A DNA stretch of 64,000 nt from Kutzneria buriramensis (GTDB taxonomy: Bacteria > Actinomycetota > Actinomycetes > Mycobacteriales > Pseudonocardiaceae): contig NZ_QUNO01000001.1 in the NCBI RefSeq assembly GCF_003387475.1, positions 372,001 to 436,000 of the forward strand. Direction: 5' to 3'. Below the pieces are notes generated by a model, which was not told where the DNA came from, did not search any database, and worked only from the letters and a program-made list of their open reading frames with translations. The position numbers and the translations under genes are program-made. Shown here piece after piece: positions 1 to 64,000 of this stretch; position 1 is the first letter of the stretch, and every line of letters starts with the position of its first letter.

Positions 1-22
1 ACTTCGGGGCACGGTGGAATCA

Positions 23-1342
23 ATGAGTCGAGAAAGCGGTTCCGAGCGCAGTCAGCGCACGGTCGCGGAGTTGCTCGCCCAGTACGGGGCCAACTCCGAG
101 GACAGTGCGCCCAGACGTCGTCGGCGCCGGGCCGACGAACCGACCGACACGGCGCCCCAGGCGATCATCGACCGGGTGCTGTCGGACAGCGGCAACCTGA
201 TGGCCATCCGCGACGACGTCGAGGAGACCACCGTCGGCACCCAGCCGCCGGTACGCCAGCAGCCGCCGACGCCGCCCCCGCCACCGGCTGCCTCGCAGCA
301 GCTGCCCAAGCGACCGGTGCAGCAGCCGCCGACGCCCGGACCGCAGCAGACCCCGCCGCCCGTGCCGCAGGCGGGACAGTCACCTTCGCCGCAGGCGGGC
401 CCGCCGCAGCCGCCTACCGCACAGCCTCCGCAGGCCCCGCCGCCCGCCGCCGCGTCCCAGGCCACCGCCACGGGCATGCGCCCGCCGGTGCGTCCCGGTC
501 CTCCCGGCGCGCCCGCCGCTGGTCCTGGTCGCACGCCGCCTCCGCCCCCGCCGCGCATCGAGTCGTCCCGCACGAACCTGTCGCGGGCCGACCTGTCGCG
601 GCCGAACGCGCAGCAGCCGCAGCCCACCGCCTACTTCCGGCCGGTGCCGCCCGGCACGCAGAACCCGCCGCCGGTGGACGCCACCGCGGACACCACCTAC
701 CTGCCGCCCATCACCGCGGACACGCCGCCGCCGAACTCGCTGGCGAACCGGCTGAACGGCGCGCCGCCGCAGGAGGGCGTCACCGAGCAGATGCCGCGCA
801 TCCCGGCGTCGGTGGGTGAGAGCACCCAGGCCCACCCCGGGCCGCTCGTCGACGACGACGAGGACGCCTTCGGGGCCCCGCGCGGTGCCATGCCGCCGAT
901 GGAGAGCACGCAGGCGCACGCCGGCCCGTACGTCGACGATGACGACGACCAGTACGAGTACGACGACTACCAGGGCAACAACGACTTCTCGTACTCGGTC
1001 GACCACGACGCCGCGCCCGCCGGGGTCGGCGGCGCGCTCGAGGTCGAGGACGGCGAGGCGGCGGAGGAGACCGAGGGCTCGCCGGGCAAGCAGTGGTTGA
1101 TGATGATCGCCCAGCTGGCCATCGGCGTCGTCGGTGGCGCCGCGCTCTGGCTGGGCTTCCAGTGGCTGTGGAACGCGCTGCCGGCCGCCGCGCTGGCCGC
1201 CGCGGTCGCGGTGATCGTCGCCCTGGTGATCGTCGTGCGCCGCATCCGCAAGGCCGACGACCTCCAGACCATGGTGCTGGCGGTGCTGGTCGGCCTGATC
1301 GTGACGGTGTCACCGGCCGCGCTGCGGCTGATCGGGCACTAG
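23..1342 (+). CDS. Pro-rich membrane protein (Rv0497-like)
   Basis: Protein of 439 residues. After a basic N-terminus (an ERSQRTVAELLAQYG-type motif, then a run of Arg) comes a long Pro/Gln-rich stretch (about residues 60-240). An acidic Asp/Glu-rich segment follows (about 275-345), and the C-terminus has about three hydrophobic helices (360-435). The ATG at 23 is preferred over an in-frame GTG at 14 because GGTGG lies about 6 nt before it. The layout and place before the isomerase, thioesterase and proC match M. tuberculosis Rv0497. Inference: a cytoplasmic disordered domain anchored in the membrane. No enzymatic motif is seen and the function is unknown. Confidence 0.75.
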   Translation: MSRESGSERSQRTVAELLAQYGANSEDSAPRRRRRRADEPTDTAPQAIIDRVLSDSGNLMAIRDDVEETTVGTQPPVRQQPPTPPPPPAASQQLPKRPVQQPPTPGPQQTPPPVPQAGQSPSPQAGPPQPPTAQPPQAPPPAAASQATATGMRPPVRPGPPGAPAAGPGRTPPPPPPRIESSRTNLSRADLSRPNAQQPQPTAYFRPVPPGTQNPPPVDATADTTYLPPITADTPPPNSLANRLNGAPPQEGVTEQMPRIPASVGESTQAHPGPLVDDDEDAFGAPRGAMPPMESTQAHAGPYVDDDDDQYEYDDYQGNNDFSYSVDHDAAPAGVGGALEVEDGEAAEETEGSPGKQWLMMIAQLAIGVVGGAALWLGFQWLWNALPAAALAAAVAVIVALVIVVRRIRKADDLQTMVLAVLVGLIVTVSPAALRLIGH

Positions 1343-2134
1343 TTGGCCACGCGGCACATCCCGGTCGGGCTGTCCACGGCATCGGTGTGGCCGCAGCCGG
1401 CCGGCGCGGCCTTCGAGCTCGCCGGTGACCTCGGCTACGACGGCGTCGAGGTGATGGTCTGGGCCGACCCGGTCAGCCAGGACATGGACGCCCTGCTGGA
1501 CCTGTCCGACCGGCACGGCATGCCGGTGCTGGCCGTGCACGCGCCGTGCCTGCTGATCAGCCAGCGGGTGTGGTCCCCCGATCCGGTGATCCGGCTGCGT
1601 CGCGCGGTGACCGCCGCGCAGGTGCTGGACGCGCCCACCGTGGTCGTGCACCCGCCGTTCCGCTGGCAGCGCCGCTACGCCGAGCGGTTCTCCGACCTCG
1701 TCGCGGAGCTCGACGAGACCAGCGGCGTCAAGATCGCCGTGGAGAACATGTTCCCGGTCCGGCTGCGCGGCACCGAGCTGTCGGCGTTCAAGCCGTCCGT
1801 GGACCCCACCGACGCCGGTCACCGGCACTACACGCTGGACCTCTCCCACAGCGCCGCCGCGCAGATGGACCCGTTGGAGCTGGCCGGGCGCATGGGCAAG
1901 GGCCTCGTCCACGTCCACCTCGCCGACGGCAGCGGCTCCTCCCGTGACGAGCACCTCGTCCCCGGCCGCGGGACCCAGCCGTGCGCGACGTTCTGCGAGC
2001 AGCTCGCGGAGTCCGACTTCTCGGGGCAGGTCGTGCTCGAGGTGAACACGCGGCGGGCCCGCACCCCTGTCGAGCGCGCCGCCGAACTGGCCGAGGCGCT
2101 GCTGTTCGCACGCCTCAACCTCGGGCAGAACTGA
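1343..2134 (+). CDS. Sugar phosphate isomerase/epimerase-type TIM-barrel protein (Rv0498-like)
   Basis: Protein of 263 residues of the xylose isomerase-like TIM-barrel family. Visible motifs include [10 protein letters not shown] near the start, [35 protein letters not shown]-type [19 protein letters not shown] and [11 protein letters not shown]. These carry the His/Glu/Asp positions that bind metal in the family. The TTG start directly follows the stop of the upstream gene, so translation is probably coupled. The sequence is close to what I recall of Rv0498. The natural substrate of this subgroup is not established; the isomerase call is by fold. Confidence 0.85.
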
Positions 2135-2183
2135 TCGGTAACTTCGGTGCCCGTGATCGTCCGGAGGGACGTAGAGTCACGCC

Positions 2184-3110
2184 GTGCATCCGCTGCGAAC
2201 CCTCATCCTCGCGGCCGGCGCCAACGATGCCGTCCGCAGGCTGGTGGCGACCGCGCCGGTGAGCCGGGACGTCGTGCGCCGGTTCGTCGCGGGTGAGGGC
2301 ACCGACGACGTCGTCGCGGTCACGTCGCGGCTGGTGGCCGACGGACTGTCGGTGTCACTGGACTACCTGGGCGAGGACACCACCGACGAGCGGCTCGCCG
2401 AACGCACCGTGCAGGCCTACCTGCGGCTGCTCGACCGGCTGCACGCCGAGGGCCTGTCCGCGCGGGCCGAGGTGAGTGTGAAGCTGTCGGCCGTCGGGCA
2501 GGCGCTGGACGAGCGGCTCGCCCTCGACAACGCCTCGCGGATCGCCGCCGCGGCCGAGCAGTGCGGCACCACCCTCACGCTGGACATGGAGGACCACACC
2601 ACCACCGACTCCACGCTGAGGGTGCTCGCCGAACTCCGGCGGACCTGGCCGTGGGTGGGGGCGGTGCTCCAGGCGTACCTGCGCCGTACGCTCGACGACT
2701 GCGTGACCCTGGCCGGCTCCGGGTCCCGCGTTCGGCTGTGCAAAGGGGCATACGCGGAACCGTCCTCGGTGGCGTTCGCGCATCCCCACGAGGTCGACCT
2801 CAGCTACGTACGCTGCGCGAACGCGCTTCTCGCCGGCCGCGGCTACCCCATGTTCGCCACCCACGATCCGAGACTTGTCGCCGTGATCGCCGAACGCGCG
2901 CTGTGGTACGGCCGTAAACCAGGTAGCTACGAATATCAGATGCTGTACGGAATCCGACCCGACGAGCAGCGACGGCTCGTCAACTCAGGTGAGGCGGTGC
3001 GTGTCTACGTGCCCTACGGCGAACAGTGGTACGGCTACCTGATGCGGCGGCTGGCCGAACGTCCCGCGAACACGGCGTTTTTCCTCCGGTCCCTGGTCGG
3101 CCGGTCATGA
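2184..3110 (+). CDS. putB: Proline dehydrogenase
   Basis: FAD-dependent proline dehydrogenase of 308 residues, the stand-alone form usual in actinobacteria. It oxidises L-proline to pyrroline-5-carboxylate. Family landmarks are SLDYLGEDTTD, VSVKLSAVGQ, TLDMEDHTTTDSTL, the active-site/FAD segment VRLCKGAYAEP and the C-terminal YEYQMLYGIRPDEQRRL. It starts at GTG 2184 and its stop overlaps the next start by 4 bp. The reductase proC lies one gene downstream, so opposite steps of proline metabolism sit together. No P5C dehydrogenase gene is present in the window. Confidence 0.93.
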   Translation: MHPLRTLILAAGANDAVRRLVATAPVSRDVVRRFVAGEGTDDVVAVTSRLVADGLSVSLDYLGEDTTDERLAERTVQAYLRLLDRLHAEGLSARAEVSVKLSAVGQALDERLALDNASRIAAAAEQCGTTLTLDMEDHTTTDSTLRVLAELRRTWPWVGAVLQAYLRRTLDDCVTLAGSGSRVRLCKGAYAEPSSVAFAHPHEVDLSYVRCANALLAGRGYPMFATHDPRLVAVIAERALWYGRKPGSYEYQMLYGIRPDEQRRLVNSGEAVRVYVPYGEQWYGYLMRRLAERPANTAFFLRSLVGRS

Positions 3111-3952
3111 GCGCCGGACAGGCCTCGGCGATCCGGCCGTTCTCGGCCGCGTCCGCCGTGCGTCCGCTCGGCGACGGCACCGCCATCGCGGACCTGCCGC
3201 CGGACTGGACCGTCGGCACCAAGCCGCACGGCGGCTTCCTGCTCGCGCTGCTCGCGCGGGCCGGCGTGCAGGTCGTGGAGAGCTCCGGCAGCGACCTGCT
3301 CGACCCGCTCGCCGTCAGCGCCCAGTTCCTGCGCGCGCCGTCCGTCGGGCCGGTCATGCTGCGCACCGAGATCCGCAAGACCGGTCGGACCGTCGTCGTC
3401 GTGCGGGTCAGCCTCGAACAGCGCGGTTCCGCCTGCGTCGAGTCCATGGTCACCATCGGCCGGCTGCCCGAGGAGCGGCCCGCCTGGCGGGACCTGCCCG
3501 AGCTGCCCGTCGTGCCGCCCGCCAACGCCATCGACCTGGGCTCCCTGCCCAACGCCGTCGGCGTGTTCAAGCTGGCCCGGGCCTGCGAGGTGCTCGTCGA
3601 CCCCATCGGCGCCGGGTTCCTCGAGCGCCGCACCGGCGATCCCCTGCGCCTGCGCATGTGGGTGCGCCCCCGCGGCGGCGAGCAGCCCGACCCGTTCTTC
3701 GCCCTCGTCGCCGGCGACATCGCCATGCCGCTGACGTTCAACCTCGGCCGGTTCGGCTGGTCGCCCACAGTGCAGCTCACCGGCCTCGTCCGGGCCCGCC
3801 CCGAGCCCGGCTGGCTGCGGGCGCAGGTCGAGTGCCGCGCCGTGCACGGCCAGTGGTTCGACCAGGACGCCACCATCCTCGACGCCTCCGGCCGCCTCGT
3901 CTGCCAGGCCCGTCAGCTCGCCCTGAGCCCCCAGGAGACCAACAGCTCCTGA
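3107..3952 (+). CDS. Acyl-CoA thioesterase-like double-hotdog protein (Rv0499-like)
   Basis: Protein of 281 residues resembling the TesB-type thioesterase family. The N-terminal half has the substrate-entry-type motif PHGGFLLALLARAG, and the C-terminal half has the second hotdog (GDIAMPLTFNLGRFGWSPTVQLT). The ATG at 3107 overlaps the TGA of the proline dehydrogenase gene, indicating translational coupling. The order isomerase, thioesterase, proC matches Rv0498-Rv0500, with the proline dehydrogenase inserted. The substrate cannot be read from sequence; an acyl-CoA hydrolase role is inferred from the fold. Confidence 0.8.
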   Translation: MSAGQASAIRPFSAASAVRPLGDGTAIADLPPDWTVGTKPHGGFLLALLARAGVQVVESSGSDLLDPLAVSAQFLRAPSVGPVMLRTEIRKTGRTVVVVRVSLEQRGSACVESMVTIGRLPEERPAWRDLPELPVVPPANAIDLGSLPNAVGVFKLARACEVLVDPIGAGFLERRTGDPLRLRMWVRPRGGEQPDPFFALVAGDIAMPLTFNLGRFGWSPTVQLTGLVRARPEPGWLRAQVECRAVHGQWFDQDATILDASGRLVCQARQLALSPQETNSS

Positions 3953-4002
3953 TCGGGTGGCCCGTCCGAATCCCACTGGCCGGGACTGGCACGCTTGACC
4001 GC

Positions 4003-4812
4003 ATGACGAGGATCGCGGTGCTGGGGGCGGGCAAGATCGGTGAGGCGCTGCTGTCCGGGCTGCTGGACGCGGGCTGGGGGCCGGGCGACCTGCTGTTCAC
4101 CGAGCGGTACGAGGAGCGCTGCCGGGAGTTGACGGAGCACTACGGCGTGCGCGCGGTGACCGTGGCGGAGGCGGCCGAGCAGGCCGAGGTGCTGGTGGTG
4201 GCGGTCAAGCCGCAGGACATCGACCCGCTGCTGGCGGAGCTGAAATCGCTGCTCAAGCCGGGCACGCTGGTGGTGTCGCTGTGCGCGGGCCTGCCGACGG
4301 CCCTGTACGAGCGCGAGCTGCCGGCGGGGACGCCGGTGGTGCGGGTGATGCCGAACACGCCGATGCTGGTGGGCCAGGCGATGAGCGCGATCTCCGCCGG
4401 GGCGCACGCGACGTCGGAGCACATGGACCTCGTCGACAAGCTGCTGGGCAGCGTGGGCAAGGTGCTGCGGGTGCCTGAGGCGCAGCAGGACGCCGTGACG
4501 GCGCTGTCGGGCTCCGGGCCGGCCTACTTCTTCTTCCTGGTCGAGGCCATGATCGACGCCGGCATCCTGCTCGGCCTGCCGCGGGCGACGGCGGCGCAGC
4601 TGATCATCCAGTCGGCGGTCGGCGCGGCGACGATGCTGGCCGACTCGGGGGAGCACCCGGTGACGCTGCGTGAAGCCGTCACGTCGCCGGCGGGCACCAC
4701 GATCATGGCGATCCGCGAGCTGGAGAAGCACGGCGTGCGGGCGGCGCTGCTGGCGGCGATCGAGGCGGCGCGGGACCGGTCCGCCGAGCTCGGCCGCGCC
4801 CACGACGCCTGA
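4003..4812 (+). CDS. proC: Pyrroline-5-carboxylate reductase
   Basis: Protein of 269 residues. It reduces pyrroline-5-carboxylate to L-proline with NAD(P)H, the last step of proline synthesis. The N-terminus carries the Rossmann motif VLGAGKIGEALLSGLL. MPNTPMLVGQAM and the conserved ALSGSGPAYFFFLVEAM segment, which forms the dimer and active-site region, follow. The C-terminus (VTSPAGTTIMAIRELE) is typical. The ATG at 4003 fits the usual length for the family. A long perfect inverted repeat lies directly after the stop. Position and order match M. tuberculosis proC (Rv0500). Confidence 0.96.
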   Translation: MTRIAVLGAGKIGEALLSGLLDAGWGPGDLLFTERYEERCRELTEHYGVRAVTVAEAAEQAEVLVVAVKPQDIDPLLAELKSLLKPGTLVVSLCAGLPTALYERELPAGTPVVRVMPNTPMLVGQAMSAISAGAHATSEHMDLVDKLLGSVGKVLRVPEAQQDAVTALSGSGPAYFFFLVEAMIDAGILLGLPRATAAQLIIQSAVGAATMLADSGEHPVTLREAVTSPAGTTIMAIRELEKHGVRAALLAAIEAARDRSAELGRAHDA

Positions 4813-4818
4813 ACTGAT

Positions 4819-4871
4819 GCCACATGCGCTTCCTACTTGGCACCTGGCGCCAAGTAGGAAGCGCATGTGGC
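4819..4871. terminator. Perfect 23-bp inverted repeat after proC
   Basis: Arms 4819-4841 and 4849-4871 are exact reverse complements separated by a 7-nt loop, beginning 7 nt after the proC stop. No U-tract follows, as is common in high-GC actinobacteria. A hairpin terminator is the likely role. The unusual length and perfection also fit a mobile palindromic unit. Confidence 0.7.
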
Positions 4872-5086
4872 GTTAAGCGGCGAGTGACACCGTCGGTCTG
4901 CCGAATGGTCGAACCGCCGCGTGGTGGTGGTGCCTTCGAGTGGATCCCGCCACCACTGGGCGCACGACGCGGCTCGGACGTCGCAGCAGCCCCATGCGTC
5001 CCGCTACGCTCGGGTGAGCACGTGCGTGTCGATACCGCCGGTGGGGAAGCCGACGGCGCGACACGTGTTTAAGGACGCGGTGACGC

Positions 5087-5305
5087 ATGCCTACGCAGCA
5101 GAAGGAGACAGCGCAGCCCGGGCTCGCACAGGTTCAGTTCCTCACCATCGCCGAGGTGGCGAAGGTGATGCGGGTCTCGAAGATGACCGTGTACCGCCTG
5201 GTGCACTCCGGTGATCTGCCCGCCGTCAGGGTGGGCAAGTCGTTCCGGGTGACCGAGAAGGCGGTGCAGGACTACCTGGAGAACGCGTACTACGACGCGG
5301 GCTGA
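5087..5305 (+). CDS. Excisionase/MerR-type helix-turn-helix DNA-binding protein (Rv0500A-like)
   Basis: Small protein of 72 residues. The core FLTIAEVAKVMRVSKMTVYRLVHSGDLPAVRVGKSFRVTE-type region is a complete winged helix-turn-helix of the excisionase family, the same fold as BldC. A short acidic and aromatic tail ends the protein. The ATG at 5087 is used; an in-frame GTG lies 6 nt upstream. The gene sits between proC and the bS22 gene, as Rv0500A does in M. tuberculosis. A role as a conserved small transcription factor is inferred. Its targets are unknown. Confidence 0.85.
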   Translation: MPTQQKETAQPGLAQVQFLTIAEVAKVMRVSKMTVYRLVHSGDLPAVRVGKSFRVTEKAVQDYLENAYYDAG

Positions 5306-5321
5306 GACAGCCGAACGGGCT

Positions 5322-5347
5322 CCCGGCTGGTACCTGTGCCAGCCGGG
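5322..5347 (+). terminator. Hairpin after the excisionase-like gene
   Basis: CCCGGCTGG (5322-5330) and CCAGCCGGG (5339-5347) pair around an 8-nt loop. GGGC and GCCC extend the stem after a small bulge. It starts 17 nt after the stop and probably separates this gene from the bS22 transcript. Confidence 0.6.
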
Positions 5348-5485
5348 TTCGCCCATGCGGGTAAAGTGATAGGTCGTTCGTGCTCGGTGCCATGGCCGCG
5401 TCCCCACGCGGCGGCAGGGGCTCGGCAGCCCTGTGCAGCACGAGGGCACACCAACGACCACACCGTCTACACCTAAGGATCCCGT

Positions 5486-5587
5486 ATGGGCTCGGTCATC
5501 AAGAAGCGCCGCAAGCGCATGTCGAAGAAGAAGCACCGCAAGCTGCTTCGCAAGACCCGGGTGCAGCGACGCAAGCGCGGCAAGTGA
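5486..5587 (+). CDS. Small ribosomal subunit protein bS22 (AURKAIP1/COX24-type)
   Basis: A 33-residue, extremely basic protein, [20 protein letters not shown] followed by a further Lys/Arg-rich half ending RRKRGK. It is nearly identical to the actinobacterial family annotated as AURKAIP1/COX24 domain protein. Structural work on mycobacterial ribosomes identified this family as the 30S protein bS22 near the decoding region. The Shine-Dalgarno AAGGA lies about 6 nt before the ATG. It sits between the excisionase-like gene and the epimerase, exactly as Rv0500B does. The gene is easily missed because of its size. Confidence 0.92.
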
Positions 5588-5601
5588 GGCGCTCGGCCTG
5601 A

Positions 5602-5654
5602 AGCCCCGTCGGCACCCGCGCGATCGCGCGGGTGCCGACGTTCGTTACGGGGCT
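5602..5654 (+). terminator. Terminator hairpin after the bS22 gene
   Basis: Positions 5607-5640 form a 34-nt uninterrupted palindrome (17 nt each side of an AT/CG centre). AGCCCCGT (5602-5609) and ACGGGGCT (5647-5654) give an alternative outer stem. It begins 15-20 nt after the stop of the bS22 gene. Confidence 0.7.
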
Positions 5655-5790
5655 CACAGGAGATCCCGCCGATCGGGTGAGACCGTGGTAAAACCGGCGT
5701 GACCTGCGTCAATGCGACGTTGCTGGCCCCTGTTGCGGGACATCACGGCGAGTAGCATCGCTCGGGTCGCCGCCTATGCCAGGGAGTCGC

Positions 5791-6834
5791 ATGGCGCCCA
5801 ACGTCGTCCTCGTCACCGGAGTGAGCCGCTTCCTCGGCGGCCATCTCGCCGCGCGCCTGGCCGCCGACCCTTCCATCGAGCGGGTGCTCGGCGTGGACAC
5901 CGTGCCGCCGCCGCGCGACCTGCTCCGGCGGATGGGCCGCGCCGAGTTCGTCCGCGCGGACATCCGCAACCCGCTGATCACCAAGGTGATCGGCAGCGCC
6001 CGGGTCGACACCGTGGTGCACGCCTCCGTCACCGCCAACCCGGCCGGACCCACCGGCCGCACGGCGATGAAGGAGATGAACGTCATCGGCACCATGCAGC
6101 TGCTGGCCGCCTGCCAGCGGTCGGCGGTGGTGCGCCGGCTGGTGATCAAGTCGACCAGCGCGGTCTACGGGGCCAGCTCGCGCGACCCGGCGATGTTCAC
6201 CGAGGACATGGCGCCCAAGGAGCTGCCCTCCAGCGGCTACGCCAAGGACGCCGTCGAGGTCGAGGGCTACGTCCGCGGTTTCGCCCGGCGCAGACCGGAC
6301 GTCGCGGTGACCACGCTGCGCTTCACCAACTTCATCGGCCCACGCATCGACACCGTGCTGACCAGGTACTTCGCCCTGCCGATCGTGCCGACGGTGCTCG
6401 GCTACGACGCCCGCATGCAGCTGCTGCACTCCGAGGACGCGCTGGCCGTGATGGAGCGGGCCACCCAGCACGACCTGCCCGGCGTGTTCAACGTCGGCGG
6501 CGACGGCGTGCTGATGTTGTCCCAGGCGATCCGCCGCGCCGGGCGGGTCGCGCTGCCGGTGCCGAGCATGGCCGTCCCGACGGTGGGCCGGCTGGTCCGC
6601 AGCGCCCGGCTGGTCGACTTCTCGCCGGACCAGATGCGCTTCCTGAACTTCGGCCGCGTCGTGGACACGACGCTGTTGCAGCGCGACTTCGGCTTCACAC
6701 CGCGCTGGACAACGACGCAGGCCTTCGACGACTACGTGAGCGGGCGCGCCCTGCGCCCGACGATCGACGCGGACACCCTGGCGGCGGCGGAGCGGAGCAT
6801 TCTCGACTTCGCCGCCCGCATCCCGATCAGGTGA
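5791..6834 (+). CDS. NAD-dependent epimerase/dehydratase family protein (Rv0501-like)
   Basis: Extended SDR-type protein of 347 residues. The Rossmann motif appears as VTGVSRFLGGHLAARL, followed by DTVVHASV and the KSTSAVYGAS segment. The usual catalytic YxxxK is not evident. The aligned region reads GYAKDAVEVEGYVRG, with Ala at the Lys position, as I recall for the mycobacterial homologue. UDP-sugar epimerase activity should therefore not be assumed. The start at 5791 is chosen because AGGGAG precedes it by about 5 nt; an ATG also occurs at 5776. It is followed by an acyltransferase gene, as in Rv0501-Rv0502. Confidence 0.85.
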   Translation: MAPNVVLVTGVSRFLGGHLAARLAADPSIERVLGVDTVPPPRDLLRRMGRAEFVRADIRNPLITKVIGSARVDTVVHASVTANPAGPTGRTAMKEMNVIGTMQLLAACQRSAVVRRLVIKSTSAVYGASSRDPAMFTEDMAPKELPSSGYAKDAVEVEGYVRGFARRRPDVAVTTLRFTNFIGPRIDTVLTRYFALPIVPTVLGYDARMQLLHSEDALAVMERATQHDLPGVFNVGGDGVLMLSQAIRRAGRVALPVPSMAVPTVGRLVRSARLVDFSPDQMRFLNFGRVVDTTLLQRDFGFTPRWTTTQAFDDYVSGRALRPTIDADTLAAAERSILDFAARIPIR

Positions 6835-6851
6835 GTGAGGAGGTGGAACCC

Positions 6852-7826
6852 ATGCCCGACGCACGTGTGATCCCGCTGCACGCCGACCGTCCCGTGCCGA
6901 GGACGACGACGCCGTCGCGACCCAGGATGGAGCAGGTGCCGCCGCCCGCGGACACCACCGGCGCGACCCCGGCCGAGACCTCCCCGCTGTGGGAGCGCCG
7001 GCTGGCCGACACGCTGGCGTTCCTGCGTCGGCGCATCACCGGCGACTACCAGGTCGACGAGTTCGGCTTCGACCGGGAGTTGACCGACAACGTGATGATG
7101 CCGCTGCTGCGGCCGCTGTACGAGAAGTGGTTCCGGGTGGAGACGATCGGCCTGCACAACGTGCCGTCCGACAGCGGCGCGCTGCTGGTCGCCAACCATT
7201 CCGGCACGCTGCCGATGGACTCGGTGATGACCGCGGTCGCGGTGCACGAGCACCATCCGGCCAACCGGCACCTGCGCATGCTCGGCGCGGACCTGGTGTT
7301 CCGGACGCCGATGCTCAGCTCCATCGCCCGCAAGACCGGGCAGACGCTGGCCTGCAACCCCGACGCGGAGCGGCTGCTGCGCGGCGGCGAGCTGGTCGGC
7401 GTGTGGCCGGAGGGCTTCAAGGGCGTCGGCAAGCCGTACAAGGACCGGTACAAGCTCCAGCGGTTCGGCCGCGGCGGCTTCGTCTCGGCGGCGCTGCGCA
7501 CCCGGACGCCGATCATCCCGGTGTCCATCGTGGGGGCCGAGGAGATCTACCCCAAGATCGGCGAGATCAAGCTGATCGCCCGGCTGTTCGGCCTGCCGTA
7601 CTTCCCGGTGACGCCGACGTTCCCGCTGCTGGGGCCGCTGGGCGCGGTGCCGCTGCCGTCCAAGTGGTACATCGAGTTCGGCGAGCCGATCCGGACCGAC
7701 CAGTACGAGCCGGGCGCGGCCGAGGACCCGATGCTGGTGTTCAACCTGACCGACCAGGTCCGGGAGACCATCCAGCAGACCCTCTACCGGCTGCTCACCC
7801 AGCGTCGCAACGTCTGGCTGGGCTGA
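6852..7826 (+). CDS. Lysophospholipid acyltransferase family protein (Rv0502-like)
   Basis: Protein of 324 residues with a PlsC-type acyltransferase domain (about residues 85-300). The conserved His block is NHSGTLPMDSV, in the spaced His...Asp form seen in the Rv0502 subgroup. GVWPEGFKGVGKP and IIPVSIVGAEE follow. A variable Pro-rich N-terminus precedes it. GAGGAGGT at 6837-6844 lies 7 nt before the ATG, which settles the start although the frame stays open far upstream. It probably acylates a lysophospholipid or a glycolipid precursor at the membrane; the acceptor is unknown. Probably co-transcribed with the upstream epimerase. Confidence 0.85.
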   Translation: MPDARVIPLHADRPVPRTTTPSRPRMEQVPPPADTTGATPAETSPLWERRLADTLAFLRRRITGDYQVDEFGFDRELTDNVMMPLLRPLYEKWFRVETIGLHNVPSDSGALLVANHSGTLPMDSVMTAVAVHEHHPANRHLRMLGADLVFRTPMLSSIARKTGQTLACNPDAERLLRGGELVGVWPEGFKGVGKPYKDRYKLQRFGRGGFVSAALRTRTPIIPVSIVGAEEIYPKIGEIKLIARLFGLPYFPVTPTFPLLGPLGAVPLPSKWYIEFGEPIRTDQYEPGAAEDPMLVFNLTDQVRETIQQTLYRLLTQRRNVWLG

Positions 7827-7883
7827 GTCACCCGATAGTGGCGCTGACCGGCGCACGCGGGGCGCGGTGCTTACCGTGTTCCG

Positions 7884-8372
7884 ATGGCGCTGTGGTCGCG
7901 GAGATCCGCATTGCTCGCGGCGCCGGCGATGGCCGCCGGCGGGCTGGTCGTCGTCGGCGCGTCCACCGTGTCGGCGACGCCGGCGGACGCGCTGACGTTC
8001 GTGGCGTCGCGGGCCACCAGCTCGTCGCTGGACAAGGCCGTCGTCGGCACCACCTTCGGCTCGTTGCTGACGCTGTTCGACTCGACGTCGGCGGCCGCCG
8101 GTGACGGCTCGATGATCGGCACCGTCGTCAACGTGACGGTGGACAGCCCGCCGAAGCTGGTCGTGCAGATGAAGATCGTGCTGCGGCTGTCCGCCGCGTT
8201 CAAGGGCGAGCTGCACCTCAGCTCGATGCACGCCATGGTGGTGCCGTCGCCCGCGCAGAACCCCATCGCGATCGTCGGCGGCACCGGCCAGTACGCCAAC
8301 GCCCGCGGCGAGGGCACGATCACGTACCCCACGCCGGACCGGATCAACTTCACGCTGAACGTGGCGAACTGA
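7884..8372 (+). CDS. Secreted allene-oxide-cyclase-barrel-like protein
   Basis: Protein of 162 residues. Residues 1-32 form a signal peptide with an Arg pair (LWSRRSALLAAPAMAAGG) and a likely cut after VSA. The mature part is rich in beta strands. It carries the GTGQYANARGEGTITY motif typical of the allene oxide cyclase/dirigent barrel superfamily. Bacterial members are mostly uncharacterised and plant-type cyclase activity should not be assumed. It is convergent with the D-amino-acid oxidase gene, with a single base between stops. It sits in a small block that interrupts the Rv0502-Rv0505 order. Confidence 0.7.
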   Translation: MALWSRRSALLAAPAMAAGGLVVVGASTVSATPADALTFVASRATSSSLDKAVVGTTFGSLLTLFDSTSAAAGDGSMIGTVVNVTVDSPPKLVVQMKIVLRLSAAFKGELHLSSMHAMVVPSPAQNPIAIVGGTGQYANARGEGTITYPTPDRINFTLNVAN

Positions 8373-8373
8373 G

Positions 8374-9342
8374 TCAGATGAGATCCGCCGCCAGTTCGGC
8401 GGCCTCGCGGGCGGAGCCCCAGGACAGGGTCACGCCGAGGCTGCCGTGGCCGTAGCAGTGCACGATGGGCCGGCCGGCGATCTCGCGCACCTCCAGCCGG
8501 ATGGGGTTGCGTTCGGGGCGTAGGCCGACGCGGTGCTCGAGGATCGGGGCGCCCGCCAGCCGTGGTTCGACGGCGGCGCAGCGGTCGAGGATGCCCTCGG
8601 CGATGACGGCGTCGGGTTCGAGCCGCCAGTCGCCCACCGTGGACACGCCGCCGAGCACGACCTGGTCGCCGTGCGGGAAGTAGCTGGTGGACTCGGCCGC
8701 GGTGGTGATCTCGACGAAGAACTCCTCGACGCCGGGATTGGCGACGACGACGAGCTGGCCGCGGGCGGCTCGCACGGTCAGATCGGGCACGAGCCGGCGC
8801 GCGCCGACGCCGCTGCAATTGACCAGGACCGGCGCCTCGTCGACAGCCTCGCTCAGCCGCGTGACGGACCTGATGTCCAGGCGTCCGCCGGCGGCGGTCA
8901 GGCGGCCGGTGAGGTAGCCGAGGTAGCGCGGCATGTCGATCAGCGGCACGCGTCCCCACTGACCGCTGACGAAGCCCGGCGGCAGCTCGCCGCGGCCGCA
9001 GTCGACGAGTCCGGGAACCATCGTGACCTGCGGTGGCAGATTGCTCAGCGGCAGCGGCGTTCGACTGGCCATCCGGCCGCGGGTGAGGCGCACGCCGGTG
9101 GCCGGATCGCGGGCCAGGTCGGTGAATTCGGCCAGGCTGCGGCGGCTCCAGCGCAGCACCTCGTCGGCGGGTTCGGCGAATGCGGGGCCCCACATCGCGC
9201 CGGCCATCGCCGAGGTGGTCTGCCGCGGCAGGTCGGTGCTCATCACCCTGGTGCGCACGCCGGCCTCGGCCAGGCATACCGCGGTGGTCAGGCCGATCAC
9301 GCCGGCCCCGATGACGAGCACGTCGTCACTCACGCTCGTCAC
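8374..9342 (-). CDS. D-amino-acid oxidase family FAD-dependent oxidoreductase
   Basis: Protein of 322 residues. It begins with the FAD-binding motif VLVIGAGVIGLTTAVCLAEAG and ends with HCYGHGSLGVTLSWGSA, the signature region of D-amino-acid oxidases. An internal GLRPERNPIRLE segment has the Arg expected to bind the substrate carboxylate. It would oxidise D-amino acids to 2-oxo acids with release of hydrogen peroxide and ammonia. A GTG at 9342 and another at 9333 are both possible starts; neither has a strong ribosome-binding site. No amino-acid racemase or transporter lies next to it. Confidence 0.88.
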   Translation of the reverse strand: MTSVSDDVLVIGAGVIGLTTAVCLAEAGVRTRVMSTDLPRQTTSAMAGAMWGPAFAEPADEVLRWSRRSLAEFTDLARDPATGVRLTRGRMASRTPLPLSNLPPQVTMVPGLVDCGRGELPPGFVSGQWGRVPLIDMPRYLGYLTGRLTAAGGRLDIRSVTRLSEAVDEAPVLVNCSGVGARRLVPDLTVRAARGQLVVVANPGVEEFFVEITTAAESTSYFPHGDQVVLGGVSTVGDWRLEPDAVIAEGILDRCAAVEPRLAGAPILEHRVGLRPERNPIRLEVREIAGRPIVHCYGHGSLGVTLSWGSAREAAELAADLI

Positions 9343-9405
9343 GGTAGGGCATCGGGCAGCGAATACCGAGTCCGAAAGGGACAGTGGCGGCTACGATTCG
9401 CGGAC

Positions 9406-9852
9406 ATGTCCCAGCCAAGCGCACCCCCGCAGTTCCCGATCCTGATCTCGACCATGAACGACGTCCCCGGCTGCCGGGTCACGCACGTGTTCGGCGAGGT
9501 CTTCGGCCTCACGGTCCGCAGCCGCGCCATCGGCGTCAACTTCATGGCCGGCATCAAGTCGCTGGGCGGCGGCGAGGTGACCCAGTACACCCAGATGCTG
9601 TCCGACTCGCGCAACGAGGCGCTCGGCCGGCTCTGCCAGCAGGCAATGGGCTACGGCGCGAACGCCGTGCTGGCCATGCGCTTCGACTGCAACGAGATCG
9701 CCCAGACGATGAGCGAGGTGGCGGCCTACGGCACCGCCGTCTACATCGTGCCGATCGACCAGCCGCCGCAGCAGCAGCACGCCGCGCAGGCCCACCAAGC
9801 CCCGCAGCAACAGCAGCAGTACGCGCCCCAGCAGCAACAGCAGCAGCGCTGA
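9406..9852 (+). CDS. YbjQ/UPF0145-like heavy-metal-binding-domain protein with poly-Gln tail
   Basis: Protein of 148 residues. Residues 10-115 match the YbjQ family: ILISTMNDVPGCRVTHVFGEVFGLTVRSR, then the helix with LGRLCQQAMGYGANAVLAMRFD. Family members are usually about 105 residues. Here about 35 extra residues form a Gln/Pro/Ala-rich tail with runs of CAG/CAA codons. The ATG at 9406 was chosen for the match to the family N-terminus. The domain forms oligomeric rings in structures of relatives, but no molecular role is established. Confidence 0.82.
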   Translation: MSQPSAPPQFPILISTMNDVPGCRVTHVFGEVFGLTVRSRAIGVNFMAGIKSLGGGEVTQYTQMLSDSRNEALGRLCQQAMGYGANAVLAMRFDCNEIAQTMSEVAAYGTAVYIVPIDQPPQQQHAAQAHQAPQQQQQYAPQQQQQQR

Positions 9853-9858
9853 CCCGAG

Positions 9859-9886
9859 TGGGCCGGCCTGTCGGCGGGCCGGCCCA
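9859..9886. terminator. Bidirectional hairpin between convergent genes
   Basis: TGGGCCGGCC (9859-9868) pairs with GGCCGGCCCA (9877-9886) across an 8-nt loop. It fills the 40-nt gap between two converging stop codons, so it can serve both transcripts. Confidence 0.65.
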
Positions 9887-9892
9887 GCACGG

Positions 9893-10792
9893 TCAGGAGG
9901 AGCGGCGGCGGTAGGCGAGCCCGGCGGCTACGGCGCCGGCGAGGGCACCGGCGCCCAGGACAGTGGGGACGCCGATGCGGGCGGCCTTGCGGCCCGTGCG
10001 GAAGTCGCGGATCTCCCAGCCACGGCGGCGGGCCAGCTCCCGCAGCCCGGGGTCGGGGTTGACGGCCACGGCGGTGCCGGCCGTCGACAGCATCGGCACG
10101 TCGTTGATCGAGTCCGAGTACGCCGTGCAGCGCCGCAGATCCAGGCCCTCCTTGGCGGCCAGCGCTCGCACGGCGTGGGCCTTCGCCTTGCCGTGCAACA
10201 GATCGCCGACGAGCCGACCGGTGTACACGCCGTCCTTGCTCTCGGCGACGGTGCCCAGCGCGCCGGTCAGACCGAGCCGCCGGGCGATGATCGACGCCAG
10301 CTCGACCGGCGTCGCGGTGACCAGCCAGACGCGCTGCCCGGCGTCCTGGTGCATCTGCGCCAGCGCCCGGGTGCCGGACCAGATCTTGGCGGCCATCAGC
10401 TCGTCGTAGATCTCCTCACCGAGATCGACCAGCTCCTGCACGCTGCGGCCGGCGACGAAGCCCAGCGCCTGCTCGCGGCTGGCCCGCACGCTGTCCGGGT
10501 TCTCCTTGCCGCCGAGCCGGAACCGCAGCTGCCGCCAGGCAAAGCCGGCCAGGTCGGCGGTGGTGAAGTACTTCCGGCTGGCCAGGCCGCGGGCGAAGTG
10601 GAAGATCGACGCGCCCATCATCATGGTGTTGTCCACGTCGAAGAACGCGGCCGCGGTCAGGTCCGGCGGCACCGCGAGGGCGGCCTCCAGGTCGGCGGCG
10701 GCCGCCACGGCGGCGTCGGCCGAGGCCTCGCCGGCCAGCTCGGCCATCCGCTCGAGTTCGGCGTGCTCCGCCCCGTCACGCCAGCGTGGCAC
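9893..10792 (-). CDS. HAD-IB family phosphatase (SerB-like, Rv0505c-like)
   Basis: Protein of 299 residues. HAD motifs are complete: [11 protein letters not shown] (DxDxT nucleophile and acid/base), LVTATP, a conserved Lys before motif IV (HGKAKAHAV) and [13 protein letters not shown]-terminal hydrophobic helix followed by Arg residues suggests membrane attachment. GTG at 10792 is preceded by GGGAGG on the minus strand. The gene neighbours the BldN-like sigma factor, as the corresponding phosphatase does in Streptomyces. Phosphoserine phosphatase activity is possible, but the substrate is not proven by sequence. Confidence 0.85.
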
Positions 10793-10842
10793 CGCGCCTC
10801 CCGGTCCGTTCCTGCCGGTCTCTCATCGTGCAAGGGTAGCGA

Positions 10843-11865
10843 TCAACCACCGAGGACAATGCTCGGCAGTCCGGGCAGCAGCGGAGGCAGGCTGCCCAGC
10901 GGCACGGGGAGGGGGACGGTCACGCCGGTGGGCTTGCCGCCGGTCGTGGGTGGCGGCGAAGTCTTGGTCCCGGTCGTCGCGGGCGCCGTCGTGGGTGTGG
11001 TGAACGTGACGGTCGGCGTCGTGGTGACGGTGGTCGCCGCACCGGCCCCCGTGGTGCCGTTCACCAACGCGGACTCGCCGGGGCGGGTCGTCGGCGTCGG
11101 AGCCCCGCCACCGCCCTGCGAGGCCGGCGGCCGCGTCGCGCAGGCCCCGGTCGCCGGCAGCGCGCCGATGTCATCCGCGGTGCCGGAGGTGATCGTGTAG
11201 CAGTTGAGCCGGCCGATCAGCGCCTCGGACCGGTCGGTGATGGCGGTCAGCAGTTCGGCGCTGGTGTCGGCGCGCTGGGGCAGCGACGGCCGCAGCGTCT
11301 TGAGCCGCTGTGCCTGGGACTTGGCCCAGTCGCGCAGGTAGGTCAGGCCGGAGCCGTCGCCGTTGGTGCTGAGCACGGTGAGCAGCCGCGAGCCGGCGGC
11401 GGCGTCGGTGTCGAAGTCGGTGAGCGCGGTCAGGTACGAGCCGATGGGCGTGTTGCCGCGGGCGGCCATGCCCTCGATCTCGTCGATCCGCGCGGTGGCG
11501 AAATCGAGGTGCTTGCGGGCCTTGGCGGCGTCGTCGAAGGCCAGGCCGAAGGACGCCGACTCGGCGGTGCGCTTGATCGCGTACAGCGGGTCGCCGGGCA
11601 GCGCGTCGCGGCTGAGCAGCAGGCTCATCGCGCCCAGGGACAGGATCAGGCACAGCGCGGCGGCCATGGCCACCATCAGCCGGCCGGGCGCGGTGGACCG
11701 GCTGGCTAAGCTCCGGACGTTGCCGCCGGCCTCGGCCGGCGCGCTGAAGTCCATGGTCTTGAACTCGGCGAGCACCCGCAGCCGCATGCGCTCCCGCTCG
11801 CGCGGGGTCGGCGCCAACGCGTCGGCCGAGCGCCGCAGCAGATCTGCGACGCGTTCGTGCTCCAT
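10843..11865 (-). CDS. RsbN-like single-pass membrane anti-sigma factor (DUF5667-type)
   Basis: Protein of 340 residues. A short cytoplasmic helical region (residues 1-60) leads to one membrane helix (about 63-84). A DALPGDPLYAIKRTAE...AFDDAAKARKHLDFATARIDEIEGM region typical of DUF5667 follows, then a Thr/Pro-rich extracytoplasmic tail. In Streptomyces the gene in this position encodes RsbN, which holds sigma-BldN at the membrane through its N-terminal domain; I transfer that role by synteny and architecture. The ATG at 11865 is preferred over one at 11925 because GAGGTGGAG precedes it at good spacing. It is read after the sigma factor gene on the same strand. Confidence 0.75.
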   Translation of the reverse strand: MEHERVADLLRRSADALAPTPRERERMRLRVLAEFKTMDFSAPAEAGGNVRSLASRSTAPGRLMVAMAAALCLILSLGAMSLLLSRDALPGDPLYAIKRTAESASFGLAFDDAAKARKHLDFATARIDEIEGMAARGNTPIGSYLTALTDFDTDAAAGSRLLTVLSTNGDGSGLTYLRDWAKSQAQRLKTLRPSLPQRADTSAELLTAITDRSEALIGRLNCYTITSGTADDIGALPATGACATRPPASQGGGGAPTPTTRPGESALVNGTTGAGAATTVTTTPTVTFTTPTTAPATTGTKTSPPPTTGGKPTGVTVPLPVPLGSLPPLLPGLPSIVLGG

Positions 11866-11965
11866 CCGGGTCTCCACCTCACCACCTGTTCGTTCCCATT
11901 CGAGGAAACGACGGCGGCACTGCATCGGTTACGCGTAAGAGCATCGCGTCAGCATTCGAATACAG

Positions 11966-12568
11966 CTAGCGCAGTTCGGCCGGCAGCAGTTGGGCCAGCC
12001 GGCGTACCGCGCGATGCTGCAAAGCCTTGATCGCGCCCTCGTTTCGGCCCATCTGCTCGGCCGTCTCGGCCACCGACAGGCCCTGTAGGAAGCGCAACAC
12101 GATGCACTCCCGTTGGTCGTCGTTGAGCTCGCTCACGCAGCGCAACAACTCGCTCGTGGTCGCCTCGTCCAGCACGGCCTGCTCGGGACCGGCCGTGACC
12201 TGGCGATTGTCGTCCAGTTCGGCAGTGGTGATCTCCAATCGGTACCGGCTGGACTTGACGTGGTCGAGCACGAGGTTGCGGGCGATGGTGACGAACCAGG
12301 CCCCGACGTCGCGTCCCTGGTAACTCACCGTGGTGATCCGTCGCAGCGCGCGCAGGAACGTCTCGGAGGTGACGTCCTCGGCCAGCGTGCGGTCGCCGAC
12401 CCGGAACAGCACGTAACGGAAGACCTGGTCCACGTAGCGGTCGTAGAGCAGGCCGAACGCCGCCACGTCACCGCGCTGCGCCTTGTCCACGAGCTGCCAC
12501 GCCTCGGCGTGCTCGTCGGCGGTCACGGGTGCGCCACTGGGCTGTTTGGAGCGGGCAGGGCTGCTCAT
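11966..12568 (-). CDS. bldN: BldN-like ECF RNA polymerase sigma factor
   Basis: Sigma-70 family ECF factor of 200 residues. Region 2 reads FGLLYDRYVDQVFRYVLFRVGDRTLAEDVTSETF. Region 4 reads LNDDQRECIVLRFLQGLSVAETAEQMGRNEGAIKALQHRAVRRL. The long N-terminal extension known for Streptomyces BldN is absent. In Streptomyces BldN drives chaplin and rodlin genes for aerial growth and is held by RsbN. Gene order here (phosphatase, rsbN, bldN, then hem genes) supports orthology. The regulon in this organism is unknown. A GGGAGG lies about 13 nt before the ATG, a little far. Confidence 0.82.
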   Translation of the reverse strand: MSSPARSKQPSGAPVTADEHAEAWQLVDKAQRGDVAAFGLLYDRYVDQVFRYVLFRVGDRTLAEDVTSETFLRALRRITTVSYQGRDVGAWFVTIARNLVLDHVKSSRYRLEITTAELDDNRQVTAGPEQAVLDEATTSELLRCVSELNDDQRECIVLRFLQGLSVAETAEQMGRNEGAIKALQHRAVRRLAQLLPAELR

Positions 12569-12618
12569 AGGTCCAGCAGCACCTCCCTTGGTCGGCGTAG
12601 CGGCAGCATACGTGTTGT

Positions 12619-12630
12619 TACTTGCAAGTA
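12619..12630. promoter_or_regulatory. Perfect 12-bp palindrome upstream of the bldN-like gene
   Basis: TACTTGCAAGTA lies about 50 bp upstream of the sigma factor start and about 105 bp upstream of the divergent acyl-CoA synthetase. It could bind a dimeric regulator of either gene. No known operator was matched, and chance occurrence is possible. Confidence 0.3.
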
Positions 12631-12735
12631 GGTAGCGCTCACGGGCGGACCCTGGTGAGACGGCGACACCAGGTCCTGCGTGACGCCGGACCAGCGTGAC
12701 AAAATCCTGCGATCGGCTCGATGGGGAGGTCTCGT

Positions 12736-14220
12736 ATGCCCGGTGCCAGCAACGTGGCGGATCTGGTCCGGACCGCCGCCGTCCGTGGTCCCGATCACCC
12801 CGCGTTCATCGACGCGGCCACGGGGGACACGCTGACCTGGGCCGAGGTGGACGGCGCGACCGACGTCGAGGCCCGCCGGCTGCGCGACGCCGGTCTGCAA
12901 CCCGGCGACCGGGTCGCGGTGCGGCTGCCCACGTCGGCGGAGTTCGCGGTGGCCGTGTTCGGCACGCTGCGCGCCGGCGGCGTCGTGGTGCCCGTGAGCA
13001 CCGGCGGCCCCACCCGTGAGCTGACCCGAGTCCTGGACGACAGCGGCGCCACTCTGCTCGTGGGCGACGGCGAAGGCGCGTCCGTGACGACGCTGTCCGC
13101 GCCGGTGCTGCGCGTCGATGGCGGCCTCACCGGCGAGTCGGTGCGCGGCGGCGAGGACGTGGCGGTGCTCGCGTACACGTCGGGTACCTCCGGTGTGCCG
13201 CGCGGGGCGATGCTCTCGCACCGCGCGTTGCTGGCGAACGTGGCGCAGTGCGCGGCGCTGCGTCCGGCGCCGGTCACCGCCGCCGACCGCGTGCTCCTCG
13301 CCTTGCCGCTGTTCCACTCCTACGGGCTTGGACCAGGACTGTTCCAGGTCGCGGCCGCCGGCGCGACCGCTGTTCTGCTGCAACGTTTCGACGCGGAGGC
13401 AGCAGTTGACGCAATCGAGCAGCACCGGGTGACGACGTTGGTCGGCGTGCCGCCGATGTACCAGGCGCTGCTGCACGTCGACCCGGCGCGGCTGCGTGAC
13501 GCCCTGATCACGGTGCGTCTGCTCACCTCGGGCGCCGCGCCGCTGAGCGCGTCGCTGCTGGCGGCGGTGCAGAAGGCGACGAGCCTGCCGGTGTTCGAGG
13601 GCTACGGCCTGACCGAGACGGCCCCGGTGCTGACGTCCACGCTGGTCGGCGGGCAGGTGAAGCCCGGATCGGTGGGCCGCCCGCTGCCGGGCGTCGAGAT
13701 GCGGCTGGTGGACACCGACGGCCAGCCCTTCGCCGACGACGAGGACTTCGTGCTGCCCGACGACGACGCCGGCCTGGTGTCGGTGCGGGGCGAGAACCTG
13801 TTCAGCGGCTACTGGCCCGACGGCGCGCACGGCCCGGACGCCGAGGGCTGGTTCCGCACCGGCGACGTCGGCTACTTCGACGCCGAGGGCGACCTGCACC
13901 TGGTCGACCGGGCCGGCGACCTCATCATCGTGAACGGCTTCAACGTCTACCCGCACGAGGTGGAGCGGGTGCTGGCCGAACTGCCGGCGGTGGTCGAGGC
14001 CGCGGTGGTGGGCGTGCCCAGCGAGACGACCGGCGAGGCCGTGAAGGCCGTGTTGGTGCTGGGGCCGGGCGCGGAACTCACGGCGGACGACGTGGTGGCG
14101 CACTGCGCGGAGCGGCTGGCGAAGTTCAAGGTGCCGGTGACCGTGGAGTTCACCGAGGTGCTGCCGCACTCTCCGACCGGCAAGCTGGTTCGCAGCCGGC
14201 TGCGGCTGCCGCAGGCGTAG
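12736..14220 (+). CDS. AMP-binding long-chain acyl-CoA synthetase
   Basis: ANL-superfamily ligase of 494 residues. Motifs are the phosphate loop AYTSGTSGVPRGAML, FHSYGLGPGL, FEGYGLTETAPVL, the hinge region WFRTGDVGYFDAEGDLHLVDRAGDLIIVNGFNVYPHEVE and the catalytic Lys near the C-terminus (SPTGKLVRSRL). It activates a carboxylic acid, probably a fatty acid, to the acyl-adenylate and then the CoA thioester. GGGGAGG precedes the ATG at 12736, so an ATG at 12721 is less likely. A glutaredoxin-like gene follows 9 nt after the stop. Confidence 0.88.
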   Translation: MPGASNVADLVRTAAVRGPDHPAFIDAATGDTLTWAEVDGATDVEARRLRDAGLQPGDRVAVRLPTSAEFAVAVFGTLRAGGVVVPVSTGGPTRELTRVLDDSGATLLVGDGEGASVTTLSAPVLRVDGGLTGESVRGGEDVAVLAYTSGTSGVPRGAMLSHRALLANVAQCAALRPAPVTAADRVLLALPLFHSYGLGPGLFQVAAAGATAVLLQRFDAEAAVDAIEQHRVTTLVGVPPMYQALLHVDPARLRDALITVRLLTSGAAPLSASLLAAVQKATSLPVFEGYGLTETAPVLTSTLVGGQVKPGSVGRPLPGVEMRLVDTDGQPFADDEDFVLPDDDAGLVSVRGENLFSGYWPDGAHGPDAEGWFRTGDVGYFDAEGDLHLVDRAGDLIIVNGFNVYPHEVERVLAELPAVVEAAVVGVPSETTGEAVKAVLVLGPGAELTADDVVAHCAERLAKFKVPVTVEFTEVLPHSPTGKLVRSRLRLPQA

Positions 14221-14229
14221 GTTGACGCC

Positions 14230-14469
14230 GTGAGCCACACCGTGACCGTGATGACGAGGGTCGGCTGCGACCACTGCGTGCAGGCCGAGTCGGACGTCCG
14301 GCGCATCTGCGACGAGCTGGGCGTGTCGTGGGCGGCGCGGGACGTGGACACCGATCCGGAGCTGCGCGCCGAGTACGGCGACCGGGTGCCGGTGATCCTC
14401 GTCGACGGCCGCGAGCACGGCTACTGGAAGGTCGAGGAGCCGCGCCTGCGGGCGGCGCTGGCGGGCTGA
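14230..14469 (+). CDS. Glutaredoxin-like thiol-disulfide protein (Rv0508-like)
   Basis: Protein of 79 residues with a thioredoxin fold. The redox motif is Cys13-Asp-His-Cys16, and a cis-Pro segment RVPVILVDGREHGYWKVEEPRL follows. Small actinobacterial proteins of this type occur upstream of hemA, as Rv0508 does. The function is a presumed low-molecular-weight-thiol-linked disulfide reductase. GTG 14230 lies 9 nt after the ligase stop and the next gene starts 1 nt after this stop, so the three genes look like an operon. Confidence 0.85.
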   Translation: MSHTVTVMTRVGCDHCVQAESDVRRICDELGVSWAARDVDTDPELRAEYGDRVPVILVDGREHGYWKVEEPRLRAALAG

Positions 14470-14470
14470 C

Positions 14471-14914
14471 GTGCGCGAGGGCGCGCTCCGGCGCAGGTGC
14501 CGGCGGCTGCTGCGGGACCTTGACGTGCGGCCGCCCCTGGACGTGCGCGACCTGTGCGACCGGCTGGCGGCCAGCCGGGGCCGGCCGATCCGGCTGGTGC
14601 CGTATCCGATCGAGGTGCCGGGCCCGTTCGGGCTGTGGTTCGCCACCGACGGCGCGGATTTCATCGTCTACCAGCAGGAGACGACCCGCCCGCACCAGGA
14701 CCACATCATCCTGCACGAGCTCGGGCACATGATCGCCGATCATCCCAGCGACGAGGGCTCGACCGCGAACGTGGCCCGCCGCACCTGCTACGACTCCGAG
14801 CACGAGCGGGAGGCGGAGCTGATCGCGACGATCATCCTGGAGTGGGCCAGTGTGCTGGACAAGGTGCACAACCGGCTCGGCGACTCGCTCTCGCACCACT
14901 ACGGGTGGTTGTGA
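14471..14914 (+). CDS. ImmA/IrrE-type zinc metallopeptidase domain protein
   Basis: Protein of 147 residues with a clear HELGH motif (residues 82-86), the HExxH zinc site of the ImmA/IrrE (DUF955) family. A downstream acidic helix SEHEREAELIATIILEW can supply the third ligand. Family members cleave XRE-type repressors in mobile elements or stress responses. No XRE-type helix-turn-helix partner lies beside it, so any target is encoded elsewhere. The GTG start follows the glutaredoxin stop after 1 nt. The protease role is inferred. Confidence 0.75.
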   Translation: MREGALRRRCRRLLRDLDVRPPLDVRDLCDRLAASRGRPIRLVPYPIEVPGPFGLWFATDGADFIVYQQETTRPHQDHIILHELGHMIADHPSDEGSTANVARRTCYDSEHEREAELIATIILEWASVLDKVHNRLGDSLSHHYGWL

Positions 14915-14930
14915 CCCTCCTCTTCACGCA

Positions 14931-14942
14931 ATCGCAAGCGAT
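14931..14942. promoter_or_regulatory. Inverted repeat upstream of the P450 gene
   Basis: ATCGC-AA-GCGAT, a perfect 12-bp dyad, ends about 30 bp before the P450 start codon. It is a candidate operator; the spacing would place it in the promoter of a short-leader transcript. Confidence 0.3.
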
Positions 14943-14972
14943 GAAGGCCGGTTCAGTGCTTACGTTGTCGGC

Positions 14973-16187
14973 ATGACCCGCGAGATGTTCACCGAGCAGT
15001 ACTTCGCGCACGTGCACGAGTTCATGGCCACCGCCCGCGCCGAGGAGCCGGTGTTCCGCGTGCGCCAGGTGAGCGGCGTCCCGACCTGGGTGGTCACCCG
15101 CTACGACGAGGTGCGGGCGCTGCTCACCGACGACCGGCTGAGCAAGGACTCCGTCCGACTCGGCGAGATCCTGCGGGCGCGCCTGGCCGAGGCCGGTCAC
15201 GAGCCGCGGGTGAGCGCCCTGTTCGGCCGGAACATGCTGATGGCCGATCCGCCGGACCACACGCGGCTGCGGCTGCTGCTGGCCAAGGAGTTCACCGCCC
15301 GGCGGATCGCCCAGCTACGGCCGTTCATCGAGCGGCTGACCGACGAGCTGCTGACCGCGGCCGCCGCCCAGGACGGCCCGGTGGACCTGGCCGACGGGTT
15401 CGCCGTCGCGCTGCCGGCGCTGGTGATCAGCGAGCTGCTCGGGGTCCCGGGCGAGGACCGCCACCGGTTCCAGGGCTGGACCGGCGCGCTGCTGTCCGGG
15501 GATCCGGAGCGGATCACTCCCGCGAACGACGCCATCCAGGCGTACCTCAAGGAGCTGATCAAGGCCAAGTCCGAGCGGCCGGGCGAGGATCTGCTGTCCG
15601 CCATGACGACGGCCAGCGAGCAGGGCGACCGGCTGTCGGCGGACGAGCTGGTGTCGATGGCGGCCCTGCTGCTGGTCGCCGGCCACGAGACGACGGCCAA
15701 CCTGATCAGCGCCGGCATCCGGCGGCTGCTCACCGAGCCGGGCCTGGCCGACGCGGTGCTGGCCGACCCGGCCCCGGTGGTGGAGGAGCTGCTTCGGGTG
15801 GACTCGCCGGTGATGCTGGCGACCACGCGGTTCACCACGGAGGACGTCGAGGTCGGCGGCGTGACTATTCCCGCCGGGGAGCTGGTGGCGCTGGCGATCG
15901 GGTCGGCCAACCGGGACGAGGCGCGGTTCGAGCACGGCGACGAGTTCGACCTGGACCGTGGCGCCCGCGGGCACATCGCGTTCGGGCACGGCCTGCACCA
16001 CTGCCTCGGCGCGCCGCTGGCCCGGCTGGAGGGCGACATCGCGCTGACCGCGCTGGCCCGGCAGTTCCCGCAGGCGCGGCTGGCGGTGCCGGCGGCGGAG
16101 CTGACCCACCGCCGGGTGCCGATCATGAACGGCTTCGCGGCAATGCCCGTTCTGCTGGGCGCGCGGACGGTCGTCACGAATTCGTAA
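14973..16187 (+). CDS. Cytochrome P450
   Basis: Class I bacterial P450 of 404 residues. The I-helix oxygen-binding motif is AGHETT (236-241). The ExxR pair is in VVEELLRVDSP. The heme loop FGHGLHHCLGAPLAR has the thiolate Cys at 344. Overall appearance is closest to CYP105/CYP107-type macrolide and xenobiotic hydroxylases. It needs ferredoxin and a reductase, neither of which is encoded nearby. A short inverted repeat lies in its promoter region. No biosynthetic cluster surrounds it, so the substrate cannot be inferred. Confidence 0.92.
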   Translation: MTREMFTEQYFAHVHEFMATARAEEPVFRVRQVSGVPTWVVTRYDEVRALLTDDRLSKDSVRLGEILRARLAEAGHEPRVSALFGRNMLMADPPDHTRLRLLLAKEFTARRIAQLRPFIERLTDELLTAAAAQDGPVDLADGFAVALPALVISELLGVPGEDRHRFQGWTGALLSGDPERITPANDAIQAYLKELIKAKSERPGEDLLSAMTTASEQGDRLSADELVSMAALLLVAGHETTANLISAGIRRLLTEPGLADAVLADPAPVVEELLRVDSPVMLATTRFTTEDVEVGGVTIPAGELVALAIGSANRDEARFEHGDEFDLDRGARGHIAFGHGLHHCLGAPLARLEGDIALTALARQFPQARLAVPAAELTHRRVPIMNGFAAMPVLLGARTVVTNS

Positions 16188-16233
16188 GCACCGGCGGCTT
16201 GAACCTTCCGCCGCCGTGGAACGAATCTGAAGT

Positions 16234-17805
16234 GTGGGTGCAGCTACGACTACCGCCACGCCCGAGCCCGCCACGGACGTGAGGATCCCGACCGGCGTCG
16301 CCATGCTGATCGGCGTCCTCGGCGTGGCCGCGGCGCTGGCCGCCGGGCATCTCGTCGCCGCCTTCATCGACCCGAACGCCTCGCCGTTCCTCGCGGTCGG
16401 CAACGCCGCGATCGACCTCACGCCGTCGTGGCTCAAGGAGTTCGCGGTCACCTCGTTCGGCACCGCCGACAAGACGGTGCTGCTCGCCGGCATGGCGGTC
16501 TTCCTGCTGGTGGCGGCGTGCGTGGCCGGGCTGCTGTCGCGGCGCAGCCCGATCCCGGGCACGGTGCTCGCGGTGATGCTCGGCGGCCTGGCGATCGTCG
16601 CCGTCTTCAGCCGTACGGATCTCGGGCAGCTGGCGAGCATCGCGCCGCTGGCCAGCCTGGTCGCCGGCGTGATGACCTTCCGACGCCTGCACGCGGCCGC
16701 CCTGCGCGTGCGGGAGGTCGGCGGCGGGCCCGACAGCCCGGAGCGGCGCACGTTCCTCATCGGCTCGGCCGGCGTCGCCGTCGGCGCGGGCATCGCCGGC
16801 ATCGCGGGCCAGCTTCTCGGCTCCCGCGTGGACGTCGAGGGCTCCCGCGCGGCGGTGACCCAGCGCCTGGCCAAGTACCGCGAGCAGAGCGGGGTGGCCG
16901 GCGCGGACTTCGCCCAGGACGGCACGCCGACGTACCTGACGCCCAACGACACCTTCTACCGGATCGACACCGCCCTGTCGGTGCCCCGGATGCGGGCCGA
17001 GGACTGGTCGCTGCGCATCCACGGCATGGTCGACCGGGAGCTCACGCTCAGCTTCGACGACGTGATGGGCATGGACCTGATCACCCGGACCGTGACCATG
17101 ACCTGCGTGTCCGACGACGTCGGCGGCCCGTACATCTCCACCGCGCCGTTCACCGGCGTGCTGCTGCGGGACCTGCTGGCCAAGGTCGGCGTGCACAGCG
17201 GCGCCGACCAGGTGTTCTCCACCAGCGTGGACGGCTACACCGCCGGCAGCCCGCTGGAGGTGATCATGGACAAGGGCCGCAACGCGATGCTGGCCGTCGG
17301 CATGAACGGCGAGGCGCTGCCGCCCGAGCACGGCTTCCCGGCCCGCCTGGTGGTGCCCGGCCTGTACGGCTACGTGTCGGCCACCAAGTGGGTCACCGAC
17401 GTCGAGCTGACCACGTTCGACGCGAAGACCCAGTACTGGGTGCCGCGCGGCTACTCGGCCAAGGCCCCGGTCAAGACCGAGTCCCGCATCGACAGCCCGC
17501 GCGGGCAGTCCTCCGTGCCGGCCGGCAAGGTCGTCGTCGCCGGCATCGCCTGGGCCCAGACCAAGGGCATCGCCAAGGTCGAGCTCCAGATGGACGGCGG
17601 CCCGTGGCAGGAGGCCGACCTGGCCGTGCAGCCGACCAAGGAGGCCTGGCGGATGTGGCGACGCACCTTCGACCTGCGGCCCGGCAGCCACACCGTGCTG
17701 GTGCGCGCGACCGACTCGACCGGGTACACCCAGACCATGGACCGGGCCGATCCGATCCCGGACGGGGCCACCGGGCTGCACTCGGTGGTGTTCACGACCG
17801 CCTGA
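16234..17805 (+). CDS. Membrane-anchored molybdopterin-dependent oxidoreductase (sulfite oxidase-like)
   Basis: Protein of 523 residues. The N-terminal 145 residues contain about four hydrophobic helices. A twin-Arg-like ERRTFLIGSAGVAVGAGIAGIAG segment at about 170-190 leads into a sulfite-oxidase-fold domain. Cys291, in VTMTCVSDDVGGPYIS, is the expected molybdenum ligand. GLYGYVSATKWVTDVELT and a C-terminal dimerisation domain (VAGIAWAQTKGIAKVELQMDGG) follow. The active site would face outside the cytoplasm. The electron acceptor is unknown and no heme domain is present. Confidence 0.85.
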   Translation: MGAATTTATPEPATDVRIPTGVAMLIGVLGVAAALAAGHLVAAFIDPNASPFLAVGNAAIDLTPSWLKEFAVTSFGTADKTVLLAGMAVFLLVAACVAGLLSRRSPIPGTVLAVMLGGLAIVAVFSRTDLGQLASIAPLASLVAGVMTFRRLHAAALRVREVGGGPDSPERRTFLIGSAGVAVGAGIAGIAGQLLGSRVDVEGSRAAVTQRLAKYREQSGVAGADFAQDGTPTYLTPNDTFYRIDTALSVPRMRAEDWSLRIHGMVDRELTLSFDDVMGMDLITRTVTMTCVSDDVGGPYISTAPFTGVLLRDLLAKVGVHSGADQVFSTSVDGYTAGSPLEVIMDKGRNAMLAVGMNGEALPPEHGFPARLVVPGLYGYVSATKWVTDVELTTFDAKTQYWVPRGYSAKAPVKTESRIDSPRGQSSVPAGKVVVAGIAWAQTKGIAKVELQMDGGPWQEADLAVQPTKEAWRMWRRTFDLRPGSHTVLVRATDSTGYTQTMDRADPIPDGATGLHSVVFTTA

Positions 17806-17859
17806 TCCGACTTGAGTCGCCCGTTCGGGCGAGGCCGTGACCATGCCGACCGGCCGACT

Positions 17860-17887
17860 TTGTGCACACGTTCACAAGCGCTACGGT
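17860..17887 (+). promoter_or_regulatory. Rex operator overlapping the rex-hem promoter
   Basis: TTGTGCACACGTTCACAA (17860-17877) matches the Rex consensus TTGTGAA-N4-TTCACAA at all but one position. TTGTGC and TACGGT (17882-17887), 16 nt apart, fit a -35/-10 pair, so bound Rex would block polymerase. The site lies 43 bp before the rex start. Autoregulation of rex-hemACD by NADH-sensing Rex is known in Streptomyces. Confidence 0.85.
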
Positions 17888-17920
17888 TGACCCATCACAC
17901 CAATCGAGGGAGCAACCAGC

Positions 17921-18676
17921 GTGGGTGCACGGCGGGGTGAGGACGTCGAGGTCGTGACCGCCCCCGGCCGGCTTCCCGGCAACGACGAGCCGGCCGTGCG
18001 CGAGCGCGCCCGGGCCATTCCCGAGGCCGCCGTCGCCCGCCTCGCGGTCTATCTGCGGGTGCTGTCGGGCCTGGCCGAGCAGGACGTGACGACCATCTCC
18101 AGCGAGGAGCTGTCGGCCGCCGCCGGGGTCAACTCCGCGAAGCTGCGCAAGGACCTGTCCTACATCGGCTCGTACGGCACCCGGGGTGTCGGGTACGAGG
18201 TGGAAGTCCTCGTCGACCAGATCGAGCGAATTCTCGGACTGACCCGAAAACACTCCGTCTGCGTGGTCGGGATCGGTAACCTTGGTCACGCACTGGCCAA
18301 CTACGCGGGCTTCCCGGGGCGGGGTTTCCCGGTCTCGGCGCTGTTCGACGTGGACGACGATCTGATCGGCGTGCCGGTCGGCGGGATCCTGGTCAGCCAC
18401 GTCGACGACATCCCGCGGGTGTGCGCCGAACGGGAGGTGTCGATAGGGGTGATCGCCACGCCGCCACCCGCCGCGCAGGGGGTCTGCGACCGTTTGGTAT
18501 CCGCGGGCGTGCAATGCATCCTGAACTTCGCACCCGTCGTGCTCCAGGTCCCCGACCACGTCGAGGTGCGCAAGGTCGACTTGGCGGTGGAGATGCAGAT
18601 CCTGTCGTTCCACGTGGCGCGCCGCGCGGACGAGGCGGCGAACGCGGACGAGAGCGGAATGGTGGTGCCCGGGTGA
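17921..18676 (+). CDS. rex: Redox-sensing transcriptional repressor Rex
   Basis: Protein of 251 residues. The N-terminal winged helix ([16 protein letters not shown]...[34 protein letters not shown]) is followed by an NAD(H)-binding Rossmann domain with [18 protein letters not shown] domain-swapped C-terminal helix ends the family core. Rex represses respiratory and related genes when NADH/NAD+ is low and releases DNA when NADH binds. GAGGGAG precedes the GTG start. It heads the hemA-hemC-hemD operon and has its own operator upstream. A short Ala/Glu-rich tail after the conserved core is unremarkable. Confidence 0.96.
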
Positions 18677-18719
18677 ACTCGAAGGCCGGCTCGACCGTTC
18701 TAGCCTGGGGGTGGTCGGA

Positions 18720-20044
<1,325 letters not shown>

Positions 20045-20048
<4 letters not shown>

Positions 20049-20983
20049 ACCGGACGTTGAGGATCGGCACACGAGGCAGTGCCCTCGCACTGGCGCAGAC
20101 CGGCCTGATGGCCGAGCGGCTGGAGCGCGCGGGCGCCACGGTGGAGATCGTCACCGTGAGCACCCCGGGCGACCGGTCGCACGCGCCGATCGCGGAGATC
20201 GGCGTCGGGGTGTTCACCTCGGCGCTGCGCGACGCGCTGGCGAACGACGAGGTGGACATCGCGGTCCACTCGTACAAGGACCTGCCCACGGCGCCGGACC
20301 CGCGGCTCGTGCTGGCCGCCGTGCCCACCCGCGAGGACCCCAGGGACGCCCTGGTCGCGCGGGACGGCATGGTGCTCGGTGAGCTGCCCGCCGGCTCCCG
20401 GGTCGGCACCGGCGCGGCCCGCCGGGTCACCCAGCTGGAGGCCCTGGGCCTCGGGCTGGAGATGGTGCCGATCCGTGGCAACGTGGACAGCCGTGTCCGC
20501 AAGGTGCTCGACGGCGAGCTCGACGCCGTCGTGGTGGCCGCCGCGGGCCTGTCCCGGCTCGGCCGGCTCGACATGGTGACCGAGTTCCTCGACCCGATCC
20601 AGATGCTGCCCGCCCCCGCGCAGGGGGCGCTGGCGCTGGAGTGCCGGGTCGACGACGTGGACACCGAACACCTGCTTCGCTCTAGCCTCGATGATCAGGC
20701 CAGTAGGGCCGCTGTCACCGCCGAGCGCGCGATGCTTGCCGCGCTGGAGGCCGGGTGCAGCGCGCCCGTCGGCGCACTGGCCGATGTGGTGGAAGACCTC
20801 GACGACGACGGCCGGACGGTACTCCGCCTGTCGTTGCGCGGGGTCGCCGCTACGCCGCAGAACGAGCTGCTGCGCGCGTCGGCCACCGGTGACTTGACCA
20901 CAGCAGAGCAGTTGGGCCGGGCGCTCGCGGCCGAACTGCTTGATCTCGGCGCCACCGTGCTCAGTGGCCCGGGGAGCAAGTGA
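20045..20983 (+). CDS. hemC: Hydroxymethylbilane synthase (porphobilinogen deaminase)
   Basis: Protein of 312 residues. It polymerises four porphobilinogen units into hydroxymethylbilane. The start [14 protein letters not shown] is the family signature. HSYKDLPT and [15 protein letters not shown] carry catalytic Asp and Arg residues. Cys238 in [11 protein letters not shown] holds the dipyrromethane cofactor. GTG 20045 overlaps the hemA stop (GTGA), so translation is coupled. Confidence 0.97.
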
Positions 20984-20997
20984 TGGGGAGTGCCCTG

Positions 20998-22530
20998 ATG
21001 ACGACCCGCGCACGTAAGACCCCCGGACGCGTCGCGTTCGTGGGTTCCGGCCCCGGCGACGCCGGGCTGCTGACGGTCCGGGCCACCGAGTTGCTAGCCA
21101 GGGCAGAGCTGGTGGTGACCGACCCGGACGTGCCGTCCGAGGTGATCGCCCTCGCGGACGGCGCCGAGGTGCGCCCCGCGGTCGGCGAGCCGGCGGACGT
21201 GGCCAAGGACCTGGTCAACGAGGCGCGCAACGGCCGCTGCGTGGTCCGGCTGGTCGCCGGCGACCCGCTGACGCTGGACTCGGTCGTGACCGAGGCCCAG
21301 TCGGTGGCGCGGTCCACTGTGGACTTCGACGTGGTGCCCGGAGTTCCCGGCGGCACCGCGGTTCCCGCCTACGCCGGCGTCGCGCTCGGCGCCGTGCACA
21401 CCGAGGCCGACGTCCGGTCCACTGTGGACTGGGCCGGGCTGGCCTCCGCGCCGGGCACGCTCGTGTTGCACGCCACCGGTTCCCACCTCGCCGAGGCCGC
21501 GTCCTCGTTGGTGGAGAACGGTTTGGCCCCGCAGACCCCGGTCGCGGTGACCGCGGGCGGCACCGCCTTCGGGCAGAAGACCGTGGACACCTCGCTGGCC
21601 TCGCTGGCCGCCGACGCGGGCGACCTGTCCGGGCAGTTGGTGGTCACCGTCGGCAGCACCGTCGCCGGCCGGTCCAAGCTGTCCTGGTGGGAGTCGCGGG
21701 CGCTGTACGGCTGGCGGGTGCTGGTGCCGCGGACCAAGGAGCAGGCCGGCGCGATGAGCGAGCGGCTGCGCGAGCACGGGGCGATCCCGGTCGAGGTGCC
21801 GACGATCTCCGTCGAGCCGCCGCGCAGCCCGGCGCAGATGGAGCGCTCGGTCAAGGGCCTGGTCGACGGCCGGTACCAGTGGGTCATCTTCACCTCCACC
21901 AACGCGGTGCGCGCGGTGTGGGAGAAGTTCCGCGAGTTCGGCCTGGACGCCCGCGCGTTCTCCGGCGTGAAGATCGCCTGCGTCGGCGAGAGCACCGCGG
22001 CCAAGGTCCGGTCGTTCGGCATCATCCCCGAGCTGATCCCGTCCGGCGAGCAGTCCAGCGAGGGCCTGCTCGCGGACTTCCCGCCCTACGACGACATCCT
22101 CGACCCGGTGGACCGGGTGCTGCTGCCGCGGGCCGACATCGCCACCGAGACGCTGGCGGCCGGGTTGCGCGAGCGCGGCTGGGAGATCGACGACGTGACG
22201 GCGTACCGCACCGTGCGGGCCGCGCCGCCGCCCGCCGACACCCGCGAGATGATCAAGTCCGGTGGCTTCGACGCGGTCTGCTTCACGTCCTCGTCCACCG
22301 TGCGCAACCTGGTCGGCATCGCCGGCAAGCCGCACACCCGGACCCTGGTCGCGTGCATCGGCCCGCAGACCGCCGAGACCGCCCGCGAGTTCGGCCTGCG
22401 CGTGGACGTGCAGCCCGAGTTCGCCACCGTGCCCGCCCTGGTGGACGCGCTGGCCCAGCACGCCGCCCGGCTGCGCGCCGAGGGCGCGCTGCCGCCGCCG
22501 CGCAAGACCAAGCGCCTGCGCCGGTCCTAG
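20998..22530 (+). CDS. hemD: Fused uroporphyrinogen-III C-methyltransferase / uroporphyrinogen-III synthase
   Basis: Two-domain protein of 510 residues. The N-terminal half (about 1-235) resembles SAM-dependent uroporphyrinogen methyltransferases: VAFVGSGPGDAGLLTVRATELL, VRLVAGDPLTLDS, PGVPGGTAVPAYAGV. The C-terminal half (about 245-495) is uroporphyrinogen-III synthase: RVLVPRTKEQAGAMSERLREHGA, FTSTNAVRAVW, VACIGPQTAETAREFG. The fusion links heme and siroheme/cobalamin branches, though methyltransferase activity in such fusions is not always shown. GGGGAG lies 7 nt before the ATG at 20998; ATG 20983 is an alternative overlapping the hemC stop. Confidence 0.93.
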   Translation: MTTRARKTPGRVAFVGSGPGDAGLLTVRATELLARAELVVTDPDVPSEVIALADGAEVRPAVGEPADVAKDLVNEARNGRCVVRLVAGDPLTLDSVVTEAQSVARSTVDFDVVPGVPGGTAVPAYAGVALGAVHTEADVRSTVDWAGLASAPGTLVLHATGSHLAEAASSLVENGLAPQTPVAVTAGGTAFGQKTVDTSLASLAADAGDLSGQLVVTVGSTVAGRSKLSWWESRALYGWRVLVPRTKEQAGAMSERLREHGAIPVEVPTISVEPPRSPAQMERSVKGLVDGRYQWVIFTSTNAVRAVWEKFREFGLDARAFSGVKIACVGESTAAKVRSFGIIPELIPSGEQSSEGLLADFPPYDDILDPVDRVLLPRADIATETLAAGLRERGWEIDDVTAYRTVRAAPPPADTREMIKSGGFDAVCFTSSSTVRNLVGIAGKPHTRTLVACIGPQTAETAREFGLRVDVQPEFATVPALVDALAQHAARLRAEGALPPPRKTKRLRRS

Positions 22531-22546
22531 TGCCTGAAATGCTGTG

Positions 22547-22587
22547 AAAGGACCATTCCTAACACTGAACGTTAGGAATGGTCCTTT
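22547..22587. terminator. 17-bp perfect hairpin between hemD and hemB
   Basis: AAAGGACCATTCCTAAC (22547-22563) pairs exactly with GTTAGGAATGGTCCTTT (22571-22587) over a 7-nt loop. It is much more AT-rich than its surroundings. It lies 16 nt after the hemD stop and 25 nt before hemB, so it may attenuate hemB transcription or mark separate transcripts. Confidence 0.65.
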
Positions 22588-22612
22588 CCTCACTTAAAAG
22601 GGAGTACTCGTC

Positions 22613-23587
22613 GTGTTCCCCACACATCGTCCCCGCCGGCTGCGCCAGACCCCGGCGATGCGCCGCCTGGTCAGCGAGACCAGCATCGAGCCGCGCCACC
22701 TGATCCTGCCGATGTTCGTCAAAGAGGGGGCGACCGAGCCGATCCCGATCGCCTCCATGCCGGGCGTCGTCCAGCACACCCGTGACACCCTGCGCAAGGC
22801 GGCCGTGGAGGCCGTGCAGGCCGGCGTCGGCGGCCTGATGGTGTACGGCGTGCCGCAGACCCACGACGCCGTCGGCTCCGGCGCGACCGATCCCAACGGC
22901 ATTCTCAACGTGGCCCTGCGCGACCTGCGCAGCGAGCTCGGCGACGACACCGTGCTGATGTCCGACCTGTGCCTCGACGAGTTCACCGACCACGGCCACT
23001 GCGGCGTGCTGGACTCCGACGGCGCCGTGGACAACGACGCCACCCTGCGCATCTACGCCGACATGGCCATCGAGCAGGCCCGGTGCGGCGCGCACATGGT
23101 CGGCACCAGCGGCATGATGGACGGCCAGGTCGGCGTGGTCCGCGAGGCGCTGGACGAGGCCGGCTACCTGGACACCGCGATCCTGGCCTACGCCGTCAAG
23201 TACGCGTCGGCCTACTACGGCCCGTTCCGCGAGGCCGTCGGGTCCCAGCTCAAGGGCGATCGCAAGACGTACCAACAGGATCCGGGCAACGCGCGGGAGG
23301 CGCTGCGCGAGCTGTCGCTGGACCTGGCCGAGGGCGCGGACGTGGTGATGGTCAAGCCGGGGCTGCCGTACCTGGACATCCTGCGCGTCGTCGCGGACAA
23401 CTCGGAGGTGCCGGTCGCGGTCTACCAGGTGTCCGGCGAGTACGCGATGGTGGAGGCGGCGGCGGCCAACGGCTGGCTGGACCGGCAGCGGTCCATCATG
23501 GAGTCGCTGACCTCGCTCCGCCGGGCCGGCGCCGACATGATCCTCACGTACTGGGCCGCCGAGGTCTCCCGCTGGCTGACGGCGTGA
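22613..23587 (+). CDS. hemB: Delta-aminolevulinic acid dehydratase (porphobilinogen synthase)
   Basis: Protein of 324 residues. It condenses two 5-aminolevulinate molecules to porphobilinogen. The two Schiff-base lysines are in AYAVKYASAYYGPFREA and DVVMVKPGLPYLDI. The metal-site stretch reads SDLCLDEFTDHGHCG. It keeps two of the three zinc cysteines and has Asp in place of the third, as I recall for M. tuberculosis. GGGAG lies before the GTG start. The stop overlaps the next gene by 4 bp. Confidence 0.96.
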   Translation: MFPTHRPRRLRQTPAMRRLVSETSIEPRHLILPMFVKEGATEPIPIASMPGVVQHTRDTLRKAAVEAVQAGVGGLMVYGVPQTHDAVGSGATDPNGILNVALRDLRSELGDDTVLMSDLCLDEFTDHGHCGVLDSDGAVDNDATLRIYADMAIEQARCGAHMVGTSGMMDGQVGVVREALDEAGYLDTAILAYAVKYASAYYGPFREAVGSQLKGDRKTYQQDPGNAREALRELSLDLAEGADVVMVKPGLPYLDILRVVADNSEVPVAVYQVSGEYAMVEAAAANGWLDRQRSIMESLTSLRRAGADMILTYWAAEVSRWLTA

Positions 23588-24096
23588 CACCGCCGCGTGC
23601 GGTCGACGTGGCCCGGTGGCTGTGGGTGGCCGCCGGGCTGCTGTTCGCCGTGCGCACCTACGTCGCGCTGGCCGACCGGCAGGGCCTGCGCGACCAGGTC
23701 CGGCAGGCCGACTCGACGCTGACCATGCAGCAGGTCGAGGCCGCCGTGAACGGCGAGATCGTCCTCGGCGTGCTGTTCTGCACGGTGGTCGTCGCGCTGT
23801 ACGTGTTGGTGGCCAACAAGATGCTCGCCGGCCGGTCGTGGGCCCGAGTGCTGCTCACGTTCTTCGGCGCGGTGTTCGCGGTGTCCGGCGCGCTGGGCCT
23901 GATCGGCATCGCCGGCGGCCTGGCCGCGGCCGTCGGCGTCAGCGTGGATCCCACCGAGGTGGTGCTGTCGGTGATCGGGGTCGCGGTGGACGTCGCCGCG
24001 CTGGTCGCGATGTGGCTGCCGCCGTCCAGTGCCTACTTCCGCACGATCTCGGCGCAACGCGTCATGCCACCGCCGCCGAACCAGTTCATGCGCTGA
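23584..24096 (+). CDS. Four-helix membrane protein of unknown function
   Basis: Protein of 170 residues with four predicted helices (about 8-28, 60-80, 88-112, 122-145). It ends with VAMWLPPSSAYFRTISAQR and a Pro-rich tail. GTG 23584 overlaps the hemB stop, so it is translated with the heme operon. The helix layout and the PPSSAYF end resemble the next gene, suggesting an old duplication. Proteins of this type often follow hemB in actinobacteria, but no function is known to me. Confidence 0.65.
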   Translation: MTPPRAVDVARWLWVAAGLLFAVRTYVALADRQGLRDQVRQADSTLTMQQVEAAVNGEIVLGVLFCTVVVALYVLVANKMLAGRSWARVLLTFFGAVFAVSGALGLIGIAGGLAAAVGVSVDPTEVVLSVIGVAVDVAALVAMWLPPSSAYFRTISAQRVMPPPPNQFMR

Positions 24097-24118
24097 GTGG
24101 ACGTGTACCGTGCCGCCC

Positions 24119-24571
24119 GTGACCATTGACGAATCGGGCGAGCAGGACGTCGTCGTCCGGCCGAAGCTCGTCACCACCGCGATCGTGTTGTGGGCGCTGG
24201 ACGGGCTCGCCTACCTCGCCGGGGCCACGCTGGTGATGAGCAGCCACGGCGCCATCGTCGACTCGCTGGTCAAGACCGCGCCGAAGAACATCACGCGGGA
24301 CCAGATCAACGGGCAGCTGACGTTCGAGGAGTTCACCGCACTCGGCGTCGGCATCCTCACCGTGCTGCTCGTCTACCTGCTGATGAAGGGCAACCGCTGG
24401 TCGCGGATCGCGCTGGTGGTGATGGCGTTCGTCCAGCTGGCCTGCCAGCTGGCGTTCGGCATCGGCATCGTGCCGGTGGCCGCCGGCACCCTGCTCGGGC
24501 TGGTCGGTCTCGCGTTCCTGTTCCTGCCGTCCTCCAACGCGTACTTCGCCGGGCTCAAGCGAACCGCGTGA
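24119..24571 (+). CDS. Four-helix membrane protein, paralogue of the preceding gene
   Basis: Protein of 150 residues. An acidic N-terminus is followed by four hydrophobic segments (about 17-38, 65-88, 95-112, 115-135) and the ending LFLPSSNAYFAGLKR. This parallels the preceding protein. GTG 24119 is chosen because the upstream in-frame codons are Arg/Ser-rich and lie inside the previous gene. The stop overlaps the next start by 4 bp. The function is unknown; a membrane partner of the preceding protein is one possibility. Confidence 0.6.
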   Translation: MTIDESGEQDVVVRPKLVTTAIVLWALDGLAYLAGATLVMSSHGAIVDSLVKTAPKNITRDQINGQLTFEEFTALGVGILTVLLVYLLMKGNRWSRIALVVMAFVQLACQLAFGIGIVPVAAGTLLGLVGLAFLFLPSSNAYFAGLKRTA

Positions 24572-24990
24572 CGGTGCGCTACGCCGAGCCGGGCTCGTCG
24601 TTCTGGCCGGTGCTGTGGGCCCCTGGCTTCGCGCTGCTGGGCGCGGGCGTGGAGGCGCTGAGCGGCTCGGTGCACTGGCTGGGCTGGACGCTGGCGGCAC
24701 TGGTGCTCGCCGGCGTCTGGGCGCTGTGGGTGGCGGCACGGCGTCGGCTGCGGTCCGTGTGCCTGACCGACGACACGCTCCGCCTCGGCGAGGAGGAGCT
24801 GCCGGTCACGAGCATCGCCGCCGTCGAGGAGGACGAACCGGAGGCGGCCAAGGTGCTGGGCGGCGGCTGGACGACACCCAAGGGCACCGGCGCGGTGCCG
24901 CTCCGCCTGCGCGACGGCGGTGTGGTGCTGGCGTGGGCCCGGCGGCCGGACGACCTGCGCGCGGCGCTGTCGAGCCTGCTCGAGGCGTGA
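24568..24990 (+). CDS. Small membrane protein with PH-like cytoplasmic part
   Basis: Protein of 140 residues. Two hydrophobic helices (about 12-30 and 36-58) precede a soluble beta-rich part (LRSVCLTDDTLRLGEEELPVTSIAAVEEDEPEA...VPLRLRDGGVVLAWARRPDDLRAALSSLL). This pattern recalls bacterial membrane proteins with a PH-like domain. GTG 24568 overlaps the preceding stop (GTGA). I do not recognise a named family with certainty. Confidence 0.6.
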   Translation: MTVRYAEPGSSFWPVLWAPGFALLGAGVEALSGSVHWLGWTLAALVLAGVWALWVAARRRLRSVCLTDDTLRLGEEELPVTSIAAVEEDEPEAAKVLGGGWTTPKGTGAVPLRLRDGGVVLAWARRPDDLRAALSSLLEA

Positions 24991-25033
24991 CGGCGCTGCG
25001 CTACACGGGCACCACGGCGGGCGTGAGAACCTG

Positions 25034-25357
25034 ATGGGCATGAGCAGCCCCCGGTTGAACCAGCCGTGGCGCGCCGCGGTGGCGGGCGGCCTGGTGGTCG
25101 TCGCCGTGCTCGCGGTGCTCGCCGCCATCTGGTCGTGGCAGCACGGCATCATCCGGTACGACGTCCCGGCCGGCGACGGCACGCCCGAGCTGGCGTCCAC
25201 CCGCTTCATCGGCAGCTGGATGGCCGCCGCGATCGGCCTGGGCACGGTGGCGGCGCTGCTGCTGGTGGGCGCGGGCCGGCAGCTGCTGCTGGCCGTCCGC
25301 ACCCGGGACAGCAACCCGCTGCCGCCGATCCAGACGGCCGAGGCCCCGTCGGCCTAG
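25034..25357 (+). CDS. Small two-helix membrane protein
   Basis: Protein of 107 residues with helices at about 13-35 and 62-85, a loop between them, and a Pro-rich C-terminus. An ATG at 25034 and one at 25040 are both usable. The 3' end overlaps the converging TetR gene by 4 bp. No homologous function is recognised. Confidence 0.55.
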   Translation: MGMSSPRLNQPWRAAVAGGLVVVAVLAVLAAIWSWQHGIIRYDVPAGDGTPELASTRFIGSWMAAAIGLGTVAALLLVGAGRQLLLAVRTRDSNPLPPIQTAEAPSA

Positions 25358-26007
25358 GCGTCGTCGACCCCCGGGAACTGCGGCGGCTCCGGCAGCACGG
25401 GCCAGTGCGGTGGCTCCGGCGGGCCGCCGGCCATGCGCAGCGCCAGTTCGACGTAGCGGCGGTGCATCGCCAGCGGCGTCAGCTCGCCGTCGTCCCGGAA
25501 CCACTCGCTGATCAGCCCGCACATGTCCAGCACCGCCCGCGCGGTGCCGGTGGCGGAGCCGCTGACGAGGTGGAACGCCCCGGCGGCCGCCCCGGCCGCC
25601 AGCACCTCGGCGAGCTGGTCGCGCAGCCGGCGGCGGATGTCGAGGACGCCGACGAGCCGTGAGCTGGTCAGGTACCGGTACTCGTGGTTGCCGACGCGCG
25701 AGCGCTCACGGAACTGGCAGTGGGCCGTGACGTGCACGGCGACCAGGGCCGCGAACTGGTCCACCGGGTCGTCGCCGGCGTTGGCGCGCTCCCGGATCGT
25801 GTGCCGTTCCAGCTCGGCGTGGATGTCCAGGACCAGCTCGTACAGCAGCTCGTCCTTGGACGAGAAGTGGTTGTACAGCGCGCCCTGGGTGAAACCGCAG
25901 GCCTGGGTTATCTCCTTCACCGAGGTGGCGAGGAACCCCCGCTCGTAGAACAGCGTGGTGGCCGCGGCCAGCAGCCGGTCCCGCGATCGGGTCTCCACAC
26001 TCGTCAT
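25354..26007 (-). CDS. TetR family transcriptional regulator
   Basis: Protein of 217 residues. The N-terminal helix-turn-helix reads RDRLLAAATTLFYERGFLATSVKEITQACGFTQGALYNHFSSKDELLYELV. The C-terminal ligand domain (TetR_C-type) includes a long helical stretch ending in a Pro-rich tail. It is divergent from the sugar-binding lipoprotein gene with about 100 bp between starts, and a TGA-type inverted repeat lies in that gap. Control of the divergent gene and itself is inferred. The ligand is unknown. Confidence 0.88.
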   Translation of the reverse strand: MTSVETRSRDRLLAAATTLFYERGFLATSVKEITQACGFTQGALYNHFSSKDELLYELVLDIHAELERHTIRERANAGDDPVDQFAALVAVHVTAHCQFRERSRVGNHEYRYLTSSRLVGVLDIRRRLRDQLAEVLAAGAAAGAFHLVSGSATGTARAVLDMCGLISEWFRDDGELTPLAMHRRYVELALRMAGGPPEPPHWPVLPEPPQFPGVDDA

Positions 26008-26066
26008 CGGTCAATCCTCGCCCACTTGACCTCGGCCGCCGACGACGGTAGGACCTTCCGGGGTAT

Positions 26067-26078
26067 ATGAACGGTCAT
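26067..26078. promoter_or_regulatory. Candidate TetR operator in the divergent gap
   Basis: ATGAACGGTCAT has arms ATGA/TCAT around ACGG, with only one mismatched pair in the whole dyad. It lies 60 bp from the TetR start and 28 bp from the lipoprotein start, between divergent genes. Confidence 0.4.
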
Positions 26079-26105
26079 TTACCGCCCGAACGTGAAAGGC
26101 CCGCG

Positions 26106-27266
26106 GTGTCCTCCTCCCGGCTCGCCGTCCTGACCACGGCGCTCGCCCTCGCCCTGACCGCCTGCTCGGGAATGTCGGCAGCGCCGACACCCACCAAGTC
26201 ACCGGTCGACTACAGCGCCCAGGCGCTGCAGGCCACCCAGGCCGCCATCAGCGGCACCTATCACGAGCCGTCCTCCCAGCCCCGGCCGGCGGCGCGCAAC
26301 AAGAAGCTGGCGGTGATCTCGTCCGGCCAGAACGCCATCAGCTCGCTGGTGCCGGCCAGCGCCGTGATGGAGGCGGCGGCCACCATCGGCTGGGACGCCA
26401 AGCTGTACGACGGCAAGCTGGACCCGAAGTCCTGGCCGGGACTAGTCAGCCAGGCGGTGGCCAACGGCGCTCAGGGCATCGTGCTGGTGGCGGTGGACTG
26501 CCCGGCCGTGGCCCAGCCGCTGGCCGAGGCCAAGGCCAAGGGCATCAAGATCGTCGGCATCTTCGCGTTCGACTGCAACGACGTGCTCTTCGGCGGGACA
26601 GCGCCGTCACTGTTCAGCTCCTACGTGGACTTCGGGCCGCCGGTGAACCGGAACATCGCGGACTTCTCCCAGCTCTACGGCGCCGACCAGGCCAACACGG
26701 TCATCGCGCAGACCGACGGCAAGGCCAAGGTGGTCCTGGTGACGGACAACGAGTTCACCTCGATCCGACACACCATCCAGGGCTTCCGGGACACCATCAC
26801 CAAGTGCACCACCTGTTCCATCGTGGCCGAGGTGGACATCAAGGCCGCCGACCTCACCACGCCGGCTGCCGCTGCGAGCGTGCTGAAGGTCCTGCACGAC
26901 CATCCTGACGCGAACGCCGTGAAGAGTCCGTATACCGCCGCGACGCTGGCCGCGGTGAGCCCGGCGGTGATGAAGTCCGGGCGTGCCGCCTCGCTGTATG
27001 TCATGGGCGGCGAGGGATTCGAGCCGGAACTCGACCTGATCCGCAAGCACGAAGGACTGTCCGCGGTCACCGTCATCCCCTCCGACTGGTACGGCTGGGC
27101 GGCCGTGGACACGGTGAACAGCCTGTTCATCGGGCAGCAACCGGCCGATTCCGGACTCGGCTGGCAGCTCATCGACGACGAGGTGAACCCGCCGTCGAAC
27201 AACGCGTACAAACCGACAATCGACTTCCGAAGCGCATATCGGGCCGCGTGGGGAAGGGCCGACTGA
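26106..27266 (+). CDS. Sugar-type ABC transporter substrate-binding lipoprotein
   Basis: Protein of 386 residues. The signal peptide ends at a lipobox, ALTAC, giving a lipid-anchored Cys near residue 21. The mature part is a type-1 periplasmic-binding fold, with KKLAVISSGQNAISS, AQGIVLVAVDCPAVAQPLAEAKAKGIKIVG, KVVLVTDNEF and VTVIPSDWYGWAAVDTVN. GAAAGG precedes the GTG start at 26106. No cognate ATPase or permease lies nearby, so it is an orphan binding protein. It might serve a distant transporter or act as a sensor. Confidence 0.78.
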   Translation: MSSSRLAVLTTALALALTACSGMSAAPTPTKSPVDYSAQALQATQAAISGTYHEPSSQPRPAARNKKLAVISSGQNAISSLVPASAVMEAAATIGWDAKLYDGKLDPKSWPGLVSQAVANGAQGIVLVAVDCPAVAQPLAEAKAKGIKIVGIFAFDCNDVLFGGTAPSLFSSYVDFGPPVNRNIADFSQLYGADQANTVIAQTDGKAKVVLVTDNEFTSIRHTIQGFRDTITKCTTCSIVAEVDIKAADLTTPAAAASVLKVLHDHPDANAVKSPYTAATLAAVSPAVMKSGRAASLYVMGGEGFEPELDLIRKHEGLSAVTVIPSDWYGWAAVDTVNSLFIGQQPADSGLGWQLIDDEVNPPSNNAYKPTIDFRSAYRAAWGRAD

Positions 27267-27408
27267 GCACCTTCAGCTAACTCACAGGCAGCATCCAGTC
27301 TGACGACAGGCTGAACACAGAGGATCAGGGTGTTGACAACCGCCCTGGGGCCTTGAAGTTGCTGCCGCGCTCCCCCCAGGCCAGGGATGCGAGCAGAGTG
27401 AGGACCTC

Positions 27409-28728
27409 GTGTTGTCGAGAATTCGACTGCGCTTGACCAGACGGTCGGTGATCATCATCGTGGCCGCGGTCGTGGTGGCGACGGGCGGCGGCATCGCATG
27501 GGCCGCCACCCGTCCGACCGCGGACGCGTCGACCACGTCGTTCGCCACGGCGACGACCGCCACGCTCAAGCAGACCGTCTCCTCGTCCGGCACCATCGAG
27601 CCGGCGCAGCAGGAGAACCTGAACTTCGCGGTGTCCGGTCAGGTCACCGGCGTCACCGCGACGGTCGGCCAGCAGGTGACGGCGGGGCAGGCCCTGGCCA
27701 CCGTGAACTCGGCCGCGCTGGCGGCCAACGTCGCCGAGGCGCAGGCCACCGTCTCCACCGACCAGGCCCGGCTGACCAGCGACCAGACTGCCGGCGCGTC
27801 CAGCGCGCAGGTCACCGCCGACCAGGCCGCGGTCACCGCGGCCCAGAACTCCCTGAGCAACGCCCAGAACGCGCTCAGCGAGGCGACTCTCACGTCGCCG
27901 ATCGCCGGCACGGTCGCGGCGGTGAACCTGACCGTCGGGCAGCAGGTGTCGGGCGGCAGCACGTCCACCAGCAGCGGCGGCAGCGGATCCGGTGGGTCCG
28001 GCGGTGGTGGCGGCGCCGGCGGCGGTGGCGGTGGGGGCGGCGCCTCGACCGGCTCGTCGAGTTCGTCCAGCTCCGCCAGTTCCGCCCAGGTTGTGGTGAT
28101 CTCCACCGGCTCGTACATCGTCAACGCCAGCGTGGACGACACCGAGGTCGGTCAGATCAAGAACGGCGAGCAGGCGACCATCACCGCCAACGGCAGCACC
28201 CAGCCGGTGTACGGCACTGTCACCTCGGTGGCGATGCTGGCCAGCTCCTCCTCGACGGTGCCGAGCTATCCGGTGACCATCGGCGTCACCGGCACGCCGA
28301 CCGGCCTGTACCCGGGGGCCAGCGCGACCGTGGCGATAACGGTCAAGCAGGTCACCGACGCCGTGGTCGTGCCGACCGCCGCGATCCACTACGAGAACGG
28401 CAACGCGGTCGTCTACCAGATGTCCGGCGGCAAGCAGGTGTCCAAGCAGGTCACCACCGGCATGACCTCCGGCGGCCAGACCCAGATCACCAACGGACTG
28501 TCCGACGGTGACCAGGTGGTCGTGCCGACGCGCAACACCAGCACCAACGGCGGCACGCGAACCGGCACCGGCGGCACCACCGGCACGAACGGCCGCGGCA
28601 CCGGTGGCGGCGGATTCGGTGGCGGCGGTCTTGGCGGGGGCGGGTTCGGCGGCGGTGGATTCGGTGGTGGCGGCGGTGGTGGTGGCCGCGGCGCCGGCGG
28701 TGGCGGCGGCCAGGCGAACGGCGGCTGA
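27409..28728 (+). CDS. MacA-like efflux adaptor (HlyD/RND family) with Gly-rich tail
   Basis: Protein of 439 residues. One N-terminal membrane helix (about 12-32) is followed by a lipoyl-like half-motif (VSGQVTGVTATVGQQVTAGQALATVNS). A short helical hairpin rich in Ala/Gln/Asp and the second lipoyl half (SPIAGTVAAVNLTVGQQV) come next. A Ser/Gly-rich insertion and the beta-barrel region follow. The last 60 residues are almost only Gly with Thr, Asn, Phe and Arg. GTG 27409 or TTG 27412 may start it, with GAGTGAGG upstream. It is first in an operon with a MacB-type transporter. Confidence 0.85.
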   Translation: MLSRIRLRLTRRSVIIIVAAVVVATGGGIAWAATRPTADASTTSFATATTATLKQTVSSSGTIEPAQQENLNFAVSGQVTGVTATVGQQVTAGQALATVNSAALAANVAEAQATVSTDQARLTSDQTAGASSAQVTADQAAVTAAQNSLSNAQNALSEATLTSPIAGTVAAVNLTVGQQVSGGSTSTSSGGSGSGGSGGGGGAGGGGGGGGASTGSSSSSSSASSAQVVVISTGSYIVNASVDDTEVGQIKNGEQATITANGSTQPVYGTVTSVAMLASSSSTVPSYPVTIGVTGTPTGLYPGASATVAITVKQVTDAVVVPTAAIHYENGNAVVYQMSGGKQVSKQVTTGMTSGGQTQITNGLSDGDQVVVPTRNTSTNGGTRTGTGGTTGTNGRGTGGGGFGGGGLGGGGFGGGGFGGGGGGGGRGAGGGGGQANGG

Positions 28729-28731
28729 GCC

Positions 28732-29475
28732 ATGAGCCTCGACATGACGACCCCGATCCCCCCGGTGATCGGCGGCCCGAAGACGGTCATCGGCATCCAG
28801 GACGTCACCAAGATCTACAAGACCGGCTCGGTCGAGGTGGCCGCGCTCGGCGGCGTGTCGCTGCGCATCGACGAGGGCGAGTACGTGGCGATCATGGGGC
28901 CGTCCGGCTCCGGCAAGTCCACGCTGATGCACATCATCGGCTGCCTGGACGTCGCCACCTCGGGCAGCTACTTCCTGGCCGGCGAGGACGTCAGCGACCT
29001 GACGGAGAACGAGCTGGCGGTGATCCGCAACAAGCGGATCGGCTTCGTCTTCCAGCAGTTCAACCTGCTCACCTCGCTCACCGCGTGGCGCAACGTGGAA
29101 CTGCCGCTGAGCTACGCCGGCGTGCCGAAGTCGGAGCGCAAGCGCCGGGCCGTGGAGCAGCTGGAGCGGGTCGGCCTCGGCGACCGCGTGGAGCACAAGC
29201 CGACCGAGCTGTCCGGCGGCCAGCAGTCCCGCGTGGCGCTGGCCCGGGCGCTGGTCAACGTGCCGGCGCTGATCCTGGCCGACGAGCCGACCGGCGCGCT
29301 GGACTCCAAGGCCACCGCGGACGTGCTGAGCGTCTTCTCCGACCTGCACCGCGCCGGCCACACCATCGTGCTCATCACGCACGAGGAGGATGTGGCGGCG
29401 TGCGCGCAGCGGGTGGTGCGGCTGCGGGACGGGCTCATCGAGTCCGACACGATGAACGTGGGAGGTGCGGCGTAA
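28732..29475 (+). CDS. MacB/LolD-type ABC transporter ATP-binding protein
   Basis: Protein of 247 residues. Walker A is GPSGSGKS (56-63), with Q-loop FVFQQFNLL, signature LSGGQQSRVALARAL and Walker B LILADEPTGALD; the switch His is in LITHEEDVA. It powers the permease encoded next, which it overlaps by one base (TAATG). The start lies 3 nt after the adaptor stop. This ATPase class works by mechanotransmission rather than classic transport through the membrane. Confidence 0.93.
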   Translation: MSLDMTTPIPPVIGGPKTVIGIQDVTKIYKTGSVEVAALGGVSLRIDEGEYVAIMGPSGSGKSTLMHIIGCLDVATSGSYFLAGEDVSDLTENELAVIRNKRIGFVFQQFNLLTSLTAWRNVELPLSYAGVPKSERKRRAVEQLERVGLGDRVEHKPTELSGGQQSRVALARALVNVPALILADEPTGALDSKATADVLSVFSDLHRAGHTIVLITHEEDVAACAQRVVRLRDGLIESDTMNVGGAA

Positions 29476-30704
29476 TGGGGTGGCTCGAAACGCTGCGCAC
29501 CAGCTGGGACGCGATCCGCTCGCACCGCCTGCGGTCCGGGCTGACCATGCTCGGCATCCTCATCGGCATCGCGGCCGTCATCCTCACCGTCGGCCTCGGC
29601 GAGGGCGCGCAGCAGCAGGTCAGCAGTGCCATCAACGCGCTGGGCACGAACCTGCTCGTCGTCTCGCCCGGCAGCAGCACCACCGGCGGCGTGCGCGGCG
29701 GCTCCGGCACCTCGGTGTCGCTGACGGCCAGCGACGCCACGGCGTTGGGCGACAAGTCGGTCGCGCCGGACATCCAGGCCGTGGCCCCGAGCAACAGCCG
29801 CTCCGAGTCGCTGACCGCCGGCTCCACCAACTGGACGACGTCGGTGGTCGGCACCACCCCGGACTGGCTGGGCGTGCGCGCCCGCACCCTGTCCGAGGGC
29901 CGGTTCCTGTCCAATCAGGACGTCAGCGGCGAGGCGGCGAACGTGGTGCTGGGCACCACCACCGCGCAGCAGCTGTTCGGCTTCGCCGACCCGGTCGGCC
30001 GCACGGTGACCATCGGCAACGTGCCGTTCACGGTGGTCGGCGTGCTGGCCAGCGAGGGCACGTCGTCCGCGCAGAACCAGGACGACCAGGCGGTGGTGCC
30101 GATCAGCACCGCGTCCGACCGGATCTTCGGCGGCGCCACCCGCACGTCGGTGCAGTCGATCTACGTGGAGGCCACCACGGCGGACACGCTGTCCGCCGCC
30201 TACCAGGAAGCCAACCAGGAACTCCTGACGCTGCACCACATCACCGACCCGACCGCGGCCGATTTCACCATCGCCAGCCAGGAGTCGCTGCTGACGACGG
30301 CGACGTCGGTGAGCAAGACGCTGACCATCCTGCTCGGCGGCGTGGCAGCGCTGTCGCTGCTGGTCGGCGGCATCGGCGTCATGAACATCATGCTGGTGTC
30401 GGTGACCGAGCGGATCCGCGAGATCGGCCTGCGCAAGGCGCTGGGCGCGAGCCCCACGGTGATCCGGCGGCAGTTCCTGGTGGAGGCCTCGGTGCTCGGG
30501 CTGTCCGGCGGGATACTCGGCGCGCTGCTGGGGATCGTGGGCGCGCTGGTGCTGCCGGGCCTGATCTCCTCGACCATCACCGTGTCCCCGACGGCCACCG
30601 TGCTGGCCATCCTGACCTCGATCGCCATCGGCATGGCCTTCGGCGTGTACCCGGCCAGCCGGGCCGCCCGCCTGGCCCCGATCGACGCTCTCCGAAGCGA
30701 ATGA
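29475..30704 (+). CDS. MacB-type ABC transporter permease
   Basis: Protein of 409 residues with the MacB topology. One helix (about 20-43, LRSGLTMLGILIGIAAVILTV) is followed by a large extracytoplasmic MacB_PCD domain (about 45-270). Three helices of the FtsX domain end the protein (VAALSLLVGGIGVMNIMLVSVTERIREIGLRKALGAS, LGALLGIVGALVLPGL, ILTSIAIGMAFGVYPASRAARLAPIDALRSE). With the adaptors it probably exports or senses peptides, antibiotics or lipids at the envelope. The substrate is unknown. Confidence 0.92.
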   Translation: MGWLETLRTSWDAIRSHRLRSGLTMLGILIGIAAVILTVGLGEGAQQQVSSAINALGTNLLVVSPGSSTTGGVRGGSGTSVSLTASDATALGDKSVAPDIQAVAPSNSRSESLTAGSTNWTTSVVGTTPDWLGVRARTLSEGRFLSNQDVSGEAANVVLGTTTAQQLFGFADPVGRTVTIGNVPFTVVGVLASEGTSSAQNQDDQAVVPISTASDRIFGGATRTSVQSIYVEATTADTLSAAYQEANQELLTLHHITDPTAADFTIASQESLLTTATSVSKTLTILLGGVAALSLLVGGIGVMNIMLVSVTERIREIGLRKALGASPTVIRRQFLVEASVLGLSGGILGALLGIVGALVLPGLISSTITVSPTATVLAILTSIAIGMAFGVYPASRAARLAPIDALRSE

Positions 30705-30718
30705 GCTGGAGCCCAACG

Positions 30719-31576
30719 ATGTCCGTGCAGATCCGCAAGTCCGCCCCGGTCCTCGGACTGGTCGCCGGCGCGCTGGCGTTCACGCTCGCCGCGTGTGGCG
30801 GGTCGGCCCCCGCGCCGGCCGCCAACCAGGGCGGCAACAGCCAGCAGGGCCGCGGCGGCGGCGCGCCGCCCGGGGTGTTCGGCAGCATCGCCGCGGTGTC
30901 CGGCCAGACGCTCCAGGTGCAGAACCCGCAGAGCGGTCAGGTCGCGGTCAGCTACGACGGCTCGACCAAGATCACCAACTCGGTGGCCGGCGCGCTGAGC
31001 GACGTGACCTCCGGCGTGTGCGTGTCGGTGGTCGGCACGTCCACCGGGCAGGGCCAGCCGGTCAGCGCCACCGCCGTGACGATCACTCCGGCCGGCGCCA
31101 ACGGCTGCACGTTCGGCAACGGCGGCCAGCGGCCGTCCGGCTCGAACACGCCGCGTCCCTCCGGGTCTCGCGCGCCGCGGCCCAGCGGCAGCAACGGTCC
31201 CCGGCCCAGCACCGGCAACAACCCGGCCGGCGGCCCGCGCGCCTTCGGCGCCGTGACGGCCGTGTCCGCCACCGGCTTCACCGTGCACTCCACCTTCGGC
31301 ACGAACACCACCGACACCTCCGTCAACGTCACGTCGGCGACGACGTACACCAAGACCGTGACGGCCGACCCCAGCGTGTTGGTCGTGGGCGCGTGCGTTG
31401 CGGCGCAAGGCAAGGCCGACGACACCGGCGCGGTGGCGGCGACCTCGATCGCCGTGAGCAAGGCCGGCCCCAACGGCTGCACCGGCGGCTTCCGGGGTGG
31501 CTTCGGCGGCGGGCGCGGCGGTCGTGGCGGCAGCGGCGGCGGCCAGGGCGGCGGGAACGGCGGCGGCAATGGCTGA
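30719..31576 (+). CDS. DUF5666-type repeat lipoprotein with Gly-rich tail
   Basis: Protein of 285 residues. The signal peptide ends in lipobox LAAC. Two copies of a small beta-barrel-like unit follow (FGSIAAVSGQTLQVQNPQSGQVAVSYDGSTKI and FGAVTAVSATGFTVHSTFGTNTTDTSVNV). A linker of PRPSGS-type repeats lies between them, and the protein ends in about 30 residues of Gly with Arg, Phe and Asn. The two units match the DUF5666 style. It lies inside the transporter operon between the permease and a second adaptor and overlaps the latter. A surface accessory role is inferred. Confidence 0.75.
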   Translation: MSVQIRKSAPVLGLVAGALAFTLAACGGSAPAPAANQGGNSQQGRGGGAPPGVFGSIAAVSGQTLQVQNPQSGQVAVSYDGSTKITNSVAGALSDVTSGVCVSVVGTSTGQGQPVSATAVTITPAGANGCTFGNGGQRPSGSNTPRPSGSRAPRPSGSNGPRPSTGNNPAGGPRAFGAVTAVSATGFTVHSTFGTNTTDTSVNVTSATTYTKTVTADPSVLVVGACVAAQGKADDTGAVAATSIAVSKAGPNGCTGGFRGGFGGGRGGRGGSGGGQGGGNGGGNG

Positions 31577-33317
31577 CCGCAAGAAGGACGCCCGCAGAAG
31601 GGGTTTCCGCCGCTCCAGGGTGGTGATCGGCATCGTGGTGCTGGTCCTGCTCGGCGGCGGGGCCGCGGCCTTCGCCGCCACCCGGAGCAGCGGTCCCTCG
31701 TACCGGACGGCGATCGCCGGCCCGGCCTCGGTGACGTCGATGCTCAACGGCATCGGCACCGTGCAGCCGGTGTCCGAGGCGACGGTCAGCTTCCCGGTGT
31801 CCGGGCAGGTCGCGTCGGTGGCGGTGAAGCAGGGCGACCAGGTGACGTCCGGCCAGGTGCTGGCGTCGCTGAACACGACGACGCTGGCCGGCCAGGTCAG
31901 CACCGCGCAGTCCACTTTGGCCACCGCGCAGGCGAAGCTGGCGTCCGACCAGAACAGCCAGACCTCGGCGGCCACGCCGTCGACCCAGTCGTCGACGCCG
32001 TCCACCTCGAAGTCCTCCTCAAGCGGCGGTTCCTCGGCCAAGCTGACCGGGCTGCTGCGGTCCATTTCGGACGGTCAGAACGCGGTGCGCGGCGCGCAGC
32101 AGAAGGTGGACGCCGACGTGCAGTTCGCCGGGGCGGCGCTGAAGAAGGCGCAGGCCACCTGCCCGAACGTCATCCAGCAGCTCGGGGCCACCCCGCCCGC
32201 GACGGACCCGACCTCGACCCCGGCGGCCAAGGGCAAGGGCGGCGCCACGCCGCCGTCCGACGGCTCGGATCCGACGTCGACCACGCCCACGCCGCCGCCG
32301 ACCGCCCCGCCGGTCAACGTCAGCGACTGCACGGATCTGCTCCAGCAGGTCCAGGACGCGCAGGCCAAGACCGCCGCCGACGAGACGGCGCTGAGCCAGG
32401 CCGAGGCGTCGCTGTCGACCGCGCTGGGGCAGGCGGCCACCGCCGTTCAGCAGGCGTCGACGAGCGGCACCAGCATCACCACCGGCTCGGCCACGCCGAA
32501 GACGTCCTCCACACCGTCCACCGGCGGTGGCGGGCGCGGCGGTGGTGGCTCCTCGACGCCACCGTCGGCCGACCAGATCGCCGCCGACCAGGCCTCCGTG
32601 GACGCCGCCAACGCGCAGTTGGCCGCCAACCAGCAGAACATGGCCGCCGCGAGCCTGGTCAGCCCGATCGACGGCACCGTCGCGCAGGTGGACATCGCCG
32701 CCGGCCAGAACGCCTCGGCCAACTCGTCCACCGCCAAGATCGTGATCGTCGGCGCGGGCGGCAACCAGGTCACCACCGCCGTCAACGACAACCAGGTCGG
32801 GCAGGTCAAGCCCGGGCAGGCGGCGGCGATCACCCCGGACGGCGCGGGCAAGCCGCTGGCCGGCAAGGTCGTCTCCATCGGCGCGCTGGCCAGCACGACC
32901 TCCGGCGGCTCGGCCAGCTTCCCCGTGACGATCTCGCTGGACGGCAACGGCAAGGCCCTGTTCGCCGGGTCCACCGCGGCCGTGGCGATCACGCTGGGCA
33001 GCGCCAAGGCGGCCGTCACCGTGCCGACCTCGGCGGTGCACACCGTCGGCGCGAACAGCTTCGTGGCGACGCTGGTCGACGGCCAGTCCACGCTCAAGCG
33101 GGTCACCGTCGGCGTCATCGGCGCGACCGTCACCCAGATCACCGAGGGCCTCAACGCCGGCGACGAGGTGGTCCTGGCCGACCTGAGCCAGGCCCTGCCG
33201 ACCGCGACGACCGGCGCCGGCGCACGCGGCTTGACAGGCGGCGGAGGCGGCTTCCGCCAAGGTGGGGCCGGGGGCGGTGGGGGCGCCGCCGGTGGCGGCG
33301 GCCGGGCCGGCGGGTGA
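31569..33317 (+). CDS. Second HlyD/MacA-like efflux adaptor, long form, Gly-rich tail
   Basis: Protein of 582 residues. An Arg/Lys-rich start precedes one membrane helix (about 17-38). A lipoyl half-motif (VSGQVASVAVKQGDQVTSGQVLASLN) and an unusually long hairpin region (about 100-355) follow. The hairpin region is interrupted by Ser/Thr/Pro-rich linkers and two Cys residues. The second lipoyl half (SPIDGTVAQVDIAAGQNAS) and barrel domains follow. The tail is Gly-rich. The ATG overlaps the lipoprotein stop. It is larger than the first adaptor by about 140 residues, so the operon encodes two different adaptors for one transporter. Confidence 0.85.
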   Translation: MADRKKDARRRGFRRSRVVIGIVVLVLLGGGAAAFAATRSSGPSYRTAIAGPASVTSMLNGIGTVQPVSEATVSFPVSGQVASVAVKQGDQVTSGQVLASLNTTTLAGQVSTAQSTLATAQAKLASDQNSQTSAATPSTQSSTPSTSKSSSSGGSSAKLTGLLRSISDGQNAVRGAQQKVDADVQFAGAALKKAQATCPNVIQQLGATPPATDPTSTPAAKGKGGATPPSDGSDPTSTTPTPPPTAPPVNVSDCTDLLQQVQDAQAKTAADETALSQAEASLSTALGQAATAVQQASTSGTSITTGSATPKTSSTPSTGGGGRGGGGSSTPPSADQIAADQASVDAANAQLAANQQNMAAASLVSPIDGTVAQVDIAAGQNASANSSTAKIVIVGAGGNQVTTAVNDNQVGQVKPGQAAAITPDGAGKPLAGKVVSIGALASTTSGGSASFPVTISLDGNGKALFAGSTAAVAITLGSAKAAVTVPTSAVHTVGANSFVATLVDGQSTLKRVTVGVIGATVTQITEGLNAGDEVVLADLSQALPTATTGAGARGLTGGGGGFRQGGAGGGGGAAGGGGRAGG

Positions 33318-33352
33318 CGGCTGACACGTACGGCTCGGGTGTGGAGCACTAT

Positions 33353-34063
33353 GTGTCCATGCCCGAGCCAAGCAAGCGCAGCAGGCTGCTCGTCGTCGAG
33401 GACGAGCCCAGCATCCGGGAGTTGCTGGCCGCCAGCCTCCGGTTCGCCGGTTTCGACGTGGACACGGCGTCGACCGGCACGGACGCGCTGCGCAGCGTCG
33501 AGCGGGAGCGGCCGGACCTGATCCTGCTCGACGTGATGCTGCCCGACCGTGACGGCTTCGAGGTGGTGCGGCGGCTGCGCTCGGGCGGGCTGGGCGTGCC
33601 GGTGCTGTTCCTGACCGCGCGGGACGGGGCCGAGGACAAGATCACCGGGCTGACCATCGGCGGCGACGACTACGTCACCAAGCCGTTCAGCCTGGAGGAG
33701 GTCATCGCCCGGGTGAACGCCGTGCTGCGGCGCACCAAGGCCCAGCCCGAGCCGCCGGACAACCGGCTGCGCTACGCCGACCTGGAGCTGGAGGTGGACA
33801 GCCACGAGGTGCGCCGCGCCGGCCGCCTGGTGCAGCTGTCGCCGACCGAGTTCAAGCTGCTGCACTACCTGCTGCGCAACGCCGGCCGGGTGCTGTCCAA
33901 GGCGCAGATCCTGGACCAGGTTTGGCACTACGACTTCAACGGCGAGGCCGGCGTGGTCGAGTCGTACATCTCCTACCTGCGCCGCAAGGTCGACGACGTG
34001 GAGCCGCGGCTGATCCACACCGTCCGCGGCGTCGGCTACGTGCTACGGCAGTCCACGTCGTGA
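33353..34063 (+). CDS. OmpR-family response regulator
   Basis: Protein of 236 residues from GTG 33353. The receiver domain has the acidic pair in VVEDEPS, the phospho-acceptor Asp60 in LILLDVMLPDRDGF, and the switch Thr and Lys in LFLTARDG and YVTKPFS. The C-terminal winged helix reads LSPTEFKLLHYLLRNAGRVLSKAQILDQVWHYDFNGEAGVVESYISYLRRKVD. GGAG lies 6 nt before GTG 33353; ATG 33359 and GTG 33314 (overlapping the adaptor stop) are alternatives. It is coupled to the kinase gene by a 4-bp overlap and probably controls the efflux operon. It resembles the TrcR type. Confidence 0.92.
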   Translation: MSMPEPSKRSRLLVVEDEPSIRELLAASLRFAGFDVDTASTGTDALRSVERERPDLILLDVMLPDRDGFEVVRRLRSGGLGVPVLFLTARDGAEDKITGLTIGGDDYVTKPFSLEEVIARVNAVLRRTKAQPEPPDNRLRYADLELEVDSHEVRRAGRLVQLSPTEFKLLHYLLRNAGRVLSKAQILDQVWHYDFNGEAGVVESYISYLRRKVDDVEPRLIHTVRGVGYVLRQSTS

Positions 34064-35550
34064 ACCGGGTGATCAGGTGGGTCCGGGACTACTTCGGCCG
34101 CATGCCGTTGCGGGTGCACCTGGTCTCCGGCCTGGTGGTGCTGGTCGCGGTTGCGCTGTTCGGGGCGTGGTTCATCACGTCCAAGGTGCTGGAGAACTAC
34201 CTGATCGGCCAGACCGACAGCCGGCTGCACGGCATGCTCCAGGCAACCCAGCGGCAGGTGCAGGCCGGCATCGGCCGGCCGCGGCCCCGACCGCCGGGGT
34301 TCGGCACGGGATTCCGGCTGCCCGGCCGCAGCCTGGTCGAACTGCGCAACGCGACCGACACCCAGGTGCTCAGCACGCCCACCGACGACGGCACGGCGCG
34401 GCCGGCGCTGCCGCCGATGGGCCAGTTGCCCGCCGGCTCGTCGGTGACGCTGCCCTCGCAGGGCGACAGCGGCCCGCAGTGGCGGGTGCAGGCGTTGCAG
34501 GTGGACGGCGTCGAGATCGTGGTCGCCACCGACCAGCGGGACCTGGACGCCGCCGTCACCGACATGCGGATCCGGTCGCTGATGATCTGCCTCGGCGCCC
34601 TCGTGCTGGTCGCCGGGCTCGGCTATGCCCTGGTGCGCAGCAGCATGCGGCCGCTGGAGGAGGTCGAGGCGACCGCCGACGTGATCGCCACCGGCGAGCT
34701 GTCCCGGCGGGTGCCGGTGCGCCGGCCCGGCAGCGAGGTCGGCAAGCTGGCCAACTCGCTGAACGTGATGCTCGGCCGGATCGAGGAGTCGTTCGCGGCC
34801 CGGCAGAAGTCCGAGGAGGCCGCCCGGCGCTCGGAGAACCGGATGCGGCAGTTCGTCGCCGACGCCTCCCACGAGCTGCGCACACCGCTGACGTCGATCC
34901 GCGGCTACGCCGAGCTGTACCGGCAGGGCGCGGTCACCTCGCCGGCCGAGGTCGCCGAGGTGCTGGGCCGGATCGAGGACCAGGCCGCGCGCATGGGCCT
35001 GCTCGTCGAGGACCTCTTACTGCTGGCGAGGCTGGACCAGCAGCGCCCGCTGGAGCAGCGGGAGGTCGACCTCACCGTGATCGCCGTCGACGCCGTGCAC
35101 GACGCCCGGATGCTCGACCCGGACCGCAAGATCGGGCTGCACCTCGACGTCACCATGGACCTGGACGAGGAGGACGGCGGCGGGCTGGCCGTGCTCGGCG
35201 ACGAGGCCCGGCTGCGGCAGGTGCTCAGCAACCTGGTCAACAACGCCATCACGCACACGCCCGCCGGCACCCCGGTGGACGTGCGGCTGTCGCGGCGGGA
35301 CGAGAGCGGCCAGCCGCTGGTCGTGATCGAGGTCAGCGACCAGGGGCCCGGGCTGACCGGCGAGCAGACCGAGCGGATCTTCGAGCGGTTCTACCGGGCC
35401 GACGCCGTGCGCAGCCGGGAGAACGGCGGCACCGGGCTGGGACTGGCCATCGTCGCCGCCCTGGTGGCCGCGCACGGCGGCCGGGTCGAGCTGGACACCG
35501 CCCCCGGTGACGGCGCCACCTTCCGCGTCCTCCTCCCCCAGAACACCTGA
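34060..35550 (+). CDS. Sensor histidine kinase
   Basis: Protein of 496 residues. Two membrane helices (about 18-40 and 168-190) enclose an extracytoplasmic domain of about 125 residues. A HAMP linker, then the phospho-acceptor His271 in FVADASHELRTPLTSIRGYAELYR follow. The ATPase has N box LVNNAITHTP, DQGPGL, FERFYRAD and GTGLGLAIVAALVAAHGG. GTG 34060 overlaps the regulator stop. The sensed signal probably relates to the substrate of the MacAB-like system encoded upstream. Confidence 0.92.
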   Translation: MNRVIRWVRDYFGRMPLRVHLVSGLVVLVAVALFGAWFITSKVLENYLIGQTDSRLHGMLQATQRQVQAGIGRPRPRPPGFGTGFRLPGRSLVELRNATDTQVLSTPTDDGTARPALPPMGQLPAGSSVTLPSQGDSGPQWRVQALQVDGVEIVVATDQRDLDAAVTDMRIRSLMICLGALVLVAGLGYALVRSSMRPLEEVEATADVIATGELSRRVPVRRPGSEVGKLANSLNVMLGRIEESFAARQKSEEAARRSENRMRQFVADASHELRTPLTSIRGYAELYRQGAVTSPAEVAEVLGRIEDQAARMGLLVEDLLLLARLDQQRPLEQREVDLTVIAVDAVHDARMLDPDRKIGLHLDVTMDLDEEDGGGLAVLGDEARLRQVLSNLVNNAITHTPAGTPVDVRLSRRDESGQPLVVIEVSDQGPGLTGEQTERIFERFYRADAVRSRENGGTGLGLAIVAALVAAHGGRVELDTAPGDGATFRVLLPQNT

Positions 35551-35617
35551 ACCCCCGCGAGTCGCGCTCTGGGACACACCGAAATACGGTTTCGGGCAGA
35601 TGGGGTGGGCCCGGTTG

Positions 35618-35634
35618 CCCCTCGGGGCGAGGGG
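35618..35634 (+). terminator. Small hairpin after the kinase gene
   Basis: CCCCTC (35618-35623) pairs with GAGGGG (35629-35634) over a 5-nt loop, 68 nt after the kinase stop. It is a weak terminator candidate for the transporter operon. Confidence 0.35.
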
Positions 35635-35700
35635 TTGCGGGCATAGGTGCGTGGCGAATCCGCGTGCGGAACCGCCGCCTCGACCTGTCGTCTCACGGCC

Positions 35701-36255
35701 ATGCGACTCCCACTGATCACCGTTGCCCTGGCCGGCCTGCTGCTCACGGCCTGCGGCTCGCCCGTCGTGATCACCTCGAAGACGTCCACTGCGGGCAACA
35801 CGAAGCCGGCTTCGTCCACGGCGCCGCCGTGCCGGGCGGCCGACATGAAGGCGCTGCCCACCATCCCGACCCCGCCGCCGGCCGGCACCGAGGCCGTGCG
35901 CGTCGAACTGGTCAACAACGGCGACTTCGCCTGCACGCTCACGGGCATCCCGAAGGTGGCGATCTCCGACCAGCCGCCGGCCGACGGATCCCAACCGCCG
36001 CGCAAGGCGATGTCCGTGAGGTCGAACGGCAAGGCCGTTCCGTTCACGCTGCAACCCGGCGACGACGCGATCACCGTCGTGGCGTCCCCCGAGACCCCCG
36101 ACCTCAAGTGCGCGTCCGGCGCCATGCCGACCAAGGCGGCGGTTGTGCTCGTCGGCGTCCCCGACGAGCTCGTCCCCGCGCCGATGGTCTACGGGACCCA
36201 TTTCAGCGAGTGCGGTGACGCTGTGTCCGTCACCCCGTGGCAGGAGTTCGGCTGA
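35701..36255 (+). CDS. DUF4232-type lipoprotein
   Basis: Protein of 184 residues. The signal peptide MRLPLITVALAGLLLTACGS ends in lipobox LTAC. The rest (VELVNNGDFACTLTGIPKVAI...FTLQPGDDAITVV...) matches the secreted actinobacterial DUF4232 pattern, a small beta sandwich. ATG 35701 is chosen because it begins a perfect lipoprotein signal. It lies alone between the kinase and hemL. No function is established for the family. Confidence 0.75.
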   Translation: MRLPLITVALAGLLLTACGSPVVITSKTSTAGNTKPASSTAPPCRAADMKALPTIPTPPPAGTEAVRVELVNNGDFACTLTGIPKVAISDQPPADGSQPPRKAMSVRSNGKAVPFTLQPGDDAITVVASPETPDLKCASGAMPTKAAVVLVGVPDELVPAPMVYGTHFSECGDAVSVTPWQEFG

Positions 36256-36309
36256 TGCACACAACACCGTGACGGCGGCCACGTGGGGTCACCTGTAAGA
36301 CTGGGGGTC

Positions 36310-37632
36310 GTGACGATCGAGCAGGCAGCCAGCGTTGACACCTCGCGTGCGCTGTTCGACCGAGCGGCCAAGGCCACGCCCGGCGGGGTCAACTCGCCGG
36401 TGCGGGCGTTCCACTCGGTCGGCGGCACGCCCCGATTCATGGTCCGCGGCGAGGGCCCGCATCTGTGGGACGCCGACGGCAACCGCTACGTCGACCTGGT
36501 CAGCTCGTGGGGCCCGATGATCCTGGGCCACGCGCACCCGGAGGTCGTGGCGGCGGTGGCGAAGGCGGCGACCAGCGGCCTGTCCTTCGGCACGCCGACC
36601 GAGGGCGAGGTGCTGCTGGCCGAGGAGCTGATCGGCCGGGTCGAGCCGGTGGAGCAGGTCCGCCTGGTCAACTCCGGCACCGAGGCGACGATGAGCGCGA
36701 TCCGGCTGGCCCGGGGCTTCACCGGCCGGCGCAAGATCGTCAAGTTCGCCGGCTGCTACCACGGGCACGTGGACGCGCTGCTGGCCCAGGCCGGCTCGGG
36801 CGTGGCGACGCTGGGCCTGCCGACCACGCCCGGCGTCACCGGCGCGCAGGCGGCGGACACGATCGTGCTGCCCTACAACGACGTCGCCGCCGTGAAGGAG
36901 GCCTTCGCGGCGAATCCCGGCGAGATCGCGGCCATCATCACGGAGGCGGCCGCCGGCAACATGGGCGCGGTGGCCCCGGACCCCGGCTACAACGCGGCGC
37001 TGCGCGAGGCCTGCCACGCCGACGGCGCGCTGCTGATCATCGACGAGGTGATGACCGGCTTCCGCGTCTCCAAGGCCGGTTGGTACGGCCTGGAGCACGT
37101 GGCGGGCGACCTCTACACGTTCGGCAAGGTCATGTCCGGCGGCCTGCCGGCGGCGGCGTTCGGCGGCCGCGCCGACGTGATGGCGAGGCTGGCGCCGAGC
37201 GGCCCGGTCTACCAGGCCGGCACGCTGTCCGGGAACCCGGTGGCGGTCGCCGCCGGCCTGACCACGCTCAAGCTCGCCGACGACGAGGTGTACCGCAAGC
37301 TGGACCGCAACGCCCGGCTGCTGGGCGAGCTGTTCGGCGACGCGCTGACCGCCGAGGGCGTCGCCCACCAGGTGCAGTACGCCGGCAACCTGGTCAGCGT
37401 GTTCTTCACCGACGAGCCGGTGCGGGACTACGCCGGCGCGCAGGCCGCGCAGACCTGGCGCTTCCCGCCGTTCTTCCATGCCCTGCTGGAGCGCGGCGTC
37501 TACCCGCCGCCGAGCGCGTTCGAGGCGTGGTTTGTCAACGCCGCCATGGACGACGCCGCGTTCGAGGTCATCGAGCAGGCTCTGCCGCACGCCGCCGCGG
37601 CCGCCGCCGCGGCCAAGGAGGACGGTCAGTGA
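36310..37632 (+). CDS. hemL: Glutamate-1-semialdehyde 2,1-aminomutase
   Basis: PLP enzyme of 440 residues that converts glutamate-1-semialdehyde to 5-aminolevulinate, the step between hemA and hemB. Motifs are [46 protein letters not shown] and the PLP lysine Lys273 in [18 protein letters not shown]. The GTG start fits the family. It ends in an Ala-rich tail with its stop overlapping the first of four tandem 77-bp repeats. Gene order onwards matches Rv0524-Rv0530. Confidence 0.97.
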
Positions 37633-37709
37633 CCGAGCTTGCGAGGGCACCATTCGGTGCAGTGGCCTGGGTCGTAGACCCTCCGAGCGCCAGCGAGGTG
37701 GGACTGTGA
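37629..37709 (+). CDS. Mini-ORF 1, 26 codons, in the 77-bp repeat
   Basis: GTG 37629 overlaps the hemL stop (GTGA). It encodes a 26-residue peptide starting [10 protein letters not shown] and ending PPSASEVGL. Its TGA overlaps the GTG of mini-ORF 2. Whether the peptide is made is unknown; the coupling geometry is seen directly. Confidence 0.35.
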
Positions 37710-37786
37710 CCGAGCTTGCGAGGGCACCATTCGGTGCAGTGGCCTGGGTCGTAGACCCTCCGAGCGCCAGCGAGGTGGGACTGTGA
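37706..37786 (+). CDS. Mini-ORF 2, 26 codons
   Basis: Identical to mini-ORF 1, in a different reading frame because the unit length is not a multiple of three. It is preceded by GAGGTGG at about 6 nt and linked by GTGA overlaps on both sides. Confidence 0.35.
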   Translation: MTELARAPFGAVAWVVDPPSASEVGL

Positions 37787-37863
37787 CCGAGCTTGCGAGG
37801 GCACCATTCGGTGCAGTGGCCTGGGTCGTAGACCCTCCGAGCGCCAGCGAGGTGGGACTGTGA
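37783..37863 (+). CDS. Mini-ORF 3, 26 codons
   Basis: Identical to mini-ORFs 1 and 2 and again frame-shifted relative to them. It has the same ribosome-binding site and GTGA links. Confidence 0.35.
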   Translation: MTELARAPFGAVAWVVDPPSASEVGL

Positions 37864-37940
37864 CCGAGCTTGCGAGGGCACCATTCGGTGCAGTGGCCTG
37901 GGTCGCAGACCCTCCGAGCGCCAGCGAGGTGGGACTGTGA
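37860..37940 (+). CDS. Mini-ORF 4, 26 codons, coupled to the phosphatase gene
   Basis: Same peptide with one Val-to-Ala change (GTA to GCA at 37906). Its TGA overlaps the GTG start of the histidine phosphatase gene, so ribosomes ending here could restart on the real gene. Confidence 0.35.
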   Translation: MTELARAPFGAVAWVADPPSASEVGL

Positions 37941-38566
37941 CCCGCACCGTCGTGCACCTCATGCGGCACGGCGAGGTGCACAACCCGACCGGCGTCCTCT
38001 ACGGGCGGCTGCCCGGCTTCCGGCTGTCGGCGCAGGGCGAGAAGCAGGCGCTGCGGGTCGCCGAGTACCTGGCCGACCGGGACATCGTGCACGTCGTCGC
38101 GTCGCCGCTGGAGCGGGCGCAGCAGACCTCGCGCCCGATCGTCGACTCGCACCGCCTGGAGCTGGTCACCGACGACCGGCTGATCGAGGCGGACAACAAG
38201 TTCGAGGGCCTGAAGGTGGCCGTCGGCGACGGCGCGCTGCGCTCCCCGCAGCACTGGCCGAAGCTGTGGAACCCGTTCGAGCCGTCCTGGGGCGAGCCGT
38301 ACCTGAAGATCGCCCACCGGATGCTCGGCGCCGTGCACAGGGCCCGCGCGGCCGCCGCCGGCCACGAGGCGGTGTGCGTGTCGCACCAGCTGCCGGTCTG
38401 GACGGTCCGCCGGTTCCTCGAGGGCAAGCGCATGTGGCACGACCCGCGCAAGCGCCAGTGCTCGCTGGCCTCGCTGACCTCGCTGACGTTCGAGGACGAG
38501 CAGCTGATCCGGATCAGCTACTCGGAGCCGGCCGGCAGCACCGATCCGAGGGTGACGGGGGCATGA
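37937..38566 (+). CDS. Histidine phosphatase family protein (Rv0525-like)
   Basis: Protein of 209 residues of the phosphoglycerate-mutase-like family. The catalytic His is in VVHLMRHGEVHNPTGVLYGR. VASPLERAQQTSRPI and the second His in AVCVSHQLPVWTVRRFLEG complete the site. The conserved place between hemL and the cytochrome c maturation genes matches Rv0525. The substrate is unknown. The GTG start lies at the end of the 77-bp array and its ribosome-binding site is part of the last repeat. The stop overlaps tlpA by 4 bp. Confidence 0.9.
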   Translation: MTRTVVHLMRHGEVHNPTGVLYGRLPGFRLSAQGEKQALRVAEYLADRDIVHVVASPLERAQQTSRPIVDSHRLELVTDDRLIEADNKFEGLKVAVGDGALRSPQHWPKLWNPFEPSWGEPYLKIAHRMLGAVHRARAAAAGHEAVCVSHQLPVWTVRRFLEGKRMWHDPRKRQCSLASLTSLTFEDEQLIRISYSEPAGSTDPRVTGA

Positions 38567-39138
38567 AGCGCATCGCCATCGCCGCCGCGCTGCTGGTCAC
38601 GTTGGCCGCGTGCAGCACCGGCAAGGACGCCGTGGTCCAGGGCCAGGGCACCTTCCAGTTCACCGCGCCCGGCGGGCAGACCCACATCGACTACACCGGC
38701 CAGCAGCGCCAGCCGCTGGCCGAGCTGTCCGGGGACAGCCTGCTCGACGAGGGCAAGCAGGTGAGGCTCAGCGACTACACCGGCAAGATCGTCGTGATCA
38801 ACATCTGGGGCGCGTGGTGCGGGCCGTGCCGGACCGAGGCGCCGCAGCTCCAGCAGGTGTACGACGAGACCAAGGCGCAGGGCGTCCAGGTGATGGGCGT
38901 GGACGTGCGCGACGACCGGTCGGCGGCGCTGGACTTCTACCACAACGACAAACTGGACTATCCGTCGATTTTCGACCCGCCGGGGCGGTCGCTGCTGGTG
39001 TTGCAGGGCTATCCGCGCACCACCACGCCGTCCACGCTGGTGCTCGACCGCCAGCACCGGGTGGCCTGGGTGTCCCTTTTGCCGGTTGAGAAGGACGAGT
39101 TGCTGTCCAAGGTGAAGCAACTCCTCGCCGAGAAGTAG
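38563..39138 (+). CDS. TlpA/ResA-like thioredoxin lipoprotein
   Basis: Protein of 191 residues. The signal peptide ends in lipobox LAAC. The thioredoxin domain has W85-C86-G-P-C89 in NIWGAWCGPCRTEAPQL and a cis-Pro segment near TTTPSTLVLDRQHRV. In System II cytochrome c maturation such proteins reduce apocytochrome heme-site disulfides outside the membrane, using electrons from CcdA. CcdA, ResB and CcsA are encoded 4 kb further on, after an inserted block. The ATG overlaps the phosphatase stop. Confidence 0.9.
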   Translation: MKRIAIAAALLVTLAACSTGKDAVVQGQGTFQFTAPGGQTHIDYTGQQRQPLAELSGDSLLDEGKQVRLSDYTGKIVVINIWGAWCGPCRTEAPQLQQVYDETKAQGVQVMGVDVRDDRSAALDFYHNDKLDYPSIFDPPGRSLLVLQGYPRTTTPSTLVLDRQHRVAWVSLLPVEKDELLSKVKQLLAEK

Positions 39139-39240
39139 GCTCGCGTTCACTGATTATTTCCGTTCGTATGACGGGTTCTCCGAGCTCATTCGGTCATCTA
39201 ACGTCGCCTGCGGTCCCGCCCACACGGATGGAGCACACGC

Positions 39241-41280
39241 ATGGCCGACTCGAACTCAGGACTCACGCGCCGCCGGTTCCTCGGCGGCGTCGCCGGCACG
39301 GTCGCGGCCGCCGGCGCGCTCGGGGCGCTGCCGCCCGGCATGGCCGAGGCGCTCGCCGAGCCGCGCCGCCGGGGCCGCATCAGCGACGTCGAGCACGTCG
39401 TGGTCCTGATGCAGGAGAACCGGTCGTTCGACCACTACTACGGCACCATGCGCGGCGTCCGCGGCTTCGGCGACCGCACCGCGGTGATCCAGCCCAACGG
39501 CAAGGACATCTACCACCAGTTCGACCTGGCCCGCACCGACGGCAACGCGCTGCTGCCGTTCCACGTCGACACGTCCAAGGTGGACGGCCAGGACCTCGGC
39601 GACCTGGGCCACGGCTGGGACGACCAGCACCTGGCGATGAACGGCGGCGCCAACAACTCGTGGATCACCGCCAAGGGCGAGATGACCATGGGCTACTTCA
39701 CCGAGCAGGACATCCCGTTCCACCGCGCGCTGGCCGACGCCTTCACGCTGTGCGACGCCTACCACTGCTCGGTGCAGGGGCCGACCACGCCGAACCGGCT
39801 CTACCTGTTCACCGGCACCATCGACGCCGACGGCAAGTACGGCGGTCCGGTCAACTACAACCCGGACGACTACAAGGGCGTGTTGCGCTGGACCACCTAC
39901 CCCGAGCGGCTCCAGGACGCGGGCGTGTCGTGGAAGGTGTACGCCAACAAGGAGGTCGGCGACGACGGGGCGCACCCGTTCGTCGGCGACTACGGCGACA
40001 ACCCGCTGTGGCTGTTCGAGCAGTACCACAAGGACTACAACAGCGAACTGTCCAAGCGGGCGAGCGTGTTCCAGACCTGGGAGCCGGATTCGGGCCAGGG
40101 CAAGGACGTCAACCACGTGCTGTCGGAGTTCATCGCCGACTGCGCCGCCGGCACGCTGCCCAAGGTGTCCTGGATCGTCGCGCCCTACGGCTACTGCGAG
40201 CACCCCGAGGCCCGCCCGGTGGACGGCGCCGCGTACACCCAGGCCGTGCTGAACGCCTTGTGGCACAACAAGAAGCTCTGGGACAACACGGTCGTTCTCA
40301 TCGACTACGACGAGAACGACGGCTTCTTCGACCACGTGCCGCCGCCGATGGCCCCGGCCGGCACGCCCGGCGAGTTCATCAACGGCAAGTCCATCGGCCT
40401 CGGCGCCCGCGTGCCGATGACGGTGATCTCGCCGTGGAGCCGCGGCGGCTGGATCAACTCCGAGGTGTCCGACCACACCTCGGTGATCCGCTTCCTCGAG
40501 CAGTGGACCGGCGTGCACGAGCCGAACATCACCGACTGGCGGCGCGCCATCTGCGGCGACCTGACCAGCTGCTTCGACTTCGGGACCAAGAACCTGAGCA
40601 TCCCGCTGCTGCCGGACACCGCGAAACTCCGCCAGATCGCCGACGACACCCAGACCAAGCTGCCCAAGCCGGCCCCGCCGGCCACCGGCAAGCAGGTCAC
40701 GCCGCTTCAGGACCAGGGCACGCGCCCGGCGCGGCCGCTGCCGTACCAGCCGGCCGTCACCACGTCGCTGTCCGCGGACAAGGGCACGCTGACCACGACC
40801 TTCGCCAACTACGGCACCGCCGAGGTGCAGCTGTGGGCGTTCCGCGCCGACGGCAAGCTGGACGGCCCGTGGCAGTATGACGTGCCGGCCGGCAAGCAGG
40901 TCAGCGACCAGTGGAAGATCTGGAGCTACGGCGACAAGTACAACGTCGCCGTGCACGGCCCGAACCGGTTCCTCTGGCAGTTCGCCGCCGACACCAACGC
41001 CGCCGGCGCGATCGACGCGGCCGCCAGCTACACCGCCGACTTCAAGCTCAAGCTGGCGCTGAGCAACCCGTCGGCCAAGGCCGTGAAGTTCACGGTCACC
41101 ACCAACCACTACGGCAACGGCAAGCAGACCTTCACCGTCGCCGCCGGCAAGACCGTCGACCACGTCTTCGCCCCGTGCGAGGGCTGGTACGACCTCAGCG
41201 TCACAATCGACGCCGACCCGGTCTTCCTGCGCCGCTACACCGGCCACATCGAGAACGGACAACCCAGCATCACCGGCTGA
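39241..41280 (+). CDS. plcN: Phosphocholine-type phospholipase C, Tat-exported
   Basis: Protein of 679 residues. A twin-arginine signal (LTRRRFLGGVAGTVAAAGALGAL) leads to the phosphoesterase domain with MQENRSFDHYYGTMRGVRGFGD, SVQGPTTPNRLYLFTGT, DYDENDGFFDHVPPP and VPMTVISPWSRGGW. Two C-terminal beta-rich modules (about 500-675) complete the usual size. It would hydrolyse phosphatidylcholine or sphingomyelin outside the cell and release phosphocholine. Such genes are often phosphate-controlled, but I could not make out a convincing PhoP box upstream. It is the first gene of a block inserted between tlpA and ccdA. Confidence 0.9.
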   Translation: MADSNSGLTRRRFLGGVAGTVAAAGALGALPPGMAEALAEPRRRGRISDVEHVVVLMQENRSFDHYYGTMRGVRGFGDRTAVIQPNGKDIYHQFDLARTDGNALLPFHVDTSKVDGQDLGDLGHGWDDQHLAMNGGANNSWITAKGEMTMGYFTEQDIPFHRALADAFTLCDAYHCSVQGPTTPNRLYLFTGTIDADGKYGGPVNYNPDDYKGVLRWTTYPERLQDAGVSWKVYANKEVGDDGAHPFVGDYGDNPLWLFEQYHKDYNSELSKRASVFQTWEPDSGQGKDVNHVLSEFIADCAAGTLPKVSWIVAPYGYCEHPEARPVDGAAYTQAVLNALWHNKKLWDNTVVLIDYDENDGFFDHVPPPMAPAGTPGEFINGKSIGLGARVPMTVISPWSRGGWINSEVSDHTSVIRFLEQWTGVHEPNITDWRRAICGDLTSCFDFGTKNLSIPLLPDTAKLRQIADDTQTKLPKPAPPATGKQVTPLQDQGTRPARPLPYQPAVTTSLSADKGTLTTTFANYGTAEVQLWAFRADGKLDGPWQYDVPAGKQVSDQWKIWSYGDKYNVAVHGPNRFLWQFAADTNAAGAIDAAASYTADFKLKLALSNPSAKAVKFTVTTNHYGNGKQTFTVAAGKTVDHVFAPCEGWYDLSVTIDADPVFLRRYTGHIENGQPSITG

Positions 41281-41290
41281 GTCGTCCAAC

Positions 41291-41347
41291 ATGCAGGGAA
41301 GGACGCCTTACCCTCGTCCAGCGCGGGTAAGGCGCCCTTCCCCGCAT
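41291..41347. terminator. Bidirectional hairpin after plcN
   Basis: Arms 41291-41313 and 41325-41347 pair over 23 bp with two mismatches; the core GGGAAGGACGCCTTACCC has one. An 11-nt loop separates them. It lies between two converging genes. Confidence 0.75.
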
Positions 41348-41351
41348 AGGG

Positions 41352-41861
41352 CTACAGCGCCCTCAGATACCGGTCCGTCACCAGGTTCTGCGCCATCCGC
41401 GGGAACGGGCCGCCGAGCCTGGCCAGCAGCGTCGCCGGCTTGGAGAAGGCCGTCACGGTGAACGAGGCCGTGCCGTCGGCGTTGCGCTCGACGATGAACG
41501 CCTCCTCGCCGCTCTCCGGGTGTCCGGGCAGCGTCCCGTAGGCGAAGCCCTTCCGGTTCTGCTGGTCGACGACGTACACGACCCGGCACGGCACCTGGAT
41601 CGGCCCGAGCCGCAGCACCACCACCGCCTTCGGCTCCACGGTTTTGGACGACGCCTGCACGCGCAGCCCGCTGGCCTCCTGCGCCCGCCAGGCGAACAGC
41701 TTCTCCGCCGCCTCCTCGAAGCCGGTGCGCAGCCGCACGCGGCGGCTGATGGCGTGGTAGCCGGCGGGCATCGCGCCGACGGTGGCGCCGACCTCGGCGT
41801 ACGTCAGCGGCGCGGCCTGCAGCGAGGCGGCCTTGGCAGGGTCCAGCAGTTCGACGGTCAC
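41352..41861 (-). CDS. DUF1990 family protein
   Basis: Protein of 169 residues. AAPLTYAEVGATVG near the start, GYHAISRRVRLRTGFEEAAEKLFAWRAQEASGLRV and GFAYGTLPGHPESGEEAFIVERNADGTASFTVTAFSKPATLLARLGGP fit DUF1990, a SRPBCC-like fold of unknown function. The GTG at 41861 overlaps the stop of the TetR gene (GTGA), so the two are co-translated. Ligand binding is inferred from fold only. Confidence 0.82.
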   Translation of the reverse strand: MTVELLDPAKAASLQAAPLTYAEVGATVGAMPAGYHAISRRVRLRTGFEEAAEKLFAWRAQEASGLRVQASSKTVEPKAVVVLRLGPIQVPCRVVYVVDQQNRKGFAYGTLPGHPESGEEAFIVERNADGTASFTVTAFSKPATLLARLGGPFPRMAQNLVTDRYLRAL

Positions 41862-42382
41862 GACGCCATTGTCGACGGGGCGAGCCGGCGGTACACGCCG
41901 GCCAGCCACTCCGGGCCGTGGCAGAAGTCGTGGTCGATCCACCAGACCAGCAGCCCCAGGATGCCGCTGGTGTGGAACTCGGCGACGACCTCGGCCGGCA
42001 CCCCGTCGACGGCCAGCTGCTCGCGCAGGGCGTCGCCGATCAGGCCGTGCACGTGCTGGATCACCAGGCTGCCGCCCTGCCGCCCGCACAGCGCCCGGTA
42101 GACCCGCTGGTGCTGGTAGGCGTGCTCGAACAGCAGCGTCGCCGGCCGGTCCGGCGCCGCGTCGATGTCCTCGCGCAGGCGGTCCCGGATGTCGTCGAAA
42201 CTGGCCAGCAGCAGCGCCTCCTTGTCCCGGAAGTGGGCGTAGAAGGTGGACCGGCCGACGTCGGCCCGGTCGAGGATGTCCTGCACGGTGAGCCGCTCGT
42301 AGCCGCGCTCCAGCACCAGCTCGATGAGTGCCTCGTGCAGCGTGCGGCGGGTGCGCCGGACGCGGCGGTCCTCCTCGGCCAT
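41858..42382 (-). CDS. TetR family transcriptional regulator
   Basis: Protein of 174 residues. The helix-turn-helix is complete: RTRRTLHEALIELVLERGYERLTVQDILDRADVGRSTFYAHFRDKEALL. The C-terminal domain is of the TetR_C_7/AcrR-like size. It heads a two-gene unit with the DUF1990 gene and is divergent from a membrane protein gene. A 29-bp symmetric operator lies between them, so it probably represses both directions. Confidence 0.9.
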   Translation of the reverse strand: MAEEDRRVRRTRRTLHEALIELVLERGYERLTVQDILDRADVGRSTFYAHFRDKEALLLASFDDIRDRLREDIDAAPDRPATLLFEHAYQHQRVYRALCGRQGGSLVIQHVHGLIGDALREQLAVDGVPAEVVAEFHTSGILGLLVWWIDHDFCHGPEWLAGVYRRLAPSTMAS

Positions 42383-42460
42383 CGCGGCCCCTTTCCGGAC
42401 ATCTGCCGCCGTCTGTCCCGTACCGCACGGACGGCCGGCATTGCTTGTTGTGCCCGGGCG

Positions 42461-42489
42461 ACGTTTCCGAACACAGTGTTCGACAACGT
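42461..42489. promoter_or_regulatory. 29-bp dyad, likely TetR operator
   Basis: Symmetric around 42475: ACGTT, two unpaired bases, CGAACAC, central A, GTGTTCG, two unpaired bases, AACGT. Twelve of fourteen base pairs match. It lies 79 bp from the TetR start and 24 bp from the divergent gene start, the expected location for a shared operator. Confidence 0.75.
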
Positions 42490-42512
42490 ACTCGATGTTC
42501 GGGAGGGATGAA

Positions 42513-43244
42513 ATGCCGAGTTTTGTGTGGGCGCTGGTGTTGATCGGAGTGGTCGGCCTGCCGACGGTGACGGCCGCGCTGCTCTACCGCCGCGCACCGA
42601 AGGTCGCCGTTGGCGCAGTCGTCGTCATGGCGGCCTGGGGAGTGGTCAGCGCGCTGCTGGCGGCGTCCGGCGCGTACGACCAGGACGCGTCGGCGGTCAA
42701 ACCGTGGCTGGGGATCGCGCTCGTCGGGGTGGTCGCCGTGCTGCTCGCGGCGGCACGCATCCCGGCCGTCCGGCAGGCGCTGGCGGCGCCGGACACCGTG
42801 GCGCGGCTCGTCGCGCCGCAGGTGTTGCGGGTCGTCGGCGTGATGTTCCTGCTGGTCATGGCCCTGGGTCAGCTGCCGGCGGTGTTCGCGCTGCCGGCCG
42901 GCCTCGGCGACATGGCGGTCGGCATCGCCGCGCCGTTCATCGCGCGGCGGCTGCGCAACGGGTCGACCCGCGGCGCGGTGTGGTTCAACGTCATGGGCAT
43001 CGTGGATCTCGTGGTGGCGGTCAGCATCGGCTACCTCGCCGCCACCGGGCCGACCCAGCTGATCCACGTGACGCCGTCGACCGAGGCCGTCACGATGCTG
43101 CCGCTGGTGCTCATCCCGACCGTCGCGGTGCCCCTAGCACTGGCCCTGCACGTGCTCTCCTTGCTGCGGCTGCGCAGCACACGGGAATCACATGTCGCGC
43201 AAGGGCGGCAAACGGGGCCGTCACCCGACCCGGTTGCTCGGTGA
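42513..43244 (+). CDS. Multi-pass membrane protein, TetR-divergent
   Basis: Protein of 243 residues with about seven hydrophobic helices and a short hydrophilic tail. GGGAGGG precedes the ATG by 5 nt. The helices contain few charged residues; ALPAGLGDMAVGIAAPFIARRLRNG is the most distinctive internal loop. It is divergent from a TetR gene with a strong operator, so it may be an inducible membrane function. No transport family is recognised. Confidence 0.7.
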   Translation: MPSFVWALVLIGVVGLPTVTAALLYRRAPKVAVGAVVVMAAWGVVSALLAASGAYDQDASAVKPWLGIALVGVVAVLLAAARIPAVRQALAAPDTVARLVAPQVLRVVGVMFLLVMALGQLPAVFALPAGLGDMAVGIAAPFIARRLRNGSTRGAVWFNVMGIVDLVVAVSIGYLAATGPTQLIHVTPSTEAVTMLPLVLIPTVAVPLALALHVLSLLRLRSTRESHVAQGRQTGPSPDPVAR

Positions 43245-43271
43245 CCTGGGCCACTACCTACTCTCGACCGA

Positions 43272-44051
43272 GTGAACCCGCTGGCAGAGCTAGCCGCGTC
43301 GGGGCCGCTCCTGCTGGCCGCGGCGGTTGCCCTGCTCGCCGGTGCGGTGTCCTTCGCGTCCCCCTGCTGCCTGCCGCTCGTGCCCGGCTACCTGGCCTAC
43401 CTCGCCGGCCTCGTCGGCGCGGACGCCCCAGCCGTCAGCGCGGACGAGCCGGCCAAGAAGGGCCGCTGGCGTGTGGTCGGAGCGTCCGGGCTGTTCGTGC
43501 TCGGCTTCACGGTGGTGTTCACCATAGGCACCGTCACCCTGTTCGGGCTGACGGACCTGCTGCTGCTCAACCAGGAGCTGCTGCAGCGCATCGGCGGCGT
43601 CGTGACGATCCTGATGGGCCTCGTGTTCGTCGGGCTCGTCCCGGCGCTGCAACGCGACCTGCGCCTGCACCGCCAGCCCAAGGTCGGCCTGCTCGGCGCC
43701 CCTGTGCTGGGCGCGGTGTTCGGGCTGGGCTGGTCGCCGTGCGTCGGCCCGACCCTGGGCGGCGTGCTGTCGCTGACCGCCGGCACGCCCGTCGGCTCCA
43801 TCGCGCTGCGCGGCATCTTTCTCATGCTGGTCTTCTGCGTCGGCCTCGGCGTGCCGTTCGTGCTGATCGCGATGGGCGCGCGGTGGGCGGTGCGGGTCAC
43901 CGGCTGGCTGCGCCAGCACGTCCGCGCGGTCCAGCTGACCGGCGGCGGCCTGCTCGTCGTCGTCGGCGTCCTGCTCGTCACCGGGCTGTGGGGCCAGCTG
44001 CTCGCGATCATCCAGGAGCATTTCGTGTCGAACGCGCCGGTGCCGCTGTGA
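43272..44051 (+). CDS. ccdA: Cytochrome c biogenesis thiol-disulfide transporter CcdA
   Basis: Protein of 259 residues with six membrane helices. The two redox cysteines are in the conserved helix-1 segment FASPCCLPLVPGYLAYLAG and in GWSPCVGPTLGGVLSL. It carries electrons from cytoplasmic thioredoxin across the membrane to TlpA/ResA. The GTG start at 43272 fits the family. The stop overlaps resB by 4 bp. It corresponds to Rv0527. Confidence 0.94.
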   Translation: MNPLAELAASGPLLLAAAVALLAGAVSFASPCCLPLVPGYLAYLAGLVGADAPAVSADEPAKKGRWRVVGASGLFVLGFTVVFTIGTVTLFGLTDLLLLNQELLQRIGGVVTILMGLVFVGLVPALQRDLRLHRQPKVGLLGAPVLGAVFGLGWSPCVGPTLGGVLSLTAGTPVGSIALRGIFLMLVFCVGLGVPFVLIAMGARWAVRVTGWLRQHVRAVQLTGGGLLVVVGVLLVTGLWGQLLAIIQEHFVSNAPVPL

Positions 44052-45622
44052 CAACTCCTTCTCTGGGTAGGTCGGCACTCGCGTACCTCCGCAACACGTG
44101 GCGCGGCCTCACCGCGATGCGCACGGCGCTGATCCTGCTGGCGCTACTGGCCCTGGGCGCGCTGCCCGGCGCGCTGCTGCCGCAGCGGCAGCTGAACGTG
44201 TCCAAGGTGGACGACTACATCAGCCAGCACGGCTGGTGGGGCAAGTTGCTGGACAAGCTCCAGTTCTACGACGTCTACTCCAGCTACTGGTTCGCCGCGA
44301 TCTACCTGCTGCTGATGATCTCGCTCGTCGGCTGCCTCACGCCGCGGCTGTTCGATTACGCCAAGCAGGCCACCCAGCAGCCGGTGATCACCCCCCGCAA
44401 CCTGGCCCGCATGCCGCACCACGGGACGTCCACTGTGGACGTCGCCGTGGACGACGTGGTGGAGGCCTCCCGCAAGCGGTTGCGCGGCTGGCGGCTGGTC
44501 GTCCGCGAGGAGGACAACGGCGTCCGCACGGTCAGTGCGGAGCGCGGCTACCTGCGCGAGACCGGCAACCTGCTCTTCCACTTCGCGCTGCTGGGCCTGG
44601 TGGTGGCCTTCGCCATCGGCAAGCTCGTCGGCTACTCCGGCCAGGTCGCGGTGATCGCGAACGGCTCCCAGTTCTGCAACTCCGGCCTGCTGGCCTACGA
44701 CAGCTTCAACCCCGGCCTCCAGGTCGACGGCACGCAGCTGGACCCGTTCTGCATCAAGGTGAACGGCTTCAAGGCCAGCTACCTGCCCGACGGCCAGGCC
44801 GACAGCTTCGACACCGACCTCCAGTACCAGTCGGGCGACGACCTCAAGACCAACACCTGGCGGCCCTACGACCTCCAGACCAACCACCCGCTGCGCACCG
44901 CCGGCGACCGCGTCTACCTGCTCGGCCACGGCTACGCGCCGCAGTTCACGGTCACCTTCCCCAACGGTCAGACCCGCACCAAGACCGTGCAGTGGAATCC
45001 GAGCGACCTGAACACCATGCTGTCCAGCGGCACCACCACGTTCGACCCGCCGGACACCACCGACGAGGTGCAGCTGCGCAAGCACCAGATCGCCATCACC
45101 GGCCTGTTCGCGCCGTCCGCGGTGTTCGACGGCTCGCTGATGACCTCGGACTACCCGGGCGCGAACAACCCGGCCGTCGCCGTCCAGGTGTACGAGGGCG
45201 ACCTGGGCAACAACTCCGGCTTCGCGCACAACCTGTTCACCATCGACCAGTCCATGGTGGACCAGGGCCGGCTGGTGCAGAAGGCGATGAAGAACCTCAA
45301 GCTGGGCCAGGAGATCACCCTCGACGACGGCACCAAGGTCAAGTTCGACAAGGTCTACGAGTTCGTCGGCCTCCAGGTCTCGCACGACCCGACCCAGGAC
45401 TACGTGCTGGTGTTCGCGGTGCTGATGCTGGTCGGCCTGATGGGCTCGCTGGCGATCAAGCGCCGCCGGCTGTGGCTGCGCGTGACACCGTCGAGTGACG
45501 GTACGGTGATCGAGGTCGGCGGCCTGGCCCGCACCGACCAGGCCGGGTACGGCGAGGAGTTCACCCGACTCAGCGCCGAACTTCTGAGGGTCGAGCCGAT
45601 GACAGGGAAGAGAGACACCTGA
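44048..45622 (+). CDS. resB: Cytochrome c maturation protein ResB
   Basis: Protein of 524 residues. Three helices near the N-terminus (about 25-45, 75-95, 180-200) and one near the C-terminus (about 455-475) flank a large extracytoplasmic domain. Signatures include LPQRQLNVSKVDDYISQHG, SYWFAAIYLLLMISLVGCLTPR and ETGNLLFHFALLGLVVAFAIGK. With CcsA it forms the System II complex that exports heme and attaches it to apocytochrome c. GTG 44048 overlaps the ccdA stop and its stop overlaps ccsA by one base. Confidence 0.94.
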   Translation: MTTPSLGRSALAYLRNTWRGLTAMRTALILLALLALGALPGALLPQRQLNVSKVDDYISQHGWWGKLLDKLQFYDVYSSYWFAAIYLLLMISLVGCLTPRLFDYAKQATQQPVITPRNLARMPHHGTSTVDVAVDDVVEASRKRLRGWRLVVREEDNGVRTVSAERGYLRETGNLLFHFALLGLVVAFAIGKLVGYSGQVAVIANGSQFCNSGLLAYDSFNPGLQVDGTQLDPFCIKVNGFKASYLPDGQADSFDTDLQYQSGDDLKTNTWRPYDLQTNHPLRTAGDRVYLLGHGYAPQFTVTFPNGQTRTKTVQWNPSDLNTMLSSGTTTFDPPDTTDEVQLRKHQIAITGLFAPSAVFDGSLMTSDYPGANNPAVAVQVYEGDLGNNSGFAHNLFTIDQSMVDQGRLVQKAMKNLKLGQEITLDDGTKVKFDKVYEFVGLQVSHDPTQDYVLVFAVLMLVGLMGSLAIKRRRLWLRVTPSSDGTVIEVGGLARTDQAGYGEEFTRLSAELLRVEPMTGKRDT

Positions 45623-46578
45623 TGCCGGTCAACGAGACGCTGGCCCAGTACAGCGACTGGAGCTACGCCTCCGCCGTCGTGATCTACGTCCTGGCGATGG
45701 CGTTCTACCTGGTCGAGCAGGCCCTCACCAAGACCAAGCGGCAGGCCGCGCGCGAGCTGGCCACGGTCGGCGGCGGCAGCGAGACGGCGGACGGGGCCCC
45801 GACGACGCTGGTGGTCCAGCGCTCGCCCCGGGCCGACCGCATCGGCCGGATGGGCATGGCGCTGAACATCCTCGGCGTCCTGTTGCACGCCACTGCGGTG
45901 CTCACCCGCGGCCTGGCCACCGGCCGGGTGCCGTGGGGCAACATGTACGAGTACGGCTCGGCTGTCTGCCTGGTCGCGGTGGTCGGCTGGCTGTTCCTGG
46001 CCAAGAAGTTCGACCTGCGGCGGCTGAGCGTCTTCGTGCTGCTGCCGATCGTGCTGCTGCTCTTCCTCGGCGGCACCGTGCTCTACACCCCGGCCGCCCC
46101 GGTGCAGCCGGCGCTCCAGTCGTACTGGCTGGCCATCCACGTCACCGCGGTGTCCATCGCCAGCGGCCTGCTGCTGCTCCCCGGCGTGGCCAGCGTGATG
46201 TACCTGTTCCGCGCGGCGTACGAGAAGGACGGCAAGTTCGCCGGCTTCGCGGTGCGGCTGCCGTCGGCCGACAAGCTGGACCGGCTCGCCTACCGCGTCA
46301 CGATCGTGGGATTCCCGCTGTTCACCTTCGCGGTGATCGCCGGCGCGATCTGGGCCGAGTCGGCCTGGGGCCGGTTCTGGGGCTGGGACCCCAAGGAGAC
46401 CTGCGCGTTCGTGGCCTGGGTGATCTACGCCGTCTACCTGCACGCCAGGGCCACCGCCGGCTGGCGCGGCAACCGCGCGGCGGTGATCAACATCCTCGGT
46501 TTCGCGGCGATGGTGTTCAACCTGTTCTTCATCAACCTGGTCACCTCGGGGCTGCACTCGTACGCCGGGGTCGCCTGA
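45622..46578 (+). CDS. ccsA: Cytochrome c maturation heme-handling protein CcsA (ResC)
   Basis: Protein of 318 residues with about eight helices. The tryptophan-rich heme-presenting motif is WGRFWGWDPKETCAFVAWVIYAVYLHAR, flanked by conserved heme-ligand histidines (SYWLAIHVTAVSIASG, LVTSGLHSYAGVA). It completes the System II synthetase with ResB. Its start overlaps the resB stop (TGATG). It corresponds to Rv0529. Confidence 0.95.
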   Translation: MPVNETLAQYSDWSYASAVVIYVLAMAFYLVEQALTKTKRQAARELATVGGGSETADGAPTTLVVQRSPRADRIGRMGMALNILGVLLHATAVLTRGLATGRVPWGNMYEYGSAVCLVAVVGWLFLAKKFDLRRLSVFVLLPIVLLLFLGGTVLYTPAAPVQPALQSYWLAIHVTAVSIASGLLLLPGVASVMYLFRAAYEKDGKFAGFAVRLPSADKLDRLAYRVTIVGFPLFTFAVIAGAIWAESAWGRFWGWDPKETCAFVAWVIYAVYLHARATAGWRGNRAAVINILGFAAMVFNLFFINLVTSGLHSYAGVA

Positions 46579-46665
46579 CCCCGTGTCGACCCGGCGGAAC
46601 TCGCCTACTACCGTCGTCAACGGACGTCAGCGGTGTGAATCCGCCAGCGAGGGAGGACCCCAGCG

Positions 46666-47949
46666 GTGACTGGTCGTTTTGAGGAGCCCGAGGGCTGGCA
46701 GGCGCCCGGCCAGGACCAGGCCGTCCAGTCCGGTCCGCACCCCGTCGACCCCGCGTCCTCGGGGTCGTACCAGGTCAGCGGCGGTCAGTCGGGTCCCTAC
46801 CCCGTCGGCGGCGGCCAGTCTGGTCCCTACCCGGTCAGCGGCAACCAGTCCGGGCCGTACCCGGTCAGCGGAGGTCCCTCCGGCCCGTACCCGGTGGACC
46901 CGGCGACCTCGGGGCCGTACCACCAGGCGCCGCAGCAGCAGGGGTACCCGCAGCAGCCCTACCCCCAGCAGGGTGGTTATCCGCAGCAGCAGCCCTACGC
47001 CCAGCAGCAGCGGCCGCAGCAGCCGGGCCAGCCCAACAACGCGCTGTCCCCGCAGGAGCTGATCAAGCAGGCCAAGCGGCCGCCGCAGTCCGGCTGGCGG
47101 CGCAGCCTGCACCAGTTGTCCGGCGGGCTGGTCAACCTGGGCGAGAGCCCGGCCGACGTGCGCCGCCGCGAGCTGATCGCGCGGATCAACCAGCCGCTGC
47201 GCGGCTGCTACAAGATCGCCATGCTGAGCCTGAAGGGCGGTGTCGGCAAGACCACCGCCACCACCACGCTCGGCTCCACCTTCTCCTCGCTGCGCGGCGA
47301 CCGCGTGATCGCGGTGGACGCCAACCCGGACCGCGGCACGCTGTCCCAGAAGATCCCGCTGGAGACCACCGCGACCGTGCGGCACCTGCTGCGCGACGCC
47401 AAGCGGATCACCCGGTACAGCGACGTGCGGGCCTACACCTCGCAGGGCCCGAGCCGGCTGGAAGTCCTTGCCAGCGAACAGGATCCGGCCGTCTCGGAGG
47501 CGTTCAGCGAGGACGACTACCGGCGCGTGGTCGACCTGCTGGAGCACTTCTACAACATCGTGCTCACCGACTGCGGCACCGGCCTCATGCACTCGGCCAT
47601 GGCCGGCGTGCTCGACCTGGCCGACTCGCTGGTGATCGTCTCGTCCGGCTCGGTGGACGGCGCCAACAGCGCGTCGGCGACCATCGACTGGCTGGAGGCG
47701 CACGGCTACCGCGACCTGATCCGGCGCTCCGTGGCCGTGATCAACTCGGTTCGGCCGCGGGCCGGCAAGGTGGACCTGGACAAGCTGTCCCAGCACTTCG
47801 CCAGCCGCTGCCGCGCGGTCGTGCGCATCCCGTTCGACCCGCACCTGGAGGAGGGCGCGGAGATCGAGCTGGAGCGGCTCAGCCCGGACACCCGGCTGGC
47901 GCTGCTGGAGCTGGCCGCCACGGTGGCCGACGACTTCCCGACGCGCTGA
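46666..47949 (+). CDS. MinD/ParA-like ATPase with decapeptide-repeat N-terminus (Rv0530-like)
   Basis: Protein of 427 residues. The first 130 residues are low-complexity: seven decapeptide repeats (21-90) followed by Gln/Pro/Tyr-rich sequence. The ATPase domain follows a linker and has the deviant Walker A KGGVGKTTATTTLGS, VIAVDANPDRGTL and IVLTDCGTGLMHSAM. It resembles Rv0530 and the ESX-linked EspI type ATPases. The position after ccsA is conserved in actinobacteria. A spatial-organisation or secretion role is inferred only. The GTG start is preceded by GAGGGAGG upstream. Confidence 0.85.
   Translation: MTGRFEEPEGWQAPGQDQAVQSGPHPVDPASSGSYQVSGGQSGPYPVGGGQSGPYPVSGNQSGPYPVSGGPSGPYPVDPATSGPYHQAPQQQGYPQQPYPQQGGYPQQQPYAQQQRPQQPGQPNNALSPQELIKQAKRPPQSGWRRSLHQLSGGLVNLGESPADVRRRELIARINQPLRGCYKIAMLSLKGGVGKTTATTTLGSTFSSLRGDRVIAVDANPDRGTLSQKIPLETTATVRHLLRDAKRITRYSDVRAYTSQGPSRLEVLASEQDPAVSEAFSEDDYRRVVDLLEHFYNIVLTDCGTGLMHSAMAGVLDLADSLVIVSSGSVDGANSASATIDWLEAHGYRDLIRRSVAVINSVRPRAGKVDLDKLSQHFASRCRAVVRIPFDPHLEEGAEIELERLSPDTRLALLELAATVADDFPTR
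46726..46935 (+). repeat. Seven in-frame 30-bp repeats (decapeptide SGPYPV type)
   Basis: Residues 21-90 of the MinD-like protein are seven exact-length decads of the form (Q/S/P/T)SGPYPV followed by three residues. The central four are nearly identical, indicating expansion by slippage or unequal crossover. Confidence 0.92.
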
Positions 47950-47956
47950 GCCGGAG

Positions 47957-49099
47957 GTGGCCGCGCCGGCCGAGGAGGAGCAGCTCGGCGTCAGCAGCCT
48001 CGAACTGTTCTTCGACCTGGTCTTTCGCCTCGTTTGACGACACAGCACGATCACGCAGCTGACGTCGGTCCTGTCGCACGAGCTCGACCTGGCCGGGCTG
48101 GCGCGGATGGGGCTCCTGCTGGCCGTGATCTGGTGGATGTACGGCGGCTACGCGTGGCTCACCAACGCGGTGCCGCCGCGCAAGACGTCCACGCGCGGGC
48201 TGCTCGTCCTGGCCATGGTCGCCTACGTGGTGCTGGCGATCTCGGTGCCGAGCGCGTTCGAGGCCAACCGCTGGGCGTTCGCCGCGGCGTACCTGGTGAT
48301 CGTGCTCGTGCACTCCGGGGTCTTCCTGACCACCGCCCATCCCAGCAACCGGCAGGGCACTCCGCGAGTGCTGCCGTGGAACCTGACCGTGCCGCTGCTG
48401 ACCCGGCCCGGCACCTTCGACCTGCGGCCGTCGCCCAAGAGAAATCGGCACAGCGTCGAGCGGCACGGGCTGGTGCTGACCCGGCCCGGCACCTTCGACC
48501 TGCGGCCGTCGCCCAAGAGAAATCGGCACAGCGTCGAGCGGCACGGGCTGGTGCTGATCATCGCGTTCGGCGAGTCCGTGGTGGCCATCGGCATCGGCGA
48601 GGCCGGGCTCGAGGTCACGCCGGGGCTGATCGTGGCCGCGGCGCTGCCCATGGTGACGCTGGCCGGGCTGTGGTGGGGATACTTCGCCGGGGACAGCGAG
48701 AAGCGGGCCGAGGCCACCCTGACCACGGCCGAGCCGTTTCGGCGCACCCGGCTGTCACTGATCGGCTACGGCCACTGCTACCTGCCGCTGTTCGGCGGCA
48801 TCATCGTGCTCGCCGCCGGCGTGAAGACCGCCGTGGCGCATCCCGAGGACGCGTTGTCCGCGCCGGCCGCGCTCGCGGTCGGCGGCGGCATGGCGCTGTA
48901 CCTGGTCGGCGACGTGCTGCTGCGGCTCGGGTCGAACTGGACCCGCTGCGTCGCCGCCGTGCTCGCCGCGGCCAGCACGGTGGTGGGTGCGACCGAATCG
49001 GCCGTCGCCCAACTCGCCGTGCTCGCCGCGGTGGTCGTCCTGCTCGTGGCGGCCGAGCACCTAGCCCGTCAGCCCGGCGGCGTGCCGTCCTCACGGTGA
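47957..49099 (+). pseudogene. Disrupted low-temperature-requirement A (LtrA)-like membrane protein gene
   Basis: GTG 47957 opens a frame with the LtrA signature GVSSLELFFDLVF, but a TGA at 48035-48037 ends it after 26 codons. The same frame resumes at once (ITQLTSVLSHELDLAGLARMGLLLAVIWWMYGGYAWLTNAVPP) and runs to 49099. Relative to relatives, about five codons containing the stop are inserted. A 78-bp in-frame tandem duplication replaces a membrane segment before HSVERHGLVLIIAFGESVVAIG. Either this is a decaying gene or translation restarts downstream, for example near 48107, giving an N-truncated protein of about 330 residues. Confidence 0.75.
48401..48556 (+). repeat. 78-bp tandem duplication inside the ltrA-like gene
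   Basis: Two identical 78-bp units (48401-48478 and 48479-48556) encode a 26-residue hydrophilic segment twice, beginning TRPGTFDLRPSPKRNRHSVE. The duplication keeps the frame. Perfect identity points to a recent event. Confidence 0.95.
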
Positions 49100-49260
49100 C
49101 GCTTGGCCTGCTCGGCCAGCTTGCGCAGGAACTCCGGGTCGTCGTCGGGACCGACGCCTTTCCGGGCCTTGCTGCCCACGCGCACCCGGTCGGACCCGAA
49201 TGCGCGCCACAGCAGATAGGCCACGGCTATCGCGCCGATCACCGCGAGCAGGTAGACCAT
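49069..49260 (-). CDS. Small membrane protein with charged tail
   Basis: Protein of 63 residues. One membrane helix (about 3-20, YLLAVIGAIAVAYLLWRAF) is followed by a basic and acidic cytoplasmic tail (KARKGVGPDDDPEFLRKLAEQAKRHREDG). The ATG at 49260 is preceded by GGAGGTG. It overlaps the 3' end of the converging ltrA-like frame by 31 bp. Function unknown. Confidence 0.65.
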   Translation of the reverse strand: MVYLLAVIGAIAVAYLLWRAFGSDRVRVGSKARKGVGPDDDPEFLRKLAEQAKRHREDGTPPG

Positions 49261-49322
49261 GCGGCACCTCCGGTCAACTGCCCCGAGACTATCTCGTGAA
49301 CAGTGGGTTCGGGGTGTGCCGC

Positions 49323-49556
49323 TCAGGCGTTACGCACGGGCTCCGTGGCCTCGGTGGTCAGCTCGGCCAGCAGGGTCTTCACCTCGGACTCGCGGAACCG
49401 CCGGTGGCCGCCGGGGGTGCGGATGGAGCCGATGCGGCCCGCGGTCGCCCAGCGGGTGACCGTCTTGGGGTCGACGCGGAACAGGGTGGCCACCTCGCCG
49501 GGGGTGAGCAGGCGCTCTCCGGCGTGCTGGCGGGGGTGCGGCACGGTCGCGGTCAC
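49323..49556 (-). CDS. bldC: Developmental regulator BldC
   Basis: Protein of 77 residues. The helix-turn-helix LLTPGEVATLFRVDPKTVTRWATAGRIGSIRTPGGHRRFRESEVKTLL is nearly the same as Streptomyces BldC, which binds direct repeats in a head-to-tail oligomer and delays the onset of development. The GTG at 49556 is preceded by GGGAGG at 6 nt, which decides the start although the frame is open for longer. The gene faces away from a Lrp/AsnC gene across a structured 338-nt gap. Confidence 0.93.
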   Translation of the reverse strand: MTATVPHPRQHAGERLLTPGEVATLFRVDPKTVTRWATAGRIGSIRTPGGHRRFRESEVKTLLAELTTEATEPVRNA

Positions 49557-49894
49557 TCTCGACCTCCCAGTCACTGGTTCGGGCGTTCCGGTCGCATCGT
49601 GGCATCTCACCCTGCGGGTACTCGAACGCTTGGGTGATGGTAAAGAGGTAGTAAGGCGCAAAAGGCATGAAAACGGGCACGTATGCATTCGTTTGCGCTG
49701 CGTCTTCGCCGCGCGTGCCGCGCGGAGGCTAGGCCGCCTCAAGCCGGTCTCTTCCCTTGCCTCGCGAAGATCGATGGAAAGACTCGATCTTCGCGAGCCC
49801 GCGGTCAAGAGACCGGCGCGGCCTCGCGCACTCCTGTCGCCGTCGGTTGTACGCCGACGGAGGTTCGGGTCCCGTGAAGTCCTAGGATTCGCGG
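49557..49894. other. 338-nt gap between divergent bldC and Lrp/AsnC genes
   Basis: No convincing coding frame. The left part (49557-49690) is the bldC leader and promoter zone, locally AT-richer around 49630-49690. The right part holds the long imperfect inverted repeat described separately. The Lrp/AsnC promoter must lie close to or within 49825-49894. Confidence 0.6.
49731..49824. ncRNA. 94-nt strongly structured segment, candidate structured RNA
   Basis: Three nested stems pair exactly: AGGCCGC (49731-49737) with 49818-49824, CCGGTCTCTT (49744-49753) with 49807-49816, and the 14-nt CTCGCGAAGATCGA (49761-49774) with 49784-49797. A 9-nt apical loop and internal loops of 6/1 and 7/9 nt separate them, giving 31 base pairs. 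Because the fold is symmetric, the strand is not determined. It could be a regulatory RNA, a long leader of Lrp/AsnC or bldC, or a palindromic mobile unit. Confidence 0.5.
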
Positions 49895-50362
49895 ATGGAC
49901 GCCCTGGATCGTCAGATCATCGCCGCCCTGCGTGCGAACGGCCGCGCCACGTACGCCGACCTCGGGCGGCAGGTGGGCCTGTCCGCGTCGGCCGTGCACG
50001 AGCGCGTCGGCAAGCTGGAGTCCTCGGGCGTCATCACCGGCTACCACGCGGTGGTCGACCCGCGGCTGGTCGGCCTGGGCGTCACCGCGCTGGTCGGCAT
50101 CCACCCGTCCGACACGGGCGACGACGATGAGGTGGCGGCCGCGCTGGCCCGGCTGCCGGAGGTGGAGTCCTGCTACGCCGTGGCCGGGGACGAGGCGTTC
50201 GTGGTCAAGGTCCGGGTGGCGACCGTGGACGACCTGGAGCGCACGCTGGGCCGGCTGCGGCGGATCGACGGCGTGGCCAGGACGAACACCACCGTCGTGC
50301 TGTCCACCCGGTTCGAGGGCCGTCCGAACAGCCCGGAGGAGATGGCCGCCCGGGCCGAGTAA
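49895..50362 (+). CDS. Lrp/AsnC family transcriptional regulator
   Basis: Protein of 155 residues. The helix-turn-helix is MDALDRQIIAALRANGRATYADLGRQVGLSASAVHERVGKLESSGVITGYHAVVDP. The RAM ligand domain (VTALVGIHPSD...CYAVAGDEAFVVKVRVATVDDLERTLGRLRRIDGVARTNTTVVLST) follows. It is a leucine-responsive-type regulator that probably senses an amino acid. A cysteine synthase-like gene two places downstream is a possible target. The ATG has no strong ribosome-binding site. Confidence 0.92.
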   Translation: MDALDRQIIAALRANGRATYADLGRQVGLSASAVHERVGKLESSGVITGYHAVVDPRLVGLGVTALVGIHPSDTGDDDEVAAALARLPEVESCYAVAGDEAFVVKVRVATVDDLERTLGRLRRIDGVARTNTTVVLSTRFEGRPNSPEEMAARAE

Positions 50363-50373
50363 CCTGGGCAGCC

Positions 50374-50631
50374 GTGGAGACCAGCACTTTCGGCCGTGAC
50401 ATCACGGTGTACACGGCGGCCCGGATCGGGTTGCTCGCGGTCATCGCGTTCCTGCTGACCCTCGCGCACGTGCCGCTGCTGATCGCGGTGGCCGTCGGGC
50501 TGGTGCTGGCTTGGCCGCTGTCGATGGTGCTGCTGCGCGGCCTGAACACCCGCATCGCGGCCGCGCTCACCGAGCGCCGGGCCGAGCGCCTGAAGATGCG
50601 CGCCCAGCTGCGCGGCGAGGACACGCAATGA
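50374..50631 (+). CDS. DUF4229 small membrane protein
   Basis: Protein of 85 residues with two helices (about 14-30 and 33-53) and a strongly basic C-terminus ([24 protein letters not shown]). The arrangement is typical of actinobacterial DUF4229 proteins. GTG 50374 follows the regulator by 11 nt and the stop overlaps the next gene by 4 bp (ATGA), so the three form an operon. Function unknown. Confidence 0.75.
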
Positions 50632-51707
50632 CCAGCGCCGACGCCACCCGATGTTGGGTCCGGGAGGCCGTTCGCATCATCGAGGCGGACGCCAACCGCA
50701 GCGCCGACACGCACTTGCTGACCTTCCCGCTGCCCCGGGAGTGGGGTGTCGATCTCTATCTCAAGGACGAGTCAACGCATCCGACCGGTTCCCTCAAGCA
50801 CCGGCTCGCGCGGTCGCTGTTCCTCTACGCGATCTGCAACGGCTGGGTGACCAAGGGCACACCGGTGATCGAGGCGTCGTCCGGTTCGACCGCCGTGTCC
50901 GAGGCCTACTTCGCCCGGCTGCTGGGGCTGCCGTTCATCGCGGTGATGCCCCGCTCCACCAGCCGGGAGAAGATCGCGCTGATCGAGCGGCAGGGCGGCA
51001 GCTGCCACTTCGTGGACGAGCCCGGCGCCATCTACGACGAGTCGCGGCGGCTGGCCGGCGAGCTGCACGGCCACTTCATGGACCAGTTCACGCACGCCGA
51101 GCGGGCCACCGACTGGCGCGGCAACAACAACATCGCCGAGTCGATCTTCGAGCAGATGGCCTCCGAGCAGCACCCCGAGCCGGCCTGGGTGGTCGTCGGC
51201 GCCGGCACCGGCGGCACCAGCGCCACCATCGGCCGCTACGTGCGCTACCGGCGGCTGTGCACCCGGCTGGCCGTCGTCGACCCCGAGCACTCGGTGTTCT
51301 ACGACGCCTGGCAGGACGCCGCGCCCGCGCTGACCGGCTGCAAGGGCTCCCGCATCGAGGGCATCGGCCGGCCGCGGGTGGAGCCCTCCTTCGTCGGCGA
51401 CGTCATCGACCACATGATCAAGGTGCCGGACGCCGCGTCCATCGCCACCATCCGGTTCGCCCGGGAGCTGCTGGGCCGCAAGGTCGGCGGGTCGACCGGC
51501 ACCAACCTGTGGGGCGCGTTCCAGATCATCGCCGGCATGCGCCGGCACGACCGTCCGGGCAGCGTCGTGTCGCTGCTGTGCGACGGCGGCGAGCGGTACG
51601 AGAACACCTACTACGACGACGAGTGGGTCGCCGCGCAGGGCCTCGACCTGCGGCCGCACACCCAGACCCTGGAGAAGTTCTTCGCCACCGGGGAATGGAC
51701 CGCCTGA
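50628..51707 (+). CDS. PLP-dependent cysteine synthase-like protein, probable L-cysteine desulfhydrase (Cds1-like)
   Basis: Fold-type II PLP enzyme of 359 residues. The PLP lysine is Lys57 in [35 protein letters not shown] binds the substrate carboxylate. [20 protein letters not shown] is the phosphate-binding Gly loop. It resembles mycobacterial Cds1 (Rv3684), which releases hydrogen sulfide and pyruvate from cysteine, more than biosynthetic CysK. The assignment of direction is inferred. It is third in an operon headed by Lrp/AsnC, which may tune it to amino-acid supply. Confidence 0.82.
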
Positions 51708-51714
51708 TCTCCCG

Positions 51715-51744
51715 GCATTAGCGGCCAGTTCCGGCCGCTAATGC
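51715..51744 (+). terminator. 12-bp hairpin after the desulfhydrase gene
   Basis: GCATTAGCGGCC (51715-51726) pairs exactly with GGCCGCTAATGC (51733-51744) over a 6-nt loop, 7 nt after the stop. Confidence 0.7.
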
Positions 51745-51881
51745 TGTGGCCTCGATTACGCTTTTGCCGTCCGGGCACGGTTAAATGCATCAACGCCCCG
51801 CCGCCTTGAAGCGATCGCGCGAGCGCTCATACCGTCGATGGTGTTCGGAAACAACGAGCGAATCGCGTCCGAGGGGAAGTC

Positions 51882-52880
51882 ATGTTCTTTTCGAATAAGT
51901 GGCGAACCGTGACCGTCGGCCTGCTGGCGGCCGGCGCGGTCGTGCTGGCGAACGAGGGTTCCGCCTTCGCCGCCGGCGCGCCGGGCGAGGAAAAGGGCTG
52001 GCACGGCGAGTACTACCAGGACAGCAGTCCCAATCACAACAATCGGCAGATCACCACCCAGGGTGTGATGGCCGAGGCGCGGACGACCAACGGAAATCTG
52101 CTGCACATCTGGCGCAGCGCGGATGGACAGGGCGTGCTGTGGGGCTCGTGGAACGGCGGCGAGGCCTTCCAGCTGGGCGGCGTTCGTTCCAACTACTCAC
52201 CCACCGTCGTCCAGTTCGGCGGCGGCGTCGCCCTCTTCTACACCCATCCGACGGATCACCACATCTACTGGGCGTGGCTCAATCCCCGTGCGCGGGGCAC
52301 CAACTGGACCCAGCTCCCGTTCCGCTCCGAGTACGGCCCGTCCGTCACCCAGATCCCCAGTCAGAGCGGCACCCAGCTGTACTTGGCCTATCGCGAGGAC
52401 GATTCCCTGGGCACCGCGATTCTCGGCAATTTCTACGACGGTCAGCGCTGGGGTGACACCCAGTACATCGACGCCGAGACCCATTCGGCGCCCACGGTGA
52501 CGTACAACGCGGCCAATCGCCGGATCTGGGTCGCGCACGTCGACCCGACCGCCGCCGTGCAGCTCAATTTCCAGACCCTCGGTTCGAGCAACTGGAGCAG
52601 CACGATCCGGGTCGGCGGCAGCGTCTACGGGCCGGTCGGGTTCGCCAGCACCGGCACCAACATGCAGATCGCGGCGCGGTCCACCGCCGACAACGCCATC
52701 TGGTACACCGAGATCGGGCCGGACGGCCGTGGCCTGAACGGCGGCAACTGGACCCGGGACCAGAGCGGCCAGACCACCCCGTGGGGCGTCAACCTGAGCG
52801 TGGTCAACGGCATCATCTACGCGATCACCACCGCGACCACGCTGCTCTCCCTCTACAAGCAGACCTACAACGGCAAGTAG
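51882..52880 (+). CDS. Secreted beta-propeller-like protein of unknown function
   Basis: Protein of 332 residues. A signal peptide (residues 1-30, cut near AFA-AGA) is followed by an Asn/Gly/Ser/Trp-rich mature part. Semi-regular blocks of about 45-50 residues recur, containing patterns such as LLHIWRSADGQGVLWGSW, HIYWAWLNPRARGTNWTQL and RIWVAHVDPTAAVQLNF. This fits a secreted lectin-like or sialidase-like propeller. GAGGGGAAG precedes the ATG. Codon use is less GC-extreme than in neighbouring genes, which may hint at acquisition. I do not recognise the family. Confidence 0.6.
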   Translation: MFFSNKWRTVTVGLLAAGAVVLANEGSAFAAGAPGEEKGWHGEYYQDSSPNHNNRQITTQGVMAEARTTNGNLLHIWRSADGQGVLWGSWNGGEAFQLGGVRSNYSPTVVQFGGGVALFYTHPTDHHIYWAWLNPRARGTNWTQLPFRSEYGPSVTQIPSQSGTQLYLAYREDDSLGTAILGNFYDGQRWGDTQYIDAETHSAPTVTYNAANRRIWVAHVDPTAAVQLNFQTLGSSNWSSTIRVGGSVYGPVGFASTGTNMQIAARSTADNAIWYTEIGPDGRGLNGGNWTRDQSGQTTPWGVNLSVVNGIIYAITTATTLLSLYKQTYNGK

Positions 52881-52890
52881 CTGGTGACAT

Positions 52891-52927
52891 GGAAGGTCCC
52901 CGCCGTCGGTGACGGCGGGGACCTTCC
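52891..52927. terminator. 17-bp perfect bidirectional hairpin
   Basis: GGAAGGTCCCCGCCGTC (52891-52907) pairs exactly with 52911-52927 over a 3-nt loop. It lies between converging genes. Confidence 0.8.
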
Positions 52928-52942
52928 CCCGTCTCGGCGCTA

Positions 52943-53392
52943 CTACGCGCCCTCGTCGGGGCCGGGGTCGCCGCCCTCGGCGCGGACGAGCAGGCGCTCC
53001 ATGTAGTGGTTCCAGCCGATGCCGTGCGACTCGAAGAGCTCCAGCGGCAGGCCTCGGTGGGTCAGCGTGAGCACGGTGGCGGCGCCGTCGGGGCGCAGGG
53101 TGATGTCCACTGTGGACGATCCGGGCGGCGCGGGGTTGCCGGGGTTCTCCCAGCCCCAGGTGAAGACGATCCGGTGGTACGGCTCGACGGTGACGAACTG
53201 CCCGGAGGCGACGTTGCCCTCCCGCACGTTCATCCGGAACACGCCGCCGGGGCGCGGGTCGATCTCGGCCTCCTCGCCCTGCCAGGACAGCCAGCGGTCC
53301 CGGTCGGTGAAGAACGAGAACACGGTCGTGGGCAGCGCGTTGATCCGCTTCTCCACGACCAGTTCCGGCGCCCGCGTCGACGGCTCGGTCAT
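52943..53392 (-). CDS. SRPBCC (AHSA1-type) domain protein
   Basis: Protein of 149 residues. Residues 10-140 follow the AHSA1/START-like pattern: VVEKRINALPTTVFSFFTDRDRWLSWQG, PGGVFRMNVREGNVASGQF, YHRIVFTWGWE, STVDITLRPDGAATVLTLTHRGLP, GWNHYMERLL. It overlaps the ArsR gene by 4 bp (ATGA). ArsR-AHSA1 pairs are common and usually stress-linked; the ligand is unknown. A related domain begins the divergent gene at 53803. Confidence 0.88.
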   Translation of the reverse strand: MTEPSTRAPELVVEKRINALPTTVFSFFTDRDRWLSWQGEEAEIDPRPGGVFRMNVREGNVASGQFVTVEPYHRIVFTWGWENPGNPAPPGSSTVDITLRPDGAATVLTLTHRGLPLELFESHGIGWNHYMERLLVRAEGGDPGPDEGA

Positions 53393-53715
53393 GCCGACCG
53401 TCCCTCCTGTTCGGCGTTGTCCCGCTCGACCTGCTCGGCCAGCGCGGCGAGGGTGTCCAGCTCGGTGGACCACATCGACTCCAGCCACGCGGCCAGCGGC
53501 CCGAGCGCGGCGCGGTCGGCGCGGTAGAGCCGGCGGTTGCCGTCCTTGCGCACGCTGACGAGACCGGCCTTGCGCAGCACGGCGAGGTGCTGGGACACGG
53601 CGCCGAAGGTCACGTCGAAGTGCGCGGCGACGTCGCCGGCGGAGCGCTCGGCGTCCCACACCAGGCGGAGGATCTCCCGCCGGCGTGGTTCGGCGACAGC
53701 GTGCAGCGCGTCCAC
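53389..53715 (-). CDS. ArsR family transcriptional regulator
   Basis: Protein of 108 residues. The winged helix is complete: LHAVAEPRRREILRLVWDAERSAGDVAAHFDVTFGAVSQHLAVLRKAGLVSVRKDGNRRLYRADRAAL. No metal-binding cysteines are present, so it belongs to the non-metal branch that accompanies SRPBCC proteins. Two copies of TTTAGC-N4-GCTAAA lie in its divergent promoter region. GTG 53715 starts it. Confidence 0.92.
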   Translation of the reverse strand: MDALHAVAEPRRREILRLVWDAERSAGDVAAHFDVTFGAVSQHLAVLRKAGLVSVRKDGNRRLYRADRAALGPLAAWLESMWSTELDTLAALAEQVERDNAEQEGRSA

Positions 53716-53723
53716 GCCGGCAG

Positions 53724-53785
53724 TTTAGCTCTGGCTAAAGCTTGCGGTCGAGCGGGCCGCAGGGCTAGCTTTAGCCGTCGCTAAA
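53724..53785. promoter_or_regulatory. Two identical ArsR-type operators
   Basis: TTTAGC-N4-GCTAAA occurs at 53724-53739 and again at 53770-53785, centres 46 bp apart. The first is 8 bp from the ArsR start, the second 17 bp from the divergent SRPBCC start, so each transcript has one site at its 5' end. The AT-rich repeats stand out in this GC-rich DNA. Confidence 0.8.
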
Positions 53786-53802
53786 ATAGATGGGAGCCCG
53801 AG

Positions 53803-54774
53803 ATGACCGTGGACGTGAGCGTGCTGGTGCCGACCGGCGCCGAGGAGACCTACACCTGGCTGACCGAGCCGGCGCGGCTGCGCCGGTGGCAGATCGTCAC
53901 CGGCCGCATGGACCTGCGGGTCGGCGGCGAGTTCCGCTGGCTGGTCGTGCCCGGCCACACCGCCCTCGGCGCGTACACGGCGATCGAGCCGGGCCGCCGG
54001 CTGGCCTGCACCTGGGGCTGGGAGGGCGACGAGGAGGTGCCGCCGGGATCGTCCACCGTGGAGATCACGATCGAGCCGGCGGCCGGCGGCAGCGAGGTCC
54101 GGCTGGTGCACGAGGGCCTCTCCGACACCCAGGCCAAGGGCCACCACGAGGGGTGGACGCACTACCTCGACCGCCTCAAGGCCGTGACGACCAGCGGCGA
54201 CGCCGGTCCCGACGAGTTCGCGGCGATGCAGGACCTCACCCTGCTCAACGCCGCCGAGGCATCGCTGGCGCTCTGCCTGCCCGTGCTGCGGGAGATGGGC
54301 GCCAACCGTGGGACCTCCTCGACCCCGTGCGAGAAGTTCACTGTGGACGATCTCGTCGACCACCTGCTCGGTTCGCTCACCGGTCTCGCCGCGATGACCG
54401 GCCGCCCCTTCGAAGCGGCCACCGACGGCACGCCGGAGGAGCGGGTCGCCGACGCTGGCCAGCGCGTGACCGAGGCGTGGCGGATCCGCGGCGTCGACGG
54501 CGCCGTTCCGGCCGGCCCGCAGGAGTTGCCGGCGGACCTCGCGGCGTCGATCCTGTCAGTGGAATTCCTGGTCCACGCCTGGGACTTCGCCCAGGCCGCC
54601 GGCCTGCCGTTCACCGCGCCCGACGAGCTCACCGGCTACGTGCTGGAGCAGGTGCGCCGCCTCGACGCCGCGGTGGACCTGCGGGCCGGCGGCCAGTTCC
54701 AGGCCGAGACGCCGGTCGGCGCCGACGCGGGCGCGCTCGACAAGCTGATCGCTTTCACGGGGAGGGCTGCTTGA
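53803..54774 (+). CDS. Fusion of SRPBCC domain and mycothiol-dependent maleylpyruvate isomerase-like domain
   Basis: Protein of 323 residues. Residues 1-130 are an AHSA1-type SRPBCC domain (VPTGAEETYTWLTEPARLRRWQ, GEFRWLVVPGHTALGAYTAIEPGRRLACTWGWEGD). Residues 145-323 match the DinB/TIGR03086-type mycothiol-dependent isomerase fold (CEKFTVDDLVDHLLGSLTGLAAMTG, FLVHAWDFAQAAGLP). Histidines in the VDHLL and VHAWD segments are in the usual metal-binding positions. The fusion, next to ArsR operators, suggests thiol-linked detoxification. The enzyme activity is inferred. Confidence 0.82.
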   Translation: MTVDVSVLVPTGAEETYTWLTEPARLRRWQIVTGRMDLRVGGEFRWLVVPGHTALGAYTAIEPGRRLACTWGWEGDEEVPPGSSTVEITIEPAAGGSEVRLVHEGLSDTQAKGHHEGWTHYLDRLKAVTTSGDAGPDEFAAMQDLTLLNAAEASLALCLPVLREMGANRGTSSTPCEKFTVDDLVDHLLGSLTGLAAMTGRPFEAATDGTPEERVADAGQRVTEAWRIRGVDGAVPAGPQELPADLAASILSVEFLVHAWDFAQAAGLPFTAPDELTGYVLEQVRRLDAAVDLRAGGQFQAETPVGADAGALDKLIAFTGRAA

Positions 54775-55445
54775 TGCGCCACACCGATCTGACCGGCGAG
54801 TCCGCCGAGTACGTCGCGGCCCGCGAGGACCTGCGGCTGGCGGAGATCGAGCTGATGCGGCAGCGCGAACGCGTCGCGCGGCAGCGGCGCGACCTGCCGC
54901 CGGGCCCGGTCGTGCCGAACTACGTGCTCCGCGACGGCAACGGCCCGGTCACCCTGGACGAGCTCGTCACCGACCGGCCGTTGATCGTCTACCACCTGAT
55001 GTACGGCAAGCGGCAGACCACGCCCTGCCCGATGTGCACCATGTGGATCGACGGCTTCAACGGCGTGGCCCAGCACATCGCCCGCAATGTCGACCTCGCG
55101 ATCGTCGCCGCGGCCGAGCCCGACGACCTCGACCGCTACGGCCGGGAGCGTGGCTGGGACCAGCTGCGCCTGCTGTCGGCCGGCGACAGCACGTTCAAGC
55201 GCGACCTGCGTAGCGAGGACGAGGACGGCAACCAGGACTCGACGGTGTCGGTCTTCGTCCGTGACGACGACGGCGTGGTCCGGCACCACTACACGGCCCA
55301 CCCGCGCATGGCCGAGGACATCCAGGAGCGCGGCATCGACCTGCTGGCCCCGGTCTGGCACCTGCTGGACCTGACGCCCGCCGGCAGGGGCGACTGGTAC
55401 GCCGGCCTCGACTACGGTCGACTCGTCAGCGGGAGTCGGACCTGA
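54774..55445 (+). CDS. DUF899 family thioredoxin-like protein
   Basis: Protein of 223 residues. The family pattern is clear: EYVAAREDLRLAEIELMRQRERVARQRRDLPPGP near the start, YHLMYGKRQTTPCPMCTMWIDGFNG with a CxxC pair, and a C-terminal VWHLLDLTPAGRGDWYAGLDYG. It overlaps the preceding stop (TGATG) and is in the same ArsR-controlled unit. A thiol-redox role is inferred from the fold. Confidence 0.88.
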   Translation: MRHTDLTGESAEYVAAREDLRLAEIELMRQRERVARQRRDLPPGPVVPNYVLRDGNGPVTLDELVTDRPLIVYHLMYGKRQTTPCPMCTMWIDGFNGVAQHIARNVDLAIVAAAEPDDLDRYGRERGWDQLRLLSAGDSTFKRDLRSEDEDGNQDSTVSVFVRDDDGVVRHHYTAHPRMAEDIQERGIDLLAPVWHLLDLTPAGRGDWYAGLDYGRLVSGSRT

Positions 55446-55461
55446 GCAAGGGGCATGTGCG

Positions 55462-56418
55462 GTGGGCAATCCGGTGCGGTGGGGGATCATGGGCACGGGC
55501 GGGATCGCGCAGCAGTTCGCGACCGACCTGGAACTGACCGACTCCGGCAAGGTCGTCGCGGTCGGCTCACGCAGCCGGGCGAGCGCGGACAACTTCGCCG
55601 ACGGGTTCACGATCGAGCGCCGGCACGCCAGCTATGCGGACCTGGCCGCCGACCCCGAGGTCGACGCCGTCTACGTGGCCACGCCGCACCCCATGCACCA
55701 CCCCAACGCGCTGCTCGCCCTCAATGCCGGCAAGGCCGTGCTGGTGGAGAAGCCGTTCACCATGAACGCCGAGGAGGCGCGCGAGCTGGTGAAGGTGGCG
55801 CGGGCCAACAACGTCTTCCTGATGGAGGCGATGTGGACCCGGTTCCTACCGCACATGCGCAAGGTCCGCGAGCTGGTCGGCGGTCTCGGCGACATCGTCA
55901 CCGTGACCGCCGACTTCGGCTACGGCTTCCCCGAGGAGGCCGATCACCGGCTGTTCGCGCCGGAGCTGGGCGGCGGCGCACTGCTCGACCTGGGCATCTA
56001 CGTGGTGTCGTTCGCCTCCATGGTGCTGGGCACGCCGTCGAAGATCGTCTCGATGATCGATCCGGCGTTCACCGGCGTCGACGCCCAGACGTCGATGATC
56101 TTCGGTTATGACAGCGGCGCACAGGCCCTGCTGAACTGCACCCTGCGGGGCACCAGTCCGACGCGGGCGACCGTCGTCGGCACCGAGGGCCGGATCGAGA
56201 TCGACAGCGAGTTCTTCGCGCCGACCACGGTCCGGCTGGTCCCGCGCGACGGCTCGCCGACGGTGTTCGCCAGCGAGCACGAGGGCCGTGGCCTGCGGCA
56301 CCAGGCCGACGAGGTGGCGCGGCGGCTGGCCGCCGGCGAGACCGAGAGCCCGCTGATGTCGCTGGACGAGAGCGTGTCGATCATGGAGACGATGGACGCG
56401 GTGCTGGCCCGGGCCTGA
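55462..56418 (+). CDS. Gfo/Idh/MocA family NAD(P)-dependent oxidoreductase
   Basis: Protein of 318 residues. The Rossmann motif is GIMGTGGIAQQFATDLE, followed by YVATPHPMHHPNALLALNAGKAVLVEKPFTMN with the conserved EKP. The C-terminal beta-sheet domain includes FGYGFPEEADHRLFAPELGGGALLDLGIYVVSFASM. It resembles dimeric dihydrodiol or glucose-fructose oxidoreductases. The substrate is probably a sugar or cyclitol. Its stop abuts the stop of the converging menA gene with no gap. Confidence 0.9.
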   Translation: MGNPVRWGIMGTGGIAQQFATDLELTDSGKVVAVGSRSRASADNFADGFTIERRHASYADLAADPEVDAVYVATPHPMHHPNALLALNAGKAVLVEKPFTMNAEEARELVKVARANNVFLMEAMWTRFLPHMRKVRELVGGLGDIVTVTADFGYGFPEEADHRLFAPELGGGALLDLGIYVVSFASMVLGTPSKIVSMIDPAFTGVDAQTSMIFGYDSGAQALLNCTLRGTSPTRATVVGTEGRIEIDSEFFAPTTVRLVPRDGSPTVFASEHEGRGLRHQADEVARRLAAGETESPLMSLDESVSIMETMDAVLARA

Positions 56419-57297
56419 TCAGCGGCCGCCGAGCACCAGCGCGGCGGCGGTGGTAATCGCCCACACCAACATGGCCAGGCCGGTGTCCCGGAGCACCGGG
56501 ATCAGCGCCTTGCCCTTGACGCCCTTGATCATCTTCCGGGCGCTGCCGACCAGCAGCGGCAGCGCCAGGAAGCCGAGCAGCAGGTAGCCGTCGCGCAGGC
56601 TCCCGACGATGCTCACCAGGAACGGCACGACGACCAGGCCCAGGTACAGGTTGCGGGTGTCCTGGTCGCCGATCAGCACGGCCAGCGTGCGCTTGCCGGC
56701 CTCGGTGTCGGTGGGGATGTCGCGCAGGTTGTTGGCCACCAGCACGGCGCTGGAGAAGCAGCCGATCGCCACCGCGCCGCCGATGCCGTAGCCGCTGAAG
56801 TCGCCGGCCTGCACGTACAGCGTGCCGAGCACGGCGATCAGTCCGAAGCAGATGAACACCGCCAGCTCGCCGAGGCCGGCGTAGCCGTAGGGGCGCTTGC
56901 CGCCGGTGTAGAACCAGGCCGCCGCAATGCAGACCGCGCCGACCCCGATCAGCCAGTACGAGCCGCTGAGCACCGTCACGGCTACGCCCGCCACGGCGGC
57001 GACGCCGAAGCACACGAACGCCGCCAGCCGAACGGTCGTCGGCTTGGCCACCTTGGAGCCGACCAGCCGCAACGGGCCGACCCGCACGTCGTCGGTGCCG
57101 CGCACGCCGTCGGAGTAGTCGTTGGCGAAGTTCACGCCGATGATCAGGGCGAGCGCCACCACCAAGGTGAGCACCCCCCGCGTGAGGTCGAACGCGCCGA
57201 GCGCGTACGCGGCGCCGTTGCCCACCAGCACCGGGGCGATGGCGTTGGGCAGGGTGCGCGGTCGGGCACCCTCGATCCACTGAGCGACCGTGGCCAT
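56419..57297 (-). CDS. menA: 1,4-dihydroxy-2-naphthoate polyprenyltransferase
   Basis: UbiA-family membrane protein of 292 residues with about eight helices. The first Asp-rich motif is GVNFANDYSDGVRGTDD and the second lies in NNLRDIPTDTEAGKRTLAVLIGD. It joins a polyprenyl chain to 1,4-dihydroxy-2-naphthoate to make demethylmenaquinone. ATG 57297 gives the usual N-terminus ATVAQWIEGARPRTLPNAIAPVLVG. It is now separated from menE and menB by a TnpB element and a secreted-protein gene. Confidence 0.94.
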   Translation of the reverse strand: MATVAQWIEGARPRTLPNAIAPVLVGNGAAYALGAFDLTRGVLTLVVALALIIGVNFANDYSDGVRGTDDVRVGPLRLVGSKVAKPTTVRLAAFVCFGVAAVAGVAVTVLSGSYWLIGVGAVCIAAAWFYTGGKRPYGYAGLGELAVFICFGLIAVLGTLYVQAGDFSGYGIGGAVAIGCFSSAVLVANNLRDIPTDTEAGKRTLAVLIGDQDTRNLYLGLVVVPFLVSIVGSLRDGYLLLGFLALPLLVGSARKMIKGVKGKALIPVLRDTGLAMLVWAITTAAALVLGGR

Positions 57298-57339
57298 GCC
57301 GTCATCTTCCGACACGGCCACGGCCGCCCGTCAACCAGG

Positions 57340-57351
57340 GGTTACGTCCAC
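57340..57351. repeat. 12-bp direct repeat, left copy flanking the TnpB element
   Basis: GGTTACGTCCAC recurs exactly at 58954-58965. The right copy covers the last codons and stop of the gene at 58956-59915, so the left copy looks like the duplicated part of the target. Confidence 0.7.
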
Positions 57352-58953
57352 GTGGCGTGTCGGGAGCAAACGTGATCGAACATGTGTTTGCATGAATGTG
57401 TGACGTTGGCTGGGCGGACGCGGGTGAACGGTGTGTGTCAACCGAGGCCGGACGCACGTGGCTAGGTTCGAGGTTCCGGATGGGTGGACGGCACAGGCGT
57501 ACCGGTTTGCTCTCGACACCACCCCGGCCCAGGTTGGTGTCCTTGTCTCGCATGCAGGTGCCGCGCGGTTCGCGCACAACCATATGCTCGCCTTGACAAA
57601 GGCAGTGCTCGATCAGCGGGCGGCGGAGCGCACCTACGGCCTCCCCGAAGATGAACTCACACCCTCAACGGGGTGGTCGCTGCCCGCGCTGCGGAAAACA
57701 TGGAACCAACGGAAGGACACGGCTGCGCCGTGGTGGCGGGAGAATTCCAAAGAGGCCTACAACACCGGCCTTGATGCCCTGGCACGCGGCCTGGACGCCT
57801 GGTCGAAGTCTCGTACGGGTGAGCGCGCGGGTAAGGCGGTTGGGTTCCCGAGGTTCAAGTCCAGGCGAGTCGAGCGTTCAGTCCGGTTCACCACCGGGGT
57901 CATCCGTGTGGAGACCGATCGGCGTCACATCACCCTCCCGCGCGTGGGCACTATCAAGGCGCATGAGTCCACCCGTAAATTGGTGCGACGACTCGAGGCC
58001 GGCACGGCACGGATTCTGTCGGCGACAGTCGTCGAGGACTCGTCCGGCCGCTGGTTCTGCTCATTCCAGGCGTTGGTGATGTCCAAGGCACGCCCCGCCC
58101 ACGCACTGCGGTCTGCCCATCGGGTGGTGGGTGTCGATGTCGGTGTGAGAGATCTGCTGGTGGTGGCGGCACCGGACGGAACGGAGATACGGCGGGTCGC
58201 GGCCCCGAAGTCGCTCACCGCCGCTCAGCCCAGGTTGCGGCAATTGCAGCGCAAGGCCGCTCGTCAACATGGGCCCCGCGCCACTGCCACTCGGGCGAAG
58301 CGGCGGCCGTCGAAGCGATGGCGCAAGACGCAGACGCGCATTGGCAGGATCCATGCCCGGGCTGCCGACGTTCGTCGGGACATCCTGCACAAGGTCACCA
58401 CCGCCCTCGCCCAACAGCACAACGTTGTGGTGGTCGAGACCTTGAACGTCGCCGGTATGGGCAAAGCCGGCGGCGCCCGCAAACGCGGCTTCAATCGCGC
58501 GCTGGCCGACGCTGCGCTGGCGGAGTTCAGGCGGATGCTGGGCTACAAGACCCGCTGGTATGGCATCCAATTGGTGGAGGCCGACCGGTACTACCCGAGT
58601 TCCAAAACGTGTTCTGTGTGCGGTGGGCGAAAGCCAAACCTCACGCTCGCCGACCGCACCTACACCTGCGACCACTGCGGCGCGCGGATCGACCGTGATC
58701 TCAACGCCGCGACCAACCTCGCCCGACTCGGCGAGACCCATACGTTGGGTGCACAGAGTCCCGCCGACAGTGGGTCGGTGGCAGGACGTGGAGCCACCCG
58801 TGAGACCGATCCCGCGCGAGCGGGCGAGGCAGGAGGCCGTGAAGCGTCAACCCTGCACAACCCGATTCGGGTTGGTCAGGCGGGGACCGCCGTCTCGCAA
58901 GGGACGGCTGCCTGATTGCTGAGCAAACTTACGTCTGCTCGCTAGAAGGCAAC
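57352..58953 (+). mobile_element. TnpB-only insertion element (IS200/IS605 or IS1341 type), limits inferred
   Basis: The limits are set by the 12-bp direct repeat on each side. A left subterminal hairpin (GCAAAC 57366-57371 with GTTTGC 57386-57391) and a right one (GAGCA 58921-58925 with TGCTC 58936-58940) fit IS200/IS605-like ends. GAGCAAAC occurs near both ends (57364-57371, 58921-58928). No TnpA transposase is encoded. The right end after the tnpB stop would encode the scaffold of the guide RNA. Confidence 0.6.
57458..58915 (+). CDS. tnpB: RNA-guided endonuclease TnpB family protein
   Basis: Protein of 485 residues. The start MARFEVPDGWTAQAYRFALD is typical of TnpB. The RuvC-like catalytic residues are intact: Asp227 (VVGVDVGVRDL), Glu327 (VVVETLNVAGMGKAGG) and Asp414 (RIDRDLNAATNLARLG). 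The zinc ribbon has CSVCGG and CDHCGA. About 65 polar residues follow the last RuvC motif. GTG 57458 is preferred; GTG 57431 would add nine residues. TnpB cuts DNA next to a short motif, guided by an RNA from the element end. This copy appears functional. Confidence 0.9.
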   Translation: MARFEVPDGWTAQAYRFALDTTPAQVGVLVSHAGAARFAHNHMLALTKAVLDQRAAERTYGLPEDELTPSTGWSLPALRKTWNQRKDTAAPWWRENSKEAYNTGLDALARGLDAWSKSRTGERAGKAVGFPRFKSRRVERSVRFTTGVIRVETDRRHITLPRVGTIKAHESTRKLVRRLEAGTARILSATVVEDSSGRWFCSFQALVMSKARPAHALRSAHRVVGVDVGVRDLLVVAAPDGTEIRRVAAPKSLTAAQPRLRQLQRKAARQHGPRATATRAKRRPSKRWRKTQTRIGRIHARAADVRRDILHKVTTALAQQHNVVVVETLNVAGMGKAGGARKRGFNRALADAALAEFRRMLGYKTRWYGIQLVEADRYYPSSKTCSVCGGRKPNLTLADRTYTCDHCGARIDRDLNAATNLARLGETHTLGAQSPADSGSVAGRGATRETDPARAGEAGGREASTLHNPIRVGQAGTAVSQGTAA

Positions 58954-58965
58954 GGTTACGTCCAC
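58954..58965. repeat. 12-bp direct repeat, right copy
   Basis: Exact match to 57340-57351. Read on the minus strand it contains the final Trp-Thr codons and TAA of the adjacent secreted-protein gene. Confidence 0.7.
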
Positions 58966-59915
58966 AGATAGGTCACGGTCACCCAGGCGTTGTCGGTCAG
59001 CCGGAGGCCGTCCAGGAACGTGCCGTCGGCCAGGTCGATGCCGGCGGGGTTGGAGACCTTGCGGCCGAACTGGTCCTTGCCGCCGTTGTAGCCGCTCTGG
59101 TAGGCCGCCTGCGCCTCGGGCTTGCCCTCGGGCAGGGTCTTCCACTCCTGCCGGGTGCTCGACGGGTTCCAGTAGTCGTCCTTGGTGTTCCACGGGCCGA
59201 CGTCCCACACCGGGGCCGTCTCGCAGCGCCCGTTGGCCGCGCACACCTTGACCTGGTACGTCTTCTTTCCGTTGGGGTTCAACGACTTCCCGGACGGCAG
59301 GGCGACGAAGTGGTCGTGCGAGACGATCTTGTGGCCGTTCGCGGTGGTGCTGCCGACCAGGCCCTCACGGGTGGCGTACACCTTGTACGAGCGGGCCGCG
59401 TGCGGCGCGACCGCCGGGGCCATCGAGGTGCTCGCCGACAGCGTCAGCTTGTGGGCGACCGGGCCGGTCGACCCGTACGGGGCGGTGAGCATCATTCGCA
59501 CCTGCACGGTCGCGCTGGCCTCCGGCAGCACGGCCGGCGCGTCCGAGGTCGCCTCCGTCCACTCGGTCCACTGGCCGTCGGCCTTGAGACCGCGGACGTC
59601 CACCGCCAGCTCGGAGTCGGCCGGCACGGCGCCGTCCAACGCGGCGGCGACCGTGTTCGCCTTCGCCGGCAGCTGGCGCGGGTCGAACATGATGATGCCG
59701 TTCTCCAGGTTCAGCTGGTCGGTGGCGGCGTGCGCCGGGCCGCCGGCCAGCCGCACCACGCCGTCGGCGTTGGCGATGTTGCTGTTGTCCTCGTTGTGGG
59801 ACGCCAGGTCCGCCGTCCACGTGGTGGTCGCGGCCTGGGCCGGGGCGCTGAGCGACAACGGCAGGACCGTGGCGGCCGTCACCAGCAGCGCCGCGTACAG
59901 GGGTGTCTTTCGCAT
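58956..59915 (-). CDS. Secreted protein of unknown function
   Basis: Protein of 319 residues. A signal peptide (1-28, cut after AQA) precedes a beta-rich N-terminal half and a C-terminal domain. That domain has SHDHFVALPSGKSLNP, YQVKVCAANGRCETAPVWDVGPWNTKDDYWNPSSTRQEW and ADGTFLDGLRLTDNAWVTVTYLWT. The ending matches a group of secreted actinomycete proteins I recall, so the TnpB insertion just behind the stop has not truncated it. The two Cys can form a disulfide. A cell-wall-related role is possible but unproven. Confidence 0.7.
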   Translation of the reverse strand: MRKTPLYAALLVTAATVLPLSLSAPAQAATTTWTADLASHNEDNSNIANADGVVRLAGGPAHAATDQLNLENGIIMFDPRQLPAKANTVAAALDGAVPADSELAVDVRGLKADGQWTEWTEATSDAPAVLPEASATVQVRMMLTAPYGSTGPVAHKLTLSASTSMAPAVAPHAARSYKVYATREGLVGSTTANGHKIVSHDHFVALPSGKSLNPNGKKTYQVKVCAANGRCETAPVWDVGPWNTKDDYWNPSSTRQEWKTLPEGKPEAQAAYQSGYNGGKDQFGRKVSNPAGIDLADGTFLDGLRLTDNAWVTVTYLWT

Positions 59916-60007
59916 ACGCTGAGCGAATCCGTGACTTCGTGACTACTCAACGTACTGCGGCGATGTGCCCGTGAATTACTCACCTTGCCGCCGGTCACGG
60001 CTGCCGG

Positions 60008-61141
60008 TCAGCCGAGTGCCCTCCGGACGGCCTTCCGGTCCACTTTGCCCGGTCCCAGCAGCGGCAGTTCCGGCAGGAAGCGGATCACTTTCGGCACCGC
60101 CGCTCGGCCGGCTGCGGTTTTCACGGCTTCGCGGAGCTGAGCCTCGCTCGGCGGCTCGGTGGCGACGATCGCCGCCGCCACGATCTGGCCCCACTCCGCA
60201 TCGGGCAGGCCGATCACGCAGGCGTCGCTGACGCCGTCGACCGCCGTCAGGGCCCGTTCCACCAGCAGCGGAGCGATCTTCACGCCGCCGGTGTTGATCA
60301 CGTCGTCGAGCCGGCCGACCACCTCCAGCCGGCCGTCGGCCAGCCAGCGGCCGAGGTCGCTGGTGAGGAACCAGCCGTCCACGAACGGCGACTCGCCGTC
60401 GAAGCCGCGGTAGCCGTCGGCCAGCACCGGCCCCCGGATGTCGATCCGGCCGTCGGTGAGCCTGATCGATACGCCGTCCAGCGGCACCCCGTCGTACACG
60501 CAGCCGCTGGCCGTCTCGCTCATCCCGTACGAGGGGATGGCGTTGACGCCCTCGTCGCGGGCGCGTTGCCGAAGCGCCTCGGGCATCGCCGCACCGCCCA
60601 TGACGATGGCGTCGAAACCGCGCAGCGCCTCCAGGGCGTCGCCGGTCATCAGCCGGGTCAGCTGCGTGGGCACCAGGGCGGTGTAGTGCCGCCCCGGCGC
60701 CTCCAGCGCAGCGAAGGCCGCCTTCGTGAACTCCTCCGGCCGGAAACCGTCCGTCAGGTCCGCGACGGCCGGTCGAGTGCCCGCGAGCAGCGAACGGATC
60801 AGCACTTGAAGTCCGCCGATGTACCGGACGGACATCGCCAGCAGCCAGGTGCCTGGCCCGCCGAGCCGGGCGTGCGTGGCAGTGGCGGACGCCTTGATGG
60901 CGTCAGACGCCAGCAATGCGCCCTTCGGTGCACCCGTCGACCCGGACGTGCCGATCACCAGCGCCACCCGGTCGTCCACCGGCCGGTCCACGCCCAGCGC
61001 GGCCGGCAGACCCGGCTCCTGGTCGGTGACCGGCAGCAGCGCCGGGCCGTCGCCGGCCAGCGCCGCCGCCAGCGTCGGCAACAGCGCCAGCACCTCGGCC
61101 GGCCTGGTCGGCACGGGCAGTGCCCGCAGCTCGCGAACCAT
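60008..61141 (-). CDS. menE: o-Succinylbenzoate--CoA ligase
   Basis: ANL-superfamily enzyme of 377 residues, the short form usual in actinobacteria. Motifs are VIGTSGSTGAPKGALL, ALVPTQLTRLM, SYGMSETASGCVYDG, GWFLTSDLGRWLADGRLEVVGRLDDVINTGGVKIAPLLVE and the C-terminal catalytic Lys in LLGPGKVDRKAVR. It makes o-succinylbenzoyl-CoA, the substrate of MenB, which is encoded directly upstream on the same strand. ATG 61141 overlaps the menB stop (ATGA). Confidence 0.94.
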   Translation of the reverse strand: MVRELRALPVPTRPAEVLALLPTLAAALAGDGPALLPVTDQEPGLPAALGVDRPVDDRVALVIGTSGSTGAPKGALLASDAIKASATATHARLGGPGTWLLAMSVRYIGGLQVLIRSLLAGTRPAVADLTDGFRPEEFTKAAFAALEAPGRHYTALVPTQLTRLMTGDALEALRGFDAIVMGGAAMPEALRQRARDEGVNAIPSYGMSETASGCVYDGVPLDGVSIRLTDGRIDIRGPVLADGYRGFDGESPFVDGWFLTSDLGRWLADGRLEVVGRLDDVINTGGVKIAPLLVERALTAVDGVSDACVIGLPDAEWGQIVAAAIVATEPPSEAQLREAVKTAAGRAAVPKVIRFLPELPLLGPGKVDRKAVRRALG

Positions 61142-62052
61142 CAGAAGTAGTGCGGGTAGTCGGACCAGTCCGGGTCCCGCTTCTCCAGGAACGCGTTGCG
61201 GCCCTCGACGGCCTCGTCGGTCATGTACGCCAGCCGGGTCGTCTCGCCGGCGAAGATCTGCTGCCCGACCAGGCCGTCGTCGATCAGGTTGAAGGAGTAC
61301 TTGAGCATCCGCTGCGCGGTCGGCGACTTGCCGTTGATCTCGCGGGCCCACTCCAGCGCGGTGGCCTCCAGCTCGGCGTGCGGCACGACGGCGTTGACCA
61401 TGCCCATCTGGTGGGCCTGCTCGGCGGTGTAGGGCCGGCCCAGGAAGAAGATCTCGCGGGCGAACTTCTGGCCGACCTGCCGGGCCAGGTAGGCCGAGCC
61501 GTAGCCGCCGTCGAAGCTGCCCACGTCGGCGTCGGTCTGCTTGAACCGGGCGTGCTCGGCGCTGGCCAGCGTGAGATCGGCCACCACGTGCAGGCTGTGC
61601 CCGCCGCCCGCGGCCCAGCCCGGGACCACCGCGATGACCACCTTGGGCATGAACCGGATCAGCCGCTGGCACTCCAGGATGTGCAGCCGGCCGGCGCGGG
61701 CCTTGTCCACCGTGTCGGCGGTGTCGCCGCTGGCGTACTGGTAGCCGTCGCGGCCGCGGATGCGCTGGTCGCCGCCGGAGCAGAAGGCCCAGCCGCCGTC
61801 CTTCGGGGACGGTCCGTTGCCGGTGATCAGCACGCAGCCGACGTCCGGCGACATCCGGGCGTGGTCGAGGGCGAGGTAGAGCTCGTCCACGGTGTGCGGG
61901 CGGAAGGCGTTGCGGACCTCGGGCCGGTTGAAGGCGATCCGCACCGTGCCCTGGTCCACCGCGCGGTGGTAGGTGATGTCGGTGAAGTCGAAGCCCTCGA
62001 CGGCGCGCCACGCGGTCGGGTCGAACAAGTCGGACACGTGTTCATCAGCCAC
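61141..62052 (-). CDS. menB: 1,4-dihydroxy-2-naphthoyl-CoA synthase
   Basis: Crotonase-fold enzyme of 303 residues. It closes o-succinylbenzoyl-CoA to dihydroxynaphthoyl-CoA. The sequence is very close to M. tuberculosis MenB: DITYHRAVDQGTVRIAFNRPEVRNAFRPHTVDELY, GNGPSPKDGGWAFCSGGDQRIRG, WAAGGGHSLHVVADLTLAS, TDADVGSFDGGYGSAYLARQVG, ending DYPHYF. GTG 62052 is chosen because further upstream the frame runs into menD. Only 18 bp separate its start from that of divergent menD. Confidence 0.96.
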   Translation of the reverse strand: MADEHVSDLFDPTAWRAVEGFDFTDITYHRAVDQGTVRIAFNRPEVRNAFRPHTVDELYLALDHARMSPDVGCVLITGNGPSPKDGGWAFCSGGDQRIRGRDGYQYASGDTADTVDKARAGRLHILECQRLIRFMPKVVIAVVPGWAAGGGHSLHVVADLTLASAEHARFKQTDADVGSFDGGYGSAYLARQVGQKFAREIFFLGRPYTAEQAHQMGMVNAVVPHAELEATALEWAREINGKSPTAQRMLKYSFNLIDDGLVGQQIFAGETTRLAYMTDEAVEGRNAFLEKRDPDWSDYPHYF

Positions 62053-62070
62053 ACCTGGGAGAATAGGCGG

Positions 62071-63708
62071 GTGAACCCGTCCACCGCGCAGGCCCGTGTC
62101 CTGGTCGACGAACTCGTGCGCAACGACGTGCGGCATGTCGTGCTGTGTCCCGGATCACGCAATGCCGCGCTGGCCATCGCGCTGCACCACGCCTCGGTTG
62201 CAGGGCGGCTGACGCTGCACGTCCGCATCGACGAGCGGTCGGCCGGCTTCCTCGCGCTGGGGATCGCCCGCGCCGTGGGAAGGCCGGTGGCCGTCGTGTG
62301 CACGTCCGGCACGGCCGTGGCCAACCTGCACCCGGCGATGCTGGAGGCCGCGCACAGCCACGTGCCCCTGATCGCGCTGACCGCGGATCGTCCGATCGAG
62401 CTGGTCGGCTCCGGCGCCAGCCAGACCACCGTGCAGCACGGCGTTTTCGGCGCCCTGGTGTCGACCGTGGACTTCCCGATGGCCGAGCGGCGACCCGGGC
62501 AGAACGCCCTGTGGCGTGGCATGGTCTGCCGGTCCCTGCGCTCGGACGGACCGGTGCACCTCAACGTGCCGTTCCGTGAGCCGCTGGTGCCCGATGGCGA
62601 TCTCGACTGGCCGGAACCGTTGGAGGGACGCGCCGGCCCGTGGACCGCGGTGTCTCCGGTCGCAGAAAGCCGTTCCGGCGCAACGGATATCGGCCACCTC
62701 GGTGAGCGCACCCTGGTCGTCGTCGGCGACGTCTCGCCGGAGGTCGCCCGTGCCACGGGTTCCTTCGCGGCCGCGGCCGGTTGGCCGATCATCGTCGAGC
62801 CGCTGGGTTTCGCCGCCGGTGAGACGATCGGCACCGGCTCGTTGATGCTGGCCGTCGGCCTGCCCGCGGCGCTGCGGCCGGACTCGCTGCTGGTCGTCGG
62901 CCACACCTCGCTGAGCCGGGGCGAGCAGCGGGTCATCCGCGAAACCCCGGTCGTGCACGTGGTTTCCGAGCACCCACAGTGGACCGATCCGCAGCATCGG
63001 GCCGACTACGTCACCGGCCCGCTGGCGGTGCCGCCGCCGAATTTCGGCGACGCGTGGCTTTCTCGTTGGCGGGACGCCGACGCCGGCGTTCGGTCCATTG
63101 TGGACAAGTTTCTGGCCGACGAGCCGTGGCCGACCGGCCTGCACGTCGCGCAGGCACTCGTGGACGCCCTGCCGTACGGGGCAACGCTTTTCCTGGGCTC
63201 GTCGAACCCCGTCCGGGACGTCGACCTGGCCGCTGCGCGCCGCGTCGATCTGCGGATGTTCTCCAACCGCGGGCTCGCCGGCATCGACGGCACCCTGTCC
63301 TGCGCCGTCGGCGCCAGCCTCGACGCCGCGTACGGCTACGCCCTCGTCGGCGACCTGACTTTCCTTCACGACATCAACGGTTTGCTCATCGGTCCCGGCG
63401 AGATCCGGCCCAACCTGGCCGTCGTCGTGCTCAACGACGACGGTGGCGGCATCTTCTCGTTGCTGGAGCAGGGATCCCCGGAGCACGCCGACTCGTTCGA
63501 GCACGTCTTCGGCACCCCGCATGGCGCCGACCTCGCCGCGCTGTGCGCCGGCTACCGGGTGCCGCACGTGCTCGTCTCCGACGCCGCGTCACTGCGGGAG
63601 GCCCTCGCGCCGGCCGACGGCATCCGGGTCATCGAGGTCCGGGCCGATCGCTCTCGGTTGCGAGACCTGCATTCCCGACTGCGCTCCGTGGTCGCGGAGG
63701 CCTGGTGA
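62071..63708 (+). CDS. menD: 2-succinyl-5-enolpyruvyl-6-hydroxy-3-cyclohexene-1-carboxylate synthase
   Basis: Thiamine-diphosphate enzyme of 545 residues. It joins isochorismate and 2-oxoglutarate in the menaquinone pathway. The start STAQARVLVDELVRNDVRHVVLCPGSRNAALAIAL and GTAVANLHPAMLEAAHSHVPLIALTADRP are typical. The cofactor region has VGDLTFLHDINGLL and VVVLNDDGGGIFSLLEQG. GTG 62071 lies 18 bp from the divergent menB start. menF and menC are not in the window. Confidence 0.96.
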   Translation: MNPSTAQARVLVDELVRNDVRHVVLCPGSRNAALAIALHHASVAGRLTLHVRIDERSAGFLALGIARAVGRPVAVVCTSGTAVANLHPAMLEAAHSHVPLIALTADRPIELVGSGASQTTVQHGVFGALVSTVDFPMAERRPGQNALWRGMVCRSLRSDGPVHLNVPFREPLVPDGDLDWPEPLEGRAGPWTAVSPVAESRSGATDIGHLGERTLVVVGDVSPEVARATGSFAAAAGWPIIVEPLGFAAGETIGTGSLMLAVGLPAALRPDSLLVVGHTSLSRGEQRVIRETPVVHVVSEHPQWTDPQHRADYVTGPLAVPPPNFGDAWLSRWRDADAGVRSIVDKFLADEPWPTGLHVAQALVDALPYGATLFLGSSNPVRDVDLAAARRVDLRMFSNRGLAGIDGTLSCAVGASLDAAYGYALVGDLTFLHDINGLLIGPGEIRPNLAVVVLNDDGGGIFSLLEQGSPEHADSFEHVFGTPHGADLAALCAGYRVPHVLVSDAASLREALAPADGIRVIEVRADRSRLRDLHSRLRSVVAEAW

Positions 63709-63810
63709 TCGTTACCACTCTCGCTCCGTAGGAACCTACTAACGTTGGGTAGTGCCCCTCGGGTGCCTCTCCTAGGTTCGGGTTTCCAGGCCCACTAGGG
63801 GAGGTACGCC

Positions 63811-64000
63811 TTGAGATCACCCGCGTTCGTCGCGCTCGCGACCACCGTGGCCGGCCTGCTGCTGGCCGGCACCGCCGCGGCCGGCACCGGTAGCCCCGGC
63901 GGCCAGACCGTCGGCGACCCGTACTACCCGACCGACGGCAACACCGGTTACGACGTAGGCCACTACGACTTACGCCTTCAGTACCAGCCGGCCAGCGACC
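63811..64000 (+). CDS. Secreted M1 family metallopeptidase, N-terminal part (cut by window end)
   Basis: The TTG at 63811 follows AGGGGAGGT at 6 nt. The visible 63 codons encode a signal peptide (RSPAFVALATTVAGLLLAGTAAAG) and the start of the mature protein, GDPYYPTDGNTGYDVGHYDLRLQYQP. That is the usual beginning of secreted actinobacterial M1 aminopeptidases. The HExxH active site would lie beyond the window. The frame is open to the last base. Confidence 0.75.
   Translation, partial: MRSPAFVALATTVAGLLLAGTAAAGTGSPGGQTVGDPYYPTDGNTGYDVGHYDLRLQYQPASD

Follow-up and report, generated by a model that had tools for sequence, protein, structure and literature searches.

A MIRU-like array of four overlapping mini-ORFs between hemL and a phosphatase gene in Kutzneria buriramensis, and the dispersed family of its unit

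In a stretch of 64,000 nucleotides of the Kutzneria buriramensis genome (the window), four head-to-tail 77-bp units lie between hemL and a histidine-phosphatase gene (37629–37936), and their unit is a dispersed family, more than a local repeat. Likened by the description of how a MIRU works, not by sequence or descent, the array is fairly clearly MIRU-like, and we consider it probable that it is a locally multiplied copy of a MIRU-type mobile mini-cistron whose downstream gene is translated largely by coupling. MIRUs, which many mycobacteria have, are presented in a 2025 review (PMC12548453, citing Supply 1997) as apparently mobile sequences whose insertions lie at start codons and whose internal ORF is coupled to the gene at −4 nt. 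An earlier, sequence-only reading of the window had known of no described case of such a relay; in the light of that review, the statement does not hold.

Tandem Repeats Finder places the array at 37629–37942 (period 77, 4.1 copies, 99% match), in agreement with the ORF coordinates (Table 1). Every unit is a 26-codon GTG...TGA frame, and GTGA overlaps join hemL to unit 1, the units to each other and unit 4 to the phosphatase gene: the hemL frame ends with its TGA inside the first GTGA, and the TGA of the last unit (37938–37940) overlaps the phosphatase GTG. The four-unit relay proposed in the sequence-only reading is thus real, while its "four identical peptides" describe units 1–3, which are identical, and not unit 4, where a single T to C change turns VVDPP into VADPP. 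The GAGGTGG that it had put about 6 nt ahead of each GTG does precede every one of them, at a closer distance, with GAGGTGG ending 4 nt and GAGGTG 5 nt ahead. We searched for the unit with R1, a model built from an alignment (A1) of 57 units that had been picked for an intact coupled frame; R1 favours such units and its E-values are rough. The array is the sole significant R1 match in the window (two of the four overlapping units are given), all other matches having E ≥ 0.17. A search of 37500–38100 against Rfam returned two weak matches only, CRISPR-DR29 and Scr5676, and both identities were taken as chance, their scores being far below the gathering scores.

Table 1. Features of the hemL/phosphatase junction, in window coordinates
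Feature	Position	Strand	Evidence or remark
hemL (class-III aminotransferase)	36283..37632	+	ORF; Pfam Aminotran_3, 2.1e-82; start codon choice uncertain
Unit 1	37629..37705	+	Mini-ORF 37629–37709, 26 codons; R1 96.7 bits
Unit 2	37706..37782	+	Mini-ORF 37706–37786; same as unit 1
Unit 3	37783..37859	+	Mini-ORF 37783–37863; same as unit 1
Unit 4	37860..37936	+	Mini-ORF 37860–37940; one base changed (Val to Ala); R1 100.3 bits
Proposed 5' hairpin, unit 4	37860..37881	+	Covariation in the family; equivalent place in units 1–3
3' hairpin, unit 4	37904..37939	+	Covariation, shuffle and slide controls, fold z-scores; equivalent place in units 1–3
GAGGTG, Shine-Dalgarno-like, for the phosphatase GTG	37926..37931	+	Sequence; present in each unit
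Phosphatase gene (histidine phosphatase superfamily), coupled to unit 4	37937..38566	+	ORF; PF00300, 1.2e-33

At the far end of the phosphatase gene, its TGA and the ATG of the next gene, which we take to be TlpA-like, overlap as ATGA (38563–38566), a free site of the kind that the element targets. Elsewhere in the window, a hydrophobic 330-codon ORF (48107–49099) holds a perfect 78-bp direct duplication (48396–48557; 2.1 copies, 100%) that is in frame (26 codons) and shows no resemblance to the 77-bp unit.

A BLAST search of the own genome with one unit as the query gave 51 matches at E ≤ 10, of which the lowest-ranking were short and weak. R1 found 59 there at E ≤ 0.01 and matched all seven genus genomes, with 85, 81, 74, 31, 20, and 7 matches in the other six. 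At E ≤ 0.001 and with the own genome included, R1 matches were present in 50 of 120 genomes and 29 of 46 genera in a sample of the family, and in 46 of 150 genomes and 24 of 56 genera in a sample of the order. Among phosphatase loci fetched from named relatives, 3 of 80 had an R1 match at E ≤ 0.1: Kutzneria sp. CA-103260 carries two units at the same hemL/phosphatase junction, Nocardia albiluteola has one unit elsewhere in the locus, and the weak match of Rhodococcus rhodnii (0.024) may be chance. The two closest phosphatases, 93% and 89% identical, both come from Kutzneria. Viral spread of the unit was considered and rejected, one exact degenerate pattern of the main subfamily giving 0 matches in viral_contigs.

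The coupled junction is a property of the family. In the own genome, we read 50 copies at 36 loci, against 59 R1 matches, as loci repeating the same arrays were read once; three short partial BLAST matches (L040, L049, L050) were left out for having no profile hit at E ≤ 0.01. In 43 of the 50 copies, a frame terminates in the RTGA with which the next unit or frame begins, with periods of 71, 74, 77, 80 or 83 nt, and 7 are without it. Across all loci fetched by that stage, 123 of 140 distinct profile hits were distinct intact units, with periods of 77 (89 units), 74 (11), 80 (8), 83 (7), 71 (5), and 65 nt (3), and 17 lacked an intact coupled frame. The rebuilding of the RTGA stop/start overlap and of a ribosome-binding site by every copy, which the sequence-only reading had seen in the array, thus extends to the family; a unit scattered without GTGA junctions had been named there as the result that would refute the relay, and the opposite was found, as the copies are scattered and mostly keep their junctions. 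The array is beyond chance because the unit recurs dozens of times in the genome, mostly with matching junctions, and because in relatives, hemL and the phosphatase gene meet in a simple GTGA overlap that has no unit.

As the 123 intact units were selected for their open frame, the raw length of the R1 matches is a fairer test of frame. Among the matches listed outside the own genome, 107 of 119 lengths were divisible by three and 12 were not, and the same was true of 36 of the 48 listed matches with a length other than 81; these counts carry no P value and related copies are not independent. Departures from the coupled frame take several forms. The second tandem unit of one own-genome locus (L010/L159; C4:553266–553347) has seven G instead of six near its end, which puts its mini-ORF out of register with the RTGA so that it reads on to 561 nt. 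Units in two relatives (L163 in G001 and L176 in G005) end in GCGA instead of GTGA; with this change, they lose the coupled stop/start and their mini-ORFs continue past it.

Sorted by distinct flanks, the intact units fall into 109 arrays: 98 single, 7 double, 2 triple, one of four, and one of five. The view of a local tandem array is thus right for the four copies here and not for the unit at large. A frame of at least 100 codons was open downstream of 102 of the 109 arrays vs. 36% of 2339 control RTGA sites, and at least 100 codons were open on both sides of 76 (70%) vs. 7.8% of the same controls; drawing the arrays from intact units favours this result, and the control sites may overlap between loci. 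All 20 proteins sampled, 10 downstream and 10 upstream, had Pfam matches. Some copies (L030, L036, L042, L045) have almost no open frame upstream, and because of such cases we see the start codon, not the operon junction, as the common factor.

Comparison of sites across the genus, with G000 as the own genome and G001–G006 as the others, revealed occupied and empty states of the same junctions. A comparison of copy number between these genomes found four units at the phosphatase site in G000, two in G006, one in G002, and none in G001, G004, and G005, where the empty junction is a plain GTGA overlap; in G003, the start was unreadable and the fetched stretch had no R1 match. The insert is thus absent in three of the five relatives with a readable junction. 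At the regX3 site of G000 a unit is found, and a search of 22 other genomes showed it in just two of them, G001 and G004; the gene was identified by a 393-bit match to the solved M. tuberculosis RegX3, compared with 208 for the next best, and has a histidine kinase upstream. The cbi site, with CbiM upstream, is occupied in G000, G001, G004, G005, and G006 and empty in G002 and G003. A site that we call crr-like from its protein (L025) is occupied in G000, G001, and G006 and empty in seven other genomes, and the L045 site is occupied in G000 and G001. Since relatives lack the insert at several of these sites, sequence comparison indicates that the element has moved; because the patterns of occupancy differ from site to site, gains or losses appear to have been repeated. 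Upstream of the L045-type gene in G006 (L285), the junction retains a short sequence resembling the element's 3' end (gtgccgcaGTGAGC) with the rest absent, and this may be a deletion scar.

The start tetramers of these sites suggest an insertion rule. At the crr-like site, the seven empty genomes have GTGA, and the three occupied ones have it at the 5' end of the element, with ATGA at the gene. The two empty genomes of the cbi site have ATGA, and four occupied ones have it at the 5' end, with GTGA at the gene; the copy of G004, with GTGA at the 5' and ATGA at the 3' end, is an exception. On the strength of these tetramers, the old one appears to stay at the 5' side and the element to bring the new start, clearly so at two sites and with the one exception. 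The L045 site agrees in part, its empty genomes having ATG and not ATGA, and two further sites were uninformative. A duplication of the RTGA target would suit the copies with like ends, which are the majority (89 G–G and 6 A–A of 114 units), but fails at the crr-like and cbi sites, whose two ends are unlike and whose 5' tetramer is that of the empty site. Of the 114 units with a pyrimidine at position 22, 113 pair it with the first base of the 5' tetramer (98 G–C, 15 A–T, 1 A–C), a count that leaves out nine units with an A at this position, mostly of another register.

Covariation supports a hairpin in the 3' half of the unit, over the next ribosome-binding site and start. The fold runs arm-CC-GA-GC-loop-GC-GA-GG-arm and encloses GAGGTG and the next RTG. 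For its analysis, we took the 102 of 123 units with a recognisable core, removed the 83-bp class (leaving 67 distinct arm pairs) and retained one unit per right arm (50). In this sample, 251 of 350 cells were paired, compared with a mean of 184 in shuffles (sd 7.5, maximum 213; 0 of 5000 as high). Shuffling ignores relatedness; the slide control, which keeps it, gave 73% paired in register vs. 29–50% when slid by 1–4, although a hairpin found on these very sequences tends to beat its slid versions. Fold z-scores averaged −1.97 for the last 40 nt (65 units; 72% below −1) and −0.22 for the first 26 nt, which is no energy signal for a hairpin at the 5' end. The 5' hairpin that we propose has the GTGA tetramer at its foot facing positions 19–22, tandem G·A mismatches and CTTG as its loop; of its 294 cells, 232 pair where 198 are expected (sd 3.5, maximum 211), and the covariation lies mainly at positions 1–22 and 5–18. 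RNAalifold on A1 recovered parts of both hairpins, with 15 pairs, 8 of them changed on both sides, and a covariation term of −1.3.

There is a modest sign that it is the sense strand that folds. At positions 3–9, A·C cells, the antisense wobble, numbered 9 vs. 24.5 in the shuffled expectation and G·U cells 37 vs. 46; the raw counts of 65 G·U and 10 A·C overstate the strand sign because RTGA has an invariant T. When 12 whole units were folded one at a time, their z-scores were mixed (−2.76 to +0.87). Predicted accessibility of the start codon did not separate occupied from empty sites at the single junctions compared, the probability of being unpaired being 0.00 (own), 0.00 (L221), and 0.96 (L222) at the occupied and 0.04, 0.15, and 0.71 at the empty ones.

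These observations are consistent with the following course of events. An element of about 77 nt would enter at a start-codon tetramer RTGA and leave an open frame of 22–28 codons running from that RTG to a TGA that overlaps the RTG of the following gene; this gene would stay translatable through a chain of coupled cistrons. The element may move by way of hairpin ends in single-stranded DNA, the manner reported for IS200/IS605 (PMC6006769). In the mRNA, the 3' hairpin would shut off the start codon of the next cistron together with its ribosome-binding site, and a ribosome reading the mini-ORF would open it and terminate on the next start codon. At the present locus, the element may have entered the GTGA overlap of hemL and the phosphatase gene within the genus and then multiplied to four copies. 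A ribosome would end hemL on the first GTGA, restart, read unit 1, and repeat this at each GTGA until the phosphatase. Ribosomes could be lost at each junction, and more copies could then lower or even out expression. We infer the action of the hairpins in mRNA, the restart at every junction, the local multiplication, and any effect on phosphatase level from sequence.

One alternative, that a tandem duplication of the ordinary kind occurred in GC-rich sequence where frames are open by chance, can appeal to the control RTGA sites, more than a third of which are open for 100 codons anyway; the spread of copies that share these junctions, the empty sites of relatives and a covarying hairpin leave it next to no credibility. 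The product of the mini-ORF could also be a functional peptide of about 26 residues whose repetition serves dosage, given that the frame is open in most copies and changes length mostly in threes. Yet a search for codon-level constraint in the main subfamily (39 units) found 20 synonymous changes among 67 distinct variants, a share of 0.30 vs. 0.25 expected, with 0.27 and 0.31 in the other two frames, and the arm sequences, which are part of the frame, vary while their pairing persists. Lack of such constraint argues against a peptide function, which we regard as very improbable; the mini-ORF seems to be kept for openness and register, not for its residues. Selection of the array as a regulatory copy-number switch at this particular junction is somewhat less improbable, though still unlikely: copy number does vary between species, and a mycobacterial tandem repeat correlates with fpg1 mRNA (PMC2734929), but nearly all sampled arrays are single copies and most relatives with a readable junction do without the insert.

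A more serious contender is that the hairpins act only as DNA, as single-strand-type transposon ends of the IS200/IS605 or REP-like kind, and that coupling merely made the insertions tolerable. IS200/IS605 ends are described as hairpins, with the target tetranucleotide flanking the left end and the final tetranucleotide at the right end (PMC6006769), and the present element may be similar in its paired arms, indicated by covariation and folding energy at the 3' end and by covariation at the 5' end, in its foot tetranucleotide, in the pairing of position 22 with the 5' tetramer, and in having the old tetramer on the 5' and the new one on the 3' side at the crr-like site and in four of the five occupied genomes at cbi. 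It differs in targeting a start-codon tetramer and in carrying an open frame and a ribosome-binding site; the placement of that site inside the conserved 3' hairpin is not required by a role in DNA only. A Y1 transposase (PF01797) was searched for in the seven genus genomes, and the only match, in G002, covered 33 positions at 23.8 bits (cut-off 23), just above that threshold, and the own genome and five of the six others gave no match; a Y1/RAYT transposase as the mobiliser was dropped because none was found in the own genome. We give the DNA-only explanation perhaps one chance in a few, and prefer a MIRU-type mini-cistron that is both mobile and coupled.

Several properties of the family agree with the description of MIRUs: it is short (main length 77 bp) and scattered over dozens of loci, its tandem copy number at one locus varies between species, and empty and occupied sites put its insertion at start codons. 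MIRUs likewise have 77-bp units, among other lengths, at dozens of loci in variable tandem numbers, and an internal ORF with a 4-nt overlap with the downstream start. In the M. tuberculosis complex, the senX3-regX3 spacer contains between one and seven 77-bp units (PMC2453075), and the same junction is occupied in Kutzneria G000, G001, and G004; according to one paper, MIRUs in this spacer are confined to M. leprae and the M. tuberculosis complex (PMC4213456). In M. bovis, the 77-nt leader of parA is one class I MIRU, and the M. marinum ortholog is leaderless (PMC4128351). The units studied here differ in being found in Kutzneria and other genera, and the hairpin covariation and insertion rule are described here for these units. 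Small ORFs joined to a gene by an RTGA tetramer are also over-represented in mycobacteria, but are reported as ORFs of leaderless transcripts and not as one repeat family (PMC4633059). VNTR3239, too, is a tandem repeat ending at a start codon, and the length of its region correlated modestly with fpg1 mRNA in M. tuberculosis strains; its repeat units are of 55 and 79 bp, and no mechanism was established there (PMC2734929).

Literature searches with a fragment of the unit sequence returned nothing related, and those with a mycobacterial repeat fragment gave no match. In the open-licence literature searched, we found no description outside mycobacteria, nor any explanation of the movement of MIRUs or of their position at start codons. 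The spread beyond mycobacteria appears new, as do the covarying hairpin and the insertion rule.

A broader idea, which we hold only tentatively and judge somewhat less likely than its opposite, is that of a class of mobile elements aimed at start codons. An internal base or short guide would pair with RTGA, entry would occur directly behind it, and the 3' end would bring a hairpin-locked ribosome-binding site and an RTGA start that are opened by translation of the mini-ORF; MIRUs would then be the mycobacterial branch of an order-wide class. If this is true, an insertion would cost the host little, because the mini-ORF would start at the old start codon. Typing by MIRU-VNTR is in wide use, and MIRU-like units outside mycobacteria, at senX3-regX3 as well and with a supported hairpin and a readable insertion rule, would offer another system for testing both the movement and the translational relay.
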